64,000 nt of DNA from Polytrichum commune (Eukaryota > Streptophyta > Polytrichopsida > Polytrichales > Polytrichaceae): assembly GCA_950295325.1 (NCBI GenBank), contig OX485803.1, positions 7,874,001-7,938,000 on the forward strand, in the 5' to 3' direction. A program made the position numbers and the translations under genes. The notes under the pieces are model-generated. The model ran no database searches, was not told the DNA's origin, and saw only the letters and a program-made list of their open reading frames with translations. Numbering within the stretch: the first letter of the stretch is position 1; each line of letters opens with the position of its first letter. Shown here piece after piece: positions 1 to 64,000 of the stretch.

Positions 1-439
1 CCTCCCATTATCTATACACAAGGAGAGGGGAAATCCAAGTCGTCTTGAATTCAAGTTCCCCAACCTTCTCAGACCAACCTCAATCTCATTCTTTACTACT
101 GTACAGTTGCACCAGCAGATCTTCTAAACAAAGGGCAACACAATTCGAATGTGTGGAATACCCTTTTCCTATCAAAGACACGAGTTTATACCTGCCATTT
201 GATGCCATATTCAGCTGCATCTGCATAAACCCATCTCTACAAGACTGGATTTGGCCATATCAAATTTTGTTGATGGCAGGTGGATCTGGATGAGGACGAC
301 AGCAAAGGAAAAGGATAGTGACCTCAACTTAAAGGAAGGGAAGATAGGCACCGGAGATTGGGCCTTTTTGGAAGCTGCATGTAGACGTAAAGGTCACTTG
401 TAATGAACTGCACAGGTTTGATCATTTAGACTGAGCTGT
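1..439. other. 3' flank of the C2-GRAM gene
   Basis: This stretch lies downstream of the stop codon of the minus-strand gene at 440. It probably holds that gene's 3' UTR. A plus-strand open frame of 82 codons (45-293) has no recognisable domain and unconvincing composition. I see nothing else. Confidence 0.4.
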
Positions 440-3400
440 TCATACTCCAGTCGTTCTTTTGTCATCCTTGCCACTACTGTGATGGACTTCTTGAACAGTA
501 AATCTTAAGAGTTGATGTGCTTGATCAGTCATATAATCTACAATGTTTTTCGTGATTTTCTTCTGATCTAATTCTGTGCTTTTGTGCCATGCAACTCCCA
601 CGAAGACCTTCACATGCGTGGTGATTGGCTCCAACGATAATGTTTCATGTTCCCTTCTAACCTGTACCTGTGCAGCATGAATGAAATTCTCACATATCTA
701 TCATATCTTTGAAAGGAGAAATTTCTTTCAGAGCCACAAACACATCACGTATATTAGGTCGGGGACAATCTAGGAAAGTCAGACTTTCATCAATAACAAC
801 AACGAGGCCTAAGTAGTGTCGATGATAATTAAGAAAAAGAGGACTCACCTGAAAATGATCACCAAATGGCACATCGTGAAGTGTGAGGATCTCATCAATA
901 GTCAGCTTCTTCTTATCATCAGAGGCTGTTTGTTGCTGGATACATGAAACCTTGCTCCCAAATTGACTCAACTTCTTGTTGAGATTGTAGCTGATCTGTC
1001 GCCGTTGAACCCCAGATTTTTTCTCCACAAGCTCCCAAGGTGTACTACTGTAATTAACGATTCCCAGTTTTTCATTTACGGACTTATCCATCCTGTCATC
1101 ATTCAGAACTGCTAGAACTGATTCAACCTGCAACATAAAAACATCAATGTCAGTCGAGTCATTATAGCTTTAGAGCTCTTGAGATACCTGTGGCTTTTCA
1201 AATGATGCAGAAGGCGCAAAATCCCGTAATGAAGACGAGATGCTCTATGTAGGCACTTGAAATCAATAGAGGTCCAAGAATTGATTTTGCTTCAAGCCCT
1301 TGTGGGAAGCAGGCTTGCTTCGAGATACATGTTGGAACTTGATTCTCTGTCCAAACGTCATAACTTCCATGTGGATCTCTTCTCAAAATAGACTTAAAAT
1401 TTTCTATAGTTTGGCCCTTAGATTTCTTATTCAGATCAGAGGAGAACAACCTAGATATATCAAATCGACATACTACTATGCATGCACCAGACTGCAGAAC
1501 ACCAAACTAAAATTCAACCCACCTGGAGTGTTATATGCAGATGATGAGAGGTTTAGTAGAATCCTGGGCAGTATCACAATGCTTTGTTCATAACTAGGAA
1601 TAGGCCACATAGTCATATGCACTGAAGAACAGAGAATCCGCATATTATACTACCTGACATTGACGCAATTCCTATCATCGACTGTCCCTTCCAATCAAGA
1701 GAGACCTTCTAAAGTAGAGATTTGAAGATACTGACTGCCAAGTCGGGAGGTATTTCAAAAATTCGACACTTTTGTGTAATTCTCACATGAGTAATTAATT
1801 AGCAGAGTGTGGTTATGCACCTGAGAGAATAAATTACCCTGCAGCTACATGACTGGGATTTCATAATATTCTCAGAGGTGATTTAAAGATTCACCAAATA
1901 GAAAAATCTGACAGAGGAGCAAGAGCAGAGGAGTAGAGTGTAGACGATGCTCACAGTAATGGGAATCTCAAGAGAATCCACCTCAGGCATAGTGGCCTCT
2001 TCAATGCCCAGGAAAGGTTGCGTGTCATCTGCTTGTCGCTCTGCTACAGAGTATCTCATGTCGCCAGCTTCTACACTTGCTATGATATCCATCTTCTGCT
2101 CAGGGCTCAAATTTCTATTCTTCCATAACGCAATGATTGTTCTGGTGCAACCAAGAAGATATCTACCATTAATAATTGTTGACTCCCTGTTTCTTGAGTG
2201 GATTTAGCAATTGCCAAAATAAGAAATGTATTGATTTGTCCTTGATTCTCGTAGGCACCATTAGAAAGATACGTACTACATAGACAAGCAGTAAATTTAA
2301 CTTGATCTAAACCCTTTCCACACAAATACTCCAGAGGACGCAACTTTCAAATTCATCAACATATCCAAGGGCAAACGACACACCAGAATCACACAACAGC
2401 AGTTAGTAATTCAGGGATTGTAGTGTAGAATCTCAGTTGACATTTAGTATTTTTACGATGAGACATTAAGAGCACATAAATCACGCAAATTGGTGTCAGC
2501 TAAGCCATTCATACCTGAACGCAGTACCTGAACGAACAAATGACAAGAATTGAAACTTCAAACGACCCCTCCCATCAATGCCTCGAGCACCATGGCGAGC
2601 ATCAAATCCCCGACCCTTCCGCAGGAAAATAACTATTGATGGATTGATAGACTGCGCTGTCTCCTTGATCTCTTCCATTTCCTCCCAGAGGAGAGTAAAC
2701 TTGGTCTTGTGACCAAACAAGTTGGAGTAAAATCCCAGCAAACGGGGTGATAAAAATAAACGACCCTGTTAAGTATCATCAAGGTCAGCTGCAACTAATA
2801 AGGCAAGGTGAAACAAAAATAAATTTTCCTGTTCCTTAGTGAATCCTGTACTGCAACGAACCTGTACATTCGCTTTGGAAAATCATAAGGAACATTGAAA
2901 ACAGCTGTAACAAAAAAAATTGTGCGTTAGCTTATCAAAATATTTCTATCAATCAAAATACTCACTTAAATGCGTATTTGAACAACTTTAATGCCCAGCA
3001 GTGTACAGGTTCCCATCATGCAATTGAGGACAAGTTTATGCTATACTATGACTTCACAAAATTGAAGTACTAAAAGAGAAAAAATCTGACCTGAATAGGT
3101 ATTTTACGCTTGATTGCACAAGCAAAATCGTTGATAAGAAATTCCTCTGCTGGCATTGAGAAAAGCTTCTGGAAAGAGCTGTTCCTCTGTGCTGACCTCT
3201 TGCTCACCTGGAGGTATTCCCAACATCTCAGAAAGACTACTCCGATTAAAACTAGCTAAAGTTCTCCTTTTCGGTGTAGTGAGTTGAAGACTGATTTCAA
3301 TAAGGGAATACTATGGCCGTGCTCAAAACCAGTGATTGAATTATGGAACAACTGACAAAGAATTTTTCAGTCGCCCCAAAAAGCAGCTAAAATTTAACTC

Positions 3401-6400
3401 CGACTACACAGAAGTACAAATACAGATAGGCTCAAGGGTAAGCAAATACCTTAAGACCAACTTCACGTTCTACACGTTCAAGGTACTCAGGCAGGGCGTC
3501 TGCGTCTCTTGTGTTGGTCAAATAAACTCGCAAGTGCAGCTTTGACCCATTGGCCCGTGCACTCTTCCCGTTTAAAGAAAGCCAAATATCTGATAAGTCT
3601 CCTGGACTTTGCCTTAGGAAGTTAATTTCAGCATGCCCAAGAGATTCAGCCGCAGAAAAAGGACCGTCATAATCGAACACCTCAACATCCATTCTGGTGG
3701 GAGGATCGTCTGTTGCATTGAACTCAAAAATTTCTGCAAGGTTACAAAATTTTGGCAAGGTTAAATGATTGTCTACAAGACAGTAGCAAGAACATTTTTT
3801 TCTATAAACAAAAGTACGGAGGACGAGCACCCTTACCCCGCCAACTTGGGTGGGAAGTTCGTAGTTTGACTGAACTGGTTCGGATCTTTCCGTTGCAGGT
3901 GAACACAACGTACGGGTTCGAAGTACCAGAATCAGTTGGAGCAATATTTTCCCCCTCTATCAGTGTGACTGTTGTTAACCAACCATCACCTTGCGCCTTC
4001 ACTCCATGATCTCCAGCTGCATCATACATGCCAATAAGATAGCAATCGTTAAAAATCCTATACATGCATTGTAGGTGCTATCAGAATGTATGCTACAAAC
4101 ACTCCATCTCCAATTCTGCAGTACATGAGGATGAGGCTGAGATTATGGCCTATATGTATGATCCCTCAACCTCATCCCTGGCAAGTCTATACTCTATCAT
4201 AAAAAGATAGTAACGAAAAGATGCGGGAACTTTAGAAAGCCAATGTTGTACAAATACAATCGTCATAACACTCATATTTGAATTGTAAATTTTTTTACAG
4301 AAACAGTAAAGAACTTACATTGCCAATACCTAGCTCGAATAAATTCGAATACCATGATGGCAACACGTTCTACTTGTACAACAACAATTGCGGAAGTGAT
4401 AAATTCCATCAAAGTATCAGGGAAGTCAATTCCCCAGAACTCAAGTCCACCCAGTCTTTTTGAAGGAGCAAGGCCAATGTGTATTAAAATAATCGTCAAA
4501 GACATCAATGCAAGCAACACATGTCCCTTTCCAAAGTAGTCCCAAGCAATTTCCCAATCTCCGATGGGCCTCTCATCATCATTGGCTGAACTTGACCTTG
4601 GTGTAACATCACCAGTTGAAATAGGTTTTGCATGCCTTGCAAGAATCTGGAGGCAAATATAGATTTAGATCTCTTACAATAATTTCACTGAAGAAAATTC
4701 CTGGCGATTCCAAGCAACAAAAAAGATAATATGACAGAAGGAATTTATGCACAGCTTCACTTTGAGAAATATTTCTTAGACGATCTTGCAAAAAATTTAA
4801 GGTCCATTTCTTTGTCTAGAAGGTTGGTCGATAGAAAGAAATCATCCGAGTTAAGCTGAAACCAGAACAAACCAATGATGTGTACCTCCTTGTAAAGTAT
4901 ATAATTATCTCTGATACCCGATCTTGCACCACCTTCTATCACTCCTTTCATCAATGTACTATGAAGGAAATTAACCCTCCATGATACTTCGAGGTGGCAG
5001 CACTTTTCTCCACCAGGCAAGTCAGGCAATGCCATTATGGTGATCTGCAAACGCGGCCATTTTTAGTCATTCTACAAAACCATTTGTAAACTTGGAGAAA
5101 TTTTGAGGGAAACAACCCAAAAGAGTAAATGGAGTAGCTCACATAAAATTTGACCATTTTCTAGATTGGACATCCCTAACTTGAGAAAAAGACCTTAACC
5201 ATAAATCTTAACAGGATCCAGAAAGAGTAGTAATTTACAATCTTTGGCCGATATCAGATCCAGTTTGCGTACCAGGATCCACTTTGACAAACTCATTTCA
5301 AGATATGATACCAAACATCAACCTATCTTTGAGGTGATACATGCATCTGCAATGAGGAAATTGTGCACAAGAACTGAAAATCAACAAAAAAATAAAAGAA
5401 GAACCAAACTCTTCACTTTATTTATTTTTAAGATAAAGAATAATAAGCCATACCTGCATCTCAATCACGAAATTCCCTCCACAGGGTACATCGGGTGTAG
5501 CACATACAGTTCGCACGCAGAAGCACTTATCATCAGCTCGAATGTATGTCTGTGTTTCACTCGCTTTGACTGCTTTCACAAGCTTAGTTGCAGCTTGAGT
5601 ATAAGTGACGACCCTTCTGATAGGTTCGTTTCCTACTTTCTTCCAAGGCTCTGCCACATAGTTAGTTGTCTTTTGGATTTGCAGCAACTCTTGCACGAAG
5701 GCTGACCCAGGCCTAAATATAATAGCATTCATTGCCTTGGCACTAACTCCATAATCCTGATCCAGAACTACCCCACCTGGCAACGGGCATGGCATCTCTT
5801 CAAGGGACATCCCTAGACTTTTGCCATCATCATCAAAAAATGAGGAAGGAATGACGTCTTCATCATCACTGCCCACGTCACTGCTATCCATTTGAAGTGA
5901 ATTGGACTCAAATGACCTGCAAGATATTTACAGAAATTTGTCATCAGAAGAACCTACTACAAAACATGTTACACATACTCAATCCTGGAATGCTGGGCGA
6001 CTAAACATAATGAGGCATCTGTATTCTGAATTTCATCAATCATAATTATTGAAGTTGACCCTCTAACAAAATCCACATCTTAAACTTCATATCTGTCTTT
6101 CTTGAATTCTGATTTTCTTCTGACTAAATGTTTAGGTTGACAAAACAACACCTGGAATTTTCACACTTATGGCAAGTGCCACAGCAAGAGGAGTAGGAGA
6201 GGCAAAATACCAGACCTGCCTTCACCTTGCGATGATTCGATTGATCTAGCGGAGTCATTTCCACCATGTCTACCAGGCTTCTTGAAGACCGAACTCAGCT
6301 TATTTGCCACGCGCTGTGCATCTCCTTTCCACTTATGACCTTTTTTTTTACGCCTCCGTATTTGGTTGTCAACCTCCTTCTCCAAATCCTCATTGCGACT

Positions 6401-6950
6401 AACACGTTTGTTAAAGTCAACAAACTCGTCGTCTCCATTGATTCGCTTGTCCAATTCCAAATCATCACGAGTGACCTCTGTCAGATTATCTGGGTATGGC
6501 TGCACAATAATACATTATGTAATCAGTGCATTGCGGATACAATCACCAGAAATTGCAGCCAAATTATTCCACGTCAAAATCGATGACTAAGTCACCTAGC
6601 CGGTATACATGAAGTAACGCAGAGCAAATTTATGTTTACATAAAATGTGCATATTGATAAAGGATCAAAAGTAATGATAAATTGCTGGAGTAGAATACAG
6701 CACATGTAGATTGCTGTACACAAATGAGGTACAGCTATTGAACGTCCATCCAAGAAATTCCACCAACGGGATTCAGAACCCATGCTTGGCTCACCATCAT
6801 GCTTGGCGAAACAGGGATGCTGACAAGGTTTTCGGAGTCTATTGAGCTATCACTGTCCATGGAATCGGTGCGTAGATTACACAGACTTCCCTCATCTGCC
6901 ATACTTGGAATATGTACGCTGTCGTCCATGACTAAATATTGGAGATTACT
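440..6950 (-). CDS. C2, GRAM and VASt domain protein (At5g50170/At1g03370 type)
   Basis: Twelve exons (minus strand, 5' to 3'): 6795-6929 (or from 6950), 6216-6499, 5454-5916, 4886-5044, 4319-4646, 3837-4016, 3450-3733, 3091-3207, 2515-2765, 1955-2141, 849-1127, 440-667. Joined from the ATG at 6929 they are in frame throughout (964 aa). Domain order: acidic/basic linker; first VASt domain (about 165-345) with PGGVVLDQDYGVS and RVVTYTQAATKLVKAVK; two hydrophobic helices (about 390-408 and 425-445); a C2 domain (460-600) with NPYVVFTCNGKIRTSSVK and SLGHAEINFL; GRAM (615-735) with FYSNLFGHKTKF and GRLKFQF; second VASt (760-930) with LHDVPFGDHFQV. Proteins of this family bind membranes, and VASt domains resemble StAR-like sterol-transfer folds. 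Known relatives (1020-1060 aa) begin with an extra C2 domain, which I could not find. The frame is open upstream of 6929 to a possible acceptor at 6950, so a further 5' exon may exist. Confidence 0.9.
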
Positions 6951-9603
6951 CTGCCTTTCAGCTGAATAGCTGAAGATCTCTTAACCCCTCCTGGTTCAGA
7001 ACAAGCTCACGTCAATCCAGAGAACCCCGAGGGCCTTAGTTGCGTAATAAATGCTGTATAATGTTTTTTTCCCAACCTCATGGTGTAGATCTGATAGGGT
7101 TTAACATACGCAATGAGTGACCTAACGTGCAGAACATTGACTGCAATATATATAGTGTAGAGTGCATTATAGTCTTCTCTTCTTGGAGCTCGTTATGCAC
7201 CATGTTTCCCATATACAATACACCTGAGTACATGAAGACAAACTAATTTTTGGCATTGCATGAAGTAACCTACTGTGTATTGGTATTGAAGAGAGAAAAA
7301 TTTAATCAAGGAGAAAAAGAACGGGGCAATACACACCAAATTATACTTGTCAGTAAGCTTTACTTGACTTGATCAAGATACTGCCTCATGCCAGCACTAC
7401 TAATATGAATGCATGATGGTGTTTTAATAAATAAGAGGTTTACGAGAAAAACATTCTCTCAAAAATTAAGATCACAGCATTGACATCCAAGTTTTTCCAA
7501 CCCGTATTGATAGTGTCAATAGTATCAATTACACCCCAAAACCTCCTTGAATTCCGGATAGGTCTAGGAAACAATTATTCATCCTAATGAAAAACAAGTG
7601 TATCATGCTTCATCTTCAAGGATCTTGCAATCGTCTGCAGATCCAATCAACCATCCCATCCATAAATTTGATAGACTAGGACTGTGCACTGTTATGACCA
7701 TCTCACTTGATCCAATCTTGTAAACCTTCACTATCACTTTCACTTCTATATCTCTGTTTCGTCGACAGCTGAGCTTAAGCTCTCTGAACGACGGTCTTTG
7801 TGACCACTTTGGAAACTTTCAATAAGGCAGGTAAACAATTTCTCTTAACTTAACCACGTGTCCAATCATATAACAAACGACTAATTTCTAACTCTGCTCC
7901 TTTTTTGTTAACATGATCAACAATAATGTTTACTTGATTCATTTGCTTATGAATGCAATCCCTACATGCTCAAAAAATATTCCAGTCTTTCCTCAATGAA
8001 CTCTACTGAGCAAAAGCAAAGTACATACCAGAATAAGCGCATTCAGCAGATTCGAGATATCTCCTACGAGTCGATCTGCATATTTTACTTACCTCCTCTG
8101 CACCCATGAAAACACACAAAATCAACACCACTAAAGATTTTTTCGACTCACAGGGTTTGTAATGCTAAACTAAAACTCGCACTGTCTACATACCAAGGAA
8201 TATTACTGCGCGTTACTAAATACTGCTAGTTAATGCTGCATCAATGGAAAAGACGATTTGCCAATGGAGCGATTTCAAGGGATACACAGTAATTTACAAA
8301 ATCGTCCATTTGTGGTGATTCCGAGACATGAGCCTTGCAACTTCTAAATCTAACCCAGGCAAAAAAGTTCTCGTCTCCCTTTCCACTCCATCATGTCAAC
8401 TTCGATCAATAAAATTCTGGTACGTACTGCGAGGAGACAATTTTTCAAACTATCCTCATCTGTGCACAATTCATTGACGGTGAAGTGTGAGATAAGAACC
8501 GACCTGAAAGTCTTCAACTGTCAAGCCGATGTACACATACCTACTGCATGTTTCGGGATTCTCGACTTGTCTTCTCAATACCAAATTTCAAAGCTTTTAT
8601 TCGTCGACTCTCTCCTCCGATCCACTCATGATACACTCACACTTGCACTCCTTTCTCACCATGATGATACTCACGCGGTTGAACTACACCAGTACTGTGT
8701 TAGTCTTTTTGCTAATTAGTACTGCTACTGGAATCCCTGTAGACGACGAGCAAGAACCTTGATGAACCTTCACTTTGGATTCCGAATGCCTATATTATCG
8801 AGCACTTTTCCTGACCAATCTCAATCAAATATTGCAAAACTTCGTAAATTGCACCTGACAGCTGTCGCGGTGCTACGTGCAGCTCATGAATCCGCCACGT
8901 ATTGGAACTAAACCACGCCAAGTAGGTGTCAAAAGCAGCGAAAATGCCATGCCACGCCGCTTAACCTACAAACACCGCCAAAGGTCAAACGAATTCATGA
9001 GAGGATACATATAAACTCCAGACACGTTGTAATCCCTATCAGCCTTATAAGCGCAATCGCATCATCAGAAATGAGTTTTTGTTCGCTAAACTAGTGAGAT
9101 CAGTTCAACGTACATGTAGGTCGGACGCGTGCAATGTTAGGTAGTTTACAGGATGGCATTTCTTGCTCGATTTCGCCCTAAATTTCTCTGTTTACAGCTG
9201 AATCAACGCAGGAAATTCATTGCTCGCGACCTGCAGTGTCGCAAAGCAAGCACATCGCGACATGCTTACGAAAATGCCGCAGAGAAGTTGGGGAATACGA
9301 AAAGTGGAAGCAGAAGCGCAGACCTCCGCCATAGCGCTTTTTGAGGCAGAGCTCGCCACCTGGACACACGGCGTTCCGTCTCATGGATGAATAGAAATTA
9401 GGGATGATGGACGTGCATGGATTCATCCCAGGGATGATAAACACCATCATGGATGCCGGGTATGTGCAGCTGTATGCCTTTGGTACCCACACCCCGGGTA
9501 TCATTCTTCGACTGGAAGCAAACCTCTTCTTCACCCTTGAAGCTCAAGGGTGTTTCAAGACTAGGGGACCGGGGTGATTGTGAGTGTGATTGTGCTATTG
9601 ATA
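6951..9603. other. Upstream region of the C2-GRAM gene
   Basis: This probably contains the promoter and 5' UTR of the minus-strand gene. I searched the minus strand by eye for the missing N-terminal C2 domain (for example a DPYV-coding stretch) and found none. Plus-strand open frames at 8393-8719 (108 codons) and 9153-9344 (63 codons) have no recognisable domain. From about 9360 a stretch rich in 'atggatga' words shares vocabulary with 17.1-17.3 kb. Confidence 0.4.
8093..8107 (-). other. Candidate tiny first exon of the C2-GRAM gene
   Basis: On the minus strand an ATG at 8107 starts MGAEE and is followed directly by a consensus donor GTAAGT. Its phase (0) fits an acceptor before 6950, which would give MGAEE-SNLQYLV-MDDSV in frame. 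This is only a frame and splice-site match; no homology supports it. Confidence 0.2.
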
Positions 9604-10147
9604 GTCGTACACTGTTTATGGTATTTAGAGCGATGTACACTATTTGCAAAGGGCCTAAACTAGATGCCTAGAGGTTTTCAAGTGTCACGTCTACTCTTTG
9701 ATAATATGATATTACTCGTCAACATGAGTAACTTTTCCGGTAAAACTTTATTTACAATATGCCAATCAACGTAGCACATTGGGATACTTGAGATGATAGT
9801 TTAGGGTTTTAGTATGCAACGGGAAGATATTATTGAACATATAAAAAGAAAGTATCATGTTTTACATTTTAGTATGTAAGAGGAAGATAGTCTTGACCAT
9901 AGTAATGCCAAGTGTCATTTTTGTACATGTTAGTCAACATGTAGATCATTATGTAACATAAACATACACCTCATGACATTATTGAACATATTCATGCCAA
10001 GATATTGGTAAGCACACTTGAACGCCAAGTGTCATGAGGGGACACTAATGGTGAAGTTGATCACTAGTGTAATCTAACATGTGCCTCAATATAAGGTAAG
10101 TGACACTACTATGCATGTGACACTAAATACCATAAACGGTGCAGTGG
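9604..10147. mobile_element. Non-autonomous DNA element with related TIRs
   Basis: The left end reads CGTACACTGTTTATGGTATTT, cut here to CACTGTTTATGGTATTTAG; the right end read on the other strand is CACCGTTTATGGTATTTAG. The inverted termini are about 24 bp and near-identical. The interior is AT-rich with repeated 'catgagtaac/tgtcatgt' words and no coding capacity. Elements with related ends lie at 17024-17401 and 43180-43480. Ends beginning CACT suggest a CACTA-like group, but I could not find a clean target-site duplication. Confidence 0.5.
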
Positions 10148-11205
10148 TAGTGATTTCCTTCTTTTGGTTCTATTTCCTTGGAAAAGGCATAACACTTGCT
10201 CACCAATCCCACGACCACCCCTGAGAGCAGACTCTTCATATCACGTACGAACTAAAGTGAGTGCAAAAAGGGGTACGAGCATACATAGTATACATAAGGG
10301 AGATATATAATTTTCTCTAGTGTATACATTTGAAAGGTTATTGATTTTTTTGAAGTCAAGGTGGATCTACAAAAGGGGACCTAAGGTTTAGAGGAAACAA
10401 TGACAATAAATGTCCTACTTGCATCCATTGTTATTATTGCGATAGCTTCCATGACGTGTGTTTTAGGGTCAGATTACTATGAGTCACATTCTAAAGATGA
10501 AAAAGTGTTCAGTTAATTTTTCATTGGAAAGTGAAAGTACATTGCATATATAATAAATTTCATGATATATTTCATGATTTATCTTTCGTATATGTAGTGG
10601 TAGCAATTACCTCATTAGATTGAGAAGCTCAGTATAAATACATGAGTCCATTTACTAGCCTATCATTAGTATGTATACCATTTTTCATTTATGAATTTCT
10701 TGTATAGAGGGGGTTTTGTTTCATAGTCACCCACGCATGTCGTTTAGGTTTCTAGTGAAGTGTCCACCCCTTGGGCCTTTCCCCCATCAAACCCCCCCTA
10801 CTCCGTGTGGTTAGCCACCCTTGAGGTAATTGTTTATGTTTATGTGCCATCATTAGAGAGCTTCAAGGTCAAGGTCCCGGGAGACCTAGGGGATGGACTG
10901 TTCATTGGAAACCTAAATGATGTGCGTGGGTAACTATGACATTAAACCCCCTATATACAAGAAGTTTACAAAGAAAAACAAATGTATACGTACTAATGGC
11001 ATGCTAGAAAATGGACTCATGTATTTATACAAAGCTTTTCATATTAATGCAATAAATGGCTCCCCTATATATACAAATTATAAATCATTAATTGAATAAT
11101 CCTTTATTACCTATGAAATCCACTTTCACTTTCCAATGAGAAAGTCATTGAATTTTTTTCATCCATAGCATGTAACTCAACGGTTGCATAAAACAATTAT
11201 ATATA

Positions 11206-11228
11206 ATTAAATAAATAAATAAATAAAT
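11206..11228. repeat. (AAAT)n microsatellite
   Basis: About six AAAT units lie inside the right arm of the long inverted repeat, where that arm departs from the left arm. Confidence 0.8.
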
Positions 11229-11618
11229 AAAAAGCACAATAACCTTATTCACAATCCAAAGAGCAAAACGTGAGATAGCCCATGCGCCCTCCAAGGGCCT
11301 CTAGTTTGTAAAACTTAGAACCCAAATGCAAAGTTCTCTAGCAAGAATGAACAAAGTGGTCATTGAGGACTATTACCATATGACAACAATAAATGAAATC
11401 ATGAATTGGATGAAACTGGCACATCTATTTTCATTTTTTTCCTCTAAACATTAGGGCCCCTTTTGTACAGTTACATTTACTTCAATATTTTAATAACCTT
11501 CCTAAATGTGCACACTAGAGAAAAATGATACCTCTCCCTTATGTATACTATGTACGCTAATGCCTCAAATTATACCCCTTCTTACACTCACATTAGTTCA
11601 TAAGTTGTATGAAGACTC

Positions 11619-11642
11619 CACACACACACACACACACACACA
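11619..11642. repeat. (CA)12 microsatellite
   Basis: Twelve consecutive CA units followed by a C-run sit at the outer edge of the right arm of the long inverted repeat. Confidence 0.9.
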
Positions 11643-11857
11643 CCCCCTCTCAAGGCCAAGAGAAAAACAAGGAGGCAACCACTTTACCGCTACAATCCAA
11701 GGCCAACAAAGATAACAACACTTTGATTTTCTCTCAAGCCCAAGGCTCAAACCAATGATAATACAATTTAAAAGATTGCCGCAACATCAATCACAACCAC
11801 AAACATTCGCACAAGAGAAGTGTAAATGAACTTCGAAAGTTGAGATGACTTAACAAT

Positions 11858-12015
11858 AAACACTTTCCATAACATTATCAAGCAGTGTGCGTTCTTTCAT
11901 GTGGACCCCAAGAATATAACCATGAGATGTTGTAGCTAGTGCAAATTCAATTTGGTTATGTTCTTGGGGCCCACATGAACAAATGCACACTACTTAATAA
12001 TGTTAGTCAATGTTC
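11858..12015. mobile_element. Short palindromic MITE
   Basis: The two halves are near-perfect inverted copies of about 65 bp. The left half contains TCATGTGGACCCCAAGAA; the right half, read on the other strand, contains TCATGTGGGCCCCAAGAA. The outer parts share ACATTAT.AAG.AGTGTGC. The loop is about 25 bp. There is no coding capacity. The hairpin shape and small size fit a MITE. Confidence 0.7.
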
Positions 12016-15000
12016 AAATACCATTCTCACTGGAGTAATTAAGTGTTGGCACAAAATACCTCAAGATGGAGCTCGATTTTAATATCTTTATATCCCCAAC
12101 ATGTGACGTCCATATAAATCCATAAAACCCTTGCTCAAATTTTCCTTTGATAAGAGAAGGCGCCTTACATAACGTAACTTCTTGCCAGCATGACTTCAAA
12201 CATAACGGCATATGAACCGTATATCATGGCACGCATCCAACGGCTGAAATCTCATCAAGGACTTTTTTATGCATGAGGACGCTCTTGGCATAGGGCAGTC
12301 CTTGAATAATGGCCTTGTCCTCAGGCTCCCGCCCATTCTTCGCGGTATACCCTGGTCCTCAGGTGTTATCCATCGCCACGTAGCATGCCAGGTCAGATAC
12401 CCGGGTCCTGACAATCCGGGTATACACTAAACCGATTGCTGTGGAGCAGGGCCCAGGGAGTTGGCAGAGCCTACATTATTGTACGGGACATAGGCCTTAC
12501 CGGATATGAACTCCACGTGTGGCGGGTCCACGTGGCTGTTCTCTGTTTGAAATCCTCCTGTCGCGTGGACACGCTCTCCAAGGGTGTCACGTGGCGCTCC
12601 AAGATGACACGTGCCCTTGGTTCTAGATAAGGACCTCCTTCCTCTCTTCAATACTACCATGCAGTGCACTCTAAATTAAGTGGAATTTAAGCATGGACGG
12701 TACCCAGCTCAATAAAAGTGCCCCTGAAAATGATAAGTTAAGAAATCATGGAAATGTAAGTCAGCCTTGAATTAGCATATTTTAGTAGTGAATTGACTCA
12801 TGGAAGGTGCCCGGTTTTCATGTGCATCACATGCATCCAAGGACCATTTCACTCATCACTACTAAACTTACCTATTCCAAGCCCAATAATAACTCATATA
12901 TGGGTGGTTGCTCAACTCTTTAATTATTATGATGATTGATTTGGCACAGTAGTGTCTGGGGAGGTTTTTGAGCATAATCGGTCAAGAATTGAGATCCTAG
13001 CTAGTGTTTCCAAGTGCAACCAGTGATAGGTTGACATCTTTCGGGTTTTTCTTTACTAAATCGGGGTAATATTCTGTAAAAGTCTCTACTATGATCGGTA
13101 ATTTTCCTGAACTCTTGAACTTCGACCAGTTGATTCTCAAACTCAACATGTTCATCGATGACTAGCAGCAACTTATGATGTGCATTCGGGGAGAGATGAG
13201 AGCACCGGAGACTCTGCCGAGGAGTTGCAACAGGAATTCAAGGTTACACAGATTCAACACACCCGAATCGGAACATTGTGAATGTGAGCATGGTCCATCA
13301 CTAGACATTAATCTTTTAGCGGTGAGTACTCTTATCTGCCTCATGAAACATTGTGGGGATCTACTTACGTTAAGGGAATGCGCTTGTAGAACTTGCAGAG
13401 CGAGGTTGAGATAGGTTGCTAGACATGATTTATAAGAGAGTTTGGTTAAGTTACTCTAGATCGAGAGGAACTTTCTTGGGAAGAACAACTTACACAGAGG
13501 ATATTTTGTGGGAATGAGGTAAGATCAACAGAACTTATCAAAGCAATGGTGGAAGGCTTGAGTCCTCTAAAGACATTGACAACGATGTCACATGTCACAC
13601 CTTTTTCTACAAGGAAAAAATGGTTTACCTACATGCGGTGCATTCCCATGTATAGTTCGTATCCAAACTCCGACCACTCCCCCTTTTTGATAGTGTATCA
13701 TGGCAAATCTAGAGGGAAGAAAACGGATGGGAACTTCTTTTAAGCTTTGTTCTTGTTGACAACGAAAAGACATTCAAAGAGGGGAGGTCTCTCCACTTGC
13801 TCAATTTTGGGTCCTCCGGAATATCTTTAGCAACACAAGGCACGTAGAAAGCAGGGATGGTGATATATGTGTTTGGATGCTTTTACATAGTTGGCACATG
13901 AAACTCAAAGGTGCCTTTGAGTTTCGAAGATTAGTGATGAACATCCACACATGCACCGTTGAAAGACCACAAAACCACTCAGGGTTGTTCATGTAACAAA
14001 CAAGGTAACTACAGTCATACTCTTGACCATGCCCTTGTCTTCAGACCCTTAAAAAAATGGAAGTCAACAAACCCTATTGCGACAACAAAAGTTTCCAAGA
14101 AGGTTTCGTCTCCTTCCAACTATTGTGTTGTGTTCAAGGACCCATCGTTGTTCTTCTTAGCAAAGAGATTGATGACATTGCCAAGTTGTGTTTGTGCATC
14201 CTTCTTCAACCACATGTCCAGCATACGCCTCAAGCCCTCATGCGCAAACAAAGACTTGTTATTGGCCACCTTTTTTTGTTGAGCCATTCATGGGTGACGA
14301 CCTCGAACAATAACGTCCACTTGGCCTTCGTCACCGTCATCCATTTCTTGAACTTCAACCACACCTCACGGTTTTTCACTTGGTGGTTGTCTTCACCTGT
14401 CACAAACTAATAATCAATGGTCTTTTGTTGGAGTTCTACAATAAAAGGTGTTTTTCTACTTCCCTAATCCATGTGGGCAAGTTGATGACCTTGTGACTCA
14501 ACTAGGGCATCCTAAAAGAAAGGAAAAAACCCTTGGTTAACCAGATGGCCAATCTCTATAAGGTGCTTAGCGGTTGTATGGAGGACAGAGCATGTGATAC
14601 CCACTAGGACCTTGAATGTCTCCTTGCCCAATGGACGATATGTTACCCATTGATGATAATATTTTTGTTTTTTGAAATCCTCCCATGTGCGTGACTTTGG
14701 CACACCCCCCCCCCCCCCGGGCACAAAGTAGGGCATGATGCAAAAGCCGATAGTTGGTCCATGTTGGTTCCACCTGTGAGAGGATGTTCAAGACCTTCTC
14801 CAAACCACTACTTGATAAGCATTTGGATACTTGCACACCAAAAGTAGCAAGTCGGTTCATGTAGGTCAACATGATTGTTTCACATGGAATCACATTTCTA
14901 TGTTTCTATGGGTTGTGTAAGAACCTAAGTAGATGTTCCCCTCTTCAGTTTATTTATGTAGATCAACGGAGCAAAATCCATTCCAAAAATATACATTTTA

Positions 15001-16090
15001 CCAAACACTTTTCAAATATCTTTTTGTTATTTGTTGTTGCGTCCAAATCTATCTCTTGTCCCGGCTTTATGTCCGTTGCCATCTTCTAATTTTTGGGGAT
15101 GATATTGGTTTCCCACCTTGGTTCTTTAAATTTCCTTTGTGCAACGTGTCAAGTAAGCATCCTCGTCATCTACCTCTTCTTTTTCCACTACATCCTCATT
15201 CACCTCTTTGTCCAACTCCTCATTGTCATCCAAGGGTATGATTTCAACTACTGTTGGTTTTATCCGTTGCTTCATCTTTTCAACATGTGCTACACCTGGA
15301 ATAGTGGCCAAAAGAGTAATGTCGTGCGCCATCTCACGAGCATGTGCCAATGAACCACCTACAGTGCTTGGTCTAGATTCTCCTTCCCCAGTGTGTGGTT
15401 GTGAGCTACCACTTGCAGTGCTTGGTCTATATTATCTTTCCCAGTGTTTGGTCGTGAGCTACCACTTGTATTGTTCAGTGTGCATCTCCCCCCAGTTGAG
15501 CTTGTAAGGCATGTCTATTCTCGCCCCTGCACAATAACGACGGCCTTCATCTTTTTCCCCTTTGTTCAAACCCTTTCTTTCTTTGTTAAGCTTCATTGTA
15601 TAATTAATCTACAATTGATTTCCAATTTTGTGAGTCCTCCTTTATGATGTAGTGCTCAAAGTCTTCCCTCACATCCTCTGGGAGTTTCTTGATGTTATTC
15701 AAGAAAGGTTTTTTTTCTTCAAATTTGTGCTTTGTGATGTCTACTACAAACACCCTATCCTCTAAACCCTCCTAGACCACCACCTCAATACATTGATCAC
15801 GATTAGCATCTCTTGCACGAAGAATGTGTGGAGACGACATAGGAATCCCATACTCTCCAACTTTAACAGTGAATGACAAGTCCAAATGCCTTCCTACGTC
15901 TCTTCTTTGAAGCTCAAAACTCCACTTCGGCATTTGATGTGGTTTGACTAACCAAACTAGGCCACTAGCCCTAGCCTTCATTGACCCCAAACTTGTCTAG
16001 AGGGAAGTTCTCTTGGGTGGCATTTTGCTTCTCTTTCTTGTAGAAGTCACGGAGAACACACATTTCGTGAGAAATTGGTGACATACAAAA
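12016..16090. other. Gene-poor stretch with unassigned open-frame debris
   Basis: No recognisable gene. On the minus strand between about 16000 and 13200, successive short open frames read through many stops and shifts, with protein-like stretches (KKPFLNNIKKLPEDVREDFE near 15.7 kb; VLVGITCSVLHTTAKHLIE near 14.57 kb). This looks like a decayed transposon protein, but I cannot assign a family. A C14 run lies at 14705-14718. The 12.2-12.7 kb part is more GC-rich and shows nothing recognisable. Confidence 0.3.
15360..15475. repeat. Imperfect direct duplication, unit about 57 bp
   Basis: The block 'gtgcttggtctagattctcc..gttgtgagctaccacttg' (from 15367) is followed at once by 'gtgcttggtctatattatct..gtcgtgagctaccacttg' (from 15418). 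It lies in the unassigned open-frame debris. Confidence 0.65.
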
Positions 16091-16099
16091 TCACCCCTC

Positions 16100-16410
16100 A
16101 TGCAAGGCAACTTGCTTGGGTGTGGAGCCAAACTTCTTGTAGATCAATAGGAAGTTGGCTTCACACACCAAGGAAATTACCATGGAGGGTGGGTCAAACT
16201 TCTTGTAGATCAACATGAAGTTGGATTTGCCCACCAAGGACATTGTCTTGGAAGGTAGGTCGAACAACATGTAGATCAACAAAAAGTTGGTTTTGTCCAC
16301 AAAGGAGATTGTCGTGGAGAGTGGTCAAACTTCCTATAAATCAACATGAAGTTGGTTTCGCCCATCAAGGAGATTGTCTAGGAATGTGCAACCAAGTTCC
16401 TATAGATCTA
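16100..16410. repeat. 66-bp tandem repeat, about 4.5 units
   Basis: The recurring core is 'cttcttgtagatcaacatga' + 'agttgg.tttgcccaccaag', then a less conserved tail. Read on the minus strand three units stay open and give a 22-residue repeat (cores NFLLIYMLFDLPS, NFMLIYKKFDPPS, NFLLIYKKFGSTP). The fourth, near 16320-16400, is out of frame through a small deletion. It is at the start of the minus-strand debris described for 12-16 kb, and may be part of the same decayed element. Confidence 0.7.
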
Positions 16411-17023
16411 CAAGTTCCTTTAATGTCAAAATCCATGATATATGGGAAGAAAACATGATAACAAGGAGTGAGATTTAAACCAAAAACATGTTCCCTAGAA
16501 TTAGGAGATATAAGAAAAGGAGTGGAATTGAGGAGGCTGATATTGTGGGGTTTAAAGTGTATGTTTTACTAGACTAATTTAGGGTTTTTGAGTTTTAAAA
16601 AGAAATGACATTTACGAAATCAAAAATAAATAAGCAACCGTGTCTTGTAAACGAATGCATAGCTAGTACTAGTTCACAAATCAAAAAAAAAAATTTGGTG
16701 AAAGCCACCCTGGCCACAGGTTAGAATACTAGAAAATGCATTGATGAGAGTTGGGTGGTGAAGGATGATGTACAATTTCTTTTATAGTAACTTGTGCAGC
16801 TTGAGGCTTTAAGCAGTCATTTCAACCTACTAAGCTTAGATCATGTCTCTTGTTCAAAACCTTGGAAACAAAGTACCTAATAAGAAATAGATAGGGTCCG
16901 TTCAATAAGGACTTGACAACAGAATGTCACAATCTTGAGCTTGATAGTAAGGGTTGGTTCACATGGGTCCCAAGTCCCAAGTCCCACTTATGTCAAAACA
17001 CAATGAACAGAGAAAACAGACTA

Positions 17024-17401
17024 GTACACTAAATATGATATTTAGTGTCATATGGTATTTAATGTCACTAGGGTAACTTTGTGGATGACACTTCTTATGA
17101 ATAAGTGAAACAAATACTGTCATGGATGATGGATGAGTTCATCCATTGGCCAAAACCCTACCTTCTCTTGTCAACAACTTGTGATGAAATATTGCCATGG
17201 ATGATTGAAATTTGGATGAATAATCACTTGGTAAATGACAATAATTGCAACACTGGGAATCTATAATCCCCCAAAAAATTATAAGGAATGACAACTAATG
17301 TTGGGTTAACATTTTGTGTTGGTGACACTAGACAATGGTTTACAATTAGTAATGAGCAAGACAATTAGAATTGGTGACATTGAATACCATATATAGTGTA
17401 G
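17024..17401. mobile_element. Non-autonomous TIR element (second copy)
   Basis: The left end is TACACTAAATATGATATTTA followed by GTGTCA; the right end on the other strand is CTACACTATATATGGTATT followed by CAATGTCACC. The inside has no coding capacity and carries 'atggatgatggatgagttcatccat'. A diverged copy in the opposite orientation lies at 43180-43480, sharing 'atgtatacc/aaccgttcatgt..attgtcacc' and 'gttgcaattattgcca' blocks. Confidence 0.65.
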
Positions 17402-20400
17402 TTCCATGTTATGTGTAGCTACAGAAGAACCGGTTGAGTTTGAGAAATAACCAGTTCAAATTCAAGACTTCAAGAAAAATACTGATCTATTTAGAGTAAT
17501 TTAGAGAACATTCTTCAATTTAATCAAGAAAAGATGAAAGATGCCAACATACAACCACTTGGTCTTGGAAACTCTAGGATCTCAACCGATTATGTTCAAA
17601 AATCTCCTCAAACATTTTGTCAGCAAGTCCCAACATGGAGGTAACTTAGTCCTGACTCTTGAGCCTAACAAACCCTTAGAGTATGGTTTATCCATAGAAA
17701 TCATATCTTGATTATTTTTTGCAGACAAACTCTTGGGATTTGAGTTGAGATTTGGGTCTAGCTTTTTGCTCAATGCAAGTCTCGAACTTCACCCCTAAAA
17801 AAATGTTGTCATGTAAGGATCCATGTCATATTTGGGACTTAAGACTTGGGATCCCATGTGAAGTGGTAAGTCCTAGATTCCATGATGTCAACTGTAGAGA
17901 TTGCACAGATTGACCTAAAGTGAATTGGGATTGAGGACTTGGGACCCCTCGTGAAGTGGCCATAAGTTGCCATCAAGCTCATGACTGCAGCATTTGCCGG
18001 CCAAGGCTCATTCGCGCGCACAATACAGGGCACGGGGTCGACATTCGCCGAAATTTTAAAAACTGTGTGCAGCCAAAGATAGGGTCTTTTAAAATGTTGT
18101 ATCAAAAAATTCAAGTGGTTTCAAAATAAAATAGGCCCCACACAATACAGGATTTTGATTAAAATGTAGGGTGTCATAAATTCCATGGTATTAGGTTTAT
18201 ATTATTTCTAAGATACCAAGGTGTTAAAAAATTTGCAAAAAATTTTACACTCCCTTGTCCCATCCATAGTGGATGAAATTTTGTTGATGGATGAAAAGAA
18301 TGGTTGGAGAACATTGGCTAACAAGTTTAAGTAAGCAACGTGAAAGAGATTGGTTTAGGTTATGGCGTTGCATTATGAGAGTTTGGTGTTTTGTTGGCAT
18401 CTACAAACTATATACCTTCTAGCAATTTGGTGTTGGCACATTTGTTTTTTTTCTTTTTCACATGAACAAAAATGAAGTAGGATTTCCATCACTATGCTTG
18501 GGGATGTCATCCCTTTATGCTTCCGCAATCAACACATCTCTTGTTGCTCTTGAGTGCATATCAAATCTTTGTGTGTATGTCTTGTATTGTGGCTTAATGA
18601 AATTGCTTTGAGGCTAATCGACATTGCAATGAGTTATTGGCTCTACCTTTTGAGGTGGCTTTTGAAATGAGCCAAATTGTGGCCTAGGTCGGACAACCAA
18701 CTAGATTTGGCCTCGTGTGGAGGATAATCATAAGGCATAGCATTCTTCCGACTAACCATGTGTTGATTTATATTAAACACACGGTACCCGAAAATGACCC
18801 AACCTTTCAAAGTAATTGAAAGGTACCACAAAATATACACAATTAGAAGATTACCTAATAGAATGGATCATCCAATTAGGTAGCCTCTGGGCTTGTGAGC
18901 AACCCAAAGGTTACTTTTATAGTTTATTTGAAACCGGAATTAGCTTCAAAATTTCCGACTTAGTGTACTCGAGGTCATTTGAGATGAATCAGACCACAAA
19001 CCTAAAAGAGCTCAAGTTTTCATGTTGGATGGATGAGAAGTACACTCATATAAAATAACTCCCTCTCTTCATAGTGACGTGATAATCGAGTATTTGTGAA
19101 ATTTGGGCTACGAAACAGTATAAGTTAGTATACATCTCTGTGCATTTGCCAAAACTCCCTGAAAATATGTATGTTTTCTGTTGGTGAGAGCATTCATTGC
19201 AGATATTAGATGGTGGTTCCAACTACTCAGAAGAACCAATCTCAAGTGCCTCAGTGAAAATATCAAGGCCAATGAAATGATAATGAAAATGAAATGAAAT
19301 TGATTTTAAGGTCCGGGAAGCCGAAAAGGCTAATGGGACTGGAAATACATCACGATGGTTTCAAATCAGCTAATTCTCAATGTGTTGGTGACTTTGAGAT
19401 TTTTGTAAGTTTGAGGTGGTTGAGGTTGTGCACACGTGCTTCTGAATATGGTAGATGTCCCTCATTTGGTTACTCATCTTAATTGAACAACCTATATTTG
19501 AGTGTTGTGTGATTAGATAAGGTACTAGAAAAGGTTACCAAAAAAACGAGTAATTTTCAACGATAATATGTCTCAAAATATGAACACGTACTCTCAAAAT
19601 ATGATAATTGTTCTAAGTTCACTGGTCAACATAACTAAGAGGACCTATGTGACCACTCAATAAGGACGGGAATCCTCACTTTGATATTGAAAAAGATATT
19701 CATATGAGCTCCAAATTTTATTTGGAAAATGGCTATAGCCCTGATTTGGACTTGCTAACCACATTGTACCAATCGCATGTTTCATATCACAGGAGAAATG
19801 GGTTGGTTGGAAAAAGTAACCATCTAAGGCCCACCCACTTTAGAAAATTTCAAGACATGTTGGTGTCAAATTCCACTCTACAACCCTAACTCAAGAATGT
19901 AATATTTCAGAGAGAGAAAAAGAAGTCTAGGAGGTAACCATCTCCACCTAGCATGCCAAGCATGACAACTTCTCTACCTTCAAAGTGATGATTCCATCGT
20001 ATCATTTCTTATCGATTCTCTCCCTAACAATATGCAATGCACATCTGTCTAAACATATTGTTAAACACATATCTAAAGCTTTTTAACGTTGACAACTTCT
20101 ATGCACCTCTAGACTTGGTGTACACCTTTAGTGCATCTACTGTACCATAAATGCATTTTCCTGCCAAGTCAACCCTAACTTCATGATTGAATATTTTATG
20201 TAGATGAAAAGAAGAGAAGGTTGATGCATAGTGTGCACATCACACAATTTATTGACTTGTGAAAATTTTGTCCAATGAGAACATGAGCTAAGTTGTAGGA
20301 ATGAACTTTCACAGGTATGGTTTGAGATAATGTGGCAGCTCGTAAACTCCATCCATATGCTGACAATTTTTATGCACTTCTATTCTTGGTGCACAACCAT

Positions 20401-20621
20401 GAGCATTGTATGCACTGAGAATGAAGATTAGTAAGCGTCATGTCTAAGCCACTGCAATTGGGGGCATAGCATACTCAACAGATCTGGCTGAAGTAGTAGC
20501 ACATGTAGTTGTAGCAAGATCTTATAAAGGCCAATTTTTATTTACCCTTATAAAACAGGGTGAAGATTTATAGAAGAAAAAACCATGCCTGCATGGGGTG
20601 CTACTTGGATGTTTGTGTGAA
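17402..20621. other. Intergenic, repeats only
   Basis: No gene is supported. 17.46-17.62 kb is homologous to 29.1-29.25 kb (shared core 'ggtcttggaaac.ctaggat'). 20.09-20.15 and 20.35-20.42 kb are diverged direct copies of each other ('gacaa.tt.tatgcac.tct'). Short open frames here have no recognisable domain. Confidence 0.4.
19440..19880. repeat. Dispersed repeat, copy 1
   Basis: Shares ordered blocks with 36210-36570 and 52320-52520: 'ggttactcatcttaattg.ac', 'ctcaaaata..', 'gatattcatatgagctc', 'atttgga', 'tttcatatc' and 'aaggcccac'. It is AT-rich and non-coding. The order of blocks is the same in the copies, so this is one family rather than chance AT similarity. Type unknown. Confidence 0.55.
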
Positions 20622-20828
20622 TTATTCTTGTTTTTTTCGAGCAATCGCGAGGAGGGCACCAATCACCACTCCTGCTGCCAACACGATGGTGGATATGACA
20701 AAGGAGGTTGAGTAGGCCCCCGAATCAACGCTACTGGAATGGTCAGAGTGCTCAGCCTCCACTACCTCCACCGGCTCAGGTTTCTTGCAGGTGGGTGGAG
20801 GGGCAGGACCCTTCTTGTGAACTAACTT
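20622..20828 (-). CDS. Terminal exon of an unidentified membrane protein (partial)
   Basis: On the minus strand a 68-codon open exon follows an acceptor (tttaacag) and ends in TAA. It reads KLVHKKGPAPPPTCKKPEP, an acidic/serine linker (VEVVEAEHSDHSSSVDSG), one strongly hydrophobic helix (STSFVISTIVLAAGVVIGAL) and a basic tail ending RKKQE. The end KKQE fits the KKxx signal that returns type I membrane proteins to the ER, so a protein with a lumenal N-terminal part and short cytosolic tail is a fair inference. I could not find convincing upstream exons at 20.9-22.4 kb (an open frame at 21013-21234 has a possible donor after FEPD). It may be a gene with distant exons or a captured fragment. Function unknown. 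Confidence 0.45.
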   Translation of the reverse strand, partial: KLVHKKGPAPPPTCKKPEPVEVVEAEHSDHSSSVDSGAYSTSFVISTIVLAAGVVIGALLAIARKKQE

Positions 20829-22450
20829 CTGTTAAAACACCCCATGGACGTTATCCCAATCAGAAACTAGATTCCCTCCAACACACACAATGAACTGAAT
20901 GTTCACAATCCGACTTGCAAAGCACAAAAAGAAAAAGAACATTGAACATCCTGATTTTTCATGGACTTGAATATTATCCCACTGATCCTGCTATGTTCAA
21001 GGGTTCCCCTTGTTACAAGATAGGGTGCAACTTAATGCCTGCCTTTCGGCGACCAGTATAAGACCTCCGCAATGGGATGATGAAGGATTCCTCTCTATGA
21101 TTGATTGTACATCCTGCTCTTACATCAGGTTCAAATGTCAAGTTGAGCATGGAACCATCGAGCACTTCAGAGCGTGTGTTAGAATAAGGTTGGTGAAATG
21201 CTTTGCACATTGTATGAGTTTCTTGCCTGATCATTTTATAATTGCATTCAAAAGTGTCTTCAGAACCCTAATGATTTTTTGCATGTTTACGAGGCAGATT
21301 CTCCAGATCTTACTATTTGTGTCTTGATTTGCAAGACATCACTCCTTGCATTGCTTTGTGGTGGTTGCTATGAACCTAAGTAATCAGGTGACTTATTTGT
21401 AATCCATCATGTGCTATGAATGCAACCCCAGCACGATGCAAATTTTTCAAGGCTGGGCCATTCTATTTGTATAGGGATCGCAAGCATTAAAGCTGTAGCC
21501 TAAAAGACCAAGGCATTATTCCTTGCAGAAAGAAACTAGGTGGAAGCAATAGAGGGTGCAAATCGTAACCGGCATTGAAGCAGCAAGGTAGGTCCAAGAA
21601 ATCTCAACAAAAGGTCCACGCCTTAGTTTAGATTGTTTCAGCCCCCAGTGGTCCTACATGCAGCTCCATGTATACCACTTCCCTGCCTTGCTCATAGCCT
21701 GTACCAGGAAGGTGTGAACACACTACACTCAACCTCTAGCCTGTAACATACATACATACATACATCGTGATTCATGGCAGTCAGAGTTGCAATGACTTGC
21801 AATTATGCAGGAAACCCAGCCTAACATTGTTTCTTGAATTTGTCAACAGTACTCATACATAGACCTGGTCTATGTATGAAACATGTTTAGTCTGTCCAAA
21901 TCTGGTAAACCTTTTCATCTGAACTGTTTTTGCCTATTGTTGAGATATGCCTTTCTGCACACATGGAAGATCCGACGCCAAAGGTGTAGTGAAAAAGGGT
22001 GATGGGACGAAGGGACACAAACAATGAACACAACTCTTCGTCTGCATGCGTTCTCAGAACTCGCTACCTGATGATCCAGTACATATCCTTTCTGATGCAA
22101 CCTATGATACCCTGCCACAGCGTTCGCCCACTGGATTGAACCTTTCATCCTTTACATTCCGACTATGATGGTGAAGATTGCTCCAGCTCAACAATTTCAA
22201 AATACAACAACCAGGTCCCATGACATCAGGGTAGGTTCAAATCTACCACATGAAGTGAATCCAAAAGACATGAATCCAAACTATTCCTAGAAAAGTTCAT
22301 AAATAAAACATGTCACAAAGGACTACATTAAGAACTGCAAAAAGAGAAACATCTCCAATGTAATGTCTAATCATGTGGCAGATACACTACTGGAAGCTAT
22401 GGAACAAAGTGTCCTACCAAAAACATAATTCATAGGCCAAGCCCCTCTGC
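20829..22450. other. Interval between the orphan exon and eIF3b
   Basis: Holds possible upstream exons of the orphan membrane-tail gene (none proven), a (CATA)n run near 21750-21765 and, from about 22150, the likely 3' UTR of eIF3b. Minus-strand open frames at 21013-21234 and 21915-22148 have no recognisable domain. Confidence 0.35.
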
Positions 22451-25400
22451 TTAATCAACCTGTTCAAAACCGAAACCAACAACTTCCTCTTCAATGTTGA
22501 TGATCTCTTCAACCTCTACTTCCTCGGCCTCATAATCTTCCTCTGTGTCACTAGGTTCACCATCCCGTAGTTCCTGTCGCTCTTCGCTCTCTTCATCCAA
22601 TTGCTGCCTCCACAGAGTTAACCAAGACCTCCATTCCTCCATCAGCTTACGACGGTTTTCAAGGTCTTGAGCACTGGTGGCTGTCTGGGCTTCCGCATCC
22701 TCAACCTCGTACTTTCTGCTGTATTTCCGCAAGTTCTTTGCAATCTCGGCCTCATCCTCAGGGGTGAGAAGTGTAGGGGGCCTTGGGCGCCACAAGAACT
22801 GTGTTGTGGGATAAAATGAAAATATCAGGACCCTGGTGATAGAAGATTGTACGATGTACATATTGCAGTTGGGAGAAATTATAGGTTATACTGCTTTCTG
22901 AGTACCATAAATAGGATACTCATGCAGTCACTGTTGGATAGCCTATCTAGTGAGAATGGACAATGTCAAAAAGAAGGAATGCCAAATGATAGCTGAGAAA
23001 ATAAAGTAAACCACAGTCTTGAGGCAATGAGATCATAAAACACAAGTTTGATTAATTCAAAATACCTGGAAGAACCTATCCCTTGGTAGACGGTACAACA
23101 GTTTCCCTTGGAATGACCAGATGTTGAACCCATTCTCCATCTGGTGCACAGAGGTTACTGACGTAGACACAAACCTGCTCACCATTCAAAGCTTCAGATT
23201 AGTGGATCGAAACTCAGGGAGTAGAGACACAAAATTGAACTAGAAACATTCGTAGAGAATCAGATTCCAGAAATCTGCAGTTTCCAACTTGTCCGAGTAG
23301 AAATATTTGTTTTTTGCAGCACAGAAGCTCTCACTAAACAAAAAGAGTACAATATGCAGTGCAACACTTGCCTGCCAGTTGGGTCCCAGTCAATGTCAGT
23401 GGCCATAAAATGCTCAGCAGTAGCCATTGTCTCCAACTCATCAACATTATAAAACTCAAGCTGACCATTGTAAGCCTTAAGACCTGTAAGAGGGAAACAC
23501 ATGAGCTTAAGCAGTTGAGATAATGATCACATTTTCAATACTTTGTCGAAAACAGCATCTCTGGCAATGACGCCTCAATTCAGGCTAAATGTACCACATC
23601 ACAGAAATAAATAAATAATTCGGCATGAAAAATGGTAAGAAAAAGAGGGGTTAGTATAATATCGGTTGATTCATAAAGAACATCTAAAAGGGGTCTTCAA
23701 CTTTGGAATTAATACTGAAATCAAACTGTTCAATTTCAAATAACCTTAACATGCTGAACAGTGGATAAACACAAGAAAGCAATCACAGAAGCAAGACTAT
23801 CAAGGAGAAGCTCATGAGTAAGGGGGCTGACCAGCAAGGATAATGAATCGGCCAATGGGAGACCAGTAAAGAGCATTGGCTTGCTTTCCCTTGAGAGTTG
23901 TCAGCTTAGTCACACGGCCAACATTGTTGGGTGACCTCATCGAATAGAAAGTAATATCTGGACGAGGTCCATCACCATGGATAATAGCAAATCGATGACC
24001 TTTGGGTTCCCATGCAAATGCAACAATCTTATCGTTCTTGTTCTCAAGTTCAAGGACTTCAATGGGGATATCCCGTTCCTTGATACGGAAGAGCTCAAAA
24101 CCAGTGTAGGTGCTCTTCTTCGTCTTGGTATAACGATCAACCTGTAAAGACACATCATTTAGAACATATATATTGCTTTTCTTGTCAAAGTTGAAAAATT
24201 AAATCCAAACAAGTGACAAATGGAGTCACTGTCAAGAAGCCCAACACAGTTAGTCGAAGTCTCTAGGTACTCGGACTAAGCGGTGAAACAAAATCATTTA
24301 ATAGTTGCACAGGCTGCACTGAAACGAACCTTGACAGCCAGATAGTCACCATTGCTCTGCCAGTACATCTTGCAGTCGCTCACACTAAAAAGATTCTTCT
24401 GCCGCAACTCCTCTCTGCTAGGAATGGACACAAGACTCACCTGGAGCATTGGACACATGTTAGTTCCTCAGTCCAGTATCTAAAGCTCCAGCATAGACCA
24501 TACAAACACTTGAAGCAGATCACCTAAAAGGGAGTCAAGGACTGTTAAATTAACAACCTACGGAGGATGAAGCTGCAGCCAATTGAACAGGAAGGCTGTC
24601 AACATGTTTACCCTTGCAGGTTGGTTGCCACCACCTCCTTCCGGAACAAAGAGTGAAAGCAGTGAATCAGTTGGTGACCAACAGAAGTCAATGACATTGT
24701 CAACCTTGAGTGACTTCTTGTCTAGGAGGCCCATGGTCTCAGTCTCATACACACTAATAGCATTTTTCCCAATTCTCGCAAAGTACTTGTCTTCCCGGCC
24801 ACCAGCCCATCTGTGTAGATACATGCCACATATTAGCATGTTAATATAGTTTCAGTAACTGAGGATGAAAATGTGATCCTGTATTGCCACAAACAGGCAC
24901 TCAAGGATTAACATCACTGAAAGCATCTGTTACAGTCAAAACAAAGCCAAAGTGATGAAATTAACCTGATGGAGGCATAAAAACTCCAGCACTAGACCCT
25001 TATTTGCTCTAAATGCAGACAACCTCTTCTTCCATGAAGAGTGAAAAGAAAAAAACAATTGCTGTCCAGTTCACATTCACTGTCCAGTCCTCTCAGAGGT
25101 GGTAAGACATGAGGCACCTGAACACAGGCCAGGATACACCTGCCACGCCACCTGTGCCACCAGTTGCAAAATCATCTGCACTACCTTTGAATTCACGCAA
25201 CACCTTGCCACTTCGGACATCAAAAACCATGAGAGTCACTCTCTGCAAGCCAACCACCAATCACAGCCTTCAGCATCAGCTTCACAGATCAGAACACTGT
25301 ACTCGAATTAATTTGAAATGAACCTGCAATAGACTATGATAGAAAGGATCCACAGAAGAATCATAAACAAGGCCATAATAACACAACCTCAAAAGGAAAA

Positions 25401-27899
25401 GTATCACACCTGAGTATCTCGAGGATTGCTGGGCTCATGGCTGCTGTATGTAACCATAAACTTCTCACCTGGAGAGAAGTCAATCAACCTAACCTACTTA
25501 CCACAAAACAAGTGTGCATTAGTCTACCTCTAGTGTGCATCCATCTCTGTGGCAATGAAAATTGCTCTACAACTCTTCAGAATTCCCTGCATTTCATGTG
25601 AAACCCTTAATTCCAAAGTCACAACACTGACTGCTACTTTCAAAAATGTAGATACGAGTGCATAGAATATATGGAAAGTGGAGAACAAAATTTAACCTGA
25701 GGGTGGATATAACGCATGAGCCGGTTGAAGGACTTCTCGCCTCCCCACACAGCAGCACCCTGCCTATGTATGGTAGCTAGATAGGTACCCAAAGGTGACC
25801 ATTGTACAAAACTCTCTGTCCAGAACTGCACAAAACAACCATGGCCCTATAAATCCCAATGGTCTCTTGGTTGACATGTTTTCCTGGGTATCTACAATTG
25901 GAACATAATACACAATATAACCTCATCCCCAGAGTATCTCAAGATTACTTACAGAGCGGTGGTAAACAGGGTCAGGCTTCTGCTGGCGTGCATCATTCCA
26001 ATACACCTCAGTCTCAGATCCAAATCGCACAACAAACTGGTCCCGACCTCTATCATCTGTGAGCCATGCCAATAGATTCTCCTGTACAGCAAACCAAAAT
26101 GTAAATACTGCTTCCAAAAGTAGCATCAAGTACTCACATACAGGTCTATAAACACTGTACCCATTACAGGTAACAACATGAATGAAAACCACCTCCAAGT
26201 CTCCAAACTGCTCTGTAGTAAATAAACAACCTACCATTTTCTATTAATATGCTCAAACAGGTGCATATGTTTCAGATACATTCAGCAGTACAGTGTGCCC
26301 CTCTTCAACACAGATGCGACCTCTTGCTCATGCAATTTTTAACTCCCTAATCGTCAAATCTGACAAGATTCATACAATACTGAACCCTCAATGTCAAAAC
26401 ATGGAAAGAGCCATACCCCGGGGGTGTAAGGCTTGACTTCAGGTGCCACCCACTCATCCGGAACTTTCATGTACTTATCAAAGTCATCAAACATGTTGAC
26501 AACAAAGACATGAGACCTGTCCAGCTTGTAACCATTTGTCTGCTCCCGAGCTGTTTGTGCTTCCTATAAACAACAACATAAAGGGTTGAGATAGCAACTG
26601 TAGGCATGAACTCAAAGATATAAAATTTGGAGATGAAACTGCTTTGCAAGAGAGTCCCTGCCCATCTAATAACACCTGCTATCTAGATGAAGGATAACAT
26701 TCATAGATATTGAACCTATGGTCCAAGGAGAACTGGCAATCTACATTTACAATCCCAAAGTGCTTCCAAGTGCGAAATGTGGAACACTATCAATTTGTGA
26801 TGAGCTGGGTTGTACCTGAGGGGTATTATACTCAATGAAAGCATAGCCCTTTGTCTTTCCATTCTCTTCCCTAGGCATCCAGAGACCATTCTCTGTGATG
26901 GCACCAATTTGACCAAAAATCTTGCGAATAACACCTTCTAGTTTCTCATACTTCTCTGCGGCCACTACCGGCAGGTTGTCAACCACTATCACATTGCCAA
27001 ATCCTGTATCTGTCTCCAGAATCTCTTCCTCTTCTTCTTCATCATCACTGCAATTTGAAGTACAATCATCAGCATGATGACCACAGTTCTGGAAGATCTT
27101 ACATTAGGTCTGGATTGACTTGTGATTTACAGATTATTAAAAAGCACATCCAAAGCTTATAATTGCCGCATGATACGTGCTGAGCTAATCCTCAACTATT
27201 TAGCACATTCGTAACCCTAAACCGGTGACAACAACAAAATTTGTAGACCCGTAACATTGAGAATCATCTATAATTCAAAATCAAATCATGTCCAGGTGCC
27301 GTAAAGGCTAGTTCAGAAGCAACACATCCCAAGCCCATAATTGCCACAACACACATGGTGAGCTAATCATCAACTATTTAGCACATTCCTAAGCCCTAAC
27401 CAGGTGACAATTACGAAATCTGTAGACCATTAATCTTGAACATCTTCCCTGATTCCAGAATCAGATCATTCCAGGTGTTCAGCTCAAATCGTTGTAAATC
27501 CCGAAAGCGCAAACTTCCCACTTCCTTTCTTGTTGGTAATCGCCAAAATTGAGAGACTATCGTTCAGTGTTTTGCACAGAATTGAATAGATAACTTGAAA
27601 TTCTTGATGCAGGTTTTAGGGTGCAATTTTCTTAACTTCAGCCATGTGAGAGTCTTGTGTAGCTCAGGGTTCAGTTGTGGGTGATTGAATTAAGTTAGGA
27701 AACAAGAATTGTAGGGTGGAAAGAAAACATCCACTCCTAACCTCTTAATCCCCATATCTTCTCCAGGGGGCAACGTAATAGATTCCAAGTCGACAGCGCT
27801 CCAGTCAATGTTCATTTGAATCCTTGGCGCCTCCACAACCATGGAATCCGGAGGCAACAGCCGATGGGGCGCCAGCGGCGCCTCTTCAACGTCCGCCAT
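22451..27899 (-). CDS. eIF3B: Eukaryotic translation initiation factor 3 subunit B
   Basis: Thirteen exons: 27742-27899, 26816-27047, 26417-26563, 25953-26081, 25697-25825, 25410-25493, 25118-25242, 24612-24810, 24330-24440, 23832-24141, 23372-23483, 23066-23174, 22451-22798. They join without a frame break to 730 aa, the usual plant length. The start MADVEEAPLAP was chosen over an in-frame ATG at 27992 because the N-terminus then matches plant eIF3b. An acidic start (SITLPPGEDMGI) is followed by an RRM (about 60-145; NVIVVDNLPV, KGYAFIEY). Then comes a nine-bladed WD-type propeller (about 160-620; GRDQFVVRFGSETEVYWND, FVQWSPLGTYLATIHRQG, GHRFAIIHGDGPRPDI). A charged C-terminal tail (WRSWLTLWRQQLDEESEER) binds other eIF3 subunits in the family. 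eIF3b is a scaffold of the eIF3 complex on the 40S ribosome. The intron after exon 11 uses a GC donor. Confidence 0.97.
27130..27490. repeat. Direct duplication (about 180 bp) in eIF3b intron 1
   Basis: Copy 1 (about 27137-27315) and copy 2 (about 27316-27490) share 'cacatcc.aagc', 'ataattgcc', 'tcaactatttagcacattc', 'ggtgacaa' and 'caaatcat..caggtg' in the same order. It lies wholly inside the first intron of the eIF3b gene, with no coding capacity. Confidence 0.7.
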
Positions 27900-30800
27900 G
27901 ATTACACTCTCTGCCTTAAACCCTAACCGCGGGGTCAGAAATCTGTTTTCACCACCGCCTTGCTGCGCAACACATTGACTGCTGGACAGCACCGCACAGA
28001 ACTACAACCTTCTCTTGAAGGCTGCAAGGAGAGCGCGTCACAGCCCTGATGCTCATGAAACCCTTCACACGAACCCCAGCAGTTTCAAAGCTTCGAGCGT
28101 TCGAAGCGGAAAGGAGCAGAGAGAGTGAGACAAACGTGCGGCGGGTGTGCAAAGTGGCGATGGCGGAAGCGAGTTGCTTCCTTCGTGGACGAGTAGCGAG
28201 CATTAGGGTTTCTTCCTTCGGTCGGCGCCAAGTTGCGAACGCGTTCCCCAAGGTTATCCTCTTCCCTCGCCAACTTATTATTAAACGCTAAACTCCACAG
28301 TATCACACTTGTGGCTACCAAAGTGTACGTGATATTACGGAAATCTGTAGTGCTAACATCGACATGTGATAATAGAGAAATAGTGTAGCATGTGATATTA
28401 TGGAATAACACAAAGTGTAGCATTGTAATGTTGAAGATGATGATTTCATGAATGGGAACAGATAATCTCTCAACTTTGCACACACGCACAAAGCTTATGG
28501 TACGATTAAGCAATCCAAGTCGTCGAGAAATACTTTGTACAAGACCTTGGTACAAGAACCCAATGTGGAGCATATCAGGAATATTATAGAGAGGGTAGTG
28601 GGAGAATGATACAATTATGGATCTACAAAATTTTGGAGACGATGAAAATTGGTTAGGTTCTCTAAGTGAGTGGGCATCTGGATGATTTTGAATTGGGTTA
28701 AGTGAAGATATGGAAGCTTTGGATGTAGGAGGGCGTCATTTGGGTAGCTAGGGCATTCAACGTGGGCTTTATGAAGATGATAAAGTAAGATAGGAACTTG
28801 ATGATTTTTGGATGACAACAATTGAGCAGTGGACTTATGAGGTGTATGTGTCTGCATATGTGAACCTTTTTGAGAAGTTGAAGCTTACTCTCTTTTTTTG
28901 CCTTCAAACAAAACACTTTGTAGATTTCAATCTTAATAGAAAATTGCATTCGTTTAAATGGTGAAAGGAAACTTGCTAGCACTCCTACTGTATGTCATGT
29001 GTGGACTAGAATGAAGTGATGATATTGAAATTTGTGCAAAAATTAGACGTTGAAGACAAGAAGCTCAAGTTGTAGTAGTTTAGATTTAAAAGAGAGAAGA
29101 AGGACTTTACCTCGATTCAATCCATTTACACAAATCTATAGAATACTCCTTAGTTTAGCAAATAAAAATTGAAGATGTCGACATGTAATTGGTTGGTCTT
29201 GGAAACACTAGGATCTTGACCAATTATGTCCAAAATTCTCCCCGGACATTGACAACCATGTATGCAGAATGGTCGAAACTTGGACTCATAGATCCCCCTA
29301 TAATGAGCCTATAAGGTTGAGGCATCTATGGCCAATAAATAAGAGAGTTTGCATTTGTTTAAGAGGAGTAATAGTGGGCAATTATTTTTCTTGCAAAGAG
29401 AATCAAATTCTAAGGAGAATGCAATTATTAAAAAGAATCGTGAATATGGAAATTGCTACAAATTTTGAAGAATAAATTTTAGGGTTACACATAGTCTATC
29501 TATAGGTTATCCAATAATTGCTCATCTCAATGCTACTCATTGGATACAACAATTATCAAAACTCTTATGAGAGTAATCAATCACAAGCTTCCACCACATA
29601 AACTTTAACTTTGTTTGCCTAAAAAATATAGATTTCATCTGTGTCGGCATTAAATGGCCCTAGCGAGCGATTAAATGGACATGTTCAATTATGGATGCCT
29701 TGACCTTAACGTGACACCACTTCAACCCTCGGGCGAAAAGGATCCACTATTTTCACAAATTGATCAATGATTATGAGGGACATGCATTTTGCACAATTGG
29801 GCTCATCTTAACTTCATTTGAAAATACATAGATGGAAAGAATATGACGTCAACTAAATGCAGACATGAATGTGGCTTAAATATCTTCATATGCCCTTTCA
29901 AATATCAAAGGGATGGCATTGAAAAGGTCAGCAATTTTTTCCATGTTGATATGGAGACAACCAACACATCAAATTCTTGACATGGAGGAACCCCGAGCAT
30001 CTTATGAAGAATTCCATTGTTTGCTAAGAAGATATTTATAAAATTGAAAATCGGTGTACAAAAATCAACTTCGAAGTCACCATTGTCATCCAAGCATAAA
30101 GTATTGCTTCTATATCTTCATTGGCAATTGATGGAAATGTCCTACAACAATAAATTCATTATGTGGTGTTCTATCTCATATTCAAAACAAAATAAATATG
30201 TATAAGGACAAGTATAAAGCAAAATCAATAGGGCTTGCATTTGAGATCAGTAGGTGGTGACTTTTGCAGCGAGTAATGCATGCACATGTATGTATTCAAC
30301 TCCTTAAGGAGCTTCTCAAATCGGTGGATCAATTTGCCGAGAGATGGCAACACGTGTGAGAGGAAGAAGACTGGGGTTTATAATTGGGGTTTAGGGGTTA
30401 GAACACATCCTCACATGGGAAATCTACGGTATCAAACCACATGATTCATTTTCAAATGTCAAACCTCCAACTTGGCCTTTCCAACAATGTGGCAGATCCA
30501 TGCACCAACAAACTCAACAATAACAAGTGGTAGAAGAAGAAGAAGACTCCGCAAATTGACAAGTGGCGTAATGAGAGGGTGTGTGGGTTTAAGGGAATCA
30601 AGATGTTTTTTTCATTGAGAATGTTGTTGAGGCCTCACTCAACAATTTCTCTCACTTTTTCAATTCTAGGTTTGTTTCTCTCATAAAACACTATGATATA
30701 GTAAGAAAAAGAACTAATTTCTCACTCAACAACTGCATTTTTTCCCTCCTACTAGTACTTTTCATGATTTCTTAACTTACTCGCTCAGTTTACTCACTTT

Positions 30801-31189
30801 CACTAACAATGGCTAGAGTCTAAATTTGTAGAATCGTCCTTAATTCATTCTAGACCATAGCCTAAGTATGTTGCAATTATTCATCTTTCTTAGCATATAT
30901 CAAAAAAATCATATTAAAAACACAAATGAAAAGCACCAAACAATAGAAACCCTGCACTTACCTATTGGTTCCCAAAGAGGGTTGCACACGAGGATTTGCA
31001 TACATTCTCCAAACTATTATTCTCCTCCAAACCGCTTCCTTGTATGCCAACCTTATGCTTGGCTTTCTCTTTTTTGGAACTCAATTGTTGCTTGAGATGA
31101 TAGGCAAACTCGAAGTCTCGTATTTTTTCCCCCGAATTTCTAGAGTTTATTCTAGACCATTTTATGTTGTTTTCCCCCTCAAATAAAAC
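27900..31189. other. eIF3b 5' region and repeat-rich intergenic DNA
   Basis: 27900-28300 is relatively GC-rich and probably holds the eIF3b promoter and 5' UTR. From 28.3 kb on I see only AT-rich DNA. 29.1-29.25 kb is homologous to 17.46-17.62 kb. Several short open frames (for example 28085-28573 minus and 30962-31240 minus) have no recognisable domain. Confidence 0.4.
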
Positions 31190-32330
31190 ACCGTAGGGTA
31201 TTGTCAGATGGCGGTTGGGGTGGTGGTGAACCCACCCCAACCTTAATATAACATAATGTAGGCTTAACTAAATACTTGGGGGGGGGGGGTTGGGAGGTGG
31301 CTAAATTCAACCCCTAATGCCCTAGTTGTGGCTTGTTGGTCCTAATGAAGGCTTAATAAAATGCTTAATGGGTGGGGGGGGGGGGGTGAAGGTGGTTAAT
31401 TCTATCCCTTAATTCCCTACTTGTGCCCTTGCTCAACTTAATGCATGCTTGATCAAATGGTTGGGGAGGGTGGGATGTGGTTAAGCCAATCCCTAATCTT
31501 GTATTTGTATCTTTTGGTCCCAATGATTAATCTCCTAACTGAGCCCAATCTGGTCCTAATGAAGGCTTAATCAAATGCCTTGGGGGGCAAAGGTGGTTCA
31601 ATGCAATTGTTAACCCCCTAACTAAACACTTTATTAGTTTAATGGCCTACTAGACTTTCAAAAATAAAATATCCAAAGTAAACCGTGAAAAATATTTTGG
31701 ATCCAAGAGAGAAGTTTATTTATTTCTTATTTTAAAATATATTTAGATAAATAAATTGTATATAAATTTAGTATAAATTTATAATATTAACAAAAATTAG
31801 CCCCGGATTTTCAAAGTTACTATGGACAATTTTGGTGCTCTCATATGGGTGTTGGGGTGGTGGTGAACCCACTCCCAACCTTGGTAACTTAATGTAGCTT
31901 AATCAAATAGTTAAAAGGGTTGGTGGGGGGGGGGGGGGGAGTTGGGGAGTTGGGGAGGTGGTCAAATGCAACTCCTAACACCATAACTAAGCATTTTTGG
32001 GTCCTATTGGCCTAATGGCGTTAAAATTTTGAAAAATAATTGAGAATAAAATTTGGAGATCTAGAAAAAAATGTCCCAAATTCGAGAGTCTTTTGTTTTC
32101 AGATTTTTGGAGTTTATTTTGGACCCATTTATGATGTTTCCCCTCACATAAAACACCTTAGGGTGTTGTCACATAGTGGTTGGGGTGGTGGTGAACCCTC
32201 TTCTAACCTTGATGTAACCTAATATAGCTCAATCAAATGCTTAAGGGTGTTTTTTTTTTTTTGGGGGGGGGGGGGTGTGTGTGGAAGGTGGTTAAAACCC
32301 ACCCCCCTAACCCCCTACATGTAGTAGTAA
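31100..32330. repeat. Degenerate tandem array with long G-tracts
   Basis: A unit containing 'ggttggggtggtggtgaaccc', 'aacctt.at.taa..taat.ta', 'taa.caaat.ctt' and then a long G-run recurs at about 31205, 31850 and 32180, with partial units near 31320, 31440 and 31560. G-runs are 31278-31289 (12), 31374-31386 (13), 31925-31939 (15) and 32263-32275 (13, after a T13 run). The preamble 'gagtttatt.tagaccca.tttat' recurs at 31140 and 32108, giving a super-period near 965 bp. No coding capacity. Confidence 0.65.
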
Positions 32331-32421
32331 CATCCTTTAGCCGCCTCACCACCTCCCTATCCAACCACTCACTCATCTTCCGATGCTCTCCACCACCTCC
32401 ATTCCTTTTGCATATATACAA

Positions 32422-32926
32422 TAATCTCCCACTTAAGTACGCACTCATTTAAGTACGCATCCCGGTTAAATGTGCAATTTTTTTGACAAAAATCAAGGTT
32501 CATACTTTATTGTTTGAACATGTCATGCAAAGTCATTTGCCGCGAATGCACATAATTTTTACGCTTGACATTCAATGTTAGTTTGTTAATGTTTTGTTAA
32601 AACATCTCAAATGATCGTCGCAGTTCATCACATAGTTGTTCAACTTCCGTTTGAACATCGGAGCCAAGAAATTGGTTGTCGATGTTGAGGACAATGTTGT
32701 GTAGAGCTTCAAAGCCTTTGGAGTCGGTAGCACTTTCTGATTCAACAAATGTCTCAATAGGCTCCATTTTATCATCACTAGGTGGTTCTTCTTTAATTCA
32801 CATCGTTTCTAGAACTTCATCAATGTCTTTCATCATAACAATACAATATTCTTCGTTGTTTGCGCCATCGATATTTAAAAAACCGCTCATTTATTTTAAT
32901 TCTTTTAGTACTTAAGTGGGAGATTA
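32422..32926. mobile_element. TA-flanked 505-bp deletion derivative of a DNA transposon
   Basis: The left end TAATCTCCCACTTAAGTAC (32422-32440) is repeated exactly in inverse at 32908-32926. TA at both edges fits a TA target duplication, as in the Tc1/mariner/pogo superfamily. Inside lies the end of a CENP-B/pogo-like transposase on the minus strand. The element is therefore a short internally deleted copy that kept both termini and the C-terminal coding part. Confidence 0.75.
32507..32890 (-). pseudogene. C-terminal remnant of a pogo/CENP-B-like transposase
   Basis: Minus-strand frame from 32890 to the stop at 32507 reads 128 codons with two internal stops (after DEVLETM and after RRSFEMF). 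The acidic stretch, the segment GFEALHNIVLNIDNQFLGSD and the final RQMTLHDMFKQ resemble the ends of Tigger/jerky-type (DDE_1) transposases, which commonly finish in an 'R-Q-x-T-L-x-x-F' motif. The catalytic DDE region and the N-terminal HTH are absent. Assignment rests on general resemblance of this tail and on the TA-flanked TIRs around it. Confidence 0.5.
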
Positions 32927-34700
32927 CTTTACTTGCAGGAAGGATCCTCCTTCCATGCTTCCTTCCTCTCCATCCTTTTCGTCCCCTTTAATACTTCCTT
33001 CCTCTTCTTCCACTCTCCACAAAATGAAACCCTCAACAATGAGGTTGGGTTTAGGGTTTTGGGGGAGGTCATGCGGATGTGGGCCTCCCCCCTAGGAAGG
33101 TAAGCCACATGGAGCCCACCACTACATTGACACCCATTCCAAAAAAATCACATTTTACCTTCAAAGTGGAAATCAAACTTATGAAGTTGCCTTTGAGGAT
33201 GATTACTGACTTCCTCCTCGTCATTTTGAGATGTTTGTTATGATGGGTTGTTCGTTCTTTCTAAACAACCAATTTCAAGAACTCCAAGTTGCGAGCCCCC
33301 TTCATCATCATTGACACTTTTTGCAATTGTGTCAAAATTCAATACATGCGTGGTCTTGCAAACATCAAGGTCTTTTACTTTGCACATCATTCTCTCCAAT
33401 TTTGACCTCATCAATTGCTTGGAACTAGAGTTTCAATTGAATGACGTCTTTTGTCTATGTCTTCTTCCAAGCGTTGATGTTCCCATGGTTACATTTGACT
33501 TTATGCACTGCCTACACGGAGTCGATATACAAGATCCCAAGATTTGAAAAAAACCAATAGACACTCTCACTCATGCATTGCTAGTTGTTGTGCATAGGGT
33601 TATATGTTTCTTCATTATTTTCCCTCCAAAATATGCCATTGAAGTTATTATTATATGTGACCATCATTTGCATGTGTTTGTTGGTGCGCAACACACACAC
33701 ACACACACACACATTTCTAATCAAGATACCATTTCCATATAAATTGAAACGCTATTGTTCGTGACTTATATTTATATCATTCTAGATCCTTGACACTAAG
33801 AGTCATTTTGTTTAGGGTTTATAATCATGTATGTGATTATTCATGTGGTGATGTATTGATTAGCAGTCTTTGTTAGACTCTATTTTAAATGTGTAGAACA
33901 ATAATTGTTCCATGTTTATTATAGTACTTTGTTGTCGAGAAGAAGTATATGAGCCCATGGAATGGATTCCAGCCCTCTCGTGAGGCCACGTCACCTTTCA
34001 ATTTCTGTCCGTCCGATGAAATTTTGTCTTCATGTCTGCCGTCGATTTTGACCGGAGCTTAACCGGAGCTTAGCTGGAGCTTTTGGCCATTCCTCCCTTG
34101 CATGTTCACATGTTCTGTTACTGAAGTTGCATGCACCCGATTGACGAGGACGGAAAGCTGGCTCTACGGAGAATGCACATATCTTCTTCTATTGCGTCAA
34201 CCCATTCGATCTGTTGTGTACAACTATTGGGCGAGTAGGAGGTGCGTCCGAACCCATTTCTTTCGTGAATCCGATCTCTCACCTGAAACCAAAATGTTAG
34301 CTGAGATCTCGCATTTGGCACTACGGAATCCTCAGAAGCTATGGCGGCATCCACTCAATCGCAAATCTCCTACTCAGAATGCGTGGGTGCGAGTACCGCC
34401 TCTGGAATGGGATACTGTCATTCGGATCACTGTGAGGGGTGGTGATGTGATTGGGTGGCTGGGGATTGATGTGCTCTCCACGTCTTGGGTCACTATAGGT
34501 TTCGTAGTTGTGGACTTAATTTATTAGTCTCCGCTACTATTTCAGAGAGTAATGTATAAGTCTTGTCGCTCTGTAGTGTCTCCCTGTGTGCGTCCTTACA
34601 GATGTGTGTTGATAAAATCTATATTTACAAGTAGGTATGGCTAGGGTTGAGAAAGAGTGAAGCTATGGTCCTGTAATTCTGGCCTGATGATTTCGCTCAA
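32927..34700. other. Intergenic; unassigned open frames and a (CA)n run
   Basis: A (CA)n run lies at 33691-33713. The minus strand at 33550-33250 is open for about 100 codons with protein-like composition (MGTSTLGRRHRQKTSF) but no family I know. The plus strand has a 141-codon open frame at 34102-34527 without a recognisable domain. It could be another captured fragment of the cluster that follows. Confidence 0.3.
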
Positions 34701-36882
34701 ATTTGTCACGACGACTACTATGCAGGAAGCTGGTGTGGTCTTTCCACATGCAGAAAGCTGCATTATTGAGGTGTGCTGAAGACTCCTTTTCGCTTCCATA
34801 CATTGTTGAGATCGATTCTTTATTCCGGTCTCTTCCTCATGTGGGTGGACATGAATTCGCCGGCCATTCTTGCTGGTGGTAGGACTGGCTTTTAGAATAT
34901 GGAAATGACCCTGTGATCTGATTGCATAAATCCAGAATGTAGGATAATATTCTCAAGATTGTTCGTTGTGAAGTGGACCATCTGTGTAGCATTGTGCTAT
35001 ACTTCGTGAATCCAGTGAAAGTTGTAGGGAAGTGCTGACACTCTTCATATTTACAATTTGGATCTGGAGTGCAGGCTTCGAAAGAAAATGCGGGGGAGTG
35101 ATTATAGCAGACTATTTGTGATGTAAAGTGGGGATTAGGGCCGATCAAAGGAGGAGGACTTAGGCAGGCGGTGGAGATTATCAAGTGGGAGTTAGTCCCT
35201 ACTACCCTAATTTAGTTTGCAGGAATGCAACGCTTAAATATGGCTGCGCTGTTGCCGCAAAACAAAGGTCGAAAGAAAGGGCCTTACAAAGGTCGAAAGA
35301 AAGGGTCTCAAAAATGTTATCAAAGTAGACCTTACAATATCTGGTGGTGAGAATATCTGCTATTACGTCTCAGAAAATTATATCCATTTTGAAGTCTGGA
35401 AGCAGAGAATGAGGTGTCTGATTTACTTCCAGGTTAGCTTTCTGATGTGCATGGTTGCAGCTCTCAAACTCAAAAATGAATACTCGGGATGTGCAACCTC
35501 TAGATTTTGTGAACTTAGTTACAGAAGATGCTTCATCACCCACATTTGAGTCTGATTCTTTCAAGTAAGATTCAAAGCTATTTTCACTTTTTTGTATCTC
35601 AATATTTGAACAATGAAAATATAGCTCTAGTGTTCTCTGCACTTAAAGATCTTCCTTTTAATTCTTTAGTAGTGTATGGTTGTCAGAATAGTCCTGCAAT
35701 GTTCCTGCATGTGAACATGGAATGCCATGTTTAGGAAGTAGGAAAGGTATCCAATCTCTCATTGTTGATCTCTGGTGTTGTTTTGTGATTGGGCCTGCAG
35801 AGCTGGAATGCTTTATAATGTGTTGCAGACTGTACGTGGATTTGCTGGTATTTACAAAGACTTTATGTCATTTCCCGAGACTTTCAACCCCTTCATATCT
35901 TTGTTACAAATGTTGAAAAGGGATGTTTCACTTCCAGAGAGTCTTTTGGCTTGAAATAAAGAAGTAACTGAGAGTCTAGAAGAGAAGCTGAAAGAACATG
36001 AGAGGTTGCGGCAACCTTTGCGCATGCGAATGAGCAAACCTGTACCCATCAAAATGTACAACCCAGTGTTTGAAGACAAGTAAGTACATCACCTCTTTAG
36101 ACAACTCTCGGTGTAGTCTGACTTTTTTGTTGTGCTTGTCTGTCTTTTCAAATACTTCAAGTAAATTCTATGGTTGTTCTGGTACATAAGGTAGACCGGT
36201 GTTGATCCAACATAGCAATAATGTGAGCACCTATATTGGAGTGTATGTAGTTAGGTGTGGATGTAAGAATGGACACCAAAAAGGCATCATGTACCTTAAA
36301 GAGATTGGACTATGTGCTCAAAATTTGTTATCCATTCTGTGCTCAATAGTCAACATAATTGGTGGCAGATATATATGACCATTTAATGAGCTTGAGAAAT
36401 CAAGAAATATGAATATCACATCTTGATATTCATATGAGCTCTGAAAATAATCAGGGAATTGGCTATGGGCATGATTTGGATTTTCAATCATCTTGTACTA
36501 ATTTTGTGTTTCATATCCTATGAGAAGTAGGTGCATTAAGAAAAGTGTCTCAAGGCCCACTTACCTGATGTGAATATATCTGATTTGTACTTCTTTGGGG
36601 TGGGGTGTTTACAACTTTGTTAAAAGTAGGGACTATGATCCCAATCGTGAGAGAGCATAAATGAAGAAGCTCAAAAAGCAGTTGAAGAGAGAAGCCAAGG
36701 GTGCAGCACGTGAGCTTCGGAAAGACAATTATTTCATAGCAGATGTAAAGGCTGGTGAAAAAGCTGTGGCACAACAGGAACGAGATGAAAAGTATCGTAG
36801 AGCTATGTCCTTCTTAGACCAACAAGAGTCCGCCTTCAAATCTGGACAACTTGGCAAAGGAAAGAAGAGGAAAAAACGTTAG
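34700..36882 (+). pseudogene. NOP14: NOP14 (nucleolar protein 14) C-terminal pseudogene
   Basis: NOP14 is a U3 snoRNP-associated factor of 40S ribosome maturation. Three exon-like blocks are clear: up to 35564 (TRDVQPLDFVNLVTEDASS, donor GTAAGA), 35801-36079 (FAGIYKDFMSFPETFNPFIS, RLRQPLRMRMSKPVPIKMYN, donor GTAAGT) and 36630-36882 (DYDPNRERA, then KREAKGAARELRKDNYF and a lysine/arginine-rich end). Splice phases between the last two agree. In-frame stops break it: TGA at 35952-35954 and TAA at 36658-36660. 34770-35440 gives weaker resemblance (EDSFSLPYIVE) with many stops. Most of the ~900-residue protein is missing. The final exon is an ordinary match to the NOP14 end, so this is a fragment copy, not a functional gene. 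Confidence 0.75.
36210..36570. repeat. Dispersed repeat, copy 2 (inside the NOP14 pseudogene)
   Basis: This interval sits in what was the last intron of the NOP14 copy. It matches 19440-19880 ('gatattcatatgagctc', 'gattggac/gatttgga', 'tttcatatc', 'aaggcccac') and 52380-52460 ('gattggactatgt.ctcaaaa'). Confidence 0.55.
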
Positions 36883-37663
36883 ATCAGCCTTGAAATCTCA
36901 CGGGTACGTGTCATATGGGATCTGGCTATACTTCTCCCCTGGTTGAACTGCAATTTCTCCATCCACTGTATGATGGGGTTGCTTAATAGCGGGATATGCC
37001 AAAGGTCCGAGGGGAATTTACAAAGAGCACACAGATAGCTTGGATGTTTGCCCTTCATTCCTAAACACTGTCCTATTAGTGCTCTATGTTAGCAACCTCA
37101 ACATTTCTGAGACGAGGCATTCTTTGAAAATTGAGATATAGCTTCAGTGCATCATATGCATTTCTATCAAGCACATTTCATATGTTTGTGGTAATTTTGT
37201 AATGGGATGTATTGCTTGGGCATCAAGAAGTGGTGACAGTTTTACATGGACAGCTCAAGTCAAACTTGTATTTGACCAATGACTGATGCGATTAGTGAGA
37301 TATGTTTACAAGTTCGTCCTAGGGCTACACGTCTATACACTTTTGTCAGTGAATGTAGGCACCACTGTTTCCACACAATTTTCACACAATGTTCATTCTT
37401 TCCACTCTTCAATGGAGCATATTCTCTTGGTTTAGTGATCTTGAGTGATTGCAAAATAAACATCTATAATACACATGCAGAATTGACATGCAAAATTTGT
37501 CAAAGTCATGCAAATCTGGCAGCAAGGTCAAGTTCTCCACTATTTTCACCGTGTACCTCAACTTCCTTGTCTGTAATGTGTGTTGCAAACATAGTGGATG
37601 CAGTTTTTAGAAAAGTACAAACTTACTTGACTACATTTGGTCTTCTGAGATCACTCTGGTGTA

Positions 37664-38212
37664 ATGAAAGAGAAGGAGGTCTGGCACAAACTTGCTCATT
37701 ATGACCATGCCGACGATAGCATACCAGATCCACCACAACGTCTGTTTGAAATTTCTGGAAAAGTTGAAAAAATGTTTTTGTCCAAAAAACGGGAAGTGTG
37801 CCACTTCAACGTCTACACCATAACTTGCAGGTACTCTACGTATTCCCATTTGGTTTGATATTTCCTTTTCTGTTATAGAAATATCTCTACAATCTAATTT
37901 CTAAACTACGCTCTCCTTTCTACTAGGGCCAACGGACGGGTCTACGTGGGGCAAACGATATCACCGCATGCAAGATACCTACAACATGCCCGCTCTCCAC
38001 CCCTCAAGATGAGAAAGGACGCTAGGACTTACCAACCATTTCTAGCTCACTTTCAGCTGCAGATAGTCTTTACAACGGCAAGGGAGTACCTTGCCGATAG
38101 GAAGGAGAAACAGTTGATACGTATGTATCAATCTCAACCAAATAAATCCTACAATATATTAAGGGGTACACCGTCGGCGGACCCTTTGTATTGGATATTG
38201 AGGAGAAAATAA
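37664..38212 (+). CDS. Single-domain GIY-YIG nuclease-like protein
   Basis: Two exons, 37664-37830 and 37927-38212, join in frame (AG|gtactc ... ctag|G) to 150 aa, ending in RRK and TAA. The first ~45 residues are a charged leader (KEVWHKLAHYDHADDSIPDP). The rest has the GIY-YIG layout: VYTITC, then NGRVYVGQT, an arginine in HARYLQHAR, the conserved glutamate in RKEKQLIRMY, and the asparagine in SYNILRG. These correspond to the two tyrosines, Arg, Glu and Asn of the catalytic site. Such domains cut DNA in UvrC, SLX1 and homing endonucleases. No partner domain is present, so the role is unknown. It lies between same-strand gene fragments, but unlike them it has no stop or frameshift. It may be a real small gene or the cargo of a mobile element. 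Confidence 0.65.
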
Positions 38213-39009
38213 TAAATATATGTTTCCATTCCAATATGGAATTGCTGAGTATGCATCTCTCTGTCGTGTATTTGGACGTACCGTAAATCTGAATTCAAGT
38301 ACAGATTCTATAAACATGATATTGTATTGATGATATGCAAAGCATAACACCTTAGTGTTGACTTTTCAATGGTGAAAAATCCATAAGTGTCACTACAAAC
38401 TAGGATTTTTATGTATAATTCTTTAAGAAAATCAGAAAAATCAAAATTCATACATTTCTATGCATAATGAATTCACACATTTCTCTCGACTTCTTATTGC
38501 TTCTTATTGCTCTCTTTTGTCTTCTCTTTTGCTTGTGAGGGATGCCGCCACATCCAAGAAGTCAAGAAGAAGGTGAGATTAGGGCAATATGAGATTACCG
38601 TCAATATGAGGTAAGTCTCCGACCTTGCTGTTGATTTTTTTACCTATTTTGCTGGTAGTTTGTAACGTAATTAGGTGAAACATTTGCACAATTTTGAAAG
38701 ATTCCACCTCAAAGGTTTTTTGTTGGCTTGCAGAGTCCTGGATCACTTACAGGACCAAAAGGATTTGTACCAATATCACAAAGCCCGATTTTTGATGTTG
38801 GAAGAGTAACATCTGAAGGTTGAGCTCCAACCCCCTCACAAAACAGTTTAGGTGGTGATGTAATATCTACATTTTATAGTCCACTTTAAAGGTGGAGCTG
38901 ATATTTATTTTGGTGCTTTCTATATATCTTGAATCTTAATTTTGTCTCAGTTCACAAAAGCAAATCATCAAACTTACAAGTTGCATTTATGGATGTCAAT
39001 CTGCTGCAG
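38213..39009 (+). other. Spacer with possible further exon debris
   Basis: Plus-strand stretches after splice-like acceptors read SPGSLTGPKGFVPISQSPIF (38730 on, stop at 38822) and PPHPRSQEEGE (38547 on, ending near a GTAAGT). They may belong to the same source gene as the exon at 39010, but I cannot show it. Confidence 0.25.
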
Positions 39010-39112
39010 AGTTTTTTCACCCAAAGCTCATGCCATTTCGACTTGCTAGGGAGGGGCGTGTATGTGTCCGCTCCATAGACTGGTCTCCACAAGGCTTAGC
39101 ATCTCATGGGGG
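39010..39112 (+). pseudogene. Isolated WD-like exon, TFIIIC delta-type
   Basis: An open block between an acceptor (tgcag) and a donor (GTAGGT) reads FFHPKLMPFRLAREGRVC, then RSIDWSPQGLASHGG. The 'R-S-x-x-W-S-P-x-G-L-A' pattern is like the N-terminal WD repeat region of the TFIIIC delta subunit. Only one exon is present, so I treat it as a captured fragment. Family assignment is tentative. Confidence 0.3.
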
Positions 39113-39665
39113 GTAGGTTTTGCTAATCACAAATAGTGGACTATTCTTTATACAAAATCCCAATGTAGGGTTTCTGCCTGAAATTGATATAGCATGTTTC
39201 TTTTGATTGTTCTGTTTCACTAAAAGATTTGACTGATTATCCTAGATTTTTGTTTAAGGGGGTCATGATTGGATATTATATGTATTACACTGATCTATTA
39301 TTTGCACAAATTGTGCTTGTGTATAGTCCAGGTTTAGCTTGACCTGTTGCACTTGGATGTGGACCAAAGCATTGCTGACATTCTTTCTGCAAACAACTGC
39401 ACGTCATCGCATGTTAGTTTTAGAAACCAGTCAATGCCACCCTTCTGTTGCTACCTATTGTAGAATACTTCCTCCTTCGGCATTCAATAAATCATCATTC
39501 TTGAAAGCTTGCCAATGATAATCTTACAATGCAATTTAAGTTATTATGTGCTTGTTTAATATTTACCTAATCTGATTTTCTTACAACTGAATCCCCATTT
39601 GAGATGAAGTGTGGTATTTGTCAGCAGCTGTCCTCACAATTGTCTTACTTTATTTGCCATGACAT

Positions 39666-39749
39666 ATTCTCGACACAAATCCACAGCTGTTTTTCCACTT
39701 GCAGCAGCAGCGACTGATTGAGCTGATCCGTGCCGGCAAAATTGAAGAA
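39666..39749 (+). pseudogene. GID8-like (CTLH) exon fragment
   Basis: Twenty-eight codons read ILDTNPQLFFHLQQQRL then IELIRAGKIEE, ending at a possible donor (GTAATG). This is the CTLH-domain core of plant GID8 (At1g61150: ILDTNPELFFHLQQQRLIEL). GID8 is part of the CTLH/GID ubiquitin ligase. Upstream the frame is broken directly before ILDTNP, where the parent exon should continue, and no other GID8 exon is nearby. It is a fragment. Confidence 0.75.
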
Positions 39750-39887
39750 GTAATGGTCACGGGATAAATATGCACTGGCTTGTGAGTCAATAGTAATGAA
39801 CAAAGTTTTTGCGGAACCATGTGGTCTTAAATATGCTCGGACATGATATGGAGACAAGGTTTTGATTTATACTTCTGCATGAAACAG

Positions 39888-40004
39888 GTGAATATCTCCA
39901 TGGTGGTGGATGATGAAGATGCTCCAAGGTGTGTGCAGGAATTGCACAAAGTATTCTGGCCTGAATCAGACAGGGCTATGTTGAAATCAACTATTGAAGT
40001 TTAG
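39888..40004 (+). pseudogene. Aspartate kinase last-exon fragment
   Basis: After an acceptor (aaacag) 38 codons read VNISMVVDDEDAPRCVQELH, then KVFWPESDRAMLKSTIEV and TAG. The pattern NIS-x-x-V-x-D-x-x-A-x-x-C-V-x-x-LH-x-x-F is the end of the second ACT domain of plant aspartate kinase, the first enzyme of the lysine/threonine pathway. No kinase domain is nearby. I read it as a captured last exon. Confidence 0.55.
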
Positions 40005-41960
40005 AAACAGTTTCCCACACTAAAACGGTTGTAGCTTTTTTCCGAGCAAAGAAACATTCTTTTCAGGGATTGAGACTGTCCTCACTGTTCAACACCGGGC
40101 AGTGGGGACTGAGGAATTGTGAGAAGCTAGTCAGATACAGAGCAGACCTCACTTATTGACTGGTTTAGCTCAGGAATTCTGCTGAGACTTGTGCTTTTGT
40201 TAGAGATCATTAACTCGAGTCATTTTATCCTGAAATATTCATTCAGATTTGCTGGGCAAATGACCTTTACAGGTGCTTGTGTAACTGTCACAACAGTGAG
40301 TGGGGGTTGGCAGTCATGTCAAAATGTAGCAAATTCTTGATATTCAATACGAAGACCTTCAAACCTTGAAGCCTGGGATATGTACTCCTTTCAATTGGCC
40401 TTCTTGCTTCAACCGGTGGGAAGTCATGTATACCATCCATTTTCTCACCAATTAGATCTAACAGGTCTCGCAGATGCTGAACCATCCTACTTGCATATTA
40501 CTGCCTCTTCAAAATGATCCATGGAATTTTAAAGCATGGGCTGGTTATCCACCTAGGCATCCAAGATTTTGTGATGTGAAAATTAGATGTGGACCAAATT
40601 AAGATGGGAACTAAATGCTTATATGACATACACACTGATATGTGCAATTAGGTTGATCCTTGCTAATTTTTTGACACTCACATAGTTATGAATATTCATT
40701 ACCATTTAGTAACAAAACAAATGAATTTATGTGGTTGCTATATGGTGTGTAAACAAAGTTTTAAGATTTTTTGATCTGGTTTTGGCCCTAGTTTATTTGC
40801 ATGCGTAAAGAGCCAACATATTCATGAATGTAGCCTAATTGCACATACCAGTTTTAGTGAAAGTAAGCATACTTCCACATGTGGTGATGGTGCTACACTG
40901 TTCATCGTAATTAGTGTCACTTACTCTGGAGTTACACCACGTTTTAACTTTTTTTACTTGTGATGTAAGATTTCACAAAGTAAAGTTGATTATGTTCTAT
41001 AACCCTAAACAACCTATTTGACCTAGTATGTTGTCAAATAATGATATATATACAAAATAGTAATAGCCTTGTGTAGTTCCAAATAGTATGTGACACAAAA
41101 TGCCATAAAGGATGTGGTGACGCATCTTCATTGGCAATAACTATGTTACAATGCACTCCGAGATATATTAGATTAGGCACATTCTCTTGTGGGGTCGTCG
41201 TTGTGCATCAAAACTCCAATACCCATATGCACACTTCCTAACACAACTTAATTGACATTATTGAAGGCCATCTTATAATGGCTTACATTATATCAATCAT
41301 CCCTATGTTAGGTGTGGGCCAGATTTCAATGCCAAGATCAAAAATCAAACCATTCCATATTGTTTTGTAGTTGTTTTCATGATTCTTTTGGTGTAAGCAT
41401 CACTACCTATTTCCCAAACAAACTCTCTGCTTTGCCAACTTCCTTGCGGACTTCTTCTCCCACCAGCGGTGGGCCTTTGGCCCCTAGCGGCTCGTTTTAT
41501 GTATTACCGGTTGAAGCCAACTTATCCCCTTGTTGGGTGCTATGACTTCTAGCCCCTTGTACAACCAACACATTGGACACCATTCATTACAACTAAGTGC
41601 ATTTGGCTGCATTTTGATGTGTATCCATCATCTTTCTTCATGGCTACCATCCGTGCCCTTGGATCCTTTGTTCCCGTCACCTTGCCCATTGGTGATGATG
41701 ATTATGTGGTTGTCTTGGAGGATTTGCTAGATTGGAGATTTAGCCTCTAGCTAGGGAACATGTATGTCGAGCAAGAAATGTGTGTTGTAGATGGAGATGT
41801 TTTTGAAACAATCTTGGTGCAAATGAATAGGAGCAAAGAGGGTGCCATGTGGACTTTGGGCCCAAGTTCATTAGGGTTATGACTTTTTGATTTCCAAATG
41901 CAAGCTTCAACTATTTATGCACACTCTTGGCATGTCATTGGCAAACTCATGGGTCATGTA
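40005..41960. other. Intergenic stretch after the gene fragments
   Basis: A minus-strand open frame of 65 codons at 40288-40485 (LRDLLDLIGEKMDGIHDFPP) has protein-like composition but no family I recognise. 40.55-41.3 kb is AT-rich with 'gtgacac/gccataaaggatg' words like the TIR elements of this window. Plus-strand frames at 41312-41730 look like chance. Nothing else is seen. Confidence 0.3.
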
Positions 41961-42140
41961 TACAGTAAAACCTGTCTAAAGTGATATTGCTGGGACCAGA
42001 GGTAGGCTATCACTTTAAACAGGTTATCACTTTAGGCAGGTAAAGTACATACAGTATCATACAGTTGGGACCGAGTCGTGTTTATCACTTTAGACAGGAT
42101 ATCACTTTAGACAGTATCACTTTAGACAGGTTCTACTGTA
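41961..42140. mobile_element. pogo/mariner-type MITE with TA target duplication
   Basis: The left end TA-CAGTAAAACCTGTCTAAAG (41961 on) mirrors the right end, which on the other strand reads TA-CAGTAGAACCTGTCTAAAG (from 42140). The inverted termini are about 24 bp with one mismatch. The motif 'atcactttagacagg' is repeated several times inside. The element is about 176 bp plus TA on both sides. Ends starting CAGTA and TA duplications are typical of pogo/Tc1-mariner MITEs. No coding capacity. Confidence 0.85.
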
Positions 42141-42433
42141 GAAGCAATATGCGAGAGAAGGGTGAAATAAAATATTTATCCCATAGGGAGTTCAATTATG
42201 CATTAGCAAAGAAACTAATGTTGTTTGCTACATGGCCTGCAACTATATTCACGATGGAGAGTGGAGTTAGAAATGCAAACATGCTTCATTATAGCATGAT
42301 GTGGAGTGGGCATAAAGAACGGAAAAGAAGAAATTGTGGAACATACAATAAAAAAGAACAATATTATTGCCCTACATGTGACAACCAAGCACTTTGCTTA
42401 GGTCAATGTTTTGTGACATGGCATGCAAAATAG
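42141..42433 (+). pseudogene. PiggyBac-like transposase C-terminal remnant
   Basis: The plus-strand frame contains GHKERKRRNCGTYNKKEQYY, CPTCDNQALCLGQCF and VTWHAK before a TAG. This C...YxCxxC...LCxxxCFxxxH layout is the cysteine-rich tail of PiggyBac (DDE_Tnp_1_7/PGBD) transposases. The first CxxC pair has lost its second cysteine (CGTY). The catalytic aspartates are not present upstream, where the MITE ends. Only the tail remains. Confidence 0.55.
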
Positions 42434-43179
42434 TCACAACTTAAATTTAAGGGTTTACTACATAAGGGTGGGGGGGTAGGTGGGAATTAGTGCTTGTAGA
42501 GGGTTGAAGAGGGTCAATTTCTCTCACTAGCAATTTTTTGATATATATTTATTTGTACATGAAATAAAAGCAATTATGTGCAATATCATATATACGGCAT
42601 GTAATATGTAAAGCAATTCAGAGATAATTACACGTGAGATGTCATTTTGTAGGTATTTTAGGTAGAAAGCTGAATTATTGGCAGGGTGGGGTAGGGCGGA
42701 GCAGGTAGGAAATTATTGGCATTGCCCGAAAGAATCCGGGTAGATAAACATGCAAACCTAAAATTGTTTTCTCGATGCCCAAGGGGATGGGAGCTTTCCA
42801 CATGAGGAAGACTAGGAGTTAGTCAATGGACTTTGACCAACCATAACTTCATCATAAAGAGTCCAAACCAATATATAAAAAAGGAAAATACTCTATTTTG
42901 AATGGGGATTATGCGTATAGACTTTTTTTTTTTGAAGGTATGGTCAACCCTTCATCCATTTTTCCATGGATTTTATATTTTCTTGGACCATAAAATATGT
43001 GTTGAACTTATGTGACACAAGCAAAAGCCCTATCGAAAAAAATGTTGATTCAAAAGGCTTGAAATTTGTGTAACAATGGAAGTGATTTGAAGTTTCAGGA
43101 TCCCATGTAGTGGACTTCGGGCCAAGAAAGGGTTAATAAGATACTGGAATGCACCTAGGTGCATTTAAGGGTCAAGCTA
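42434..43179. other. AT-rich intergenic stretch
   Basis: Short G-run at 42468-42475, T-run at 42922-42932. No coding region or structured repeat seen. Confidence 0.4.
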
Positions 43180-43480
43180 CTACACTAAATATTGTATTTA
43201 GTATTACCAATTTTATTTGTCTTGCTCAATTCTAATTGTAAACCGTTCATGTATTGTCACCAACATTAAATGTATACCTAACATTGTTTGTCATTCCTTG
43301 TAGGATTATTTTGGGCATTATACATTTCCAATGTTGCAATTATTGCCACTTACTAAGTGATTTTTTATCCAAATTTCAATCTTCCATAACAATGCTTATA
43401 AACTTGTTCATAAGAAGTGTCATCAGAAAAAGAGCAAAATGACATAAAATACCATATGACACTAAATACATTTAGGGTAG
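43180..43480. mobile_element. Non-autonomous TIR element (third copy)
   Basis: Starts CTACACTAAATATTGTATTTA; ends, on the other strand, CTACCCTAAATGTATTTAGTG. The inside matches the 17024-17401 element in reverse ('gtaaaccgtt', 'ttgtcattccttgta', 'gttgcaattattgcca', 'aagaagtgtcat'). No coding capacity. Confidence 0.6.
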
Positions 43481-44277
43481 TCACTGAAGGCAATGGATGC
43501 AAAGTGGATGCATAATTTAGATAATGCAGAAAAGGCTTCATAGAAGTTAAAAACTTCACTATAGCTTGGTTCTATAGCTTAGTGATTCTACATTGCAATT
43601 AAGGTATAGATAGGTCTATCAAATCAGAACATTCACAAAATTCTTGATACAACCTTCAAAAGAGTACAATAATGTAGCTGAACAGGGCTATCATGGACAC
43701 ACTAACCCTTCAGTCTTATCACTGTTAACCTACTAGGTTTTCCATGCCCACATCTCGCCTTGAAGAAGGAACACATTCCACTATGATCACATTACATTGC
43801 TAAGCCTAAGCCGAGCTTTCCCTTCCCACATATAGGAGCCGCTCGAGGAAAAGACCATAGCTTGTCTCCTAACTCTGGATATAATTTTATTGGTAAGCCC
43901 ACCCCCGAGCCCTTCCCATTAAAGGCCGAGTCCATCACCTTGCGGAACACCCTGCCGAAACATCTTGTTGTCGTTGTTGAATTATTCCCTTGTAAAGGAT
44001 ATACGTGGCAAGTCTGACTTAGCAATGTTATGCAATTTCATAGGTTTTGCACAACAACTGCATCGGATCAACACCAACAGTCCCAAGTAAGAAATACAAG
44101 GCACATAGACCATGCTGCACTATGGATTTCCCAGTCCATGCTCGCACTTTTGGGATCTTCAGCCTAGCTTGCAGAGAGAGGAGAGAGAGGTGATGCTCAC
44201 CGTAGGCTGACATGAATGAGAGATGCTTCACCCTTGATCATAGACTTAGACTCGTACGTAAACCCGTGACCTCATCT
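43481..44277. other. 3' flank of the GH127 gene
   Basis: Downstream of the minus-strand GH127 stop at 44278. Probably holds its 3' UTR. 44205-44275 shares 'atgaatgagagatgcttcacccttgatca' words (split here for length: 'atgaatgagagatgcttc' and 'acccttgatca') with repeats at 54130 and 54713 on the other side of the gene. Confidence 0.35.
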
Positions 44278-47200
44278 TCACATCTCAAAGTATGTGGTGT
44301 AGGTCTCATCACGTAAAGTGTAAAGAGGGGCGATTACAAAGTTCTTAGACTTGCCCTTGGCAATAAAGCTGTGACGGTGGTACGATGCGAGGGCCTTGTG
44401 CATCCTGAAGGTACTCATCCTGCCAAATGTTTCATCATCATCATCTTCCACTGATGTTTTGCATCGAAGAAATACAGAACCAGGGGTAGTTAGTGGGTCC
44501 TTGGATTTGAGGCTCAAGAAACAACCTGGTTGGCTCACCGCCTCAAAGGATACTGCGTTTCTTTCCCCTGTCAACCCCGGGAGTAATACAAAAAGCGATT
44601 GATTTTGCAAGCTCAAAATCGGTTCTCCCATTGTCGGTGACACGTCACGGCCCAGAAGACTGGAACAATCAATGTCCAAAATTGGTGCATCTTGGCCATT
44701 GTGCATCAAATATCGCCCGGGTTCCCTGAAAACCTCGAATGAAACAACGTCGTCGTCTTTGCTGATTCCAATTCTTGATGAAACATTGGTGAGAGGGCGT
44801 GCGATTCTGAAGGTGGCGAAGTGAGCTTGGTCTGTTCCTTCAGCTGGAACAAGGATCGTGGTAGCAGAGCCTTCGACAAAGGCTAAACTAAGGGTTCTGC
44901 TTGTGCCATATGCAGTGACACCCTCTTGAGTGAACATGAACAACTGGGTGTTATGGGTCTTTGGAATACCTATTACTTCCTGCGATAGAGTCCCACTGTG
45001 TCTAGAAGTCTGTCCCAGTCCCACCATCAAGAATGGTCCAAACAAGATTGCGTGCAATGCAGAATACTTGCTCCTGTCATCTGTAAAATCCACATTACCA
45101 CCATGTCAGATCTTCCTTCCCAAGATGTAGCTCACGTTAACTTTAAAAAGCTATCGAAATCTACTAAACATTTTGGAAGTTTGGAATGGCGAGGATGTAT
45201 GGGCATTGACTTAGTCGCCGTTCCAAAGTTCCAAATTCGCCCAACTGTCAATAACAACATGTTGAGTGGATGGTGTAGGGATGTCATGGGACATTAATTC
45301 CTATGCACGGGTGCAATAGGCCAGGACATGACGGGCCCAAACTAGTCTATTATACATTTTGGAACTTCAGAACGGTGAGGCGCATGGTCATTGACACAGT
45401 TCACTTCTGGCTGTGCCTTTCAATATCCCCATGTCACTCTCAATGGCTCCATGTTGAACAGACGGCGCGTGGATCACCTGGGCAATCAATTCATATGCAC
45501 AGGTGCAACAAGCCATGATGGCATGGACCCAAACTAGTATCTCTACATGAGATGCTCATAAAACAAGTCTTACATACTACTTGTCAGTTTTTATATTTAC
45601 CGCCAATCAGTACCAAAACCAGTGGATAGCCTTGTTAACTGTAAAATCAATAGTTATACCAACAGAAGACTTACTAATCAATCATATGGATATCTGCATA
45701 TCCTTGTGAAACAAGACTATTGCTGAGGAATTTTGGCCACTGTCCTCCAGATGTTTTGGTATACTCATAAATGATTTATTGTCGTTAGATTTCAAGCTCT
45801 TTATGAGGTGGATTCTTAGCAATAATAAAATGTTTGCATACAAGCGTGCTCCTTTTCACATAAAGCTGACAACTAACATGATTAATATAAACACAAATCA
45901 CAAACTGTTTGTGCTGCTATTTAGAGTTTGAAAGTGGAAGGAGTTCACATACCTTGTATTTTCTCAAATCTGAGACCTAGAGGCAAAGCTAACGATAGCT
46001 CATCACCTGTCCTCCATGCCCTTGTAAGACTGAAATATTCACCTACACAATCACAAGACATAGACAAATTTGTTGAGATAGAAACATCACGGGTGTGAAG
46101 TGCGTCCATCCTTTGAGAATGTTAAGCATTACAAATTTCTACCTCCCACCTCCAGTGGTAAAAATACCATTACAACTGTGTGGTTCATGGCAGAAATGAA
46201 ATGACCTACATATTGAGCAAAAGGTGTCTGTATTCATTCTCTTGTAAATCACTAATTTTCAAATATGTGTAAACAGTGAATGAACAGGAACTTCCATCTA
46301 ATGGCAATACCAACTTTCTACTCTCTGAAACTAGGATTTGAGACATTGAAGAAGTGTAGATACTATGTCAATACTCTACTTTCACCAACAGGAGATAAAT
46401 AACACCTAGTTAATATAGAATGACAACTAAATCAACCAAGCCTATCAATTTCCGCTGCTCCGACCTTTCAAATGTCAACCGTCACCAAACTTATCTTGTG
46501 CACATTAATCAATGTTCTAAAAGTCTACCTGTTTCGTGTTCACAAAGAATGATTTTCTGTTCCAATTCCTCAAGAACCAGCCATTTATCACAGGACCTCA
46601 AAAAAGTCAAATCTAACAGTTAAAGCTGAGTTCGAATATATATATATATATACACACACACACATACCTGGAACAGGCGCTTCAATCTCTTCACCATTCA
46701 TAAAGGCACGACAACCATTGAGAAACCATGATGGAATGCGAACATGAACTATGGCATCATCTCCATTTGCGTTTGATTTGTCACGTGAAAATAAAAATGT
46801 TACCACCAAAATTGGGTCATGTGAAGTGATGTTATTGTGAACTTGGCGGATCTCTAGTCCCGCAGCATCCCATGTGAAGTCAGAGCTCACAAGTTGAGCA
46901 ACATACAATGTTGGGGTCTCATTATTCTCTTCAAAGTATATGGAGTCACCCAGCTTTGCGAAAGACTCCACAGCTGCACCCAAAAACACCCTGCAATTAA
47001 TCCAACACGTCACATGGACAAAAACATACTTTCATTTGAGGTAACCGGTGTTAACAAGTGACCCTACCTAAACTTAATTCATTCTTTAAGTGCACATTGC
47101 AAATTGATTGAATACTGTCCTAGAGGGCGCTCTATTTCATCTTTACTAGTGCCGGAATATAGTTTCCACGTGGGATTCACAAGGTCCTAACCAATGTAGG

Positions 47201-50200
47201 ATTGACATGTGACAAACTCAAGGGAAATAAAAGTATGTATTGTTAAAATAGAGAGCCCTCTACAGTGCCCTAATGGTGGTAAAGATTTAGGTTCAAAACC
47301 ACAGCACAGGTGAAATGGATGCGAAGACAGACTTAGAATTTTGATCACTAATGTCACATATGAGAATCTTTTTATTTTCTCCTTGGCATAAGATAATGTA
47401 CTAGATAAAGTTTCAAACACCATAAACATATGTTTTAATGATTTGAAGACTTGGTGAGTCTGGTAGAAATTGTGTATATAGGTTGTACATAAATCCCCTT
47501 GGTCCCTTAACGGGTAAATGAGATTATCAGATGAGATGTGCAATGCATTGACGATGGGGTAGGAAAGAGATGTTCAAGTCAGGACTAATTTGACAGTTTT
47601 CTGTCCTATAGAATGGAGTGTGCAGGCAGCTGGAAACGCCGCAGTCAGAAGAACATAGAACATGAAGGGGGAATTACCAGTTCCATAACAACACCAAAAA
47701 GAGTCAAACTTGTTTCCCCAACCATGGTAGCTCCGGGCTTTCGATACGCCTGGCCCCAAAGGAAGCATGTAAAGCATCACTCCCGGTTGTTCGCCTCTTT
47801 GGATACCCATTATACCGTTAAAGATAGTGCGCTCATAGTAGTCCATGTACTTGATATCCTTAGTCCACCTGAACAGGGTTCTTGCAACCTAGAACAGAAA
47901 ATACAATCAGACTGTGAGATAAACTGATTTAATGACATTGCTGATGGTTATATTCCAACAAAAAAGAAGAAGAGATGACTCCAATGTTGCCACTGGTGTG
48001 AATTATGGTGTTGCTTCATCTTTGAGTTGGCTTAACTCTAATGTAATCATGACATGGGCATCTTGAGAATTGGAGGGCACTCAAAGACTACTGCCTCCTC
48101 TCAAAGGTGAACATCTTGGACATGCGCATACTCCATTTGAACAGTGCAAAACAAAAAGGAGATGGAAAACATACCTTCAGCATATTATAGGTGGTGCAAG
48201 TTTCCTGATTTTCTGTTTGCAAAGTGTCACCAAGCCGCATTGGATCTGTCCTGCTCCCAGTGCCCCCAGCCAAGGGAATTCAAAACTGGCTGGTTTTACT
48301 TCACTATTCATTCATTGAATTAAGAGAAAAATCAACTAAGAATGAAAACGAACCCCAGGGTCTGGGTGGATTTGAAGATTCTATCCTAGTCACTTGGGGT
48401 TTCAAAAACATTGGCAGAGAAATAGGATTATTATACACCAAAGCATTTCCCTTTGGCTTGGCATAAGATCTAGGTGCTTGGGAGATCCAAATTTTTAACT
48501 TGAAACAAAAACTTGAGCCCAACTCCCAGTGTAAACCTGGGGGCAAATTTTGGTAAATCTTGAAGTTACCAGAACTCAGAAACTGATGTGCCACCTGTCG
48601 CATAGCTGTGAGATGAATTCACCACTGCCATGAAATATTCTGCTATGCTCTGTGAAACCAATCCCGTACAACCAGTGATAATTTGCATGACAAAAGGCAA
48701 GTGCCCTAGCAAAGAGAACTGTCATTTACCAGGTGTAAACCAACTAGATGAATAATGTGATTCCAGGAGAAGTACCCTTGTTGGTAAAATTTACGGCTGA
48801 TTTGGTCACTCTTTAATGAAGTAGAGTAATCTAAATGCAAACCTACTATTGCCAGTTGAAGTGATCATGTCAACACAAAGGAGATGAATTACATCATTCG
48901 AGATTTTGTGCACAGGTATTGCCTTTGGTTCAGTAACATACTCTGTATATAGGATCACCCGTAACCTCGTAACGCATTTGAGAGCCAACAATAATTGGGA
49001 TGTGCGTATTTGCATGAAAACCAGACAAATGGTCTGCCTGTGCCAGCCCCAGCACATCAACATTCTCACTAATATTTCTTGTTATTGGAAAAGGTCATTA
49101 TTAGTGACCTTAAGTGAGTGATTTATTGTTGGGTCAATAAATGTTATTTGTCACTAATAATTATTGTTGCGCATTATTAGTAACCTTTTCCGAAAGTATG
49201 CAAGATAATAATTTGTGAACAAGAGACTGGCTGATAACCAACTGTCAGGAGTCAGTAACAATAAGGCAGTATTTGGGTCTAAAGAGGAAGACATAGTTCA
49301 ATATATTGTGTAATCCCAAATTGATAGCTGGATTCAATTTTTTAAAGGTCAAAATACCTCCAGGGCTAGGGGACCCAGAAAACATGGCTTGTCAAATAAA
49401 TGTGCGAGCTTCAAATGCTCTTCATCCCCCTGTTAAATAGAAAAATCCAAAAGCACAATAAGAGTTTGAAGATCCTCTGACCATACAAAACGATTTCTTG
49501 AGATATCCTTACAAACCCTTTAGGTAAAACTCTAGAAACAACAACATCCACCAGAGTGGCACATCAAAAGTGATTATGATACTTTATGATGATTACCAAA
49601 TATACCATATAGAAGAACAAAAAAAGATAGTAGAATTATCCTTTAACCCAAAATGTCTTTTGGTCAAGAGTTGGTTGTTTTGCATACAACACCTTCCATG
49701 TTTGATAAGTTTCCGGTGCTTGCTTGGAGGTGGTGGTGTGGAGGTTTGAACAAAGAATATTCTTTATTGGTTCATTGGAGGCCAAACTCATTTTGGCATG
49801 CCAAGGCGTGCTAGAATGGGTTTGGCCCTCAATGAACCATAATAGTTTGCTCTTCATTCAAATTCAAACACTCCCGCCATGCAGGCACCACAAATGGAGA
49901 GAAATTATTGACATTGTATGCAAAACAACCAATGAAAAATCAGAGGAGACCAACTCCCAACAAATAATTCCATAGAATTAAAGGATAACTCTAATGTAGT
50001 AACAGGGAAGCTCACCGTCACAATATATAGTCGATAGAGAACATCATTCATGCCGCCGGTTTCTTCATTTAGGGACCTATAATGACGTTCTATTGTGAAC
50101 TGTTTAATGACATTGTTGACCCGTTTGTTAAAATAATTAGCCATAGCCACCACCATGTCAAGTGCATCTTTGTTCTCAGCTACAGTATATTGATCCAACA

Positions 50201-53200
50201 AACCTGCCATTATCTGCTCAGGAGCAATAAAATCTGTATGTCAGTGAACTTTTCATCAACATTTCAATCCACACACTCGATCTTCAATCTTCACAACATA
50301 TTAGAGATATCCTCTAACTCAACATAACTTTTGGTTGGGTAGTTCATTGTTTTGCATACAATGCCTTCCATGTTTGGAAAGATTTCGGTGCATGCTTGGA
50401 GGTAGTATTGTAGAGGTTTGAACGAAGAACATTCTATATTGGTTTATTGAGGGTCAAACACATTTTGCATTGCCAAGAGGTACTAAGATGAGTTTGGCCC
50501 TCAATGATCCAGAATAGATAGCTCTTCATTCAAATTCAAACACTACCTCCGAGCATGCACCACAAGTGGAAAGAAAACAATTCATGCTGTACGTAAAACA
50601 ACCAATCAAAAATCATAGGGGACCAACTCCCAATGAAAAATCCTAGTAATTTAAGGGTAACTCTATTGCGCACACCTTAATTCCATCAATATATTTAAAA
50701 CTCTTGGTTGCGAGGACGAATACAATAGATCTTGTGCTGTTCTGACCTTGTGTATTGTGTAATATGGAGCCCAGACGGGTTGCACAGCTTCAAAACGGTC
50801 AAAAAACTCGGATGGAAAGGCAGAAAGGTAGCCTGTTCCAATACTCTTCTGGCATTCTTTCAGAGAATTAACAAGATAGGTCATCTTTTCACGAAGTGCC
50901 ACATTGTGTGTGGTCACCCACATCAACGCTGTTGCACTGAGATAATGACCTGTTGCAATCAACCATGGCAATCATCCAATAAAGATGCAAGTGATTATTT
51001 TATTCAGCATGAAGGATTGATGATTGCCAGAAAAGGGGGAATGAGGTTGGTGTGAAGGGGAGGCTGCCCATATTTGAAAACCAGGATTTCAAAACAGAGA
51101 TCGGTGGGCCAAGGTAAACGAATATTGGTCTTGACGTGTGCCTAACCTTGAGGAGCTTGGTTTCATGGTTGGTTTCCCTTTCTTTTTGATTAGAACCATA
51201 TGTTTTCAACTCTGGTTGAAAATGGAGGTTTTAAGCCTTACAAAACCACTGTCTTGGATTGGAGTTCAAAATGAACATATATACCGGTACCCAATAAAGA
51301 GGGACCGGCCTTGAACCAAGCTCCCCAAGGTTAGGCACATGTTCGCACCAAAATTCTTTTACCTTGGCCCAACGATCTCTGTTTCAAGATCAACATTTTC
51401 AAAATGTGTGTGGCCTCCACATGATGCATTGTTTCATCTGCATTGTTTAGCATGTTGTTCTGACCCACCATCAAGAGTAAAACATATCATTCATCTGCAA
51501 GAGTACAAATTTATTCATCTAAGGGAGAAGGCACAAGGATCAAGAGCAGAATTGAAATCCATTGCTTAAATCCAGATGACCATGAGAGGAGACCATCACA
51601 ATTTTATCAGAGGCGAAAATATCATGTTGAAACAATCAAGTATTGACATAAACATCGTATACTATCAATTGATTTCTACAAAAGTTACATATTTAGTTTA
51701 TCCTCATCAATTATGTGTCATATTATACAAATGCTTTTAAAAAATGATAAATATATTGTGACATAATCATGTCATACACTACTAGGTGTAATTTCTATGA
51801 ACATATCACATAATAATTTCACACTTGGAAGTTTGTGATGGAAGATGACCACTGACCAACAAAGTGTCCACGAAGTTCAGATTGAGGAGATTCCCAGCCG
51901 CCGTATGGGTGACCTGGAGCTTTCAAGTTGGCGACTTGGCGAAAATTCCATATCATGTTGTCCACATCCAGCTCAAGTAAGTATTGTAAGTTTGTCTTTT
52001 GTGCTGCAATGTGTGGTGCGTCTCCTGTAAAGCTCACCTGTGCAGATAACCCAACGCATTGTTCACAAGGCAAATAAAATAACCCAATTCTTCACATCCA
52101 CTGCACAATGTCAATGTGTAGTTAACTGTCTGCAACAAGGCCCTGTAAGGTAGCTGTGTGCTTTTCATGAACTTTTCTATCTGCACCCACTTCTCATAGG
52201 ATATGAAACACCTACTTGCATAATTTGGATTTGCCAATTAGTGTCAATGTTCATTCAACACTTACCAGAAGTAACCAGTAAACCAAATCTTTTAGACTTA
52301 CATACTCCAGAAAATTGTTGTAAAGTATGATGCCCTTATGTGGTTACTCATCTTAATTGGACAACTACATCTAAGTGGTATATAGCAGGCTGGCAGTTAA
52401 AAACAAACACCAAAGGACTGTATGTGTTATGATGAGATTGGACTATGTCCTCAAAATATAGACATAATTCCCGGTTCAATGGTAAATACAAATGGGAGGG
52501 CCTATGTGTTCACTTCAAGAGAAGGTGAATCTGCACTTCGACCTCTTATGACTTTTGCGTCTCAACTTCGCTTCTCAAACTTGAAATGAAAACCTTTGTG
52601 GAGCTACTAATTAGCATTCTCAATTTCGACACAAAGGAAACCAGGAGGGGTAAGACAGAACCCTGAAGTGGTGAAATGAAAAGCTAAAGGTTTAGATTAT
52701 TAAGGAAACACATGTGAATGCAAAACTGCCATGAATACCTTTGGCATTGCTCTCACCTTGTTCAAAGAGACCTCCTTCAACTGCTTGAACCCCGCTGCAA
52801 ATGATGGCTTCGAAACATTTTCTTCAGATAAATTTGATGTCCATGGAATAGAGGAGGAGCTTTTGGAGCTGCCATCATGCTCTAGAGATCCAAGATCGTT
52901 TGTGGAAAGTTTTTCGCCATCGTGCTTCGAACCAGCTGCTCGTTTTCGCGTATACTTAATGAGAGGCTTCGTGATTGTAACCCAAGTCTTTCCCCAATCA
53001 TCAATGTCAAGCAACACCTCGCTTTCGAGATCACCTCCAGAGGTTGAGTCCACTTTTGATGAATCTTTTTGAACCTCAATGTGTTCAAATTCTCCCCCAT
53101 AGCCTTCCAAAACTAGAAACTTCCTGAAGGAGCTTACAAGAGTTGTGATGAATTTTCCACCACCAGCTTCTTCAGGAGTGAGCTTTTCAAGCCCACGGGC

Positions 53201-53338
53201 ACGAAGAGTGTGCGACACGTACGCCGTGGGAACATTTGTGCACTCTTTCGCATGCGACAACGTGGCTCCAACGCATAAGCATATTATCGCGAAGCAGGTC
53301 AAAATTGGGAATTCAAAACTGCGCAAATCCCTCGCCAT
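44278..53338 (-). CDS. Secreted GH127 beta-L-arabinofuranosidase (DUF1680) with AbfB-like tail
   Basis: Twelve exons: 52757-53338, 51857-52037, 50747-50949, 50016-50213, 49358-49429, 48942-49037, 48570-48649, 48175-48250, 47678-47888, 46668-46973, 45953-46042, 44278-45080. All phases agree; 965 aa. The start at 53338 gives a signal peptide (MARDLRSFEFPILTCFAI...SHA), so I preferred it to the in-frame ATG at 53404. The (alpha/alpha)6 catalytic part matches Arabidopsis At5g12950 throughout (ESPQSELRGHFVG, AFPSEFFDRFEAVQPVWAPY, SLNEETGGMNDVLY, FHANTHIP). GH127 key residues are visible: Glu469 (TSVSEFW), Glu487 and Cys489 (NQETCTTY), Cys562/Cys563 (SFWCCYGT); these correspond to the acid/base, zinc ligands and catalytic cysteine of bacterial HypBA1. 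The last ~165 residues (RYLMHNGQDAPILDID, KNFVIAPLYTLRDETY) look like an AbfB-type domain. It probably trims arabinose from cell-wall polymers or glycoproteins. Exon 1 is about 90 residues longer than in Arabidopsis, with a Ser/acidic insert. Confidence 0.95.
45170..45540. repeat. Direct duplication (about 187 bp) in a GH127 intron
   Basis: Copy 1 (45171-45345) and copy 2 (45354-45540) share 'ttttggaa.tt..gaa.gg.gagg', 'tgg.cattgac', 'atgttga', 'ttcatatgcac.ggtgcaa' and 'ggcc.aaactagt'. Both lie in the intron between exons 11 and 12. Confidence 0.6.
46636..46667. repeat. (TA)n(CA)n microsatellite at a GH127 splice donor
   Basis: The run begins two bases inside the intron after exon 10. On the coding strand the donor reads CAG|GTATGTGTGTGTG, followed by (TA)n. 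Confidence 0.9.
49088..49192. mobile_element. Short hairpin MITE in a GH127 intron
   Basis: AAAAGGTCATTATTAGTGAC at the left is mirrored by GCATTATTAGTAACCTTTT at the right, with an AT-rich loop that repeats 'tcactaataat'. It lies in the intron between exons 5 and 6. Confidence 0.6.
49631..49993. mobile_element. Foldback element, copy A (GH127 intron 4)
   Basis: Ends are TAGAATTATCCTTTAA and, inverted, TAGAGTTATCCTTTAA. Almost the whole 363 bp folds back: GGTTGTTTTGCATACAA (49672) pairs with its complement near 49913, and 'ttggttcattggaggcca' pairs with 'tggccctcaatgaacca'. No coding capacity. A second copy in the same orientation lies at 50302-50665. The two copies flank exon 4 (50016-50213). 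Confidence 0.75.
50302..50665. mobile_element. Foldback element, copy B (GH127 intron 3)
   Basis: Diverged direct copy of 49631-49993, with ends TAGAGATATCCTCTAA and, inverted, TAGAGTTACCCTTAA. Shared inner blocks in the same order: 'tgttttgcatacaa', 'ccttccatgtttg', 'tttggccctcaatga', 'cttcattcaaattcaaacact', 'gaccaactccca'. Confidence 0.75.
51045..51435. mobile_element. Inverted-repeat MITE in GH127 intron 2
   Basis: Arms of about 105 bp. The left arm has AACAGAGATCGGTGGGCCAA and TGTGCCTAACCTTGAGGAGC; the right arm on the other strand has AACAGAGATCGTTGGGCCAA and TGTGCCTAACCTTGGGGAGC. The middle is about 150 bp and non-coding. Confidence 0.75.
52320..52520. repeat. Dispersed repeat, copy 3 (GH127 intron 1)
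   Basis: Contains 'ggttactcatcttaattgg', 'gattggactatgtcctcaaa' and 'ggcctatgtg', shared in order with 19440-19880 and in part with 36210-36570. Confidence 0.5.
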
Positions 53339-55589
53339 CTCAACACCTCTATAGTGAACCCTAAATTCTACTAGAGAAGCAGGCAGGCACTCAGTGTCTG
53401 CCAAAAATACATGAAAGGGGCAGACACCTTAACCCCAAGACAATCTTTCGAAATTCGTCAAACCAAGGAAGCTCTCCACATCATTAGGGCTTTTCACTGA
53501 GAATTCTCAGGAGTGGATTTTCCAACACTGGCTCTACCCCCAAGGAAGTGCTTAGTTCGAGAGAGGAAAATTACTCTGTGCACATAAACCCCTTGATTGG
53601 ATGCAAATTTCACAACATATTAGCCCAATCAATCAATCACTCAATCAATCAATCAATCATGTCCAGCTTTCAAATTGCAAAAGGAGACATGATATGACAT
53701 CTGACATTTAAGTTTCCAGAGTACGAGATTCCCTACATGTTCAACCATGGCAAAACAGTGCACAAGGCAACCAGAACTCCAAATGTCACTAAACAGCTAG
53801 AGACATTGACAATTCTCTTGCTAAGTATAGCTCCGTTGGGAGTTCAATCTTGGAAGCCTGAGAATCAAGAGAATCTCAAACTTCACTCACAAATCAAATT
53901 GTCCCCGTACGACGTGGCCATGAAGAAAGTGCAGGAAATTGAGGGGATTGCGTGTGATCATAGTGTAACAGGATGCGAAACGCCTTCCGAATATTGATGA
54001 CGTCGTTCTTCCAGTACAACTTGGGTACACACATGGTTTGCTTCCATGGTTTGTTTGCAGCAACTGCTTGCCAAACAAACAAACTGTCTATGCATCCACC
54101 ACCAAGAAGATTGAGAGGATGCGGTTGGCGTGAATGAGAGATGCTTCTTCACCCTTGATCAAAGCTGCAAACTCAGAGGCAAACCTGAGTGGGGTTTTAA
54201 CTTACTACGAAGCATGGCTGAGGGACAAGATCTCCTATCTCCTATCAAAGGTGGTCCTTTTTGGGTTTCTTGAGGACATCAACAACACATATTATACTGC
54301 ATGTCATGTGGCCCCTGGTGCTTAAGATCTTATCATATGATTAAGGGAATTGTTAAATCGACCACATGGTTTGTTAAAATGACCACATAGACGCGTCACG
54401 TAGTCACATGATTTGTCAAAACTTGATTTTTCATCACACACATGAAGAGGAGCAAGGTATTAGCTATATGTTAGAATTAAAAAACTTGGCCAACTTGGAT
54501 AACAAGTGTGAGCTTAATCGACACCTTACATATTGAATGTGGTTGTTTTAACTAGAGTGTGGTCGATTTAACTATCCCCATGATTAAGGCATAAATGTGT
54601 TGTACAATGGGTATTGAAGGGTCTAGGGCAAGTATGGGGTTGGGGCTAGGAATTCACATGGGATTCTAGTATCTTATTTGCTTTTTGGGTTGGTAAGATG
54701 ATACAGTTGGTGTGAATGAGAGATCACGTTTCTTTGCCCTTGATCAAAGTTGCAAACTCAAATATACACCTCAGTGGGGTTTTATTATGGAGCATGGCTG
54801 AGGGACAAGGTCTATTGTATTATGTCGAAGGTGATTTCTTTTGGGTTTCTTTTGGACATTCAACAATGCATTTTGTATGTAACTTTACCTTGGTGATTAG
54901 GATCTTGTCATAGGATAAAGTCATATATTTAAGGTTATTTCCGGGTATAGGGAAAGTACAGGGTTGGGGCTAGTGTTCACATGAGATTTGTGTCTTTTTT
55001 GCTCCCTAAGTTGTTGAGAATTTACGTAGAAACTTGTAACGTCTCTCAAAAAATTAAGGAAAAAATTAAAGGCAGAATCCACCAACCTTGAGCCTAATAT
55101 ACTTGTAGGAACTAAGTGTTAGTCCTCAAGCATATAGTTAATTGGCTCTCCTTCCATGGTGCTTCCATGCCATTGGGGTGAGTTAAGTGCTCTTAACTTA
55201 CGAGTTGAGAACATTGTGTAACACCATAGTCCCTACTAGTGGGTAACTCCCCTTTACCTTAAAGATCTTATTAGATCTCCCAAGGTGGAATCAGAGTCTA
55301 GTTGAATTTAGAGTCCTCTAGTCTTACATATAGTAAAGTCTAGTTGGAATTAGAGTTAGCAATGGTAATTAATAAATAAACACACATTGCACACCTCCCC
55401 ACTTAGAAATGAACGTCTACGTTCATGTACTTTAAACCTCAAATTGTAGTGCATCAAAACAATAGTCAAGACCAACACTTAACTTAAACCAAGCCATGGG
55501 ATCTATATCGATACCCATGCTCCATGCCACTCACAGGGTGAGACAATTTTAAAATAATGCCTCGTTTACAAGATCTTGTGCAAGCCAAA
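53339..55589. other. Upstream flank of GH127 and intergenic DNA
   Basis: Promoter and 5' UTR of GH127 probably lie next to 53338. An (AATC)n run sits at 53626-53658. An 86-codon plus-strand frame at 53737-53997 has no recognisable domain. 54.9-55.6 kb shows nothing structured beyond the end of the LINE. Confidence 0.35.
54125..54920. repeat. Two diverged direct copies of a ~205-bp segment
   Basis: Copy 1 (54130-54332) and copy 2 (54711-54915) share 'gtgaatgagagat', 'cccttgatcaaag.tgcaaact', 'ctcagtggggttttaa', 'gcatggctgagggacaag' and 'tttttgggtttctt'. Copy 1 is open on the plus strand for 63 codons; copy 2 shifts frame. A shorter relative is at 44205-44275. Function unknown; it may be a gene fragment. 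Confidence 0.6.
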
Positions 55590-56096
55590 AAAAATGAATG
55601 TGCACTTACCATCAAGATACCTTTCATCCTAAATGTTTAATGCGTAGGTTGGACTCCCATGGTTCCATTGCCTTGACTATCCATTTGCAGAGCAAGCTAG
55701 TTTTGGCTACCTCTGGATCCACTAGGCCTAGTCCATCATTTTTCCTCTTCATGCAACAAATTCTCCAACTTACCCTAGTGCGGGTTTGTTGTTCCTTCCC
55801 TAACCAGAGATAATCTCGGATTGCACCCTTGATTTTCCTAAGAATTTTATTTGATCCCCCCACACACAGTAATAAAGAACCAAAGTGTAGAGAGTAGAAT
55901 GATTGCATATGACTACCCTACCTGCCAAAGAGAGGTTCATAGAGCTCCAATAGTCAAGCTTTTTGGCAATCTTAGAGTTAAGGAAATGGTCAATATCTAG
56001 AATGAGATTAAGTTCAAAAGGGGTACCTAACAATTTGGAAAAGATCTCCCTCCTCTGCCCATCACCAATTGTAACCACCAACCATTTTGGCTTGTG

Positions 56097-56111
56097 CGTA
56101 TATTTATCAAA
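56097..56111. repeat. Target-site duplication, left copy
   Basis: CGTATATTTATCAAA, identical to 57731-57745. Removing the insert and one copy restores reading of the older LINE ORF2. Confidence 0.85.
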
Positions 56112-57730
56112 AGAAGAAGAGAAACTTCGGTCTTCGTTAGGAGGCCGACGTGAATGAAGTGTCTGTTCGTTCCACCCCTAGACCTAAGCCCATTGGGCAG
56201 AGGAATAGAGGTATAGAACTACTTCCCCCTTTCGAGAGTAGACACTATAGTCACAAGTAACCAATAACAGATAGAACCAATACCCAATAAGGATTGGTTA
56301 GTCTTGGATTTGTTTGGTGCAAGGTTTTAAATCTTGGTGCTTTAGATTCTAGTGGGTGTGTTTGCATAAGTATTGGGAGTGTGATGTTTATGTCACCTAG
56401 CAGTCCGTCTTTCGCGTGGCAGGGGGAATTGTGTCCGTTACCGATATATACTAATGTGATTTTAATTATTATATTTTTAGTATTTATTTATTATTTATTT
56501 GTTGACTAGGGGGGGTCTTGTAATTGAGGTAGAGGTTGATTATTTTCTAATCTTCTTTTGTGGAGGAGGATGGACATGGCATATTGTATGGCAATGGTGT
56601 TTATGTTTTTAAAGGTGTTTCGAATGGCTGACATAGGTAGTTTGAATTTGTCTTCAAGTATTTTCATTGATGGGGTGTGTGTTGCAGCTCTAGCGCCTGC
56701 CGTAATAACGATGATCGGGTCAATTTTCCAGCCTTTAGCGGCTATGTTTTCTATTAAGGGTCTATATTTGTTAGCTTTAGCTTCAAGTGTTTCCGATGAG
56801 AATCTGTCGTTACAGTATGTGAATTCAATGAATTGTATGATAAGATTTGGTCAATATTTGTGGGTGGTTCGTTTTGGTATGGCAACCCTTTAACGCAGAG
56901 GATGTCGGGTCTAAATCAGGCGTTATAATGGCATCTTTGGGTTCCACATGTACATGGTAATAGCCAGTTAGGGACGGTGTTTTCTTGGGGGTTATTATTG
57001 AATGTACCAGCATTCATGAGAGTGTAACATCTGGATTTTTCGGACGATATTAGCATTTTTCTTATTTCCCATACAACTTTGTTATGTCTTAATCAGGCGT
57101 TATAATGGCATCTTTGGGTTCCACATGTACATGGTAATAGCCAGTTAGGGACGGTGTTTTCTTGGGGGTTATTATTGAATGTACCAGCATTCATGAGAGT
57201 GTAACATCTGGATTTTTCGGACGATATTAGCATTTTTCTTATTTCCCATACAACTTTGTTATGTCTTTTAACGTGAAGTGAGTATATATGTTGTTGTCTA
57301 CATGTAAGTAGTACGTGTAGCCACGTGTCTGGTTCATATGAGTTACAGATAGGACAAGTAATGGTAGGGTATCTTTGCCTGCCAAAGAAGAGTTGTTTTC
57401 TGGCGTGGCCCATGTAAGTTCCCGTACGAAATTTGATGAGGCAAGATTTTTGTTTGTCTGTAATATTAGGGTTGTTCCAGAATTCATTGGAGAGTTCTTT
57501 GTCGATGTTTGCATTTCCTATCCATTTATGGATATTAGGGGTGTGTGTGGCCATAGGTTCTAGGTTTTTTATTCTATCGTATTTTATAATTTGTTTTTCT
57601 AGGAATCTAACGAGACCTTTGTCTGGTGTGTCTATCATGGAGGGCCATTCGTCTTTTTGATAGTAGTATGGTATAACGTGGGCATGTTCGAATGGATGTA
57701 TAGCGTTTTCATGAGGTAGGCCTAGGCCTT
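56112..57730 (-). mobile_element. 5'-truncated LINE with restriction-like endonuclease tail, inserted in the older LINE
   Basis: Flanked by an exact 15-bp direct repeat (56097-56111 and 57731-57745). From 57719 the minus strand is open (HPFEHAHVIPYYYQKDEWPS..., 181 codons from 57638). It carries a zinc motif CPICNSYEPDTWLHVLLTC (CX2CX9HX4C), then KRHNKVVWEIRKML and CTCGTQRCH. After a 177-bp duplication and a frameshift the rest follows: RPDILCVKGLPYQ, IQFIEFTYCNDRF, WKIDPIIVITAGARAATH and INTIAIQYAMSILLHKRR (to about 56530). A CCHC motif followed by a PD-x(n)-E-type domain at the C-terminus is the arrangement of R2-like (RLE-type) LINEs. The RT domain is missing, as expected for 5' truncation. 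56530-56112 would be the 3' UTR. Confidence 0.75.
56914..57267. repeat. Perfect 177-bp tandem duplication
   Basis: 56914-57090 and 57091-57267 read identical base for base, from 'aatcaggcgttataatgg' to 'caactttgttatgtctt'. The duplication lies inside the RLE-type LINE fragment and breaks its frame after CGTQRCHYNA. Confidence 0.9.
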
Positions 57731-57745
57731 CGTATATTTATCAAA
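57731..57745. repeat. Target-site duplication, right copy
   Basis: CGTATATTTATCAAA, the same 15 bases as 56097-56111, directly outside the other end of the inserted fragment. Confidence 0.85.
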
Positions 57746-60059
57746 CTAGTATGTGCACAACTTCGCCCAGTTAATCTCCATCCCTGAGGCTTCGTTAAAG
57801 AGTTTTAATTAGCAAATGCACTAGTTCATCCACGTACCTTCTATCCCCTCTAATCATAAACGAGGAGTCATCCGCATATTGTGATATGCATTGTTGTTTC
57901 CCCCCCCCGGTAGGGTAGTCCCTTTAATTCTACCCTCTAGGACTACTTTCTTAATGGTATGCATAAGCATCTCCCCTGTAATGAGAAATAGGTAGGGTGC
58001 AAGAGGGCATCCTTGTCTAAACCCCTCTTTTGATTTTGAAGTTGGTACCAGGGCTACTGTTAAGATTGACTACGGCAAATGCGCTTCCAAACAAAAGTCT
58101 AACCCACCCAATGAATTTCTCATTGATTCCGAACATATACATTGCATGGAACAAGAATCTTGATGACACTTTATCGTAGGCCTTTGAGAAATCTAATTTT
58201 AGAAAGACCGTTGGTTGTCTAGAGGCCTTGGCCCAATGCAGGGTCTCTTGTGTTAATACTATGTTGTCTAAAATGAACCTTAAGGGTAAAAAAACCGTTT
58301 GCTACGGGCTATTCACGTCTCTTAGCATTGGTTGAAGCCGCAATTATAATGTTTTGGCAAAAATCTTGTAATTAGCCGTAAGTAGGGTATTAGGTCGCCA
58401 AGAGTTTAAGTCCTTAGTATCCCCTTCCTTGAGGATGAGGCTGATAAGTCCCTTTGTGACCCCTTCGTGTAGAGCTCCACTTTTAATCCCCTTGAAAAAA
58501 ATCGTGATAAAAGTCTTGTCCAATTGTATGTCATAGCTGCTGAAATAATTCTATCGGGTTCCCATCATGTCCAGGTGTTTTTCCTTTAGCCATGAAAGTT
58601 ACTACTTTACTTAGCTCCTCCTCGGTAATTTCTCTAGAGAGGTTCTCATTCATGGCGTCCGTAAATGTGCTAGTAAGTCCCTCAAAGACCTTTCTTATGG
58701 CTACCTCCGACACTTTTTAATGTTTGTATAAGTTTGTATAGAAGACAAGGCAAATCTTTGCTAGGTCCTTCACCTTCGTATAACTTCGCCCGTGACTATC
58801 CTTTAGTTCCGAGATAATTGCCTGAGATTTTTTTGTCTGACGGATTTAAAAAAATCCTTGGTACCTTTGTCTCCTACCTTTTGCCATTTGACCCTTGATC
58901 TAATTGCTGCCCCTCTAGCTTTGCTACCTTCTATATCCTCTAGCATATTCCAAAGTCAGTTAACCTCACCTTTCTTATCAACGTTGTAGACATCATCGTG
59001 TACAACCGCGGTTGCTAACTCCAAGTTGGCCCTTGTGTCTAACTTCACCCTCTTAAACTGATGTACTTTTTGTTTACTCATTCGTCTGTACATTTTGGTG
59101 ATATGCCTAAGTTTATAGAAGAAGGACGCGTCCCTCGGGCATCTATTCCATCGCTCTTTTAACATGTCAATGGTTTCCCCTTGCAAATATGAAACATTCC
59201 ACTTAAATAACGTTTGCTTATGTTCTCCGCTGCCAATATTAATTTCTATTAGAAGCGGTGAGTGGTCGGACCCGACCGGGTACCCATGGATGAAATATGG
59301 CCTTTGGTGTATTCCCAGCCAACTATGCAATGGAGTATAGAATTTATCTAGCCTAGCCATACACCTAGCCTTGCCATGTTGTCCATTATTCCAAGAGAAT
59401 CTGGGCCCTCCTTGATGGTTAAAGGAGTCGTGTATTTGAAAGGCACAAAAAGCCCATTTCATGTGAGCCTTTCTAGGTCATTGATAGCCCTACCATAGTC
59501 ATTGGATTTATCCTCAAGTCTCTCCGTCATGTTGAAGTCCCCCTTATTATCCATTCACAATCTTTTGGTAAGGCATCTAACATGATGTGCCATAGGTGCC
59601 TGCACTCTGTTGGGATGTTTGGGGCATATATGCATGCAAGTCCAATACTCCACCCTCTATGCCTTGAATTTTTATCCAAACTACTTTTCATATAGTGTCC
59701 CATGCTCCGTAACTAACCTAGTATATTTGTTTATAAGTAAAATCCCCCCCCTTTGCATGTGGCATCGGGATGAAGCCAACTCCTTTCACCTGGAGCTGCT
59801 TCCAGGATCCAACTGGCACAACCTAGCAAAAGTCTAGATCCTAAGTTTTCCATTGCCTTACCCTTTACTTATGTTCTTAAATCATTACAACATCTACTCT
59901 TGGTGTTAAAGTGCTTAGGAAAAACCTTTCTTTTACAATACTTTCCGGGTCATTTAGTCCCTGAATATTATGCGTGATAATGTTCCATTTCATAACTACA
60001 AATGAAATTATGAGTCCACATAATACTTCTAGTGTCCACCAAGAGGTGACTTGCTTTTA

Positions 60060-63000
60060 AATTCCCACATTCTCCCCTACCTTGGGGTTTAAACATGCTT
60101 TCCCAACACCATGAGACTGGCAACACTATTGCAAATAGGTGTGTTAGCTAGTTGCACTTTTTGGTCATGCTCAAGCCTTTTATGTTCAACCCTTCCCTTA
60201 GTTTCTTGTGAAATGGTTGGGCTATCCAATCCTATACTAGCTAGAATGTCATTGTATAAGCTTCTTCTTTTTTGTTATTATGTAGGTTGAGTTGGGTCTC
60301 CATAATTACCTTTGGTGGCACGCGTGTGCTAAAAAGGGTGGTTCCACCCCCGGGTATGAGCTTTCAACTAGTTCCAACTCTGCATCAAGTGAGAAATCCA
60401 TATGCCACTTAGCTATTGGGCTTTGTTACTTGCTGACTTGGTACTCCCCGCTTGTTTGACTCCATGCTTGCTACATTATAGGAGGGTCCAACTTCTCCTT
60501 CTTTTTTTCTTTTTTTTCTTGGTTTTCTGCCTTCCATCTAGTTACCTTCCCAACAGGGCCCCTCACCTTTACCAGGTAATTCTCCTCTCCCCTTGTTACC
60601 TTCTATTGTAGTTGTGACCCAAATTTCTTGGTCTTCGTGACTAATGACTACCCATGTCTGGCCTCCATAGGCCACCCCCGAGCTAATCCTGTCCCGAGGG
60701 GTCGCGCTTCCCCGGCTAGTTGCCCTCTTTGTCTCGGCTGCTTCAATCTGGGCCTCCCTCTCGGCCTCACTCTCTGTTTGTGGGGCCTCACCCTTCTCCC
60801 TTCCCTCGATTTTTTTCACGAGTAGCCCCTCCTTTTCCTACCTCGAAGAGGGTGGCATGGCTTCCTCAATTGCCCCCATCTCCCCCTCTCCAAGTACACT
60901 CCTAGTGTTGTCACCTCTACTCCCAACCTCTAAGTCCCGGCTCTTCTCTTCTCGCAGGGCAACCACCTGATCTTCGACTCCGCCTCCCCCAAACTTCATA
61001 TCACACACAATGTCGCGCACCTCTCCATGAGCAGTGCCTGAAACATCATGGGCACAAGGGGGACCCTGGAGTGACACCCGGGACTTGTGTGGCGATGTTG
61101 GTGAGAGGGCCCAAGTGATCCCAGTGTGGGTGAAGGTCTCGGGCGTTAGAAACGCCTCCCACCCATGAAGACTAGGAGGCACGAGGGTAAAGCCATAACC
61201 TATGCGTAGCTTATGGTGTGAAGATTCTAGAATGCTCAAGAACACCTTAGTCGGAGGTGTGAGCTAGGAGATATGGCAATTTGAGTGGGACGCCGTCCCG
61301 GGACAGCGCCATGGTACAGCAGTGTGGGTTTGAACAAGCCTAACTTCTTCAATACTTGCCCAAATGGGGCAAGTGAGGAGTCCATTGACATCTACGTAAA
61401 GCGTAAATGAAGATGGAGTGGTTGCTTGTTGGCATCAGATGTCAAATAAAGAAGTTATGATGGTCTAAAGCTGTTGGGGGCTTCTAGGCCCAGCGGCCCC
61501 AACTCTTGATAGAGAGACAAAAGGTTTCTTGACGGTGGGGTAGGGGCCCCGCCAAACGTCCTAGAGGCTTATATGGGTGAGGTGGTGTGGCCTCACCCAC
61601 CCGAGGCCAAATGGCACGACCTTCATGGGCATTGGCCTAATGTGAGGGCATAGTTGCCTAGTATGGTTTGGGTTGTTGTAGTGTTGCTCCGGCAACGCGA
61701 TGATCAACATAAGATTGGTCTTTCATGGATGGAAGGCCACATCTAAGAATTGGTTACCGATTAAGGGGTGAGTACTGAAAGCAAAATAAAAGGGTTGGTT
61801 CCCCTCTTATGAACTTTAAGGTCCGGGGTAGGAGGAGCTAACTATTAGCATGGCGGAATGTGAAGGGTTAGCGCTCGTGACTCTTGCTAGAAATGAAAAT
61901 GGTCAATATAGTTAAAGGGAGTTAGCGAGGGTTGCGACACACAAGATCATCTTCTATTTGGTCCTCACCGTCTTCTTCTTCGCTTTCAACTTGGCTGTCA
62001 TTTTCAAGATCGTCTTCCAACTCCAGCCGTTCACCTAAGGTTATTTTTTGGCCTGCTCTCTTGGCGGGCGACCACGTCATGGTTGAAGCTGAGTCACCCC
62101 GCCCTCCAACCACTTCTGCTTCTTCTGTTGTTGGATCTTTCTCGTGCCCATCTTCTATAGCCGGCCCTGCATTCTCCCCTCGCTGGCCCCCAAATCGCTA
62201 GTCCGAGATCTGTTGTCCCCCAACTTCTATTTGACTCCTTGCTTCGGTGTTGGTTTGCGCATCAATCCTTCCATTGTGCTTTTTATTTGTTTCCTCTGCC
62301 ACATTTGTTGTGTTAAAGTCCAAATATTGGTTCTGGTTATGATTGCTTCTGTGTGTGTGTGTCCATTCACCTTGTTCTAGTACCTTCTCCCATGGGCCTA
62401 CAACCGTGGTATCAAATATATTTCTTTTAATGCTCTTCCGATTCATGACCTGTTGGAACCTGTCCTAATCTAGAACTATATTTTTACCTTTTTCCTTCTG
62501 TTGGTGGTATGTGTTGTATGCATGCGGTGGTCTTCTTACCCCTCTCACTAGTCTTTTTTGTATTTCCTTGCAATCACTTACCTTATGTGTCCAGCTTTGG
62601 CATGCCTTGCATCTTATTGGCAATTTGTCATAGTCCACTAGCACTTTCTGGGCTGGTAGCATCATTTCCTCAAATTCTTAATCTATGCTTGTAACCCAAC
62701 CCTTGTTGACCTAAAGGTTGATGCAAAATCTTGGATTTGTGGCCGTGTCATTTTCAGTGTCTATTCCTATCACTTCTCCTAGGGTTCTAGCAATGGCCAT
62801 GGCTTGATCGCGATGTTCAAATGGTAGCCTTCTCAATGCTACCCACGTAGGGAAGGCTAGGTTGTTTGGGTTGTCCGAGTTGAATCCCGGGATCTAGTTT
62901 TGAAGCATGCATGTGAACGGTGAACTCATCAATGCATTATGCAAAGTATATGTATCCTCACTTGCTAAGAAGAAATATCCTTTAATTACTCAAACTTCTA

Positions 63001-63263
63001 CTAAAGGCAAGAGGGCACCCTCCCACCTCTTGGTTAAGGGCCTGTAACCATCCGTTCATCTCTCGGATCGGGGGTTTAGGCCCAACAAACTTTGCAATCA
63101 AAAGTTGATCTCTTAAGAGAGCGATCCATGCAAGCAACATCTCTGAGTTAATCTTAAATGTGATTGCATCCTTTCGCATCAAAAAACCGCTATAACTCCT
63201 CTCCAAATTTAAAGGGAGAACCTCACCAGATTTTTTTTTGAAAGGATTAAGTTCGTTTCCCAA
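60060..63263 (-). pseudogene. LINE ORF1 remnant (RNA-binding, CCHC knuckle)
   Basis: Reads in pieces: 63263-62982 has LLIAKFVGPKPPIREMNGWL, as in plant LINE ORF1 (DUF4283) proteins. 62665-62465 has a zinc knuckle RCKACQSWTHKVSDC (CX2CX4HX4C). 62113-61922 has a Lys/Glu-rich acidic stretch (LGERLELEDDLENDSQVE). 61245-60538 has two hydrophilic open frames of 135 and 93 codons. ORF1 proteins bind the element's RNA. Several in-frame stops and shifts make it inactive. Confidence 0.6.
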
Positions 63264-63480
63264 GATCTATTTGTTGGCCTCTTCCAAAACCTCAAACCGC
63301 ATCCACCATCTCCACGTCATGTCGTTGAGCTTTGCCTGCTATCCACCCTCCCCTCTCCTCCAACGTTGGGTCGAATATGGGTCCGTACCCATACTGAACC
63401 TTTGCAACAAAAGTCTCCATCCTAGTCTTAGCCCCACCAATGTGATCCAACATGCACTAAATGTTTGCCTTCAATCTTGA

Positions 63481-64000
63481 TCTTGGTATCTTGATGTAAT
63501 GTGATTTACGCGATCTGAGATCTAGCACTAGCAACTCGTTCCTACTTAGATCATGTGTGTGCCTAGATTTGCCTACCTTCGGATCCGTTTATAGATCTCC
63601 ACAACTAGCTTCCTTGTTGCTACATCAATACCATTCCAAGTTTTTGATCTACATCTCGTACACACTGTTGTCAAGGCACATGCACCGATGCGTGCTCAAT
63701 CCGGCAGAGGCTCCGCCTTCACCTCTTCGGAGCCCCATCCCTCACATTGCACAAGTTCTAGAAGTCATAACTAACGAGAGAATTCGTTTCCTCCGCCAAC
63801 CTCTAGCCCATTTGATTTGAGCATGATGAACATGAGTATTCTTTGCGTACACCATCGTCCAACAATGGCAACCCCCATAATCGAAAGCTTTACTCTGGTA
63901 GCTTAGGCATGTCAAAGTGATGCCATTTGTGACTTTGCATTTGTGACTCCTTGGGCTTGATGAATGGGGAGAATTGACCCCTCATTAGAAATGAACCGGG
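63481..64000. other. Window end, nothing assigned
   Basis: May hold the 5' part of the LINE. A plus-strand frame at 63557-63820 has no recognisable domain. Confidence 0.3.

Follow-up and report, generated by a model that had tools for sequence, protein, structure and literature searches.

The interval 33935-41494 of the window (the whole 64,000-nt stretch of Polytrichum commune DNA analysed here) very probably constitutes a non-autonomous, Helitron2-like rolling-circle transposon that has grown stepwise, and in which a GIY-YIG remnant represents the accessory nuclease gene of the transposon family. As judged from sequence comparison, this reading draws on the ends of the element, the donor loci of its gene fragments, the junctions shared with related elements, and a NOP14 capture in common with a Rep-bearing relative. 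An earlier note had described a cluster of same-strand gene fragments at 34700-40004 and proposed Helitron capture; the fragments are indeed present, but the unit proved to be larger and includes a fifth piece (34232-35363), while capture by a Helitron is borne out by shared termini, a sister insertion free of target duplication, relatives with Rep and the same 5′ end, and separate donors. The parts of the element are as follows.

33935..41494, plus strand: whole element, probably non-autonomous Helitron-type, TC...CTCG; 7,560 bp, with the 5′ end taken from 20 aligned copies, the 3′ end from 23, and both ends from a sister element's unoccupied site
33935..34051, plus: Helitron 5′ end; five other loci are 100% identical over 117-119 nt
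33937..33946, plus: 5′ arm of the asymmetric terminal inverted repeat, GAGAAGAAGT, 2 nt from the element end
34090..34232, plus: two short pieces, common to family elements L006 and L005, with a 5-nt overlap (ATCTT) at the join
34232..35363, plus: piece without a known domain; possible donor C3:24733353-24734413
35364..37659, plus: NOP14 fragment with introns, comprising the two final profile-matched exons (694-861 of 862)
37660..37769, plus: Helitron sequence ahead of the GIY-YIG gene end, matching L022 and L005
37770..37779, plus: 10-nt filler at a deletion junction
37780..38212, plus: truncated GIY-YIG gene of the Helitron family (partial exon, intron, last exon)
38213..38495, plus: former 3′ region of the GIY-YIG-bearing family, broken off within the terminal repeat
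38482..38644, plus: sequence in common with elements L006, L005 and L024
38639..39365, plus: TFIIIC-delta fragment; donor C1:50808789-50809678 (minus)
39571..39748, plus: GID8 fragment (CTLH exon); donor C5:46929671-46929850 (minus)
39749..41211, plus: aspartate kinase last exons and 3′ tail; donor on C3 near 15.21 Mb, common to several elements
40247..40250, plus: 4-nt filler ATTT, in place of a lost ~240-nt aspartate kinase intron
41212..41494, plus: Helitron 3′ end, from alignment with other copies
41450..41459, plus: 3′ arm of the asymmetric terminal inverted repeat, ACTTCTTCTC, 35 nt from the element end
41459..41473, plus: short hairpin CCCACC-AGC-GGTGGG ahead of the 3′ terminus, predicted by folding, with a stability no better than that of shuffles

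The boundaries are defined by other copies in the genome, as the earlier note had advised. The 5′ end has 21 near-complete genome matches (the window included); among the 20 that were aligned, the first base is always identical and a T always stands at -3, while the base preceding TC is G in 16 copies, A in three and T in one. At the other end, CTCGT is found in all 23 aligned copies and CTCGTT in 22 of them, and outside both termini the flanking DNA of the copies is unrelated. Some relatives are incomplete, such as L008, which has no 3′ end and whose homology to the window element stops at 41418, or a relative at C1:7.76 Mb, which has no 5′ start. That loci share pieces in differing combinations might suggest that independent insertions and segmental duplications had piled up at one spot; however, the same 5′ and 3′ ends enclose a related mosaic in L006 (C5:1069510-1074182), within unrelated flanks, and a pile-up rather than a single element is thus very improbable.

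Convincing TC...CTRR ends with a 3′ hairpin had been looked for in vain, because the actual ends read TC...CTCG and carry an asymmetric inverted repeat of 10 bp. Of the canonical Helitron1 features (5′-TC, CTRR-3′), TC is present at the 5′ end and CTRR is absent at the 3′ end, and the insertion does not lie between A and T; the repeat itself points to a Helitron2-like element in preference to the TC...CTRR elements. The 3′ arm lies at the distance given above, together with the short hairpin, in the family of the window element, and at 10 nt from the end, without a hairpin, in the GIY-YIG-bearing family, where two of nine 3′ ends read CTTG or CTCA. The hairpins predicted at the ends by folding are no more stable than those of shuffled sequences, and at the 5′ end the best one falls outside the repeat arm.

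An empty target site was found for the sister element at C4:14993760-15005933, whose joined flanks match copies of a repeat that are free of the insertion. The join is spanned by 41 of the 42 rows among the matches listed for these flanks, and at CTAG||TTAAC none of the eight unoccupied copies that were fetched has a gap; the sister insertion was therefore precise and without target duplication. For the window element, no empty copy of its own site appeared among the best candidates listed, which in one of the listings were taken up entirely by a single repeat, and its boundaries therefore rest on the other copies. Pack-MULEs, which the earlier note named as the alternative captors, or other cut-and-paste elements have a point of contact in the sister L005, which holds a 1.36 kb MULE-like insert that has inverted ends together with a 9-bp repeat. 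Neither terminus of the window element (33935 and 41494), however, bears a long inverted repeat, its ends match those of Rep-bearing elements, and the empty site of the sister is free of a 9-bp duplication; such an origin is extremely improbable.

The Helitron-type reading is further supported by the relatives. A profile search places Helitron_like_N (PF14214) at 34 sites in the genome. Of the 21 loci that share the 5′ end of the window element, 10 have a Helitron Rep domain on the same strand, 3.9-6.7 kb downstream; one copy has both Rep (E=1.1e-23) and PIF1 (PF05970, E=7.9e-20). The features that define the Helitron superfamily are thus found, namely a Rep/helicase in relatives with the same ends and (in the sister element) duplication-free insertion. 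A Rep/helicase copy combining both ends with all frames open was not demonstrated. Neither RPA nor reverse transcriptase was seen in the scanned frames of the Helitron relatives, nor AP endonuclease in 10 frames from three copies (6 on C5, 1 on C7 and 3 on C6).

The four recognisable fragments are real and all on the plus strand, with profile and/or DNA matches to donors at four separate loci: NOP14 on C7, TFIIIC-delta on C1 (43 Mb off), GID8 on C5 and aspartate kinase on C3. An old gene cluster, with the missing exons in order nearby, had been considered as well; the other NOP14 exons are on another contig, and the remaining pieces find their best DNA matches on C1, C5 and C3. Overall, pieces covering most of the element have matches of 90-100% elsewhere in the genome, far beyond chance. 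The TFIIIC-delta exon is 98.8% identical to C1:50.81 Mb over 519 nt, and owes its name to the joined exons of that donor locus (PF12657, Pfam, E=8.8e-12), as single exons do not match this profile. When the genome was searched with PF12657 nothing matched, which is no evidence of absence since the controls were silent too, and in the PDB the joined exons have no significant hit (best 0.14; GTF3C4 0.32). The GID8 exon is 99% identical to C5:46.93 Mb, a locus with LisH and CTLH exons. The aspartate kinase tail matches ACT_9 below the cut-off (E=0.0005), and has a continuous DNA match to the C3 locus that holds ACT and kinase exons. The fifth piece is 98.8% identical to C3:24.73 Mb over 1,061 nt; DUF2839 fell below the cut-off here (0.074 and 0.086) and was not used.

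For the NOP14 fragment, PF04147 is matched by three frames of the window (E 1.6e-16, 1.2e-7 and 1.6e-4, of which only the first passes the cut-off); these represent two exons, one at 35796-36080 that is interrupted by a TGA and one at 36613-36831, which enclose an intron. Compared with the C7 parent, the window and the Rep-bearing relative 150 kb away (at C1:7.76 Mb) lack the same 111 nt, contain the same 345-nt insert, and share both the TGA and the junction with Helitron DNA at 37659/37660. The shared junction and stop argue that NOP14 was captured once; the 44 NOP14 sites among the three sequences are not polarisable, and the argument is carried by the junction.

Retained introns also bear on a retrotransposon or spliced-RNA origin, in which a chimeric transcript would have been reverse transcribed. 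The ~240-nt aspartate kinase intron, which is in L006, L008, L009 and L012 (the four loci compared), is gone from the window with near-exact borders, as a spliced-RNA copy would have it. Yet NOP14 retains intron sequence, the other examined junctions do not fall at a donor-acceptor pair, the element ends show neither poly(A) nor a target duplication, and the four extra bases at the lost intron fit end-joining repair. Since the other junctions are not spliced introns, this loss is read as end-joining as well, and an RNA intermediate is hardly credible.

The stepwise growth of the transposon can be outlined as follows. A Rep/helicase supplied by related copies would nick the TC end, copy one strand and insert it beside TT, and the element is in this sense presumably mobile. 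Host DNA may have been taken in at breaks or template switches within elements, whose junctions show overlaps of 0-5 nt or short filler. Aspartate kinase was probably acquired first (sister elements retain longer versions) and joined second by GID8, with an identical junction between the two in the window and in L008; recombination among elements would have added NOP14, TFIIIC-delta and the fifth, domain-less piece. The old 3′ end may have been lost once, with a downstream 3′ end used in its place. The locus can thus be read as a stepwise record of Helitron-type gene collection, with donors, intermediates and the empty site of a sister in one genome.

Gene capture by Helitrons is already known, and portions of PMC6431247 deal with gene-capturing plant Helitrons. 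Such elements generally unite several intron-bearing host fragments and occur as related mosaics in many copies, as seen here. Canonical Helitrons end in CTRR, and plant ones often have RPA-like genes (according to parts of PMC5148889), in contrast to the ends and scanned frames described above. The Helitron2 group, as outlined in sections of Bao and Jurka 2013 (PMC3627910), shares with the present elements the Rep/helicase (here in relatives), the 5′ T, the missing target duplication and an asymmetric terminal inverted repeat with a subterminal 3′ arm; the repeat there measures 8-15 bp and its 5′ arm lies within 0-2 bp of the end, ranges that include the window element. The same sections also reveal differences: (i) the 3′ arm of Helitron2 is about 20-30 nt from the end (35 nt in the window, 10 nt in the GIY-YIG-bearing family), (ii) insertion is after TTTT (TNN|TT here), (iii) the 5′ hairpin employs the repeat arm, for which folding gives no support here, and (iv) the accessory gene described is Fanzor1, while here it is GIY-YIG.

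The GIY-YIG gene in the middle of the cluster had been taken for intact, but it survives only as the last exon plus a portion of the preceding one, starting at 37780 behind the filler. Judging by its relatives, this piece is a remnant of the elements' own gene. A GIY-YIG gene lies less than 20 kb from 17 of the 34 Rep loci, diverged families included, and is under purifying selection between element families; the reading as a captured host gene is rejected. It is likely that this Helitron2-like lineage has its own long-standing multi-exon GIY-YIG nuclease, apart from the Rep/helicase and either up- or downstream of it, which may nick or resolve strands as a second endonuclease could in Helentrons; this would be another route to a second nuclease. 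What is new is the standing of the nuclease as a conserved gene of Helitrons, no earlier report having been found for such elements. Helentrons likewise have Helitron2-like ends, TT insertion and an endonuclease beyond the Rep/helicase, the latter of retrotransposon origin (in parts of PMC5148889) and identified as an AP endonuclease (in parts of PMC6431247), whereas the nuclease here is a separate multi-exon gene. If GIY-YIG is a working part, rolling-circle transposons would be linked to a nuclease family of retroelements and homing introns, and there would be a test of why such elements repeatedly acquire a second nuclease. Penelope-like elements, as covered in portions of PMC6431247 and PMC9033089, also combine a GIY-YIG nuclease with a mobile element, but they are retroelements with reverse transcriptase, while the partner of GIY-YIG here is the Rep/helicase.

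Helitron gene capture, as seen in the 7,560-bp element at window 33935-41494 (+), is another case of a known phenomenon; the novelty of this family is its conserved GIY-YIG gene. In Pfam, three window frames match NOP14 (E 1.6e-16, 1.2e-7 and 1.6e-4, of which the first alone passes the cut-off), GIY-YIG is found at 37898-38209 (E=4.3e-5), and an ACT domain at 39831-40001 falls below the cut-off (E=0.0005). The TFIIIC-delta and GID8 exons are named from their donors (the host loci that they match), because they are too short for Pfam by themselves. These Pfam and donor matches place every gene fragment on the + strand, and the suggestion in the earlier note, that unrelated gene fragments had been captured by a Helitron, was in essence right. 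DNA searches of the assembly (408 Mb in 64 contigs, at least seven of them 42-78 Mb long) show the region to be a mosaic, the pieces of which recur at other loci with ~90-100% identity and in differing combinations.

The parent genes, which the earlier note proposed to seek, were found for the four identified gene fragments, as donor loci defined by exon matches. Specifically, the NOP14 donor at C7:37637279-37644055 (-) has nine matches, none with a stop, covering profile 3-861 minus ~135-238 and 614-693; the only other NOP14 matches are C1:7761460-7762479 and the window, each covering ~694-861. The TFIIIC-delta donor at C1:50.81 Mb (-) has further exons on both sides (a PF12657 profile search of the whole genome gave no match, and no control matched either), and the GID8 donor at C5:46.93 Mb (-) has LisH and CTLH exons in order. 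At the aspartate kinase donor, C3:15.206-15.213 Mb (+), kinase and ACT exons lie upstream of the captured part; the kinase exons correspond to PF00696 profile 2-53 and 169-214, with a TAG within the second stretch, and a match to the aspartokinase 2cdq (7.8e-35) falls mostly over the donor exons of the joined query. This locus may itself have been visited by such elements, since a GIY-YIG match lies ~7 kb downstream (C3:15219728).

NOP14 was captured once, in an event common to the window and the Rep-bearing copy at C1:7.76 Mb (L005), because they share the NOP14/Helitron junction at 37659/37660. Both also differ from the C7 parent by a TGA in their first exon, by a 111-nt deletion and by a 345-nt insert, which lies in a NOP14 intron (window ~36197-36541) and is absent from the parent; the window alone has a further stop, TAA, in the second stretch. 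Stretches like this insert occur elsewhere at ~70-80%. Over 1,959 NOP14 sites, the window and the C1:7.76 Mb copy agree against the parent at 44, the window and the parent against that copy at 7, and that copy and the parent against the window at 19, counts that alone give no polarity. The C1:7.76 Mb copy lacks the usual 5′ start and retains a longer NOP14 stretch, between its Rep and GIY-YIG matches. Nested in it, at L005:5674-7028 (C1:7765674-7767028), is a MULE-like 1.36-kb insert with ~34-bp inverted ends and a 9-bp flanking repeat (GTCAAGAAG), which the window copy lacks.

The GID8/aspartate kinase junction is the same in the window and in its relative L008, and aspartate kinase stretches matching C3 reach 2.7 kb in one further locus (L009) and are shorter in another (L011). 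An aspartate kinase intron of ~240 nt is missing at window 40246-40251, with near-exact borders, and is retained in four compared loci. The order of the captures is one that we infer; the junctions have the following features.

Junction features of the element (window coordinates)
34181-34185: 5-nt overlap at a junction
near 35363: ~2-nt overlap at a junction
37770-37779: 10-nt filler at a junction
40247-40250: 4-nt filler, ATTT, at the missing-intron junction

A former 3′ end of the family is broken off inside its repeat at 38495, and the sequence continues to another 3′ end at 41494, which fits an old terminator that would have been lost or bypassed. Elsewhere, a family element at C1:7440720-7445048 carries, in addition to the aspartate kinase tail, a catalytic exon of this kinase (PF00696 profile 2-53), and therefore a wider capture of that gene.

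The first 117-119 nt of the element are 100% identical at five other loci, and its 5′ end has 21 near-complete matches, window included. Twenty of these were aligned (C4:26656380 was left out); they are 86-100% identical, share a first base and have unrelated flanks. Nineteen start with TCGAGAAGAAG, the exception being L033 with TTGAGAAGAAG. The 3′ end, present or nearly so at 24 places besides the window, is as sharp: in 22 of these plus the window, CTCGT occurs in 23/23 and CTCGTT in 22/23, with divergence beyond. L008 lacks this end, its homology stopping at window position 41418. Exact borders were taken from the sister element C4:14993760-15005933, whose flank join is spanned by 41 of 42 rows among the matches listed. 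All eight fetched empty copies of its target read CTAGTTA(A/C)C without a gap; therefore, the element runs TC...CTCG, without target duplication and with TT outside, instead of having the TC...CTRR ends sought in the earlier note. The search for an empty allele, also proposed there, succeeded for this sister, whose target repeat took up the scored candidates in a search with nine joined flank pairs. A target preference is seen in the aligned 5′ ends (T at -3 in 20/20, G at -1 in 16/20). The sister's target, which displays the empty site, is a high-copy repeat (L078-L085 and 33 more places) that is 91-96% alike over ~255 bp.

As to type, a 5′ arm, GAGAAGAAGT, lies at window 33937-33946 and its inverted repeat at 41450-41459. 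Helitron2 elements are described (PMC3627910) as carrying one arm within 0-2 bp of the 5′ end and the other in a subterminal position on the 3′ side, ahead of a hairpin. Here, the 5′ arm lies 2 nt from its end and the 3′ arm 35 nt from its own; the predicted 5′ fold leaves the arm unused. The 3′ hairpin (CCCACC-AGC-GGTGGG) is present, with a stability not above that of shuffles. Among 12 inspected GIY-YIG-bearing loci, nine have a visible end (seven continue ACTTCTTCTCTCACCTCT with CG, while L013 and L059 show TG or CA variants), always followed by TT and never with a hairpin; such an end is absent from L077, L021 and L019. On these features, the element is called Helitron2-like rather than a full Helitron2 member.

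A genome profile search placed Helitron_like_N at 34 places. Of the 21 loci that have the shared 5′ end, 10 are followed by such a match on the same strand after 3.9-6.7 kb, and none is listed within 10 kb at the remaining 11, window included. The copy at C5:24937951-24950530 (12,580 bp, TCGAG to CTTG) combines on one strand Rep (1.1e-23), PIF1 helicase (7.9e-20) and a GIY-YIG match that barely reaches the cut-off (1.4e-4), its Rep/helicase being spread over several frames when read unmended.

The GIY-YIG gene, described as intact in the earlier note, is represented in the window by its end only. A protein search gave 70 matches, which were merged by hand into 58 loci after 12 rows had been recognised as second pieces of loci already counted. 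GIY-YIG lies within 20 kb of 17 of the 34 Rep loci (15 on the same strand), a count that includes non-independent copies of one family, versus a mean of 0.19 and a maximum of 3 in 5,000 trials of random uniform placement; the other 17 have none within 20 kb, and the link is therefore not universal among the listed loci. Five of the 15 same-strand pairs are diverged families (58-67% protein identity), with GIY-YIG upstream of Rep in three (C2:47.2, C6:28.26 and C3:34.5 Mb), whereas the two at C3:47.2 and C1:37.1 Mb have it downstream. Of 27 aligned GIY-YIG stretches (one shortened), 18 are stop-free and nine have a stop. Between families, the gene is under purifying selection, albeit on rough figures, because dN is 0.24-0.41 between the main family and others, versus dS of at least 1.3 or saturated, and computable ratios of diverged pairs are 0.13-0.65; within the main family there are too few changes (ratios 0.14 to 1.46). 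The literature consulted (PMC3627910, PMC6431247, PMC9033089) associates GIY-YIG with a Mariner-type element, with retroelements of rotifers and with Penelope-like elements, not with Helitrons, and no report of a GIY-YIG Helitron was found in the literature looked at, most subscription papers and Repbase being outside the search. The strongest GIY-YIG domain match (3.1e-10) comes from C6:28.26 Mb, within one 10-kb stretch with a 608-aa Rep frame.

At L055 (C3:47236501-47246500), a GID8 fragment lies directly upstream of a diverged Rep/helicase that has its own GIY-YIG gene; GID8 may have been captured a second time there. The window also contains a tandem duplication of 177 bp (56909-57262, 99% identity).
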